Assembly: GCA_963965975.1 (NCBI GenBank)
Contig: OZ014415.1
Location: 7,321,001-7,385,000 of the forward strand
Direction of reading: 5' to 3'
From: Xestospongia bergquistia
Taxonomy: Eukaryota; Porifera; Demospongiae; Haplosclerida; Petrosiidae
DNA: 64,000 nucleotides
In this document: positions 1-64,000 of the stretch, one piece after another
How positions within the stretch are numbered: position 1 is the stretch's first letter
How the letters are laid out: each line of letters opens with the position of its first letter
Notes under the pieces: generated by a model
What the model saw: only the letters and a program-made list of their open reading frames with translations
The model's database searches: none
Told to the model about the DNA's origin: nothing
Program-made: the position numbers and the translations under genes

Positions 1-224
1 TCTTGAAACAAACTTAGTCAAGTGCAAATGGAATTTTCAGATCACTGTATTCCAATGTCTTTCAGTACATTTATAACCATTTAGTCTAACATGATGTATT
101 ATTGTCCAATTTTGTCTAAATTGAAATGATCCAGACTTTAATGAGTTTTTAAATTAATACCAAATACAATAAACCCAATGGATGTTACTGCATGATTACT
201 GAAATGTTTTCTTTTCCTATTCAG

Positions 225-769
225 GTTCATCTATTAGTCATGATGAAGGTGTGAAGCATTCAGCTGCAGGTGAGTCACAGTATTAACCTTTCAGATTGTT
301 TATGTTTCAAGAGATATATGTATCACATTAATAAATGTCACGACTGCATGTCATCTGATACAGACTATTCATCTCATTATAGATGACCTTTTCTTTTTGA
401 TAAATTACTAACAACTCTATGTTTTGTCTCTTTACTCTAGATGATACTTTAAACTATGAAATATGTAGAAGGACATTAGTTCAATGTACCGATATTATTG
501 TTGTGTCTAATATTGACCCCATTGCCCTAGCAAGGAAACTGTATTCAAAAGAAATTATTTCTGAGGATGTTTACAAAATTGTTAAAGACAAGAAAACAGG
601 AGATACTACTACAGATCGTCTTGACTATATTCTTGATGATCTAAAGGATCATGTCAAACACAATACTAGTACCTTCATGATTTTCCTAGATATTTTAAGA
701 GATGATAGTTTAAATCAACAAGACTTAGCTGATAAAATAATGTCAAAATATAAAGGTATGATATATTAA
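225..769 (+). CDS. C-terminal exons of a CARD-containing protein (partial, 5' end off window)
   Basis: Two exons are visible: 225-269 after a TTCAG acceptor, and 441-769 after a CTCTAG acceptor, ending at TAA. Both join in phase 1, so the frame continues through the intron. The last exon encodes about 109 residues with the spacing of a CARD: an N-terminal helix (DIIVVSNIDPIALARKLYSK), then acidic and helical segments ending LADKIMSKYKG. It aligns by eye with the CARD exon of the Kelch-Death-CARD gene at 10502-10824, and the short exon before it resembles that gene's exon 15. It is therefore probably the 3' end of a sister gene. CARDs pair with other CARDs in apoptosis and innate immune signalling; the partner here is unknown. 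The reading is good for structure, moderate for the CARD assignment. Confidence 0.6.
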
Positions 770-1569
770 ATACTTACTTTAGTAATTACTCTTTATTGTT
801 TTAGAATTGGTTACATGAAAGTAAAGAAAACAAAATGAGATCATTTTCATTTTATTAACAAACAAACACTTTACACATTATGAACACAATTATGATGATA
901 ATATTTAGTTTGTTATTGTCAAGTTAGTATAATTTCTAACACTAAAAAATTGTTAGAAATATTAAAATGCTCAAATTGAAATTATAATATATTTATTTTG
1001 ATCATAAATTATGTCAATATTTCTCCTCTTCTGGTATATTACAATTCTGTAATTGCTCTAACTCAATGAATACTGAATTGTATATTCACTCTTTAGACCA
1101 TTCCTGTATTCTCTTATCTCTAGTATGGTGTGTCTTCTGTGTCAAATTAATATTGCAATAATGGGAGTGGATCATTATAGATACATGTAATATTATGCTC
1201 AACTTGATTACTTAATTCATCTACTTTTGTTTTCTCTACTCTGAATTTCTAATTCACAAAACTGGTAATATACAGTGATATGTCACTAGATTCATGATAA
1301 TAACTATTCTATGTACAGTATATGTAGTTATAAGAGGTTATAATATTAACATCATTGTATAGAGTGAAACAAACTACTCATATTATATACCAGTACATTA
1401 CAATACATGTACTTTGTATTTACTTTCTGTCACTTTCTTTTCTCACTCTACCTTCCACTCACACCCTTTCTCATCTTCCCACTCTCTATCTATATTATAT
1501 ATCAGTACATTATTACTATCAACATAATATCATATAATATGATTAATTAATTGAGTGTTGTATTTTATT
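770..1569. other. Intergenic stretch, no gene seen
   Basis: AT-rich sequence after the CARD gene stop. It holds only short chance reading frames with no splice-linked protein signal. No promoter or RNA gene is recognisable. Confidence 0.5.
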
Positions 1570-1987
1570 AAACTATTCTATACATGTAGTTATATTATTA
1601 TTGTTTTATTAATATTAATAATATTAATAGTTATATAATAATCATGTTTTAATTGTGTATACAAAGTAGAACACAGTATATATCTATAAAGTCCAGACAT
1701 AGAACAAGACACAAAACAAATAAACAAGTTTGTATTTAGTGTTATTGTGTGGATATAATAAAGTACTAAACAACAAAAACAAAACAATACAAAAATTTAC
1801 AAAATACAAAAAAAGTGAGAAATATATTAAAAAATAACATGTTATCTCATTTAAATGAACTATATACAGAACATAATGAAGAGTCAATGTCAATTACAAC
1901 AATACACATCAAAGTCCCTATCATTGATAATACACAATGATCTATATAGCTAATACACTATGAACATTGCTATCAATGTAATGCATT

Positions 1988-2789
1988 TCAGTCAAGTATA
2001 TCGTATCCTAGTTTTTCAACTTCTAGACGGGCCTCATCAATGGGTTCTGGTAAAGTGGGTTCTGGTGAAGGTTGTAATTTGCCACAAAACGAGGCGATGT
2101 TTTCATAGATTGGAGGCTCTGATGTCTCTTTCAATAACTTTGTTGTGTAGTCCTCTAAACAGTCATAGCAGTAAGCATACAGTTGTAGATTCCTGATTAG
2201 TCCAGGATATTGCAGATGATGATGATTGACAGTTTGAAGGAGATCAACTAAACGCTCCTTTCTAGCTCTTTGAAAACAGTAACTGAGAGCAGCAAATACT
2301 CCAACTGGTCCCATTGAACCACTTTATAAAATGAATAGATAGATAAATGAATGGATGGATGGAATAAATGGATATATCAATGAATAGGTAAGTGTAATGA
2401 TAAATATATTAATGTTAATGATGTAAGTTGTCCTTTCATCTATCTACAATCCATCAATCCATTATCTTTCCATCAATACATTCATCTATCCATAGATTAA
2501 ATTATAAATCATTCTTTTTTCTTCTATCCATTCATTGTATTTATCCAGAGAGAGAGAGAGAGAGAGAGAAATGGAATGATGAATAGATGGAGATCAATAG
2601 ACAAACACATTATGTAGAACATGTGTGTTTACTAACTTATCATGTATTGTTATTGGTCTACCATTACAATCTGGTATATCTGATTCTCTCAGAAACTCCG
2701 TAACAAACTCAACAAAGTTTGATGGTGCATATTGATAATGCATATTGATAGTGCAAATAATGAATAGTTAACTCGTACTTGTCTTTACT
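1988..2789 (-). pseudogene. Duplicated last two exons of the receptor tyrosine phosphatase
   Basis: This is a copy of the 3' end of the phosphatase gene whose original lies at 13777-14783. The last-exon copy (1988-2321) is 334 bp, the same length as the original, keeps its AG acceptor and its open frame, and differs at only a few residues (for example GYDILD versus GYDIVD at the end). The penultimate-exon copy (2637-2789) is 153 bp instead of 155. It carries a small internal repeat and is shifted in frame, reaching a stop. The intron between them keeps a GA run near 2550, and the 3' flank from about 1570 also matches 13405-13776. No upstream phosphatase exons are present, so this is a non-functional fragment. 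Confidence 0.8.
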
Positions 2790-2990
2790 CTAAAGAATGA
2801 AAAATAGAGAGTGATAATTGTTAATACATCCATCAATGCATTTGTACACCAATCCAGACATCCATCATTTTAGTACATCCAATAAATAATGTATCCATTC
2901 CTCTATCAACTATAGATACAAATATGTGGAGTGATTTTCTTCTTCACTACCAATAACATGTTATTTAACAAAAGTCTTCAGAACTGAGAG

Positions 2991-3332
2991 ATGAAAGAAG
3001 TATGCAGGCAAATTTCATTTGTGTTAGCTGAAGGTAGCACACTTATCAGTGGAGTGTGTTATATATCAGTATCCAGTTTGTCTGCGCTCAACAAACCAGT
3101 TACTGTTGAGTTAATGCATTGTGCTCATATAACTGATGAGAGACAGACACAATATTTGTCATTTGTTGCTGCTAAATCTGGTCCACCCTTTAAGTTTAAC
3201 TATCTACCTGGAGGATCATTCTCCTCTGAGTCTCAACGTGGCACTATATCTCTCAAACAATTTTCATTACTGGCTATAGTGCTCGTTATTGCTGGTGGTA
3301 CAGCTGCTGCAGTTGGTAGTTCTCTTTACTAA
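2991..3332 (+). pseudogene. Duplicated fragment of the ZU5-like exon
   Basis: From about residue 15 the frame matches the ZU5-like exon of the gene at 4111-10824 (its 9237-9520 part), starting at GSTLISGV and running through the hydrophobic AIVLVIAGGTAAAVG segment before diverging to a stop. The first residues are unrelated, so the copy begins inside the exon. No splice-linked exons surround it. It is probably a decayed duplicate, although the open frame is intact. Confidence 0.65.
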
Positions 3333-3424
3333 CTATAGTATTTGTTATCAGTGGTGAAAACAAATGGAAAGAGAAGAAATATTAATGTTATCAGGATTTG
3401 ATAAAATTACAACCAAAGTTACCA

Positions 3425-3525
3425 AAGTCCTCAATATGGCACTATATCTCTCAATCAGTTCTCTTTACTGGCTATAGTGCTCATTATTTCTGGTGGTGCA
3501 GCTGCTGCTTTTCTGGATACTTTGT
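3425..3525 (+). pseudogene. Second short ZU5-exon fragment
   Basis: About 90 bp repeat the GTIS-QFSLLAIVL stretch of the same exon, immediately after the fragment ending at 3332. The match ends in unrelated sequence. It shows that the ZU5 exon was copied more than once here. Confidence 0.5.
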
Positions 3526-3592
3526 ATAACACGTCTTGAAGGTGATGAAGCAATGGATTAATCTATATCAATGACAGTCTTTGTGGGTTAGT

Positions 3593-3805
3593 TCAGTTTA
3601 ATGCTTTGTAAAGATCACTATAGACAAGAGCTTGATACTCTGGTTCAGTGGGTTCATGATTATCATCATCCTCATCATCAGGATGGATAGTATGTGTGAG
3701 TATTATACCATCTAATAGGGCATTGCTGAGACTTAACTCTGCCATAATTTGTATGTCTCTTTCTCTGTATGTTTGTAATGAAATGAGCGATACAGTTACA
3801 CACAA
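3593..3805 (-). CDS. Hypothetical acidic C-terminal exon
   Basis: A - strand frame of up to 70 codons ends at a stop near 3593. A possible ATG lies at the residues MAELSLSNALL, and a possible AG acceptor (ACATACAG) lies just upstream, so it may be a last exon. The protein is acidic (PDDEDDDNHEP) and ends YSDLYKALN. I recognise no family and see no convincing partner exons. It may be chance. Confidence 0.2.
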   Translation of the reverse strand: MCVTVSLISLQTYRERDIQIMAELSLSNALLDGIILTHTIHPDDEDDDNHEPTEPEYQALVYSDLYKALN

Positions 3806-4110
3806 TACAATATTGTAATTAAGTTAGTTATGGTACATTGAACAAGTATATAGTTATAAATAATTTATTATAGTACTTATATCCAGCAATACAGATACAT
3901 AGTGACATTAATACAATACTTTTTACAACATTACACGCTCACCTATAGTAAACTGAGTCTCCGTGCTTTTTAGCATTCTGCTAACAGCAGTAATGAAAAA
4001 TTAGGGGAGTGGCTTGTACCATGATCATGTGAAAGCATCAGAGTTGTTTTAACTCTAGGATGTGATAACTGACTCCTACAGATATTCTTTCACTGACCTC
4101 TTATTGGTAA
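3806..4110. other. Upstream region of the Kelch-Death-CARD gene
   Basis: No coding signal is visible. It should contain the promoter of the + strand gene starting at 4111, but I cannot point to a TATA box or initiator with confidence. Confidence 0.3.
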
Positions 4111-7100
4111 ATGGCTATTTCAGGTAATGTTACTAGATGTTATGTACTACCTTAATTAGTAGTAGTACAATATCTACACTTGTAGATATTATGTAGTCTC
4201 ACTAACTAGAGCATCTTTCTCTACAATGAGTGTCTAACTAGTGAGACTAGTATAATGTATGGACTACATGTATCATAATATATAGTAGAAGATGAGGATT
4301 AGGTTTGTGAAGTATATGTCAAGTATATAATTAGTCTTGTAGTATATGTGATGACATACTGTAGGTATATTACCTTATACTGTAACCTGATCTCAAGATA
4401 TGGTACATATCATTCTCTATAGGACAATACAAACTTGATGTAAGAGTTGAACATAGCACTCAAGTAATAGGAGATAACTTGTACCTGTGGGGTGGGTATG
4501 ATGTACCTTTAGTACACAATAATGATGAGAAGAGAAGATTAACATCACAGATTGCAATATTAAACATTACCTCTGGCATATGGAGCTCTAGATCAACCAA
4601 TGGAAGTCCCCCTCTAGGGGTGAAAGGGTACTTGTGTACTTCAATGAATGACAAAATTTATTATTTTGGTGGTCGATGTGAAAACAACAGCTGTTACCAT
4701 AACGGTCTCAACGAGTTAGTTATTTCTACCCTCACCTGGACCCAACTACAACCTACTGATGACAGGATATCAGTTATGAAGAGAGGCTATGGTGGTATTA
4801 TGTCAAGTAAACAAGCAGGTCATCATTGTCTTTTAGTTATTGGAGGTATTGGATCCCCACCCTCTATACAATTACCACAAGCTCAATATTATCAGCATCG
4901 TGATAGTAGAATATCTACTAATGAACATAATATATATGACCTGACAACAGGTAATAACATTAATATATCATATTATATTATCAGATATCACTTATTACAG
5001 TCAGTGTTATATGTTCTCTGTACTAGTTATATTTAGTATTAACATTATATAACTGTATTACATATAAATTAAAATAATAATATATTATTTATTCTATTAT
5101 CATAACATTATATTTTAGTTTATAATTCAGTAATTATTAAAGGTTATAAGTAAGTTTGATAGATTGGCTCTGTAATTCAAGTTTATTAAAATATTTGAAT
5201 ACATTTAAAGAGTAATGTGATTGTTGTTATAATTAATACAATATATTAATTGAAAAAATCATCTTATGATTGCTTTGTAAGATACTGACTTCACAATCAA
5301 CACTAACTATATAGAGCTACAATGATTATATAATTAACAGCAGTAGCTATGGACAAGAATAGCTTTTAAATATTAGGTAAAGAAGCAAGCTAGCGAGTAT
5401 TATCAGTCACTGCTGTGGCACCAGTTAATAAAGTTCATTGGTTGCTATGTTAATAGTATTCATTAGTTTCTGTATGTGTCAATGGTTATTGAATATGAAT
5501 ATTGAATATGGCTTAATTTCATTTATTGCTCTTAAACGTACAAATTTGCTAAAGTGGACATATATAATGTAAAAATATAAAGAGAAATTACATATGATCC
5601 ATAAAAATTATAGGACTACCTGACATATTATAAGTATTAATACATTTTACTGATCATTGTGTCATGATGGATTATCTAATTATTATGATACAAGTATAAT
5701 GATGAGTGTGTTCTCCTTTAGGTCAATGGATCATACCTGAGATTATTGGACAGTATATGCCACCTAATACTCACTTTGTTATGGAAGCAGTAAACAATAC
5801 AAGAGCAATCATCTTTGGTGGTGTAGTTGAAGCCAAATCATCTAATACACTCTATATACTGGATATCATCAACCATACAGTGGTAAGTTATAGTATCATT
5901 CATACACTGACTGATAACATGTTATATAATGAGTGTTACTTGAGTTCATTTGTCTATCTAGCACTGGCAGATTATAGCTAAACCTGACCCAGTAGTACAG
6001 TGGCCAAAGGAAAGAGACAGTCATGCTGCCAGTATTATCACTGGATCAATATCACCTATACTAGTAATAATAGGTGGACTAGATAAGACAAACAAAACAA
6101 TAAATGACTGTTGGATATTGGATATTAATGAGAAGTCATGGACAAAGGTATCTCATTGATAATATATCATATTATCTCTAATTTATTATACAATGATAGT
6201 TACTAAGTTAGTACATGTAACTGTCCATATATTTAGAAGTATAATAAATCATATTCATTTACTACTGATATATTATAATATGTTGTTATCTTCATTGTTA
6301 TCATAATTATCACCTTTGTATAAAATGACAGTTTACTTAAACTAGATATTATAAAATTAACTAAATGACATTAGGACATTGTGAACTTATGTAGGTAGGT
6401 TCACTTGAACCACAGTTATAACCTGTTTTTAGTGTGTATCAGTGCTCACTAGGAATACACTTTTATTATAGAGTATTTATCTAAAGTTTTTTGATGCAAT
6501 TATCATTGTATTGTTATTCCCATGGACCATGAAAAATACCTTAAACACAGCAAACAAACTGAGTAGAACATGTTAGAGTAAGATACTATATATAAGGTAG
6601 TATAAATATAATATTAGAAATTTATACTTAGTGAGTTAGCATTTGTGATGACTTATATCTCTTTGTTGTCTTGCGTAGGTAGGTTCACTTGAACCACAGT
6701 TATGACCTGTTTTTTAGTGTGTATCAGTGGTCACTAGAAATTCTATTTTTTATTTTAAAATATTAAGGAGTATACATCTAAAATGATACAATTAGTTCAC
6801 CATTGCACTGTTATTCCTATGGACCATGAAAAATGTCTTAAACAAAGCAAACAGACTGAGTAGAACATACTATAGTAATATACTATATAAAAGGTAATAT
6901 AAATGAAAATAATATTAAAATTATATTACTTTGTAAGTTAGTATTTATGATGATTTATATCTCTTTGTAACAAGTTACCAAGTAATTGTCAGTTTTAATA
7001 TCATATCAATAACTATTACTGTAATATAGCTGTCTAATCTGCATACACATATAAATGATGTAATAATATTTATATCTCTATATACTACAGATTAATCTAC

Positions 7101-10100
7101 CTGACTCTGTCACTGAGAGAGGACGCCACTCTCTATCAACATTTATAATGGGACCACATTGTGTGTGGTTAATAGTTATAGGAGGTAAACTACAGTATAA
7201 AGGTGCAGATGTCACAAACCCCAATATAACAATGTTGATTGAACTAGGTAAATAAATCATTACACGTATAATATAGATATTACATTGATTACACTTTTAC
7301 CTTTTTCTTTGAATTTTATGTCTGTAGTATTGTTATTAGGTGTGGTCAATAACCACTATTATTTACTATTACATGTACATCATGTATAAGTATAAGTAAT
7401 GTTACATGTAGTGTATTACATAGTATAGTCTTATTACTATCATATATGTTATACTAGTAGTACTACATTGTATACTGACATTAGTACTGTTGTGTTCAAT
7501 CATATAGTCCTCAATGATGGTCAATGGTCAGTAGGGTTTGTACTAGACTCTAATGCACTGACAGATCCTTCTGGAGTCATCAAAGATATAATGAGATTTA
7601 ATAATAGAAAACGATGTAGGAAAGAGGGCATTGACTTTGATCTCGAGGTATTCCAACCAAAAGACAATGAAGAAGGTGCTCAAACTAATAGTGAAACTCA
7701 TCTTCGTGATGTCTTAGTTTATCAACAAAGCATAAACAGTCTTCAAGAGAGACTACTAGAACTAGAATCTGAACAAGGTAGGATGAATTACATGTGTGAA
7801 TTAATGAAAGGATGGATGGACAGTTCGACAGAAGGATACATGGTATAAAAGAATGGATAAATGAATGAAGTAATGGATGAATAATTAAATAAATAAATGG
7901 ACAATACAAAGGATAGTCAATTAATGTACCTGTTCATGTATTGAACAAGCAAACTATATTTCATTAAGTGTTGTTACTTACTTCACTATAGTACAAGAGA
8001 ACTATAGCTATATAGCTGAACTTCAAAAGAAGGATGAGATCATAACAACACTACAGAAACAACTAGAACAATCTAATCAAGAGAGTAAGTGTACATGTGT
8101 ATGTATATACATGTATTTATATAGGGTCAAAGTATAAATAGATGAATAGTGTATTGGAGATTGATTAATGAATGTTGTTATTGTATTAATTCAATCATTT
8201 CATTATATTATAGTCTCAACTACCAGTGATCATCATGGCTTACAACAACTACATGATCTAGTACAACAAAAGGATAGCTATATAGCTCAACTAAATCGTA
8301 GATTACTTACTGTCTTAAAAGAGAAGGAAGATGCACTACAACAACTCAAGGTAACCAGTCATCAACAATTTTCACTCAGGAGTTCTCAAAAGACTACAGG
8401 TATTAGTTATTATTGTAATTAACAGTTAATTATTTTATTTTACATATCACATCAGATGTTGTCAGTTATCTTCCTAAACTGGCTGTTGTTCTACAACCAG
8501 TACAAGAGTATTGGGAACAACTGGGTCTACAACTTAATATAGATCAATCTGTACTGACTGATATCAGAAGTAAAGGAGATTCTATAGAACAAATGAAGTA
8601 CTTGTTAGAGGAATGGTCTCTAAAAGGAGGTACATTGACACAACTTGAAGAGGCTCTACTTCATCTTGACATGAAACATGTCATTCCTGGTAAGAGCTAT
8701 ATGTACATGTACATGTACTTCATGAATGGATTGATGGAATAATTAAAGATGGACAGGTTTATGAATGGATGAATCTAGTTATGAATGGATTGGTGGATGT
8801 GTAGCGAGTAATATCTCTTTAGTAATAGCAAAGAGATACACTAAATTATAATAACTGTCTATGTATGATTTGAACATAAATATGACTTATCATTAGGTTT
8901 ACTTGATCTACAAGACAAGACACAAGTCTCTACTAACTTCAATGATAAGTCTATACAATGTGACTATTGGAATTACACTAACATATCAGGTAACCTATAC
9001 TTATCATATGTAGTACTTTACTAATGTACTGTTAATGTTGTATAGACTCATTTGAAGGAATGGTGACAGTAGGAAAGAAGCTCTGTCTGTTCAATGCTCA
9101 TACTGAACATGAGTTAATATTGGAAGAATGTGGGTTAAGACTTGTCATCCCTGGAGAGGTCATCATACCAATAGAATCTGTATATGAAGTAGCTGCTCAA
9201 GGTTTATGGGGAGCAGGCAAATTTGAGTTCCCCAAAGGTAGCACACTTATCAGTGGAGTGTGTTTTATATCAGTATCCAGTTTGTCTGCGCTCAACAAAC
9301 CAGTTACTGTTGAGTTAATGCATTGTGCTCATATAACTGATGAGATACAGACACAATATTTGTCATTTGTTTCTGCTAAATCAGGTCCACCCTTTAAGTT
9401 TGACTACCTACCTGGAGGATCATTCTCCTCTGAGTCTCAATGTGGCACTATATCTTGCAAACAGTTCTCATTGTTGGCTATAGTACTCATTATTGCTGGC
9501 AGTACAGCTGCTGCAGTTGGTGGTGCTTTTGGTGGAGCTGTAGTTGGAGGTGGTGCAGCTGCTGTGGTAGGTGGTGCTGCCTTAGTAGTACATCTTGTAG
9601 TAGGACTTGGTAAGAAATGATCAATTATATTATATATATTAATTAATTATTCTTATAATATTAGGTGATGATGTCAAATATCCTAACTGTTACTATCAAG
9701 CTTATATCTTCTATAAACGTATGGGTCCTAAGAAATGGCATATAAACTTAGCTATTACACAAGATATCCAGTATTCAAAAGTAATAAAATTATTTAGAAT
9801 TCATGTCTAACTACATACACTGCCTCTATAGTGTCTTCAAGATTTGTCATCTAGTGCTGAATTTGGAGTAAAGCATTCTCACTTTCGATTTCATTTTTCT
9901 ACTAACACACTTCGATCAAGACAAATAGAGGAAAGAGCTGAGACGGAGAGTGATACAGAAATGATGTTAAAGCTTTCAGGATTCCCTGCTGATGATGTAA
10001 TGTCTTCAGGTTGGAGAGTACAACCTCTACGTATACCTTCTTTAGTAAGTGAACAATGTAATGTTATAATCAAATTAGTTATGATATCTATTTTATTTAT

Positions 10101-10824
10101 AGATCAACAAAAGAGATGTTGATGATTATAATCAATCAAAGAGTGCTAGTCCTCCATATATTCCTGTACTAATATGTGCTCATCCTAACACAAGTGACTT
10201 TGAAGAACAACTACAATATCCTCTAACTATTGAAGGTATTGAAGTAACTGATACTAAAAGTCAAATATCATCTAACAACAATCAACCAAAAATTGTCCTT
10301 GATGTATCACTGGATGATTATAGTAAGTATCTTGAAAATATATCATATATAAACATTTAATTCAGGTTCACACGCTACTGACAATGAAGATATAAGTAGA
10401 GGACTAGAGTCAACTACAGGTTTGTACTAATGTCAGATTATTTTTTGTAGTACAAGATAATAAGATTGCTTTGTTAATAGCTATTTTTTTTTACTTTACA
10501 GCACTTGAAGATCAACATCCAATAGAAATATTTCGTACTAATATGGCTGATCTTATAAAAGCCATTACTTCTAATCTTGATGAAATTACTGACAGATTGT
10601 TCTCAGAGAGATTGATAGGAGAAGATGTACTGCAGTCTACTACTACAGAAGGTGTCTCTAATTATCGGAAAGCAAGAAAAGTAGTTCATGAATTGTTCAA
10701 TTTGCTACAAGCTCACAGAGATCCCAAGCAATATCTAATTACATTTTGTGAGGTACTATTGAAACAAGATGATCCAAGATTAAGAGATATTGCTAACAAC
10801 ATTAAAGGAAAGTTGTGTTTATAG
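4111..10824 (+). CDS. Kelch-coiled coil-Death-ZU5/UPA-like-CARD protein
   Basis: Sixteen exons close in frame to 1136 aa: 4111-4123, 4423-4950, 5722-5882, 5962-6147, 7091-7247, 7508-7777, 7992-8084, 8214-8399, 8456-8689, 8897-8989, 9046-9609, 9665-9780, 9832-10044, 10103-10322, 10366-10419, 10502-10824. The ATG at 4111 directly follows an in-frame TAA. Residues 1-348 carry six Kelch motifs with GG doublets (LYLWGG, IYYFGG, LLVIGG, AIIFGG, LVIIGG, LIVIGG). Residues 349-531 are coiled coil. Residues 532-609 match a Death domain (WEQLGLQL, then LLEEW and LEEALLHLD). Residues 641-828 are ZU5-like and end in a Gly/Ala-rich hydrophobic run. Residues 829-1011 resemble a UPA-like continuation, and 1030-1136 form a CARD. 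Death and CARD domains bind like domains, so a cytosolic signalling scaffold is inferred. I know of no vertebrate protein with this order. Confidence 0.8.
6370..6970. repeat. Tandem duplication of about 290 bp inside an intron
   Basis: Two imperfect copies lie in the intron between Kelch exons 4 and 5. Each begins near GTAGGTAGGTTCACTTGAAC (about 6391 and 6678) and includes the same CATGGACCATG/ATGGACCATG and GAGTAGAACAT landmarks in order. Confidence 0.7.
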
Positions 10825-11208
10825 GTTTTTTAGTTTGCTATTTTGTCAATATTAGTTAAACAGTATTTGCTTAATTACTGTTATATTAACAATATATATA
10901 TTTTTAATTACTTAAACTATTTCTTTAAAATGTACACAAACACACACTTTTGATTTCATTAATTTATTAATATATACCTTTTTCATAATTATACTATTTA
11001 ATGTCAAGAAACACTTAAGATTTAAGAAGATCAAGTTAAGAACATCTGCATATGTGTCCCTTCATCACTCCTTTCTTCCAGCTGATGTCCAGTTAAGTTA
11101 AACAACAAAATGAGTGTCTTATGACATTTATGTTAGTTGATGTCCTCCTACAGGTTAGTATTATATATTACATACAGAATGATAGAGCTTTTAAATGTCT
11201 TTTGAAAG
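10825..11208. other. Intergenic stretch, no gene seen
   Basis: Follows the CARD gene stop. AT-rich, with no open frame or splice-linked exon that I can support. Confidence 0.4.
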
Positions 11209-12205
11209 TACATTGATGCTTCACTACCAATTGTTGAGAAAGATGTCAATATATCCTTCAAATTTCAAGAAGAAAATGGTTACATAGAGTTATGTATTGG
11301 AGAAGAGCAAGAACATTTATTTCAAGGATGGAATATCTGTCCTCATTTACATCCTATCAAGCATTGGCAAAGTACACTTAATAATCACTGTATTTATAGA
11401 TAATTCAAGAAGTTGTTGACAAGTTTGGAGCATGTACTCCTCCCCAATTTCCTTCTTGTCTAGTGACAGTATCTGCTATTCCAAGTGATACTAGAAATTC
11501 ATTATGGTATTACTTTGCAAAGGTATCAATTTAAGTGAAGAACCACTCACTCCAAAAATCTATATTGTATTATCACTTGGTGATTGCTTACAATCAATCA
11601 AGCAAGTTATCTCATAATGTCTTTATTATATAGCTACAATGTACAACAGCCACTTAGAGCATTACATAATATTGAAAGTAAGTTAAATGTATATTGCACT
11701 ATTAAGATTTAAAAAACTTTTATTACATATTTTCTTCAAGTTTTGAACACAATTGTTATCCATCATAAATTCTCATCAATATTGAGATTAGGATGAACAC
11801 GCTAACAAACCAATGAGATGTAATTATATGTTTTGTTTATATCTTTTAGTATTGGTAATTATAAATGTTCTCTCTATAATTTTCAGTACAAGTAGAAGAG
11901 TCCAATCCATCTGAGATATTCCATACTCACAGTGCTGATCTTAGTGAAGCTATTGCCACTGATCTTGATCGAGTAACTGACAGACTGTTTGCTGAAAGAA
12001 TAATAGGACAATCTATAGTACAGTTTACTACTACAGAAGGTGTCTCTAATTATCGTAAAGCTAGAAAAGTAGTTCATGAATTGTTCAACCTATTACAAGC
12101 ACATGGGAACCCAAAGCAGTATCTAACTCAGATTGTAATGTACTTTTAAAACAAGATGATATGAGATTAAGGGACATTGCAAACAGTATCATTGCTAAGT
12201 TATAA
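11209..12205 (+). pseudogene. Decayed copy of UPA-like exons plus CARD exon
   Basis: Three blocks match exons 13, 14 and 16 of the upstream Kelch-Death-CARD gene in order: 11209-11371 (…GWNICPHLHPIK, compare GWRVQPLRIPS), 11400-11522 (VVDKFGACTPPQFPS…) and 11887-12205 (CARD). There are two breaks. The first block has no GT donor in the phase needed to join the second. The CARD block has lost one base around 12131-12150, so the frame stops early while the lost frame still reads a normal CARD tail to 12205. No Kelch, Death or ZU5 exons precede it, because the parent gene ends at 10824. It is most likely a partial duplicate. A short CARD-only product from the intact part cannot be excluded. Confidence 0.65.
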
Positions 12206-12890
12206 TTGTTATTGTAATTTGTTCAACATTTTACTATAGGACTTTCTTATTATGACATTTAATGTTTTAAAGTACATGTACTATTGTTTTAAAATACACA
12301 CATAACACATTAATTAGTGGGTTATTAAAAGTTATTTGTATTATCTGTTTTTTTAGTGAGTTACAATAATAATTTTTGTATTCAATGTAATTTCCTTCTC
12401 CAAAGAATATCTTTAATTTCAACAAGTACAAGACATTTTACATATTGTTTCAGTCACTCTACTTCTCAAGAGTTTTCCATATAATAGTCCAAATATCTTC
12501 ATTGCAGTGGATACAGAGTCTATGACACTGACATTATGTAATAATTGACTATATACCTTGTTTGATTAAAAAGAGACAATTGTTCTGTTAGTTAAATAAT
12601 AAGAGACAAAATATATAAATTAATATTTTTTGTACCAGTATATATTTTATACTATCTACTCGTTATTCAATCCTCTATCTTTTCATCCATTGGATTCATC
12701 CATCTATCAGAATAGGTAAAAGAAGAAATGAATAAATAAATGAACAGATGAATGGATAAATAATAACTAAATAATAAAACAAGATTAATTATTATTATCA
12801 ATACATTCATTAAGATCAATAGAAAAAGATATATAAAGAAGAATTGATATTTAGATAAAATGGTGAGCAAGGTATCTCTCTATCCATTTA
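12206..12890. other. Intergenic stretch between CARD remnants
   Basis: AT-rich, with stretches built from short ATCCATT/AATGAATG words near 12680-12890. No gene seen. Confidence 0.4.
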
Positions 12891-12894
12891 TTTC

Positions 12895-13063
12895 TACACA
12901 AGATGTCTCTAATTATTGGAAGGCAAGAAAAGTAGATATGAACTGTTCAATTTACTACAAACTCACAACAGAGCTACAAAGTAATATCTAGCTACACTTT
13001 GTGATGTACTATTAAAACAAGAAAGTAAATGATATTGCTAACAGTATTAAAACTAAGTTGTAG
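12895..13063 (+). pseudogene. Heavily decayed CARD exon
   Basis: Contains the landmarks of the CARD exon in order (GTCTCTAATTATTGGAAGGC, GATGTACTATTAAAACAAG, GATATTGCTAACAGTATTAA) but with several frameshifts and internal stops. It is the most degraded of the CARD copies in the window. Confidence 0.65.
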
Positions 13064-13404
13064 ACATGTTTTTCATCCCTTTAGAATTTCTTAGGTGTTA
13101 TATATAAATTATTTATATTGACATATTTAAACAATATATTGTTATTACTTGTAATGTGAGATAATATAATGACTTGTAAGTATGTATGATGTTTCAACTA
13201 TATTGTTTAATAGTTTGTTGAATTTTTGGTTTCTTAAACTTCATTACTTTACATAATAGTATATGAGAATGATTCAATAAACTATGAGTGTTCACAACCT
13301 TATACAGTAACTCCAAACATCCCTTCATTTATTCAGCCACTCTTAGCTGTAGTTCTTATAATACCAATGTATTGTTAGTTAAGTTACATTAATATAAGTT
13401 AATT

Positions 13405-13776
13405 TGATGTTTCTTAATATTAATAATATTAATAGTTATAATAATAATCATGTTTTAATTGTGTATACAAAGTAGATATATCTATAAAGTCCAGACATAG
13501 AACAAGACACAAAACAAATAAACAAGTTTGTATTTAGTGTTATTGTGTGGATATAATAAAGTACTAAACAACAAAAACAAAACAATACAAAAAATTAACA
13601 AAATACAAAAAAAGTGAGAAACATATTTAAAAATAACATGTTATCTCATTTAAATGAACTATATACAGAACATAATGAAGAGTCAATGTCAATACACATC
13701 AAATTCCCTATCATTGATAATATACAATGATCCATATAATTAATACACTATGAACATTGCTATCACTGTAATACAT
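13405..13776. other. 3' flank of the phosphatase gene, shared with 1570-1987
   Basis: Downstream of the - strand phosphatase stop. Nearly identical to 1570-1987, which shows that the duplicated block extended past the gene end. No coding content. Confidence 0.7.
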
Positions 13777-29684
<15,908 letters not shown>

Positions 29685-30535
29685 TGTCCTTCGTGATGCT
29701 GACTAGAGATTGATTCGCAATACAAGATATACGGGAGTGCTGCGATCAAGACTCGGGATCACAGAAACAGCTCGGTCGGTCACCTTGGTCTGCAGTACCA
29801 ACCTCAAAGGCACTGATACTGAAGTGCATGTAAAGCACGTGCTCCTGGACACACACTCTAATTGGAAGTTATAAAGTCTTTAATGCCATAAATAATTTTA
29901 ATATTGGAAAATAAAGAATTTAATTTATCGTTTTTTATATCAAGTAATACAGATAATGTTGATAAAATTAGAATAATGTCGACATGATATAAATCTCTAA
30001 AAAGATATAAACAATACTAATTATAGACAATATTGATATTACAGAAAGTGAATGGCGTGATATCTTGATTACATATAAAACAATAAAATATAAAAATTTC
30101 TAAACCCTAAAAATCCAGAGACCACTGAACAACAAGTGAGAATCCATGAATTACTGACTAGATACAAGACAAGATATTAGGTAGACAAAATGATAAATTA
30201 TAAATTTGATCATCACATCTTCTATCACATTGACAGCTGCTCCAATTATGGGTGACACCAAGATACCACTTCAATGTACTAAATTTTATTCCACAATTTC
30301 AATATAACACATAAAGTTATTATAGTTTTTAGTGTTTTCTATTACAATGGACATCACTATATATTAGATATTACTACCTTAAATGTTTCATGTTAATATT
30401 AATTTGTTATAGAACTGCTGGTATGTACAAATCCAAAATACAACAAGTACTATATAGATTTACTTACAAAACAAGTTAAATTTATCTTTAAGTAGATGTA
30501 GCTAGTCACTAACTTGTTCAAGTAGTAATTCATAG
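29685..30535. promoter_or_regulatory. Upstream region of the phosphatase gene
   Basis: About 850 bp to the right of the phosphatase start. The first 150 bp are richer in CG dinucleotides than the surroundings (TCGCAATAC, GCGATCAAGACTCGG), as expected of a promoter, but no specific element can be named. The rest is AT-rich without genes. Confidence 0.3.
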
Positions 30536-30843
30536 GTGTAGGAACAATATTGTCATTAAGGGGGGGGGCACATATGTAACATTTTAACATTGTTCGGTTT
30601 AACAATGAAGTATTTAAAAAAAAACCAAAATAAAACCTTCTTCTGTTGTTTACACTGACAAAAATTTTTGAAATGTTTTTACATAAAATGTGCATCTACA
30701 GCTGTAAATTGTATTATGAGGATAGGGATTGAAAAGTGGCTAATCTTATCTAAATCAGTTGATTGTGAAGCCATCTCAAAATATACTAAAAATATTGGGG
30801 GGAGGGGGGACACGTGCCCCCTGTGACCCTCCTGTTCCTACAC
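30536..30843. mobile_element. Short inverted-repeat element with poly-G/CACGTG core
   Basis: The ends GTGTAGGAACA and TGTTCCTACAC are exact inverted copies 308 bp apart. Inside are runs of G and a GGGGACACGTGCCCC palindrome. This end-plus-core pattern is typical of dispersed elements in marine invertebrates. No open frame is present and I could not settle a target duplication. Confidence 0.5.
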
Positions 30844-31103
30844 ATATGATTATAAGGGATAAATACACCCAAAAGAGAACATCCTTACATACGAAGCATA
30901 CCAGTTATATACCAATTATGTACTAGAGTTGATTTTTTGGCAGTGAAAAGAGTAAAACCACATGTAATTAAATATACTCTATAGTATTTACAAATCATTT
31001 GATGTAAATAAATCAACTGATACTAACGAGGTCAATGAATTAGTTCACATACTCCAATGATCATACTATATAATTAATAGTAATTAATCTCAGTCATTTA
31101 ATT

Positions 31104-31351
31104 TGTGGCCTGATTTGCAATAAGGGACCACTTCTGGCAAAACATTTGTGACCTGATTTGTGAAAAGGACACTGTTAAAACATCTCAAAAATAGTTTTGT
31201 ATATATACATACAGTTAGTATATATGTACAACCATTTATGATAACTGTATGTATGTAAGTGCTTTATGAGATGTTTTAATAGTGGTCCTTTTTCACAAAT
31301 GAGGTCACAAATGTTTTGACAGAATGGTCTCTTATTGCAATTCAGGTCACA
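31104..31351. mobile_element. Fold-back MITE-like element
   Basis: The ends TGTGGCCTGATTTGCAAT and ATTGCAATTCAGGTCACA are inverted copies with few mismatches. A second nested inverted pair (GTGACCTGATTTGTGAAAA and TTTTTCACAAATGAGGTCAC) lies inside. The flanks TTTAAT on both sides may be a target duplication. A relative sits at 63783-63994. No coding capacity. Confidence 0.65.
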
Positions 31352-31631
31352 TTTAATAATTAAATTAATAGTGGAAGTGAGAGGTTAATGAGCAAAACAC
31401 AGGTAGACAAGTTGTCAACAGAAAAGAAACATTTGATGTCATTCAAATTGTTTGATGATTGCATGCATTCAATGATGTATAGTTGTATTGGTAAGATATA
31501 TTAGTGACAGACTATACATAAGAGGATTATAGAGGCATAGTTAGTGAAAATGTGAAGACTACTTTGAGTATTACAAGTATGAAATATGTGTGTGAAAAAT
31601 CTATAACCCAATCACCCTCCAAAAAATGTTT

Positions 31632-32430
31632 AATATATTGTTATATGTAATAAGTGAGCAATACTTATTGTGCTCTCTTGTATTACCAAGTTAAGTACAT
31701 GTATTATTATATGTAATAAGTGAGCAATACTTATTGTGCTCTCTTGTATTACCAAGTTAAGTACATGTATTGTTATATGCAATAAGTAAACAATACTTAT
31801 TATGTTCTCTTGTATTACCAAGTTAAGTACATGTATTGTTACATGCAATAAGTAAAGAATACTTATTGTGCTCTCTTGTATTACCAAGTTAAGTACATGT
31901 ATTGTTACATGTAATAAGTAAACAATACTTATTATGTTCTCTTGTATTACCAAGTTAAGTACATGTATTGTTACATGCAATAAGTAAACAATACTTATTG
32001 TGCTCTCTTGTATTACCAAGTTAAGTACATGTATTGTTACATGCAATAAGTAAAGAATACTTATTGTGCTCTCTTGTATTACCAAGTTAAGTACATGTAT
32101 TGTTACATGCAATAAGTAAACAATACTTATTGTGCTCTCTTGTATTACCAAGTTAAGTACATGTATTGTTACATGTAATAAGTAAACAATACTTATTGTG
32201 CTCTCTTGTATTACCAAGTTAAGTACATGTATTGTTACATGTAATAAGTAAACAATACTTATTGTGCTCTCTTGTATTACCAAGTTAAGTACATGTATTG
32301 TTATATGTAATAAGTAAACAATACTTATTGTGCTCTCTTGTATTACCAAGTTAAGTACATGTATTGTTATATGTAATAAGTAAACAATACTTATTGTGCT
32401 TTCTTGTATTACCAAGTTAAGTACATGTAT
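31632..32430. repeat. 66-bp minisatellite, about 12 copies, each with a hairpin
   Basis: The unit includes AATAAGTAAACAATACTTATT, TGTGCTCTCTTGTATTACCA and AGTTAAGTACATGTAT. AATAAGTA and TACTTATT form an 8-bp stem in most copies. As 66 is a multiple of three and the unit has no stop in one frame, the - strand shows a 269-codon frame made of 22-residue repeats. Confidence 0.92.
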
Positions 32431-32491
32431 GATCTGCAAAATTCACCAATTCACTATATTTAAGCTAATTTGTTTTAAGTGATATAATATA

Positions 32492-35400
32492 CTAGCTCTG
32501 TTTATTACTGATATCTTGAGTCAACAAATCTTCACATTCGTATCTTAAATCTTCTAAAAGAGTAGCTATCTTTAACTCACAAAGTGACAATCTGAAATTA
32601 GACAAAACACATTTTTAGCCCTTAATCAACTATACTTTATAATATATGTATCATAGCAATCTCATTTAGCTACTAGCATGCTGTACTTACCACAGTGACC
32701 TAAGATAAAAAAATATGTTCTAGACTAGTTACCACAGCAACAAAGGATAACTACTGTTAGTACGCTCTAGACTAGTTATCACAGTCATCAAGGATAGCTA
32801 CCATCAGTACACTATAGACTAGTTACCACAGCAACAAAGGATAGCTACTGTTAGTATGCAATATATTATATTAGACATATTCTCTCTCACTTGTGTTTTA
32901 AATCTCTACAGCTGCTCTCATGAACTTCTAATTTATCCTCATCACCTCCTTCATTAGATGTCTTCTGATAAGTAATATGATACTGAACAGTCTATTTACA
33001 AAAATAGACAAAACATTATATTTTTAACATAACATAAGAGTAGGAGGAACACATACATTTTAGGGATTGTTTACATAAGTGAACATTATCTACTCATGGT
33101 CTCACAACATTAGGTACCATACTAGCCACATTACATTAAATTAATTAATATAATGTGTTCTTGTCTCATGCCACTGAGCATTATCGATCATCGTATAAAA
33201 GGACCTAATCCCTGTTGTTTAACTTAGTGACACAAGACAATGACTAGACCACTAAACCACTGCTAACTTCAGTGACACAACATAGTGTGACTTGACCACT
33301 GATCCACTGCTAACTTCAGTGACACAACACAGTGACTAGACCACTGAGATACTGCTAACTTAGTGACAAAAAAGGGGACCAGACCACTAAACCACTGCTA
33401 ACTTCAGTGACACAAACAATGACTAGACCACTAAACCAATGTTGAGTTCAGTGACACAAACAGTGACTAGACCACTGAGACACTACTAACTCAGTGACAA
33501 AAAGGGGACTAGACCACTAAACCACTGTTGACTTCAGTGACATAAACAATGACTAGACCACTAAACCACTGCTAACTTCAGAGACACAAACACCACTGAG
33601 ACACTCAGTGACAAAAAGGGGACTAGACCACTAAACCACTGTTGACTTCAGTGACACAAACAATGACTAGACCACTAAACCACTGCTAACTTCAGTGACA
33701 CAAACACCACTGAGACACTACTAACTCAGTGACAAAAAGGGGACTAGACCACTAAACCACTGTTGACTTCAGTGACAAAAAGGGGACTAGACCACTAAAC
33801 CACTGCTAACTTCAGTGACACAAACACCACTGAGACACTACTAACTTCAGTGACAAAAAGGGGACTAGACCACTAAACCACTGTTGACTTCAGTGACACA
33901 AACAATGACTAGACCACTAAACCACTAAACCATTACTAATTTCAATTCAACAAAGCTAATCAAATAATATCTAACAGTTTATCTTTTAACTTACCAATTG
34001 CAGTTTCTCTTTCTCTTGTCCCTGAATATTTCGTATAATATCAGTCACTTCTTTTCTACCATTGTCACTAAACAAAGTTGCAATTTTAGTTAATTCTTGA
34101 GCTAATATTGAAAATGCCGATGTTGTCAAAGAAATTTCTGACTGATAATACTGAAGGGTCTCTGAAGATGAAGGGTTTTCCGAGTTAGTATATGTTTCTT
34201 GAGCTCTAAAGAACAAGATGTGAGTAGAAAGGAGATCATTAGTTCACATTATAATGATTATCAAACAACCAGGATGAGGGGACACCAATGAAAGAGACAT
34301 TTCTATGAACTTGAGTATTAGATGTACCCATAGTATGTGTGTACTGTTAGATACCTATAAGGTTGCTCAATTAAGATGTCTCTGTACACTGTAAGAGTTT
34401 ACTATAAATACCATTAATATTTCTGTAGTGAAACATTCTACACACTTTTAATACACTGTCTATTGCAGTTTACTCTACACTTTAATATTATAGTACTAGG
34501 TATTACTATAATGCTGAGAGCACATCCTGTGTCAAATGTTGTCAGCTTATTTAACTCCTAAAGGAAACCAGCCAGCTGTGGGTTAGAGAGAAACCTCACA
34601 GGTTTATAGTGAGATCACAAAAATGGCAGAGAATGGCACTACAACTCCACCTCACTCAACTCAAGACCACAAGAACATCTGTACTCATTGTCTAAGCCAT
34701 TACACAGACCCCAAGACATTGCCCTGTCTTCATAGTTTCTGCAAAAAATGCCTTGAAAGCTTGGTCCTAGTACAAGATGATGGTACCTACATTCTGGGAT
34801 GTCCTACTTGTCGTCAACCTGTAGTATTGTCCCAGGAGGGTGTACAAGGATTACCTACCTCTTCACTGACTACAATTCATGATGTAAAACAATCTAAAAG
34901 TGTTGATACAAGTGCTTACATGGTGTGTTCACGACATAACAAACGAATACAACTTTATTGTGAAACTTGTGAACTTGTTGTTTGTAATATGTGCGCAATT
35001 GAAGACCACCAAGAACATGAGTACAATGTTATAACTAGAAATTTTAGTAAGCATCGAGAGGAAGTTACCACAGGTCTTGAACAAGTGAGGACTGAAATGA
35101 TGGCTTTTACCAATGGTATCACAAGATTAGTGTCAAGAGAGGACAAAATTACCAAACAAGGAGATGACATCAAGGAAGAAATTCAGTCCCTTGCTGAGCG
35201 TCTTGTCGATCTGATTCACCAATCTGAGAGTGAGCTCTTAGCTAAAGTTGATCACATAGTAGAACAGAAATTAAAGACACTGTCACAGCAAAAAAAAGAA
35301 GCTGAGTCAAGTTTGGCTGACTTACGTAATTGCTGTAATAGTTTAGAAGAAAGTCTTCAAAACTACACTCCTCAACAATTTCTAGCTAACAAAAAGACTT

Positions 35401-38400
35401 TGATGGAGCATGTTCAAGAGTCTATTAGCGTAAAGGCTATTGTCATGGAGCCAGCCGAGAAAGCAGATTTAAAGTTTAATGGTAATGGTGCATTACTTCT
35501 TAAAAATAAAGAGATAGGTGATATCACACATACATTCCTTCACAGCTATTGCAAACCAGTGAAGAAAGAACAAACCAAGGCAACAGTTGGCATGAATGCT
35601 ATTTTTAAACTAAACATCACAGACTTTGATGACATTCCAATTTCTGTTCCACCCTCACTCTTTATTTGTAAGTTGACTCCACCTGAAACACACAAACCCA
35701 TTGAATGTATGGTAGAAGAAATCCAACCAGGTTTATATCATGTCAACTTTATACCTAATATTGATGGTATACATCAATTATCAATTTCTTTAGGAGGATT
35801 AGAGATTACCAATAGTCCAGTGACCATAGCCGTTGCTACAGCTCTTAACATAAAGGGGCAGACCCTACATATAATACCTAATCTTCAACACCCATGGGGC
35901 GTGGCTACCAATGAGAATGGACAGATTGTAGTTGTGGCCGAAACTGCTTCGCATTGTCTGACTATCTTAAACAGTGACGGTAAGAAATTGAGGACATTAG
36001 GATCTAAAGGAAAAGAAGATGGACGTTTTACTGATCCACGCGGTGTGGCCATTACAACTAATAATCATATTCTTGTGACAGATTATGATCGTATACAAAA
36101 ACTCACAATGACTGGTCATTGTATAAGGTCAATATGTGGTAAGGGATCTGGTCCTCTCCAGTTCAATGATCCAAAAGGAATATCAGTTCACCCAAAAACT
36201 GGGAAGATCTTCATAGCTGATTCTAACAACCATCGTATTCAAGTACTTAATACTGACCTCTCCTTTTCTCATAGTTTTGGTAACTCTGCTCGTGTTAACT
36301 TATGTTTCCCGTGGGATGTAGCCTGTGACAATCAGGGATATGTCTACGTCATTGATAATGAGAACCATACTGTTAACAAGTTCACCACTGAGGGGGAATT
36401 TATCATGAAATTTGGTTCCAAGGGGTCTGAACCAGGTCAACTTAATTGGCCATCAGCTGTAGCAGTTAGTCCTGACAACAATACTCTGTATGTAACAGAC
36501 GACAACAATTGTGTCTCCATCTTTGATTGCAATGGTCAGTTTCTTCGCAGGATAGGCTTCGATGGAGACACAAAATCTGGCATTGGTTTTAAGCACCCTT
36601 TGGGAATTGCAGTTGATGGATTAAGTAAAGTATACGTTAGCGACTGTTGGAATGATCGACTGTTAATAATGTAAATATTTCATACAAAGTGATATGTCAT
36701 ATTTTTTAACATTCATATTTATACATCAGAATGTACAATGTTTTTACTTGACATTTTTTTGTTATGAGTGAAATTATTTCAAAATTTTAAATTTAAAATA
36801 ACTATGGTCTAATTGAAAATAGAGAGCATTTAAATGTAAACAAATTCAAAAAACCTGAATATAACAACAGTCAAAATTATGCTCATAATCTACAGCAACT
36901 CTAGGTTCTCTATTGAGTATGACTTTTAACAAATTCCTTTATTGCACAAGTGAAAAGTGAAACTATTTCCTTAACTTCTGAGATTTGCTCCAGGCAACTT
37001 GTACCAACTGTTATGGGATAACTAGCCCACTCTGTTATGGCTTATGAATACCACAAAGTGTGTGTGTTTCAATAGAAAAACCAACATTGTGGGTAATAAT
37101 CAGTACTGTCTTGAAATAAGTTAGTTTCATTATAGCAGATAAAATATATATTAAGTATAGATTTGTCCATTAATTCGATTTGAAATAAAGCAATTAAATT
37201 AAAAGTATCATTGTTGTGCTACGTTAATGAAAATAACAACACTATATTCTGCTAATATACTAGTGACACATTCAATTAAACATTAGGAACAATTAAGGAT
37301 TATTTAAATCTTAACAGTCATGAGGGTTGCATTGTAAACATAGGGTGCTTCGACTTAACAAAAAGAACTTTTAGGGTCATAGGTGTAAAAAAACAACAAT
37401 TCAGAACAATTTATCTGTGCTATAGTATGACTCAGTAGGTTTGTGGTATGACATCATTGCACTATATCTGAATACATACTGTGATGTGATTTTATTAAGT
37501 TTAAATAGTTTGTCTGCATGTAGACTTTCTTGGTATCATACCACAATAACAAAGAGATGAAAATAGAAATCATTATAGAAATAACTGTTGTCAATATACC
37601 ATGTTTGTAACACAATAATACACTCAAGAAGCAATGAGACATGTATATTTTATATTAAAAGCTACAATTAATTATGGACAACTTCTGTAACAGACAAAGA
37701 TTTGTGCAGACATCTAACTAATCTCTTATAAACATCAATAGAACAATGGGAGAAAAGTGTGATTACTGTATCACAATTAAAACAGTCCCCTAATTAGAAC
37801 TAATGAACTATATATATTATTCATCCAATACTAATAACATGGATTATCTTACTACTAATAACATTAAAAGGTACAATCAATTGTGGTTAGCTTTTGTAAC
37901 AGATAAGGATCTGAATAGACATCTAACTAGTCTCTTATAAACATCAATAGAACAATGGGAGAAAAGTGTGATTACTGTATCACAATTAAAACAGTCCCCT
38001 AATTAGAACTAATGAACTATATATATTATTCATCCAATACTAATAACATGGATTATCTCACTACTAATAACATTAAAAGCTACAATCAATTGTGGTTAGC
38101 TTTTGTAACAGATAAGGATCTGCATAGACATCTAACTAGTCTCTTATAAACATCAATAGAACAATGGGAGAAAAGTGTGATTACTGTATCACAATTAAAA
38201 CAGTCCCCTAATTAGAACTAATGAACTATATATATTATTCATCCAATACTAATAACATGGATTATCTTACTACTAATAACATTAAAAGCTACAATCAATT
38301 GTGGTTAGCTTTTGTAACAGATAAGGATCTGCATAGACATCTAACTAGTCTCTTATGAACACTTACAGAAAGAACAATGGAAGAAAGTGTGGATAACTGA

Positions 38401-40678
38401 AAGACAATTAAAACGGTCCCTGATCAAAACTAATTAGTCAAATATATCTCACTACTAATAACATTAAAAGCTACAATCAATTGTGGTCAACTTCTGTAAC
38501 AGATAAGGATCTCCATAGACATCAAACTAGTCTCTTATGAACACTTACGGAAAGAACAATGGAAGAAAGTGTGGATAACTGAAAGACAATTAAAACAGTC
38601 CCTAACTAGAACTAATTAGTAAAATATATATTAATAACATATGTCTAACTAGTTTCTACAGTAGATCAACCAAAACAATGAAAACCACAGATTATGACAT
38701 CATCAATATGAAAATATATAAATATTAAAAAACAACACTTAAATTACGCTTTCTGTTATTTTTCCAAATATGGCAAAAAAAACACCTACTTCATTTCATG
38801 TGGTCTTTGAGTATCAATCCAAGATGTTAAGAGAGATGAAAGAAACATCATGCACAAAGATGTGTTATCTTTCACTTTGGATTCCCTTCTCAAGGTACTC
38901 CCCCACTCACAATACTATACCTTAATTGCACTAACTTAAATAACACTTTCCAATAAATCTATAAGGATTCCACACTAGAATGCTCTAAACAATGTTTACA
39001 AAAGCCTAAACTAACTTTACACAACTCATGTATATAAGCAAAGCGTCATCGCCATCTGTATGTGAATTATGCAGTTAAAGAATTGCTCTGACAAAAACAA
39101 GTCAATTCTTTTGTCAACAAGCACAGTTCTGGATTCCCCCAACACTGAGGATAAAAAGAACTGAGAACAATCCTTTTGTTCATATTCACTGATGAGCTGC
39201 TGACAGTGCCCTCAATTGCAATGGCAGAATTGGATCTACCTACACCATATACTTCCCTGGATGAGTTGATAACCTGTGTTTATTGCCAAATAAAGTATAG
39301 CAATCCAAAAACATTGCCTTGTCAACATATATTTTGTGAAACTTGTCTAGAAAAATTGCTGCCATCCTCAAAGACTAAAAAACAACTTGAAATTGTCTGT
39401 CCTCAATGCAGTGAATCAGCTGATGTACCACAAAACAAAGTGGCAAATTTTCCAGCCTCTTTTGTCATTGAAAATCTTCTCGAAATAAATCGAGTATTTG
39501 AAGCAACAGAAGAAGCTCTCACATTGTCCTCCAGTCATCAGCAACTAAAAACTAAATACAATGAACAATATAAAGAGATTGACTGGAAAGATTTAGAACA
39601 TCAAAACCAAAAAGATGATTACAGTCAAAAGACAATAAGTCTACTACAGCAATTTGAACTTTCTTACAAGCCATTCAATATTCAAACTGCTTCAAATGTT
39701 CTTTCTTCTACAAATATTGAAATAGTACCTGGTTTTAAGTATCCCTGGGGAATCATTAAAAGCAAAAATGGCGAGTTGATTGTAGCAGAATGGGGAAAAG
39801 ATTGTGTTACCATAGTAAACTCAGATAAAGAGAAACAGCTGTCATTTGGCCAGTGCAAAAAGAGTAAAAATCCTTTTTTAAATCCTCGTGGTGTGGCAGT
39901 CACTAAAGATGATACTATTCTAGTCACTAATGGCAATTGTCTGCAACAATTCACTAAGAACGGTACGCTATTAAAAACCATAGGAAGTCAAGGAAGCGAA
40001 GATCTTAAATTTGAAGCACCTGCTGGGCTAGCTATACATCCATTAACAGGAGATATCTACATTGCAGACGCCAATAATCATCGTATACAAGTACTAAATA
40101 AAGATATGACATTCCTGCAAACATTTGGATGCAAAGGTACTGGCCAAGGTGAATTCTATTTTCCTTGGGACGTAGCAATGGATTCCAAAGGTCAAGTGTA
40201 TGTTGTATCTGATGGTAAGAACTGCGTGCATAAATTCACAGCAGAAGGAATATATTTAGATAGCTTTGGCACAAAAGGCAGCAAGCCAGGTCAGTTGAAT
40301 CGACCGTCTGCCATTGCTATAGATCAATCCGATCAAATCTTCATCACGGAATTGTATAACAATCGTATCTCAGTGTTCAATGCCCAAGGGGAGTTCAAGT
40401 GTTTTGTCGGAGATGAGACGGAACATAAAAAGTTACTGTTACTTAATGGACCGTGTGGAATAGCAGTGCATAGTGACAATGGCCAGAATGAATTGTATGT
40501 TACCGATTGCTGGAATGATCGCGTAATAGTTTTCACAACAAGCTGATATGTGAATGAAAACGACGATTATGTTTGTGTAAATGATGTTGTTGATGTTGTT
40601 CTGCATATTACACAACAACATCAAATAGTACACATTATTTGTGTACATATTTATATACTATATTTATACTATAAATCA

Positions 40679-40716
<38 letters not shown>

Positions 40717-40879
40717 ACACACTGAACAGATTACAATATTAACACGACTATACATGTTTTAATGTATTGTTTATTTACCTTTTTATTTTCATGTATAAGG
40801 CTTTTCTCTCCTCTTGAATTGCAAATATTCTCTTGGCTGCATCCACCAGATTTTCTTGACTAGGCCCAGAAACAGCCAT
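32492..40879 (-). CDS. REX1BD-like protein
   Basis: Four exons give 170 aa: 40779-40879 (ATG at 40879, MAVSGPSQENLVDAAKR), 33995-34205, 32891-32991 and 32492-32591 (stop TAG). Phases 2, 0 and 2 match at all three joints. The protein is helical. It contains a segment ending RNIQGQEKEKLQL followed by TVQYHITYQ, then EVHESSC and a C-terminal ELKIATLLEDLRYECEDL helix. This order resembles the Rex1/REX1BD family (human C19orf60), whose job is poorly known; the algal founder is tied to DNA repair. The assignment rests on remembered motifs. The first exon is isolated: the 6.6-kb intron 1 contains two complete genes on the other strand. Intron 2 is mostly minisatellite. If the first exon is not linked, the other three would still be a real 3' gene end. 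Confidence 0.7.
32697..32862. repeat. About 60-bp tandem repeat, three copies
   Basis: Repeats of CTAGACTAGTTACCACAGCA and AAGGATAGCTACTGTTAGTA with substitutions, between the last two REX1BD-like exons. Confidence 0.75.
33225..33945. repeat. About 45-bp minisatellite
   Basis: Irregular repeats of TTCAGTGACACAAACAATGA and CTAGACCACTAAACCACTGC, including deletion variants such as GTGACAAAAAGGGGACTAGA. It fills most of intron 2 of the REX1BD-like gene. Confidence 0.88.
34623..36674 (+). CDS. TRIM-NHL protein: RING, B-box, coiled coil, filamin, NHL
   Basis: Single-exon gene of 683 aa; the start is in AAAATGGCA context. The RING is complete C3HC4: C20, C23, C35, H37, C40, C43, C60, C63. A B-box 2 spans about 102-133 (CSRHNKRIQLYCETC…CNMC…DHQEH). 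A coiled coil follows (about 150-265), then an Ig/filamin repeat (about 300-410, ending NSPVTIAV), then six NHL repeats to the C-terminus. This is the plan of TRIM2/3/71-like ubiquitin ligases, in which RING recruits E2 and the NHL propeller binds RNA or protein. It is intronless and sits inside an intron of the REX1BD-like gene on the other strand, so it may have arisen by retroposition. It ends directly after the last propeller strand. Confidence 0.92.
   Translation: MAENGTTTPPHSTQDHKNICTHCLSHYTDPKTLPCLHSFCKKCLESLVLVQDDGTYILGCPTCRQPVVLSQEGVQGLPTSSLTTIHDVKQSKSVDTSAYMVCSRHNKRIQLYCETCELVVCNMCAIEDHQEHEYNVITRNFSKHREEVTTGLEQVRTEMMAFTNGITRLVSREDKITKQGDDIKEEIQSLAERLVDLIHQSESELLAKVDHIVEQKLKTLSQQKKEAESSLADLRNCCNSLEESLQNYTPQQFLANKKTLMEHVQESISVKAIVMEPAEKADLKFNGNGALLLKNKEIGDITHTFLHSYCKPVKKEQTKATVGMNAIFKLNITDFDDIPISVPPSLFICKLTPPETHKPIECMVEEIQPGLYHVNFIPNIDGIHQLSISLGGLEITNSPVTIAVATALNIKGQTLHIIPNLQHPWGVATNENGQIVVVAETASHCLTILNSDGKKLRTLGSKGKEDGRFTDPRGVAITTNNHILVTDYDRIQKLTMTGHCIRSICGKGSGPLQFNDPKGISVHPKTGKIFIADSNNHRIQVLNTDLSFSHSFGNSARVNLCFPWDVACDNQGYVYVIDNENHTVNKFTTEGEFIMKFGSKGSEPGQLNWPSAVAVSPDNNTLYVTDDNNCVSIFDCNGQFLRRIGFDGDTKSGIGFKHPLGIAVDGLSKVYVSDCWNDRLLIM
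37654..38640. repeat. 209-bp satellite, about five copies
   Basis: Unit starts ATTAAAAGCTACAATYAATT at 37654, 37863, 38072 and 38281 (exact 209-bp spacing), with a shorter diverged fifth copy at 38463. It lies between the two TRIM-like genes, in the same large intron. Confidence 0.92.
39221..40546 (+). CDS. RING-NHL protein lacking B-box and filamin domains
   Basis: Single exon. I start at the ATG at 39221 (MAELDLPTPY, 441 aa) because its context and MAE- start match the neighbouring TRIM gene; an upstream in-frame ATG at 39176 would add 15 residues. An N-terminal C3HC4 RING (CVYC…CQHIFCETC…CPQC) is followed by only about 100 residues with a weak coil, then six NHL repeats (IPGFKYPWGI-type blades, RGVAVTKD, HRIQVLN, FYFPWDVA, NRPSAIAI, GPCGIAV). 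The NHL part resembles that of the gene at 34623-36674, for example HPLTGDIYIADANNHRIQVL, so the two are tandem paralogues and this one has lost, or never had, the middle domains. A ubiquitin ligase role is inferred from the intact RING. Confidence 0.88.
   Translation: MAELDLPTPYTSLDELITCVYCQIKYSNPKTLPCQHIFCETCLEKLLPSSKTKKQLEIVCPQCSESADVPQNKVANFPASFVIENLLEINRVFEATEEALTLSSSHQQLKTKYNEQYKEIDWKDLEHQNQKDDYSQKTISLLQQFELSYKPFNIQTASNVLSSTNIEIVPGFKYPWGIIKSKNGELIVAEWGKDCVTIVNSDKEKQLSFGQCKKSKNPFLNPRGVAVTKDDTILVTNGNCLQQFTKNGTLLKTIGSQGSEDLKFEAPAGLAIHPLTGDIYIADANNHRIQVLNKDMTFLQTFGCKGTGQGEFYFPWDVAMDSKGQVYVVSDGKNCVHKFTAEGIYLDSFGTKGSKPGQLNRPSAIAIDQSDQIFITELYNNRISVFNAQGEFKCFVGDETEHKKLLLLNGPCGIAVHSDNGQNELYVTDCWNDRVIVFTTS
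40681..40711. repeat. TA microsatellite
   Basis: About 30 bp of TA repeats between the RING-NHL gene and the first exon of the REX1BD-like gene. Confidence 0.9.
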
Positions 40880-41178
40880 TTTAAGGCTTTTAAAATAACC
40901 AAACTAGGGGTGGAGCCAGGCTGCAGATGACAGATTATACATAAATTCATAGTATTTTATTCTTCACTATTGTACGTATGAGTGATGCATCACTGAAACG
41001 TATTGTTTTTACTACCAATAAAATGCTTATCTAGCCCACATACACACCACACCATACATTGATAAACATCAGCCACACAAATCCCTCTCCCCCTCACTAA
41101 GGATTAAATTGATTAAAATTTAAAAATGTATAAAAAGACAAGTATGTGAGAGATTGATACTACAACAACAATAAAATA

Positions 41179-44100
41179 TTACATAATTTTAATCCTGAAT
41201 CTCTTCATTACAATAGCTAGCACACACAGGCTGACTAAATGAAGACTTAACAAAAGAAAAGCATTTAAAGTGCTAGTATTCATTGTATCAACAGTAAAGT
41301 TGACAAGTCCAGTTGATAGGTTAGCTAGTAAGAAGAATGTGAACTGGTTATAGTCAATGGCAGAGATGAGACAAAGATGAGGTGAATTATTAGAACTGGG
41401 TGGGGCTGATGAATATAGACAATCAAAATAAGGGCAGACAGAACATGACAGATTAGTAAGATAAGAGAGAGATATACATATCACATCAGTGATGAACATT
41501 AAGATAGACAGGATACCACCAACAGAGACCTAGCAAGAAAAAGAGCTCATTTACATAATATCCATAGATAAACGTCTCATAAAGGACACTAATATGGGTC
41601 ACTTATCTAGTGTGGGTAAATTCTCAAGTTTGACAGGTCTACAGGTGTGTATGTGTGTGTAATGATTATAGCTTCCATGCTTAAGGTCAGGAAGTGTCTC
41701 TTATGTAGACAAGTCACATGTAATTTAATTTCAGCAGAAGAAGTCCATGTATTATTAATATAAATGTACACTATACAATATAAAAAAAAACTATTGCTAA
41801 CTTGTAATATTCACAGAATGAAATAGCAAATTAATCCTAGATTAATGAAATTGGTCACAGCTGCATATATTCATGTACAACTAAACTGATATGCAAACAT
41901 TCCATGTGACCAAAAAGAACCTTAGAACTGTCGACATATACAGAAAACAAGAAAAGTATACTATTAACATCAAACTTACCATCCAAAAGAAAAAGGACAA
42001 ATTTGCCATTCTTCTTGAGACTTGTTCTACATACATTTCAGTCCACCATGTAATCACACCACATAGAAGAAAAATTGACAACAGTATACATATCAACTTC
42101 AGATAGTTTTTAATACATATCCTGAAAAAGAAAGTTAAGATACAGTTAATACTATAATTATAAGAGGACGTAACAACCTTTTAACTTTAAAAAAACTTCG
42201 AGAAAACGCAATTCCAGCATAATACAAGGCCAAATAACCAAAACAAGAAAATATTCCTTCTCTGTTAGCACTAATGAAATTGTTACGAGAGTAACTTCCA
42301 TCAGGACCAAAGAGGATGTACTCTCGTAAGCCACCCATGGACAAGAGGAATTGGTACCCAACAGCTATTGATATAGAAGTGATACAATAGGGGAGAGACG
42401 TAGGTATAAGAACAATAAGTGGATTTAGGAGAGTTGCCAAGAACTATCACACAAGAAAACATTCAACATTATGTTTATTAAATTAATTGAGACTTACACA
42501 GACAACAGCAATTGTGAAGAAAAAGTTCCAATGTACACCATACTCTGAAACATGAAGTTGATAATCTGTAGCTTTAACAGTGGCAAGCCTCAGCAGGCCC
42601 ATTATAACATAAGGTATGATTTTCTTTATACATTTGTAAACAGACACTCCGTATTGTTTCAATGAAGGAAGAGATGAGTAATCAGAAGGATAGCGAGCCT
42701 CTTTAGACACCATACTATATGATACTATAAAACAGCCCACACCAACATCCATTAGACCAGTACCAAATGTTTCTGTTTTAGCAAATCGTCGAGGAAATAT
42801 ATGAAAGTCAACAGCCAAGATTGCAATAGCAGTAAAAATAAGTAAAAATGAGCGAGATGTTGAGAAAAAGGGTATCTTAGAGGATGGATAAGGGAGTGAG
42901 AGTATCTGGTTTAAAACTTGAGTTGTATTTTGTTTAACAGAGACCCTATAAACCACTGGGGTTATAAAAAGTATCACTGTAGTTAGTTGTATGAAAAGAA
43001 CAGTAGTGATATAATCTGACATGATAGTGAATGTTAAAAGACCAGGTAGAATGATTGTGATGAACTCCCAAGAAAATGCAAATCTGTAATTAAAAGGAAG
43101 ACCACTAACATAAGCTCATGTATTGTAAACTGTTATATTTTGATAAGCCAGTAATATCAAATTTTGTACTTTATTATAATTTTAATGATTAAATATGAAA
43201 CTTGTTATAAATGACTAAGAAGTAGCAAAAATTCTGAGAAGGTAAAAATCATTACTAGTCTTGTGTGGGTGGATGTATGGGTAAAACAGGTCAGGGGAAA
43301 CTACTATAGATCAACTTGGACAGAAAATTTGCATACATCTGGGAATTTTCATACAAATATCCAATTGTTAAAAAGGGACTTTTGCCTCAAAATAGCTTGT
43401 GCAAATAGATTATCTACTAGCTACCAATTTCAGGCAAAGGTCCTTTTCTTAGCAAACTAAAAACTAAAATGGCTGACTGTTAGAGAATTCCTTCATGTAT
43501 CAAAAATTCATTACACAGACTTTGTATTAATTTCCATTTATATTTACTGTATGGACAGAAAATTTGGTGGGGATTTAGTTTGGCGGATTGTCTATGGTAT
43601 GTGTTTGGTGGAAGCCAATACTTTTGGGGGTGGGGCATCACAATCAGCTGGATCTAGGATGCTATTGCCATTGCTATTGGATTGCCTATGGTATGTGTTT
43701 GGTGGATTTAAAATTGGTGGAAGCAAATTCTTTTTGGGGGCGGGGATTAAATTAACCGGATCTCGGCTACTATTGGATGAGGCTACCTTTGTTGAATAAT
43801 TGAAATTTTTCATTAAAGAGACATCTCTACAGTGCACACACATGTATATATAAACAGCTGGATGCACAAACCACACCCACTCTATGTGAAACTTATAATT
43901 ATTATTGGTGGTTATTAATTTCTGGATCTGGATTAAATCTGCGAAAGCACCAAATTTAAATCCCCGCCAAATTTTCCAGCCATATGGTATGATGAAAACC
44001 ATACCACACATACAATATATATATATATGTGTGTGTGTGTGTGACCATAAATATGAAAATCATATGTAACATACATACAAATTTAAAATGAACACTTGTA

Positions 44101-44579
44101 TATATATGGTTGCTAAGAGATCATAGGTTATAAAAAGTCAGTATGTGAGAAGCTCAATTATTGGCCTTTATGATTACCAAATTCCATTGACTTCCTACAC
44201 AAGATGAATGTGTAGCAACTGTTTATAGTGTTTATTTGAAATATTTTATGTGTAGTAGGTACCATTATGTACTTATGATCACACACACACATATGTATGC
44301 ATGCCATGTATAACATATAATTTATGTTCACCATAGCATTATAAATATCTCATCAGACAATTAAGTTATTTCTATTGATAGCTATTTAAGTCGCTAATTC
44401 TCTTTAACTCACAAGAGACTCGTTGAGTGCCATTTTTGAATGAAGTCAGAACACAAGACAGTAGTATGTCGTACCAGTAAACCCAGACTAGATACAATAA
44501 CTAATAAATATATTTCCAATAGACTAGTGCCTTCACAATCACTCACAAAAGCCTCCTTAAGATCTTTGTTATTAGCCAT
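41179..44579 (-). CDS. PIGW: PIG-W, GPI inositol acyltransferase (copy 1)
   Basis: Five exons give 503 aa, close to the human length: 44413-44579, 42498-43083, 42178-42443, 41980-42121, 41179-41529. All phases match. The N-terminus (KEAFVSDCEGTSLLE) and the hallmark segments KTETFGTGLMDVGVG and SEYGVHWNFFFT identify PIG-W/Gwt1, the multi-spanning ER enzyme that acylates the inositol of GlcN-PI in GPI-anchor synthesis. Many hydrophobic spans are visible. It is head to head with copy 2 (start at 45874). Exons 2 and 3 and the end of exon 5 are nearly identical to copy 2, while exon 1, exon 4 and the start of exon 5 are clearly diverged. It therefore looks partly homogenised. No disabling change is seen. 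Confidence 0.92.
43552..43985. repeat. Fold-back/tandem repeat in PIG-W copy 1 intron
   Basis: GAAAATTTGGTGGGGATTTA near 43557 is matched by an inverted TAAATCCCCGCCAAATTTTC near 43958. The left part also contains a direct repeat (TATGGTATGTGTTTGGTGGA twice, about 100 bp apart). It is probably an old inverted-repeat element and is not present in the intron of copy 2. Confidence 0.5.
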
Positions 44580-45129
44580 TATAAGATATTTAGATAGACA
44601 TATTTTTAACTCCACTTCATAAGCCGCCTTTGCATGTAATTATAGACCACACCCATTCACCTAATTAGTTTAATTTTAATAATTATTAATAATTAACTGT
44701 ATAGTTTTCAATAATACATTATACAATATTATGTTAATATTCCTATTACTATGTTTTAAATGTGTTATTTGAATTGGTAATTTTAGATCAATGCAAGTTA
44801 TTATGCATATCTCCCTTGTATTAAAATTATATTCTCTCTAAAAATTATGCCCCCTTTGAATTTGACACTGAAATACTGTCATAGATGCTAAGTTAAATTC
44901 TTAGTTCTTGCTACTAAAGAAACACTTTAGCTAGAAATGTGATAATGATGCTGAGTACATCACTGTACATGAGCAGTCTACATGGACACTACTGGCATTG
45001 ATATCATGACAACTAGGCTATATCAGATTACTTTTCATTAGATGTTTATAGTGTGAAAATATAGTAGACATCCTGATCTTATATACAAATATTTTGATAG
45101 AGGTTGTCCCTTAATGAAAACCAGGTCAC

Positions 45130-45177
<48 letters not shown>

Positions 45178-45873
45178 GATTTAAAATGATCCCCAAAGAA
45201 GTTTAGATGTCACCAAAGAAGTTTAGATTATTTGAAACAGGATGACCAATCTAATTACCAATTAGTCAAACTTACTACGACTGCAGCTGTCAAACATTCA
45301 ATGATATCAATTACAGGTGGATCCATCCAAGTCATACAATTGGAATGGAGCCAAGACTCACATAACTTGAACAACATATCATTATTTACAATCCATTTAA
45401 AAGTTGGCTCTGTTTAAGTCCTTACACAATTTGATCCAAATATGATGTGGAAATATAATACAGCAAAAAGCAGTTAAATTTTACACACACATTAGTAAAA
45501 TTTAAAATAACAATATCCCATATCAACACACTGTAAAAACTGATTGGTTGATCTAACCCTTATTTGGTTATGCAGGTTGTAATTGCAAGCTTATTTTTGT
45601 CAAAAAAGTAATCAGAAAACTGTTTTTATTTTTAATGTACTACTGCTTATGTAACTATTTCATAATATATTAGCAATCAAAATAGTATTTTATGTTTACT
45701 TTTCATATATATAACATGTATAACCATGTATTAGATAAAATAACTATTCAGTGTATAGATTACACTCTATAATATTGACATTCTTATACAATGACTAATA
45801 AAAGCAGTAACTGATCATATGTCCAAACAGAGGAAAAGGTGTAACAATACTAATTGGGAATTCCTGACAAGCA
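44580..45873. promoter_or_regulatory. Shared divergent upstream region of PIG-W copies 1 and 2
   Basis: The two start codons face away from each other across 1.3 kb. It contains a TA microsatellite (45135-45174) and short chance frames only. Promoters for both genes are expected here by position. No specific element can be called. Confidence 0.4.
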
Positions 45874-48800
45874 ATGGCTAGCAACAAAGATCTGAAGGAG
45901 GCATTTGTAAGTGGTCTATCAGGAACTAGTCTATGGGAGTTATATCTAGTAATTATCACATGTATTGTGGGATTGCTAATACGTCATACTGGTATATTGT
46001 GTTCTGACTTTATTCAAAGATGGCATCAAAAGAAACCGCTGTGAGTTTAAACCTGTAAAATTACATTAGTTGTCTTGTTTAATTTATCTTTTTAACCAGC
46101 TGCAGTGCATGTTTAAATTCAAACATTTTAGGTTATAAGCATAATCTAGCTCTTATAGGTTAACAGCCTCTATACTCCATAAGAGCTGGATTAGCAATAC
46201 TATTATTAATGAAGACAGATATTTATATACTAGCTATACCATCATATATTGGTAAACACAGTGCTTAATGATATATTAGAGTTCATATTTAGTAGATGCA
46301 GGATTTTCCCATTTCTAAGTTTTATATAGAAAAATTGCTGTATGTCATAATATGGTTGTTTATCACCTAAACATGGAACAAATGGTTGAATATCTGAACT
46401 GATGATAATAACTCCATTTCTGGCAAAAAGTTGTTTAGTTGTATATATGAATTGTATGATACTCATATTTACTGTCAAAGTCTATTGTATAGACATTGTT
46501 GTTGCTATACATGAAGTATAAAGTAACTATAGTCATTCATCAATACAGCTTTCTCAGCTCCTTATCATAATAATTACCACTTATACTCACAGCAGTTTTT
46601 ACTGGAAATTCCAATAGGACAACAGCTCATTCACATTTTAATGCTGTTAAACATTGTTGTTGTTATACATGAAGTATAAAATAACTACGTCATACATCAA
46701 TACAGCTTTCTCACCTCCTTATAATAATAATTACCACTTATACTCACAGCAGTTTTTACTGGAAATTCCAATAGGACAACAGCTCATTCACATTTTAATG
46801 CTGTTAAACATTGTTGTTGTTATACATGAAGTATAAAATAACTACAGTCATACATCAATACAGCTTTCTCACCTCCTTATAATAATAATTACCATTTATA
46901 CTCACAGCAGTTTTTACTGGAAATTCCAATAGGACAACAGCTCATTCACATTTTAATGCTGTTAAACATTGTTGTTGTTATACATGAAGTATAAAATAAC
47001 TACAGTCATACATCAATACAGCTTTCTCACCTCCTTATAATAATAATTACCATTTATACTCACAGCAGTTTTTACTGGAAATTCCAATAGGACAACAGCT
47101 CATTCACACTTTAATGCTGTTGCATACAATTCAACAAAGTTAATTTAGGTATAAACTTGTAAGCACTGCAATGACATCAGTAAGTCTATACTCATGCTAT
47201 AAACAGCATGAGTATGGAATTCACGTTGTAGATGATTTTGTTTAAGGAAAGCCACATGTTCTTAAATTATAACATGTCTGTGTATACTTTAAAGGGAAGA
47301 CTAACCAATTACATGAAAGTAGTAGTTTCAATTCACAACAACAGTGCATCAATTGTATAGCAATAGAAACCTTATGCTTCCTTTCAAATTGTTGTATAAT
47401 AGGTTTGCATTTTCTTGGGAGTTCATCACAATCATTCTACCTGGTCTTTTAACATTCACTATCATGTCAGATTATATCACTACTGTTCTTTTTATACAAC
47501 TAACTACAGTGATACTTTTTATAACACCAGTGATTTATAGGGTCTCTGTTAAACAAAATACAACTCAAGTTTTAAACCAGATACTCTCACACCCTTATCC
47601 ATCCTCTAAGATACCCTGTCTCTCAACAGTTCGCTCATTTTTACTTATTTTTACTGCTATTGCAATCTTGGCTGTTGACTTTCATATATTTCCTCGACGA
47701 TTTGCTAAAACAGAAACATTTGGTACTGGTCTAATGGATGTTGGTGTGGGCTGTTTTATAGTATCATATAGTACAGTGTCTAAAGAGGCTCGCTATCCTT
47801 CTGATTACTCATCTCTTCCTTCATTGAAACAATATGGAGTGTCTGTTTACAAATGTATAAAAAAAATCATACCTTATGTTATTATAGGCCTGCTGAGGCT
47901 TGCCACTGTTAAAGCTACAGATTATCAACTTCATGTTTCAGAGTATGGTGTACATTGGAACTTTTTCTTCACAATTGCTGTTGTCTGTGTAAGTCTCAAT
48001 TAATTTAATAATATAATGTTGAATGTTTTCTTGTGTGATAGTTCTTGGCAACTCTCCTAAATCCACTTATTGTTCTCATACCCACATCTCTCCCATATTG
48101 TATCACTTCTATATCAATAGCTGTTGGCTACCAGATCCTCTTGTCCATGGGTGGCTTACGAGAGTACATCCTCTTTGGTCCTGATGGAAGTTACTCTCGT
48201 AACAATTTCATTAGTGCTAACAGAGAAGGAATATTTTCTTGTTTTGGTTATTTGGCCTTGTATTATGCTGGAACTGAGCTTTCTCGGAGTTTGTTTAAAG
48301 TTAAAAGGTTGTTACATCCTTGTAATTTGTGATACCAAATTATTTGTATTCTTGTACATACATATTCAGTGACTCTACATGAACAATACTATTTCCTGAA
48401 AATAAATGTTTGATTAGAGATTGCAATGTAATCACGAAGCTAGTAGATACATTAATCATAAGCTTATTTAAAGTTAAAGTTTCCTTTTTTACAATTACAC
48501 AACCTTAACAACATGTCTATTGTTTGTGTGTGCTATTATATCCTAGATGGCTTCTGATAATTATTTGTAATTTTTTCTTTGTAGCAAAGTATTAAAAGAT
48601 TATTTGGTGATTATTTGTCTATTATTTTTAATATTTCTGTCCTGTATTGTGGCCACTAAATGGAGTGAAATAAATATTGAAGATGTTTCAAGAAGAATGG
48701 CTAATTTAGCTTATTTCTTTTGGATAGTAAGGATATAAGATGTAATTAATAATAATAATAATTAATGTTTCAATCATTTCTCATTATGCAGATCTCTATG

Positions 48801-49124
48801 TTTGGTATTATACTTGTTCTAATGTTTTTTGTGGATGTAGTGTCTATCTCTCTCTCTTTTCTCACTAACTCTCCACAATCTATCTGTCCTTACTTTGATT
48901 CTCTCCATCCTAAGAGCTCACCTCATCTTTGTCTCATCTCTGCCATTGACTATAACCAGTTCACATTCTTCTTACTAGCTAACCTATCAACAGGGCTTGT
49001 CAACTTCACTGTTGATACAATGAATACTAGCACTTTAAATGCTTTAATTCTGTTAAGTCTTCATCTAGTCAGCCTGTGTGTGCTAGCTATTGTAATGAAG
49101 AGATACAGGATTAAAATTATGTAA
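45874..49124 (+). CDS. PIGW: PIG-W, GPI inositol acyltransferase (copy 2)
   Basis: Five exons give 497 aa: 45874-46040, 47403-47988, 48042-48307, 48585-48726, 48792-49124. Exons 1-4 have exactly the lengths of copy 1 (167, 586, 266, 142), and exon 5 is 18 bp shorter in the luminal or cytosolic loop around PYFDSLHPKSS. It carries the same PIG-W hallmarks, with a distinct N-terminus (KEAFVSGLSGTSLWELY). Intron 1 contains a tandem repeat. No break is visible, so it should be functional. Its 3' part was the source of the duplicated unit that includes the partial copy at 53481-55097. Confidence 0.92.
46494..47125. repeat. About 158-bp tandem repeat, four copies
   Basis: The unit contains GTTATACATGAAGTATAAAA, CACAGCAGTTTTTACTGGAA and GGACAACAGCTCATTCACA. 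Starts fall near 46504, 46662, 46819 and 46978. It lies in intron 1 of PIG-W copy 2. Confidence 0.9.
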
Positions 49125-49602
49125 TATTTTATTGTTGTTGTAGCATCAATCTCTCAGACACTGGTCTTTTTATACATATTTTATTCAATTTAATCCTTAG
49201 TGAGTGGGAGAGAGTATTAACATTATATAGTCTAGTAATGCAATAACTTTTAGTATTATGTAAAATTGGCTAAATAATAGTTTTTTAGAATATATAAACA
49301 TATAGTTTTGATTTTTTTAATAGTTGTTAATTTTCTGTCATGTATTACTTACTTTGTAACATTTCTACATTTATATTGACAGCATATCTACCACTGTCAT
49401 TGTTTATGTGGCTCATCTATTACATATGTTACATGATACAACGTTTGATTTTCTTGTTGTTTAAACAAAAGGAAATTCTATATAACAAACAAGACCATAA
49501 TTGCACAATTAACTATCTTGTAATTACAAGAAAAAAAATAATTTGGATTTAGCTTAAAATAAAAAGTATATATATATAAACACACTGTTTTTTGCATTTT
49601 AA
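49125..49602. other. 3' intergenic region, convergent gene ends
   Basis: Between PIG-W copy 2 (+) and the secreted NHL gene (-). Matches 55098-55579 closely, as part of the tandem duplication. No coding signal. Confidence 0.6.
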
Positions 49603-50562
49603 TTAATAAAGATAGACTTTATTACCAATATAATCTGTAATCCAAAGTGTTCCATCAGGTGCAATGGCTGCATCACCAGCACCCTCAAAGCCTGTCATAA
49701 CTTTGATTTGCTTGCCATTCTTATCACAGATGTAGACTTCTCCTGGACTTGAACGATCAGCTACATACATATTATCCTCACAGTCTAGATCTATAAATAG
49801 ACCTTCAGCATAACCCACACCCTCTATTTTAAGATTACATAAATGATCCCCTGACTTAGTAACAACAAATACTTTACCAGTGTAGAAATCTGTTATACGT
49901 AAATTGCCATCAGAATCAAACTGGATCTTACGAGAATAGTTTCCTACACCAGTGATCACATGGGATTTGGTACCATCTGAGTTATACACATATACTTTCC
50001 CGGTATCCCATTCAGAGACATAGAACTTACCATCAGAATCTATAGCAATTCCAACAGGATCTTTTTGGCTTATTTTTACACCAATAAAAGCCCCTTCAGC
50101 TGTATACTCATATATTTTTCTACCTTTGAAGCCTGCGACATATAATCGATCATCTTTCACATACAGTCCAATTGGGCCTCCGTTAGGGACAGCAAACTTA
50201 TTTTGAAAGTTACCATTTTTGTCAAACATGTGAACATAGCCATCACCCCATCCTGAGATATATACCTTCCCATCTTTTGTGATATGGATGTGTTTTGGGT
50301 GAGAGATGGTTATTAGTTTCTTAGGACATCCGTATGTGGATGGATCTCGAGTACATGAATGATTCCCATTAGTCCCACTAACTTGTATTGAGTTTGTTAT
50401 ATTCTGTATTTCCTTTGTAAGTTCATCGATTCTTCGACCCAAACACTTTATCTGAGAAAGTACTTGTTGGCAGGAGTCTTCATATGAGCAAGTATCATCA
50501 CAAGCTGTAGTAGATGCCAAAACATCACCAACAACTAGAACAATGATAAATGCAACGTACAT
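49603..50562 (-). CDS. Secreted NHL-type beta-propeller protein (copy 1)
   Basis: Single exon, 319 aa. A hydrophobic start (MYVAFIIVLVVGDVLA) looks like a signal peptide. It is followed by a Cys-containing short coil (CSYEDSCQQVLSQIKCLGRR), then from about residue 75 repeated propeller blades with the recurring pattern …DGKVYIS, …RLYVAGF, …GKFYVSEW, …GNLRITDF, …NMYVADR, …GTLWITDY. No enzyme motif is evident, so an extracellular binding role is inferred. It is unlike the TRIM-linked NHL proteins because it has no RING and is secreted. Its twin at 55580-56533 is very similar. TTTATAA on the - strand about 45 bp before the ATG may be a TATA box. Confidence 0.85.
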   Translation of the reverse strand: MYVAFIIVLVVGDVLASTTACDDTCSYEDSCQQVLSQIKCLGRRIDELTKEIQNITNSIQVSGTNGNHSCTRDPSTYGCPKKLITISHPKHIHITKDGKVYISGWGDGYVHMFDKNGNFQNKFAVPNGGPIGLYVKDDRLYVAGFKGRKIYEYTAEGAFIGVKISQKDPVGIAIDSDGKFYVSEWDTGKVYVYNSDGTKSHVITGVGNYSRKIQFDSDGNLRITDFYTGKVFVVTKSGDHLCNLKIEGVGYAEGLFIDLDCEDNMYVADRSSPGEVYICDKNGKQIKVMTGFEGAGDAAIAPDGTLWITDYIGNKVYLY

Positions 50563-50603
50563 CTTTAGTGATGTGATGATAAAATGGTAAATCAGCTAGG
50601 GTG

Positions 50604-50612
50604 CATTATAAA
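50604..50612 (-). promoter_or_regulatory. Possible TATA box of secreted NHL copy 1
   Basis: TTTATAA on the - strand, about 45 bp upstream of the ATG. The same motif occurs at the same distance before copy 2 (about 56581-56587). Confidence 0.3.
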
Positions 50613-50671
50613 GAACTAGTGTAGCTTGTTTTATTTATGTGTTAGAGTTAAGTACTTAACAAGTTGTATGT

Positions 50672-50870
50672 TACAAACCACATTTTGTCCTGTTCATTCT
50701 TCATTTCATTTCTTAGGTAGAGTGATACTTGTTACATTGTAGAAGTGGTGTACTTAATTTCATGCACTAAATGTGATGTGAAATTAAGTACACCACTTCT
50801 ACAATATAACAACTATCACTCTATTCAAGAAATGTAGTGAAGAAATAAACAGGACAAAATGTGGTTTGTA
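50672..50870. mobile_element. Fold-back element with about 92-bp arms
   Basis: Left arm 50672-50762 begins TACAAACCACATTTTGTCCT and right arm 50778-50870 ends in its inverse, with a few mismatches and a spacer of about 15 bp. The paralogous site in the second unit (about 56650-56760) has the right arm only. Confidence 0.75.
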
Positions 50871-51142
50871 TTGGTCAATTATTGATATAAAAATAGTTTT
50901 TACAACATACCACATGAACAAGATAGTAATTTGTACTTGAACCCATTCATTGCATTACTAAAAATAAGTTGTATAAGTCAATTAGTGACATACGTTATCA
51001 CACTACTGTAGTAATCATTTACAATTCTCATATAACTTATAGTATTATCACTGAAAGCAATAATCTAAATTTACTGATGACTTATAGAGACCAATACCTT
51101 AATGTTTGATGGAAATAACTGAATTCTTCTGTTAGTGTATGC

Positions 51143-51188
51143 CTAGTCTCATACCAGACCTATGACAATGGTCTGGGTATGAGACTAG
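51143..51188. repeat. Short hairpin
   Basis: CTAGTCTCATACCAGACC pairs with GGTCTGGGTATGAGACTAG across a 9-nt loop, with one bulged base. The copy at 57040-57087 keeps the hairpin with a larger bulge. Confidence 0.7.
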
Positions 51189-51807
51189 TTTATGCATCTT
51201 CTTTATTATAAACTATCTACAAAACTCACTTCCACTTGACCCCCCCCCCCCCTTGCACTAAATTTGGTTCTTTTAATTCATTATCATTATACAGTTTTAT
51301 TGACTTACCAATGATCTCTGTGACTTTAGATCTTATATGCCATATCCAAGGGTCAGCTGCAGGGAGAGAGTAGATTACAATCCCATGGCAATAAGTAGAG
51401 TACAAATTGGTATATACTTCACATTATGGCACCAATATATTTCAAGAGACAATCAGAAGACATTATATCAGTTAATGTCATGAAAAAAATATACTTTTAC
51501 TTACACTACATATTATATTGCATCATCCACAAGTACTGATATAGGAAGAGAAATGTGAACAGATAGCACTATGGCTGTATAGAGCAGTTATAAAACATAA
51601 TTACTAATTAATTAATTAATTAGTCACTTTCATCAATGAGTGTGAATGAAAATTTTAAAATGACAATATAATGTTAACAAAATGACAGCTAATTTTCCTA
51701 ATAGAGTGGTTATAAATATAAGACTACAAAAATAATCAAATTATCATAACATATTGAATTGATGCTATTTGATGATTATGATTTTATGAAGATTTCAATA
51801 ATTATTG

Positions 51808-52932
51808 TCATTGGTCATCATCATCATCATCCCCACTTCCAATACCAATGACTACACTAAATGCAATCACTGTCACCAAGACAACAATCAGTTGTATTGC
51901 TAATGTAATCCAACTGAAACGGACCAGAGCACTCTATAGAAAAATAAAAAAAATAAATCAAAGCCTAATCATCTACTGTGGTTATTCACTATAAGATATT
52001 TGTGTGGTTTGTGGTTTGTTATGATAATATTTATGAAGTGATGAGCACTTCTATAAGTAGCATTTCCTGGTAAAGTACATCAATTGTTATAGTGATGCTA
52101 TACTATTAAGGACATTATCTACATTCAGAAAGTTTGTTTTATTTCAATGCCAACACTTTAATGCTTTATTCAAACTCTGATCAAGGACGTTTCCATTTTG
52201 AAATAGAACTATAGTTTATAGATAGAGATCTATGAGTTTTGTTTAAGAAAGAGAATCTATTCTTACTTTCAATGGTTTTGTTTTGACAGGAGATTCTTGT
52301 GATCTGTTATTATCTTCAAGTGGTCCGCTTTCATCAGTTTCACTTAACTCAATGTCATTATCAGAAGATTCATCTACCAACTTCTCAAACGATGGTTGTG
52401 ATTCTTTTCTAAAGATATACTTGTAATTCAAAAGACTATGCACCAAGGAATGACGATCTATTAAAACAATGAAGCATTAGTCTTTACATTCTTAAAAAAA
52501 ATGTTTACCATCTTTAGGAGCTTTGTATGCATTGATAGTGTATATAACAAAGAGAACCACTTGGAATGTCATCAGGAGAATAAGAAAGGCAATGTAGATT
52601 GGTAGGAGGGACTCGCTTAGTAGAGAAATACCGATCCCAATATTAATCACTGCAAAAAAATGATATTAATAAAACCAGTAGAGAGACTATGATGTGTTCA
52701 ACATTCAAGCTACTAAAAGGTACTGATATTATTTTCCTAGCTAACTTAGTATAAAGAGCAAATAACATAAGAGAGAAAAAGAGTTTTGTTTTAATCTGAG
52801 CTAATCCAATATATGTATATTATTTATATTCCTTCTTTTTAGAGCATTACAAATTAAGTGCTTTTACTTACAGGCAAACAACAAAGCTCCATAACCGATA
52901 ATGTGAGCATGAGTAAGATTGAATATCCAGCG

Positions 52933-52984
<52 letters not shown>

Positions 52985-53449
52985 TAATAATATTATTCAT
53001 AATGAAAGTGAACTACATACCGTGTTTTAGAAGGTTCACAGCGAAAAATTGAAACAATAGGCTAGAGATAAAAACAGTTAAATAATGCACATTATAAATA
53101 GAGTAAGCTTACATTAGCAATGTGAAGGAACATAACAATAAAACCAATTGCAAAGTGAGCAGTATTAACACCCTAAAAACAATAACACAAGACATCATTG
53201 ATATAAAATTACTAATTAAGATGTTATTAATTACATCAGGATTAAAGTCAATGATTCCGGGTATTGTAGTGTTCTTAGCATGAGCTACAAAGGCAATAAT
53301 AAATCCAGCAGCCCCCACAAATAATGACCCAATCATTAGAGCTCGATGACTTTGGAACCATTCTCCATTAGGTAATGTTGGCTTCATCCATGCAGCAAAG
53401 AAAACACCAGATGTTGCTAATAATACCCAGGCAGTTAACATGAAGATAC
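51808..53449 (-). pseudogene. Truncated cytochrome b561 gene (exons 6-12 only)
   Basis: Seven exons correspond one to one to exons 6-12 of the complete gene at 57693-60878: 53235-53449, 53113-53172, 53021-53061, 52872-52933, 52509-52649, 52267-52457, 51808-51933. The membrane core and tail are intact and nearly identical, including GEWFQSHRALM, HFAIGFIV and RWIFNLTHAH. The signal peptide and DOMON exons are missing: about 30 bp upstream of exon 6 the sequence switches to PIG-W exon sequence in the opposite orientation. The truncation is therefore a duplication breakpoint. An internal ATG (MLTAWVLL) could in theory start a b561-only product, but no first exon or promoter is evident. Confidence 0.8.
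52935..52984. repeat. (GT)n(GA)n microsatellite forming a splice acceptor tract
   Basis: On the - strand this reads (CT)n(CA)n and ends at the AG acceptor of the exon 52872-52933. The second unit has the same array at 58856-58895 but about 10 bp shorter. Confidence 0.9.
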
Positions 53450-53480
53450 CTATAGCAAAAGAATAAAGTATTCACTATCT

Positions 53481-55097
53481 ATCAACTTCATGTTTCAGCA
53501 GGGTGGCAGATAAGAAAATTAACTAGGTCAGCATCCAAGCTCACCATTACCTACTTAATTTAAATGAATGGGCAGCTTAAGAGTACTGTAGTAAAGTTGC
53601 ATTAATTAATTGTATTATTGACACTAAACTTTCAAATGACAAAATACCTCAAGATCAATGTTAGACATAGTCACTCTCAAACTCATTGTCACTACCATTT
53701 TCATTTTCAATATCTTCACAAGATTCGTAAAACTCAGAGGAATCAGAAAGGTCTGACTCTGATTCTAAGTAATGGTCTTGGTGTGGTGGTTAAATTTATT
53801 GTAAAAATGGTGAGCATAGAAGCTGACCATTACAAGTGTAATTCAAGAAATTTGGTACTCAAAGTAGCTGTTTTGGTGCGTTTTGAGTACCAGCTCACCA
53901 GTTATCTGCCACCCTGTGTTTCAGAGTATGGTGTACATTGGAACTTTTTCTTCACAATTGCTGTTGTCTGTGTAAGTCTCAATTAATTAATTAAACATAA
54001 TGTTGAATGTTTTCTTGTGTGATAGTTCTTGGCAACTCTCCTAAATCCACTTATTGTTCTTATACCTACGTCTCTCCCCTATTGTATCACTTCTATATCA
54101 ATAGCTGTTGGGTACCAATTCCTCTTGTCCATGGGTGGCTTACGAGAGTACATCCTCTTTGGTCCTGATGGAAGTTACTCTCGTAACAATTTCATTAGTG
54201 CTAACATGTACAGAGAAGGAATATTTTCTTGTTTTGGTTATTTGGCCTTGTATTATGCTGGAATTGAGCTTTCTCGGAGTTTGTTTAAAGTTAAAAGGTT
54301 GTTACATCCTTGTAATTTATGATACCAAATTATTTGTATTGTTGTACATATAAATTCAGTGACTCTACATGTACAATACTATTTCCTGAAAATAAATGTT
54401 TGATTAGACATTGCAATGTAATCACTAAGCTAGTAGATGCATTAATCATATTTAAAGTTAATTACAATTACACAACCTTAACAACATGTCTATTGTTTGT
54501 GTGTGCTATTATATCCTAGATGGCTTCTGATAATTATTTGTAATTTTTTCTTTGTAGCAAAGTATTAAAAGATTATTTGGTGATTATTTGTCTATTATTT
54601 TTAATATTTCTGTCCTGTATTGTGGCCACTAAATGGAGTGAAATAAATATTGAAGACATCTCAAGAAGAATGGCTAATTTAGCCTATTTCTTTTGGATAG
54701 TAAGGATATAAGATGTAATTAATAATAATAATAATTAATGTTTCAATCATTTCTCATTATGCAGATCTCTATGTTTGGTATTATACTTGTTCTAATGTTT
54801 TTTGTGGATGTAGTGTCTATCTCTCTCTCTTTTCTCACTAACTCTCCACAATCTATCTGTCCTTACTTTGATTCTCTCCATCCTAAGAGCTCACCTCATC
54901 TTTGTCTCATCTCTGCCATTGACTATAACCAGTTCACATTCTTCTTACTAGCTAACTTATCAACAGGACTTGTCAACTTCACTGTTGATACAATGAATAC
55001 TAGCACTTTAAATGCTTTTCTTTTGTTAAGTCTTCATCTAGTCAGCCTGTGTGTGCTAGCTATTGTAATGAAGAGATACAGGATTAAAATTATGTAA
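53481..55097 (+). pseudogene. PIG-W copy 3, 5'-truncated and interrupted
   Basis: Begins inside PIG-W exon 2 at the duplication joint (53481) and is cut by the hAT-like element. It resumes at 53925 and keeps the end of exon 2 (to about 53974), exon 3 (54028-54299), exon 4 (about 54556-54697) and exon 5 (to the stop at 55097) with intact splice sites. Exon 1 and most of exon 2, including the FGTGLMDVGVG segment, are absent. Exon 3 has a 6-bp in-frame insertion (adds Met-Tyr after FISAN). Some sites match copy 1 rather than its parent copy 2 (for example GYQFLLS and NAFLLLS). A frame running from the mobile element into exon 2 exists but is chimeric. Probably non-functional. Confidence 0.8.
53499..53916. 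mobile_element. Non-autonomous hAT-like element
   Basis: The terminal inverted repeats are CAGGGTGGCAGATAA and TTATCTGCCACCCTG (15 bp, exact). They are flanked on both sides by TGTTTCAG, an 8-bp target duplication (53491-53498 and 53917-53924). The 8-bp duplication and the CAGGG ends are those of hAT elements. At 418 bp with no transposase frame, it must be non-autonomous. It splits the PIG-W exon 2 remnant of the second unit; PIG-W copy 2 shows the empty site. Confidence 0.88.
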
Positions 55098-55579
55098 TAT
55101 TTTATTGTTGTAGCATCAATCTCTCAGACACTGGTCTTTTCATACATATTTTATTCATTTAATCCTTAGTGAGTGGGAGAGAGTATTAACATTATATAGT
55201 CTAGTAATGCAATAACTTTTAGTATTATGTAAAATTAGCTAAATAATAGTTTTTTTAGAATATATAAATATATAGTTTTGATTTTTTTAATAGTTGTTAA
55301 TTTTCTGTCATGTATTACTTACTTTGTAGCATTTCTACATTTATATTGACAGCATATCTACCACTGTCATTGTTTATGTGGCTCATCTATTATATATGTT
55401 ACATGATATAATGTTTGATTTCTTGTTGTTTAAACAAAAGGAAATACTATATAACAAACAAGACCATAACTGCACAATTAACTATCTTGTAATTACAAGA
55501 AAAAAAATAGTTCGGCATATATATATATATATATGTATGTATGTGTGTATATATATACAAATTGTTTTTTGTATTTTAA

Positions 55580-56533
55580 TTAATAAAGATAGACTTTATT
55601 ACCAACAAAATCTGTAATCCAAAGTGTTCCATCAGGTGCAATGGCTGCATCACCAGCACCCTCAAAGCCTGTCATAACTTTGATTTGCTTGCCATTTTTA
55701 TCACAGATATAGACTTCTCCTGGACTTGAACGATCAGCTACATACATATTATCCTCACAGTCTAGATCAACAAATAGACCTTCAGCATAACCCACACCCT
55801 CTATTTTAAGATTACATAAATGATCCCCTGACTTAGTAACAACAAATACTTTACCAGTGTAGAAATCTGTTATACGTAAATTGCCATTAGAATCAAACTG
55901 AATCTTACGAGAATAGTTTCCTACACCAGAGATCACATGAGATTTGGTACCATCTGAGTTATACACATGTATTTTGCCAGTATCCCATTCAGAGACATAG
56001 AACTTACCATCAGAATCTATAGCAATTCCAACAGGATCTTTTTGGCTTATTTTTACACCAATAAAACTCCCATTAGTTGTATACTCATATATTTTTCCAC
56101 CTTTGAAGCCTGCGACATATAATTGATCATCTTTTACATATAGTCCAATTGGGGTTCCATTAAGAACAGCAAACTTCTTTTGAAAGTTACCATTTTTGTC
56201 AAACATGTGAACATAGCCATCACCAGATCCTGAGATATATACCTTTCCATCTTTTGTGATATGGATGTGTTTTGGGTGAGAGATGGTTATTAGTTTCTTA
56301 GGACATCCAAACATAGATGGATCATGAGTACATCCATTAGTGCCACCAACTTGTATTGAGTTTGTTATATTCTGTATTTCCTTTGTTAGTTCATCAATTT
56401 TTCGACCCAAACACTTTATCTGAGAAAGCACTTGTCGGCAGGAGTCTTCGTATGAGCAAGTATCATCACAAACTGTAGTAGTAAATCCCAGTACATCACC
56501 AACAACTAGAAAAATGATAAATGCAATGTACAT
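55580..56533 (-). CDS. Secreted NHL-type beta-propeller protein (copy 2)
   Basis: Single exon, 317 aa, the tandem twin of 49603-50562. It keeps the signal peptide (MYIAFIIFLVVGDVLG), the Cys-rich coil (CSYEDSCRQVLSQIKCLGRK) and all propeller blades. Differences cluster in the linker before the propeller (a shorter Thr/Asn segment) and at scattered surface-like positions. The frame is intact, so both copies may be active and may have begun to diverge in binding. Confidence 0.85.
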   Translation of the reverse strand: MYIAFIIFLVVGDVLGFTTTVCDDTCSYEDSCRQVLSQIKCLGRKIDELTKEIQNITNSIQVGGTNGCTHDPSMFGCPKKLITISHPKHIHITKDGKVYISGSGDGYVHMFDKNGNFQKKFAVLNGTPIGLYVKDDQLYVAGFKGGKIYEYTTNGSFIGVKISQKDPVGIAIDSDGKFYVSEWDTGKIHVYNSDGTKSHVISGVGNYSRKIQFDSNGNLRITDFYTGKVFVVTKSGDHLCNLKIEGVGYAEGLFVDLDCEDNMYVADRSSPGEVYICDKNGKQIKVMTGFEGAGDAAIAPDGTLWITDFVGNKVYLY

Positions 56534-57692
56534 CTTTAATTAGTGATGTGATAATAAAATGGTAAATAAGCTAGGCTACCTTATAAAGAACTAGTGTAGC
56601 TTGTTTTATTTATGTGTTAGAGTTAAGTTATTGTACTACTTAACAAGTTGTTTGTCACATCTAATGCATGAAATTAAGTACACCACTTCTACAATATAAC
56701 AACTATCACTCTATTCAAGAAATGTAGTGAAGAAATGAACAGGACAAAATGTGGTTTGTATTGATCAATTATTGATATAAAAATAGTTTTTACAACATAC
56801 CACATGAACAAGATAGTAAGTAATTTATACTTGAACCCATCATTGCATTACATGGATAAGATAGTTGTATAAATCAATTAGTGACATATGTTATCACACT
56901 ACTGTAGTAATCATTTACAATTCTCACATAACTTACAGTATTATCACTGAAAGCAATAATCTAAATTTACTGATGACTTATAGAGACCAATATCTTGATG
57001 TTGATGGAAATAACTGAATTCTTCTGTTAGTGTATATGCCTAGTCTCATACCAGACCTATGACAATGGTCTGGGTATATGAGACTAGTTTATGCATCTAC
57101 TTTATTATAAACTACATACAAAACTCAGTTCCACTTGACCCCCCCCCCCCTTGCACTTTTAATTCATAATCATTATACAGTTTTATTGACTTACCAATGA
57201 TCTCTGTGACTTTAGATCTTATATGCCATATCCAATGGTCAGCTGCAGGGAGGGAGTAGATTACAATCCCATGGCAATAAGTAGAGTACAAATTGGTATA
57301 TACTTCACATTATGGCACCAATATATTTCAAGAGACAATCAGAAGACATTATATCAGTTAATGTCATGAAGAAACTTACTTTTACTTACACTACATATTA
57401 TATTGCATCATCCACAAGTACTGATATAGGAAGAGAAATGTGAACAGATAGCACTATGGCTGTATAGAGCAGTTATAAAACATAATTACTAATTAATTAA
57501 TTAATTAGTCACTTTCATCAATGAGTGTGAATGAAAATTTTAAAATGACAATATAACGCTAACAAAATGACAGCTAATTTTCCTGATAGAGTGGTTATAA
57601 ATATAAGACTATGAAAATAATCAAATTATCATAACATATTGAAATGATGCTATTTGATAATTATGATTTTATGAAGATTTCAATAATTATTG

Positions 57693-58855
57693 TCATCGGT
57701 CATCATCGTCATCATCATCCCCACTTCCAATACCGATGACTACACTAAATGCAATCACTGTCACCAAGACAACGATCAGTTGTATTGCTAATGTAATCCA
57801 ACTGAAACGGACCAGAGCACTCTATAGAAAAATAAAAAAAAAATAAATCTAAGCCTAATCATCTACTATGATTATTCACTATAAGATACTTGTGTGGTTT
57901 GTGGTTTGTTATGATAATATTTATGAAGTGATGAGCACTTCTATAAGTAGCAGCATTTCCTGGTAAAGTACATCAAATGTTATAGTAATACTATACTGTA
58001 GAACCAACTATAAGAAATCTTTACTATTTAGGACATTATCTACATTCAGAAAGTTTGCTTTATTTCAATGCCAACACTTTAATGCTTTATTCAAACTCTT
58101 ATCAAGGATGTTTCCATTTTGAAATAGAACTATAGTTTATAGATAGAGATCCATGAGTTTTGTTTAAGAAAGAGAATCTTTTCTTACTTTCAATGGTTTT
58201 GTTTTGACAGGAGATTCTTGTGATCTGTTATTATCTTCAAGTGGTCCGCTTTCATCAGTTTCACTTAACTCAATGTCATTATCAGAAGATTCATCTACCA
58301 ACTTCTCAAACGATGGTTGTGATTCTTTTCTAAAGATATACTTGTAATTCAAAAGACTATGCACCAAGGAATGACGATCTATTAAAACAATGAAGCATTA
58401 GTCTTTACATTCTTAAAAAAAATGTTTACCATCTTTAGGAGCTTTGTATGCATTGATAGTGTATATAACAAAGAGAACCACTTGGAATGTCATCAGGAGA
58501 ATAAGAAAGGCAATGTAGATTGGTAGGAGGGACTCGCTTAGTAGAGAAATACCGATCCCAATATTAATCACTGCAAAAAAATGATATTAATAAAACCAGT
58601 AGAGAGACTATGATGTGTTCAACATTCAAGCTACTAAAAGGTACTGATATTATTTTCCTAGCTAACTTAGTATAAAGAGCAAATAACATAAGAGAGAAAA
58701 AGAGTTTTGTTTTAATCTGAGCTAATCCAATATATGTATATTATTTATATTCCTTCTTTTTAGAGCATTACAAATTAAGTGCTTTTACTTACAGGCAAAC
58801 AACAAAGCTCCATAACCAATAATGTGAGCATGAGTAAGATTGAATATCCAGCGAC

Positions 58856-58895
<40 letters not shown>

Positions 58896-60878
58896 TAATA
58901 ACATTATTCATAATGAAAGTGAACTACATACCGTGTTTTAGAAGGTTCACAGCGAAAAATTGAAACAATAGGCTAGAGATAAAAACAGTTAAATAATGCA
59001 CATTATAAATAGAGTAAGCTTACATTAGCAATGTGAAGGAACATAACAATAAAACCAATTGCAAAGTGAGCAGTATTAACACCCTAAAAACAATAACACA
59101 AGACATCATTGATATAAAATTACTAATTAAGATGTTATTAATTACATCAGGATTAAAGTCAATGATTCCGGGTATTGTAGTGTTCTTAGCATGAGCTACA
59201 AAGGCAATAATAAATCCAGCAGCCCCCACAAATAATGACCCAATCATTAGAGCTCGATGACTTTGGAACCATTCTCCATTAGGTAATGTTGGCTTCATCC
59301 ATGCAGCAAAGAAAACACCAGATGTTGCTAATAATACCCAGGCAGTTAACATGAAGATACCTATAGCAAAAAAATAAAGTATTCAATATCTATAGATCAT
59401 GTACTGTTTACCATGTAATTTCAGTAGTATATCTTTAGGCCAAGGAGAAATGATCCTCACATTACCAGTAATAATGTCTGTCACTAAGTTCCTTTGTTGA
59501 TAAGAAAAATCTGGAGTTATACTATGTTTATGAAGACCTGATGTACCAGAACCTAAACCAAGTATATTAAAATAAAAAAACAGTCTACAAATATTTATCT
59601 ACCTCCACGTGCACTCAAGGCATTATAAATATGCCAAAGAGATTGATTCAAGTTAAGATCTTGACCCACATTGACAACACCAATATATCTACTAAACCTA
59701 AAACAATGAAACAAATGATATAAAAAATGATTGTTCCACATGACTGAACTAATAATATATATGACAGTAATTTGAGAAGAATAAAAACTTAGTAAATTGT
59801 TAGATGCTTAGTCATCGACAGATCACATGATATCATAACTTCATATAAATCAATTATGTTAACATTATTTCATACTTAGATCAGTAGTTATCCACAGATC
59901 ACATAATATCACAACTTTATATAAATCAATTATGTTAACATTATTTCATACTTAGATCATTAGTTATCCACAGATCACATGGTGTCACAGTGTCACATGA
60001 TAGTCATAGATAAGTCATATAAAGTTATTAACCACATACCTCACATAATTATAATTAACATTCTATTCATTAAATTTGCTAACATTGTTAGTTAATTTGT
60101 TATAAATTCCTTCCACTTAAAGTATCTAACTACTTCATGGGAGGTTTGGCTACATTGATAAAATGTTTTACTATCAAAACTTAATTCCTAGTGACACATC
60201 CTATACAGACAACATATAATAGTGACTTATAATATCTATAACATAACCATAAAACTATATACTTTATTTCGTTGCCATGGATACACTTACGTGCATGTAA
60301 TTCTTCCATTGTTGTATTCAGTGACATGTTCACACATTCCTATCTGGTTATTATCAATAATGTTAGCAGAATATCTAGTACTAGGATTCCATGTATCAAT
60401 GACATAGACTATATCAGATGTAGAGTCTCTCTTACATGCCAATACATCACTGTCAGACTAGAACAGATACAGGAAGTTATTATACTGTAGTCCTATTAAA
60501 TACAATATACTTACCATTGTTTTTGAAGTAGTAAATCCCACGGCAACCCATCCCTCAGCAGTACCCTCCAAATGAATATCAATAAAGTCACTGTTCTCAT
60601 CATTCATTCTAGCAGCAAAGAAATAGTTACCTCCTGATGTACTCACACGTACTGGATATGTAGCATTGGGAGACTAAAAGAAGGAATAGACTATAATATT
60701 ACAGTAAGTAAGTTAAATTAACTTAAAGTGACCTTTGCTAGCCCGAATGGGTCTATATAGTTGTATTATACTTACGTACTGGACTACTAGGGCATGTCAC
60801 GTTAATAGAGACAGCAGTACTTATCATAAAAAACAATAGAAAAGAATCAAAGACTAGATAAGAGCAAGTAGCAGCCAT
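57693..60878 (-). CDS. DOMON-cytochrome b561 protein, ferric-chelate reductase-like (copy 2, complete)
   Basis: Twelve exons give 499 aa: 60780-60878, 60515-60673, 60291-60457, 59603-59697, 59412-59552, 59146-59360, 59024-59083, 58932-58972, 58793-58854, 58430-58570, 58188-58378, 57693-57821. A signal peptide is followed by a DOMON domain (about 34-175; GWVAVGFTTSKTM, DVLACKRD). A b561 core starts near residue 221, with candidate haem histidines H255 (WFQSHR), H277, H298, H309 and H334/H336 (NLTHAHIIGYG). A Ser/Glu-rich segment, a final membrane span and an acidic GDDDDDDDR tail follow. The DOMON-b561 order without a Reeler domain places it near FRRS1/SDR2-like transmembrane electron carriers that reduce ferric iron. 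The first donor must be the GTACGT at 60776-60779, which alone keeps the frame. Its 3' seven exons lie in the duplicated unit. Confidence 0.88.
58856..58895. repeat. (GT)n(GA)n microsatellite forming a splice acceptor tract
   Basis: Shorter allele-like twin of 52935-52984, at the acceptor of exon 58793-58854. Confidence 0.9.
59797..59980. repeat. Tandem repeat of about 80 bp in a DOMON-b561 intron
   Basis: Two copies of the words ATAAATCAATTATGTTAACA and TTATTTCATACTTAGATCA, in the intron between exons 3 and 4 of the gene at 57693-60878. Confidence 0.75.
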
Positions 60879-61217
60879 CTTTTCAGGGGAGGAAATAATG
60901 ACTAATTCATTTTTGACCGACAACCGAGACACTCCCCATGTTATAGTAATTATAAATTACACAGATGATAATTAAGTGAAGTATACTAATAAATAAAACT
61001 ACTAACAAAGTCTCTTTACAATAATATATACTGTAGATATTGAAGTAAACTTTATAATATATAGTCAATAAAATGCCTATAAAACTAAGATATCTAGTGT
61101 AGCCATATTTATACTAAAAGTGCTAAATAAAAGTAAATTAATTCATAATCATTTGTAAAATTAAATATAACTTAAATATTTTCAGTAGATCATGTAGTAC
61201 AGTTCAAGTCAAAAAAG

Positions 61218-62112
61218 CTAGCCACGGTAGTCTTTGATAGCAATAAGTATAATCAACACTAGAACCACTATTGCTACAGAAGTAAGATGGATGACAGTAT
61301 ATATCCAGTTAGTGCGTACTGGAGCACTCTACATGGAATGACAATATAATAGCACATATTATTGTTATTGGGATATTAGGACTTACATCCAGTGGCTTCT
61401 TCTTAGGGGGTTTCTCTTCTTTCTCCTTTTCATCAATTGGTTTTTCAATATTAGTCATTGGTATATTGCTTCCTTTGTCGGATGAAATATTTTGAAAGAG
61501 ATATTTGTACTTCAGAAGACTGTGCACCAAAGCAGGACGATCTAACATATAAAACAAAATATAGATATAAAGTAGATAAATAGTTTATGTAAATTCATTG
61601 TGTTTACCTCCTTCAGGAGCATGGTAGGCAAAGACAGTATTTATTATAAATATTGCTACTTGGAACATGAACAAAAGAATTAGAAAGACAATATAGAACC
61701 ATAAAATTTTGATATTCCCTGCATTTTGTTCCAGTAAATAAATTCCAATAGCAATGTTGATTACTACAGGTAGTAAGAGAGAATGTTGAATGGACATAAT
61801 AGTACAACTACTAGTATTAGTAGTCAAGTAAGTAGAATGGTCTTATACTTACAGGCTAACAACAAAGCTCCATACCCAATGATGTGAGCATGACTTAGAT
61901 TGAATATCCAGCGACTTAGGAATGGAGTAATAACTTTAGTCTATATATTGTACTAATACTTACCGAGATCCTTTGGGGTTGCCACGGCAGATGGCAATTA
62001 AAGGCTATTTGAGAAACATAATATATATTATAATGTGTTATAATAGTATACTTACATTAGCAATGTGAAGACACATGACAATTATCCCAAAGATGAAATG
62101 AGTTGTGTTTAC

Positions 62113-62158
<46 letters not shown>

Positions 62159-63474
62159 TATATATATATATATAATATATAATATATAATTATATATACG
62201 AGAGAGAGATTTATATATAGGCCAATGTTACATATTGAATGTCTGAAAACATAAAATGTCAGAGAATAGTTGTGTTATAACGTACATTAGGATTAAATCC
62301 AATCAGGCCAGGTATTACAGACTTCTTAGCATGAGCTACAAAGGCGAAAATAAATCCACCTGCCCCCACAAACAATGACCCAATCATCAGAGCTCGATGA
62401 ACTTGGAACCACTCTCCATTAGGTAATATTGGCTTCATCCATGCAGCAAAGAAAACACCAGATGTTGCTAGTAATATCCAGGAAGTTATCATAAAGATGC
62501 CTACAGTACAAAATAAATTAGTTTGGTCTTGAAGTAAATTTTACCATGAGTCTTGATAAGAGCTGCTTTAGGCCACGATTCAATATCTTCAACACTCCCT
62601 GTTAGAGTATCAGTTACAAGATTTCTTTGTTCACTTGATAGGACTGGAGTACTACTATGTTTACGAAGACCCTCTGATGAAAAACCTAGACAATCATTAG
62701 AAATATACCATTTAGATATATATCATAAATTACTAGAAATACCTCTTCCTGAGCTCATAGCACTGTAAATACGGTATAATGATGTATTAAGGTTATAATC
62801 TTGTCCCTCATTGATAACACCAATATATCGACTGAAACTATGTAGCTTATGAATATTTGAATGTAACTTCTACAAATCATACTTACGTGCATGTAATTCT
62901 TCCATTGTTGTATTCAGTGACATGTTCACACATTCCTATCTGATTATTATCAATAATGTTAGCAGAATATCTAGTACTAGGATTCCATGTATCAATGGCA
63001 TAGACTATATCAGATATAGAGTCTCTCTTACATGCCAATACATCACTGTCAGACTAGAAGAGTTACAGGAAGTTATTGTACGGTAGTCCTATTAAATACA
63101 ATATACTTACCATTGTTTTTGAAGTAGTAAATCCCACGGCAACCCATCCCTCAGCAGTACCCTCCAAATGAATATCAATGAAATCACTGTTCTCATCATT
63201 CCTTCTAGCACCAAATAAATAGTTACCTCCTGATGTACTCACACGTACTGGATATGTAACATTGGGAGACTAAAAGAAGGAATAGACTATATTATTACAG
63301 TAAGTAAGTTAAATTAACTTAAAGTGATCTTTGCTAGCCCGAATGGGCCAATATAGTTGTATTATACTTACGTACTGGACTACTAGGGCATGTAACATTA
63401 ATAGAGACAGCAGTATTTATCATAAAAAACAACAGAAAAGAATCAAAGACTAGATAAGAGCAAGTAGCAGCCAT
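61218..63474 (-). CDS. DOMON-cytochrome b561 protein (copy 3, complete)
   Basis: Twelve exons give 486 aa: 63376-63474, 63111-63269, 62887-63053, 62743-62837, 62545-62685, 62286-62500, 62056-62115, 61964-62004, 61853-61914, 61608-61763, 61387-61541, 61218-61328. Exons 1-3, which encode the signal peptide and most of the DOMON domain, are almost identical to the gene at 57693-60878. Exons 8 and 10-12 are strongly diverged: exon 10 is 15 bp longer, exon 11 has a Lys/Glu-rich tail (EKEEKPPKKKP), and there is no acidic end. The b561 histidine motifs are kept (WFQVHRALM, THFIFG, NLSHAHIIGYG). A predicted membrane reductase. The frame is open upstream of the ATG through two copies of a 45-bp direct repeat, so a longer N-terminus is possible. 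Confidence 0.87.
62118..62200. repeat. TA microsatellite
   Basis: About 80 bp of TA repeats in the intron between exons 6 and 7 of the DOMON-b561 gene at 61218-63474. Confidence 0.9.
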
Positions 63475-63568
63475 TATTATTATACTGATATGCCCACTTG
63501 GGACTGCTTGCTTCATGAATATTATTATACTGATATGCCCACTTGGGACTGCTTGCTTCATGAATATT
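63474..63568. repeat. 45-bp direct repeat, two copies
   Basis: The unit has ATTATACTGATATGCCCACT, then TGGGACTGCTTGCTTCATGA. It sits directly before the ATG at 63474 and leaves the reading frame open on the - strand. Confidence 0.85.
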
Positions 63569-63592
63569 ATTATATTGCTAGGCATTACTTAC

Positions 63593-63756
63593 AGACATGA
63601 TATTCTTCCATTAGTATATCCTGTATTATAAGTACACAGTCCTTCTTGTGTGTTATCTAGTTGATTTGGGGAACGATTTGGTATTGGATTCCAACCATCT
63701 ACTACAGTCACTGTATTGTCAGTGTTGAAATGACAACCAAGTACATCAGTATTAGC
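63593..63756 (-). CDS. Isolated DOMON exon of a further copy (partial)
   Basis: A 164-bp exon with an AG acceptor at 63757-63758 and a GT donor at 63591-63592. It encodes the part of the DOMON domain matching exon 3 of the neighbours (TDVLGCHFN…VVDGWNPIPNRSPN…GLCTYNTGYTNGRISC) but is clearly diverged. It begins in phase 0 and ends in phase 2, as exon 3 does elsewhere. Exons 1 and 2 would lie beyond the window edge. Only about 118 bp separate it from the next gene's start, so it has no downstream exons of its own. It could splice to exon 4 (62743-62837) of the gene at 61218-63474, the first acceptor there in matching phase. Confidence 0.65.
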
Positions 63757-63782
63757 CTATAAAATAATAGTATTAAATAAAC

Positions 63783-63994
63783 CATATGTGACCAGATTTG
63801 CAAAAAGGGACAACTTTTAAAACATCACAAAAACAGTTTCGTATATATATAGCTGCTATGTATATGTACAACTATTCATGGAACTGCATCTATGTATACA
63901 AAACTGTTTATTGAGGTGTTTTAACAGTGACCCTTTTTCATAAATCACATCACATGACAGAAGTCGTCCCTTATCGCAAATCAGGTTACATATG
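63783..63994. mobile_element. Fold-back MITE-like element
   Basis: The ends CATATGTGACCAGATTTGC and GCAAATCAGGTTACATATG are inverted copies with two mismatches. The internal sequence (AAAACATC, then GTTTTAACAGTG) matches the order seen in the element at 31104-31351, so both belong to one family. Confidence 0.65.
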
Positions 63995-64000
63995 TTCATG

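Follow-up and report, generated by a model that had tools for sequence, protein, structure and literature searches.

Kelch genes of a sponge appear to exchange kinase tails and ZU5-bearing death-fold tails

In the genome of the sponge Xestospongia bergquistia, Kelch genes of one family continue, as read from the genomic DNA, either into a coiled coil and a protein kinase or into a coiled coil followed by a Death domain, a ZU5 domain, a UPA-like part and a C-terminal death-fold domain, and members have traded both their tails and a ZU5-UPA cassette inside the death-type tail. The swapping of sensors and tails appears to have happened many times, and the interchange between kinase tail and death tail is not visible from the window alone (the whole stretch of 64,000 nucleotides that was analysed). 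We consider it somewhat probable that the death-type gene in the window belongs to a large germline family of modular, receptor-like proteins in which CARD/Death signalling is restrained by ZU5-UPA. The parts are known; within the literature searched, what may be new is the chain Kelch-coiled coil-Death-ZU5-UPA-like-CARD together with the exchange of kinase tails. Titles and the beginnings of abstracts, weak evidence as they are, gave neither a combination of Kelch, Death, ZU5 and CARD nor sponge families of Kelch-kinase receptors.

The earlier note on this DNA had proposed a gene of sixteen exons, and a base-by-base rebuild on the forward strand bears this out, with GT donors and AG acceptors throughout and the phase kept to give exactly 1136 amino acids and a stop in one open frame (Table 1). 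That these exons form a single gene with the proposed domain order is supported at the level of gene models by five full paralogues (L039, L040, L041, L044 and L045), in which Kelch, coiled-coil, Death, ZU5 and CARD exons follow one another in identical order, so that the combination is not a product of chance; runs of Kelch, Death and ZU5 in order number 29 in the genome, against a mean of 0.0 in 200 shuffles. At Kelch exons 2–5 all 20 acceptors and all 20 donors are conserved in these five paralogues, and over all tested exons in 15 loci 108 of 133 acceptors and 105 of 123 donors are kept, many of the misses being alignments that do not reach the exon end.

Table 1. Features of the Kelch gene and its immediate neighbours, in window coordinates
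Feature	Position	Strand	Basis or remark
Tail of the upstream Kelch-Death-ZU5 gene L015	1..770	+	different C-terminal domain
Isolated cassette-A ZU5 exon fragment	2988..3332	+	
Exon 1 (MAIS)	4111..4123	+	splice model
Exon 2, Kelch propeller part 1	4423..4950	+	splice model and Pfam; splice sites conserved in 5/5 full paralogues
Exon 3, Kelch	5722..5882	+	splice model, Pfam, paralogue splice sites
Exon 4, Kelch	5962..6147	+	splice model, Pfam, paralogue splice sites
Exon 5, Kelch	7091..7247	+	splice model, Pfam, paralogue splice sites
Exon 6, Kelch tail then start of coiled coil	7508..7777	+	splice model, DNA alignment
Exon 7, coiled coil	7992..8084	+	splice model
Exon 8, coiled coil	8214..8399	+	splice model
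Exon 9, Death domain	8456..8689	+	Pfam 31.6 bits (cut-off 22.6)
Exon 10, linker	8897..8989	+	IQCDYW motif common to Amphimedon; inside exchanged ZU5-UPA cassette
ZU5 domain (in exon 11)	9046..9470	+	Pfam pieces, paralogues, Amphimedon fold; ends Q780-F781-S782
F-S codons at the end of ZU5	9465..9470	+	
End of exon 11, Gly/Ala/Val-rich hydrophobic stretch (aa 783-828)	9471..9609	+	hydropathy peaks 2.21 and 2.15
Exons 12-14, UPA-like part (9665-9780, 9832-10044, 10103-10322)	9665..10322	+	splice model
Exon 15, linker	10366..10419	+	splice model
Exon 16, C-terminal CARD-fold domain and stop	10502..10824	+	AlphaFold pLDDT 94.3, PDB comparison
Remnant tail of another copy	11095..12576	+	cassette-B UPA-like pieces and CARD piece; 89.5% identical to L040

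A protein search with the window protein found four relatives, all of Amphimedon queenslandica, with 35–44% identity over part of the query, and a second search with P0001 as query added two more Amphimedon proteins. The comparison draws on the unnamed predicted proteins P0001 (LOC109582437), P0003 (LOC109588143), P0005 (A0A1X7ULS2) and P0006 (LOC109585266); P0004, a model that fuses a transposase to Kelch, was little used. P0001, P0003 and P0005 share Kelch, coiled coil and ZU5 with the window gene, whereas the model of P0006 is without Kelch. The earlier note had proposed a search for the same domain order in other sponges; P0001 runs from Kelch through coiled coil, ZU5 and a short hydrophobic stretch to a C-terminus of the same CARD family (65.6 bits against the family CARD profile in a search of the six proteins), while a Death domain was not found in that search of six (best full-sequence E 0.016). 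On the evidence of this predicted protein, the Kelch-to-CARD chain is not confined to the Xestospongia bergquistia genome.

Profile searches, which the earlier note had proposed as a check on its domain assignments, confirm the Kelch propeller (PF24681, E 3.3e-37, 128.4 bits against a cut-off of 50) and the Death domain (PF00531, from exon 9 alone), and leave the ZU5 and CARD domains below threshold, at 18.1 bits against 21 for PF00791 and 19.2 bits against 23.9 for PF00619, each scanned as pieces. The earlier note had named the lack of any Death/CARD profile match as grounds for rejecting its reading, and for Death such a match exists. Within the suggested ZU5/UPA-like region, ZU5 is upheld by fold and by paralogues, PF00791 passing its cut-off at 33 places in the genome (9 of them within loci listed as Kelch-Death-ZU5), and neither a UPA nor a FIIND profile matched the 1136-residue protein at E ≤ 1 in Pfam, nor did NACHT. 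PDB sequence searches with the ZU5 piece and with family profile A1 gave no ZU5 entry, A1 retrieving Kelch proteins besides weak hits to lipocalins, coiled coils and the like, so that structure comparison was needed. The predicted fold of the Amphimedon relative P0006 is a ZU5 beta-sandwich; its UPA-like part (residues 431–560) is predicted with low confidence (pLDDT 44–64). For exon 16 the AlphaFold model (pLDDT 94.3) has its first helix split, consistent with the six-helix CARD fold with a kinked first helix, and the top ten VIA rows of the PDB comparison comprise eight Apaf-1 CARD entries, the SP100 CARD and one designed protein, although Foldseek gave no match at E ≤ 0.001 for this model (E not below 0.46). 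The CARD assignment is thus one of predicted fold, Pfam being sub-threshold here and matching only 2 of 15 CARD relatives at E ≤ 0.1. The chain would accordingly end in a CARD-fold domain, the stretch just before it being only UPA-like, and the proposal of two death-fold domains in one protein is supported, for Death by Pfam and for CARD by modelled structure.

The earlier note had set the gene against known ZU5-UPA-Death proteins, which it took to lack Kelch and CARD, and to our knowledge UNC5 and the ankyrins do lack both; its comparison left out NLRP1 and CARD8, which end in ZU5-UPA-CARD, so that the window tail has a close known counterpart. The window gene resembles NLRP1 and CARD8 in its ZU5 fold, its UPA-like part, its C-terminal CARD, the N-terminal place of its sensor and an F-S motif at the aligned cleavage position, and differs from them in that Kelch, coiled coil and an extra Death domain replace NACHT-LRR, in a hydrophobic stretch after F-S, in the lack of the catalytic histidine at the expected place and in a sequence too distant for the FIIND and UPA profiles. 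UNC5 and the ankyrins also have ZU5-UPA beside a death fold, and the ZU5 models align well, although UNC5b lacks the motif Phe of the window family. PIDD1 joins a repeat-type sensor of LRRs to two ZU5 domains, UPA and a Death domain. The window gene shares with it a repeat-type sensor, ZU5, Death and the F-S motif, has a UPA-like part (HFS in two paralogues), but has Kelch instead of LRR and one ZU5 instead of two, with Death ahead of ZU5 and CARD at the end of the chain. The architecture of PIDD1 is covered in part in PMC3210808.

By analogy, the window protein most likely works like NLRP1, CARD8 or PIDD with a Kelch sensor. The Kelch propeller would bind some ligand or else a guarded protein, oligomerisation would come from the coiled coil, and ZU5-UPA would hold back the C-terminal CARD, and probably Death too, as in autoinhibited UNC5b and in NLRP1/CARD8; once released, Death and CARD may cluster and recruit partners that themselves carry a CARD or Death domain, caspases for example. 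The F-S bond that closes ZU5 may possibly cleave itself, in some members at least, freeing a UPA-CARD fragment. A function in immunity is suggested by the domains of the predicted protein.

How far cleavage belongs in this scheme depends on the end of the ZU5 domain. According to part of PMC8081665, rat NLRP1 was found cleaved at F968-S969, and part of PMC3210808 equates L677 of UNC5b with F296 of the SF/S site of CARD8. In P0006, F410-S411 aligns with F968-S969 of rat NLRP1, and F410 with UNC5b L677 (from the ends of the structure ranges), a residue match that assumes the last ten aligned residues to be free of gaps. All 35 distinct exons that reach the motif have Phe, followed by Ser in 33 and Cys in 2 (QFS 18, KFS 8, EFS 4, HFS 2, HFC 2, RFS 1); the ZU5 exon of L031, which ends short of it, is excluded from this count. 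In rat NLRP1 the catalytic histidine (H942) lies 26 residues before F968, and the window protein has none at that spacing, the only histidines of its ZU5 being 659, 662, 733 and 736, the nearest 45 residues ahead of F781. On alignment the F-S position is right and the cleavage chemistry is unproven, and we regard self-cleavage of the window copy at F-S as possible, on balance doubtful. An HFS in exon 13 (KHSHFRFHFSTNT) had also been considered as a cleavage site and was dropped for F781-S782, since it lies beyond ZU5 and is not kept in most relatives.

The strongest alternative to the family reading as we state it, which we think could well be right though we lean against it, is a non-cleaving scaffold like UNC5 or the ankyrins, in which ZU5-UPA packs on the death folds and opens when Kelch binds, F-S being structural. 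Against it, the Phe of the cleaving proteins is Leu in UNC5b, while in the window family all 35 distinct exons keep Phe followed by Ser or Cys; in addition, three Amphimedon members (P0001, P0005 and P0006) have exactly SFS, P0003 ending in EFS, and L022 and L033 have exactly HFS, with the caveats that L022 has a stop further on and L033 is read only in part.

The proposal that the gene belongs to a lineage-specific family is supported by dozens of related Kelch genes in the genome. Same-genome searches gave 136 Kelch, 151 ZU5, 147 CARD and 75 Death rows, and among the 111 Kelch loci used, 36 have Death, ZU5 and/or CARD after them on the same strand, 64 have a kinase next, 2 have CARD only and 9 have nothing found. 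All three death-type domains stand in order in 18 loci, a figure that includes the window gene and its near-identical inverted copy at C5:6.78 Mb. A distant cluster on contig C11, at about 0.1–2.3 Mb, consists of Kelch loci whose identity to the window Kelch is about 42%; a kinase follows in all 38 taken, and L087 has Kelch tail, coiled coil and kinase within one open exon. In a protein search with a kinase exon, the best 120 of 5506 matches listed were kinase predictions with no name given.

A close paralogue with a kinase tail is L088 (C5:6952300-6956000), in which four blocks of Kelch exon and intron sequence match the window at 88–92% identity. The last block ends at window base 7562, past which the exon of L088 runs in one frame into coiled coil and protein kinase. 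In L039 a matching exon-6 start followed by a coiled-coil-kinase frame adjoins the Kelch-Death-ZU5-CARD gene. Tail labels were otherwise taken from order along the DNA, checked by reading in these two cases and in L087. On a tree of Kelch exon 2 (45 sequences, 40 labelled, 27 of them death-type and 13 kinase) the kinase label changes 9 times, a count that gene conversion inside the exon could inflate, with at least 5 changes forced by well-supported branches. Shuffled labels change 11.5 times on average, and 21 of 500 shuffles go as low as 9; the outputs are thus only slightly clustered, which fits exchange but means that the label carries little history.

A second alternative is that two neighbouring genes, a Kelch protein of about exons 1–6 and a separate Death-ZU5-UPA-CARD protein, are joined only by the exon model. 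Of 71 Death matches, 18 have a ZU5 no more than 3 kb downstream but lack a family Kelch in the 9 kb upstream, as two genes would predict; yet in paralogues the parts are connected by coiled-coil exons whose splice sites are conserved and whose phases match, P0001 and P0003 are each one predicted protein from Kelch through ZU5 (P0001 on to CARD), and the single-exon fusion in L088 means that the Kelch end does continue into an output module. We consider this alternative improbable.

Exchange is also seen within the death-type tail, where the family reading involves two ZU5-UPA cassettes, A and B. The window DNA resembles L039, L040 and L044 piecewise from Kelch as far as Death; the likeness stops at 8694-8708 and resumes at 10517-10525, and these breaks point to exchange of the cassette, with synonymous divergence in agreement: 0.29 for Kelch, 0.16 for Death and 0.22 for CARD against 2.25 for ZU5 in L039, about 0.1 for coiled coil, Death, ZU5 and UPA against 0.99 for CARD in L012, and 0.03 for CARD in L013. 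Cassette-A exons of this genome long enough to measure have a hydrophobic stretch (peak hydropathy 1.86–2.65), which is absent from cassette B where it was read on (L039, L042, L043 and L047). The ZU5 domains of P0001, P0005 and P0006 are nearest to A (up to 55–62% identity against at most 44% to B) and that of P0003 is nearest to B (up to 57%, with no more than 35% to A), so both types predate the split of the lineages; P0006, of type A without the stretch, indicates that the stretch is not essential to the type. Among other arrangements, L043 combines an LRR stretch (PF13516, E 5e-8) with a coiled coil, Death and a ZU5 of cassette B that carries HFC, a PIDD-like arrangement, and L046 and L047 have a CARD-family domain ahead of ZU5, with a sub-threshold Death elsewhere in the locus, that is, the same modules in reversed order.

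Accounts of innate receptors in animals usually deal with the NLR, TLR, SRCR or RLR families. In this genome the recombining unit appears to be a different sensor fold, Kelch, swapped between a kinase and a death-fold tail, and such tail swapping would parallel in an animal the domain shuffling reported from immune receptors of plants and fungi. A bolder version, which we hold to be rather unlikely, is that of mix-and-match germline receptors in which one Kelch repertoire is recombined between kinase and self-cleaving FIIND-like outputs, cleavage of cassette A yielding a CARD fragment that targets or inserts into membranes; were F-S cleaved, a Gly/Ala-rich hydrophobic segment would stand at the start of the C-terminal fragment of cassette A, ahead of UPA and CARD. 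If true, FIIND-CARD signalling would predate vertebrates and reach back to sponges, and cleavage at F-S, if it occurs, would make the mechanism of NLRP1/CARD8 much older than the vertebrate FIIND-CARD proteins.

The closest published theme, so far as the parts of these sources consulted go, is the expansion of TRADD-N/Death-like proteins in Amphimedon, among them TRADD-N proteins with FIIND/ZU5 predicted to be self-cleaving (PMC8195603), together with NACHT-Zu5 genes in early animals (PMC12909245). The former is likewise a death-fold expansion with repeat domains in the sponge lineage, built on another core domain, and the word 'kelch' is absent from its main text. Part of PMC6208332 lists a 'Kelch motif containing gene' among the genes that respond, in its case by a decrease, in both of two sponges given microbial molecules; this would be a loose hint of immunity if that gene is of the window's family.

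Coding divergence between the window gene and its paralogues gives dN/dS of 0.33–0.66 for Kelch (5 loci), 0.12–0.70 for Death, 0.18–0.58 for ZU5, 0.28–0.85 for the UPA-like part, 0.14–0.79 for CARD and 0.41–0.87 for the coiled coil, with one value of 1.74 (L029), no ratio being taken from identical copies or saturated cells. For Kelch exon 2, omega is 0.52, 4 of 175 sites reach uncorrected p < 0.05 and 48 of 184 columns are constrained, which is no strong or convincing signal of positive selection. That the window copy is a non-functional part of a decaying cluster of duplicates is very improbable: fragments at 2988-3332 and 11095-13061 and paralogues with stops such as L021 and L022 would suit decay, but the window copy has neither a stop nor a broken splice site across its 1136 codons, and its domains give dN/dS values below 1.

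The related pieces noticed earlier at 1–13 kb do form a real cluster, which comprises a ZU5 fragment (3012-3323) and CARD pieces (11892-12131 and about 12886-13061). The C-terminal domain of L015 (437-757) matches bacterial Death-like domain 1 (bDLD1) below cut-off (E 6e-4) and CARD weakly. C5:6780000-6797500 is a near-identical inverted copy of the region, with 3570 bases at 100.0% with L010 and the upstream Kelch gene copied too, and reflects either a recent inverted duplication or an assembly artefact. Pieces of a protein tyrosine phosphatase domain flank the Kelch gene on the minus strand (1991-2323, 13780-14151 and 15954-16151; Pfam E 2.8e-5, 4e-5 and 2.3e-12), the first two reading nearly alike.
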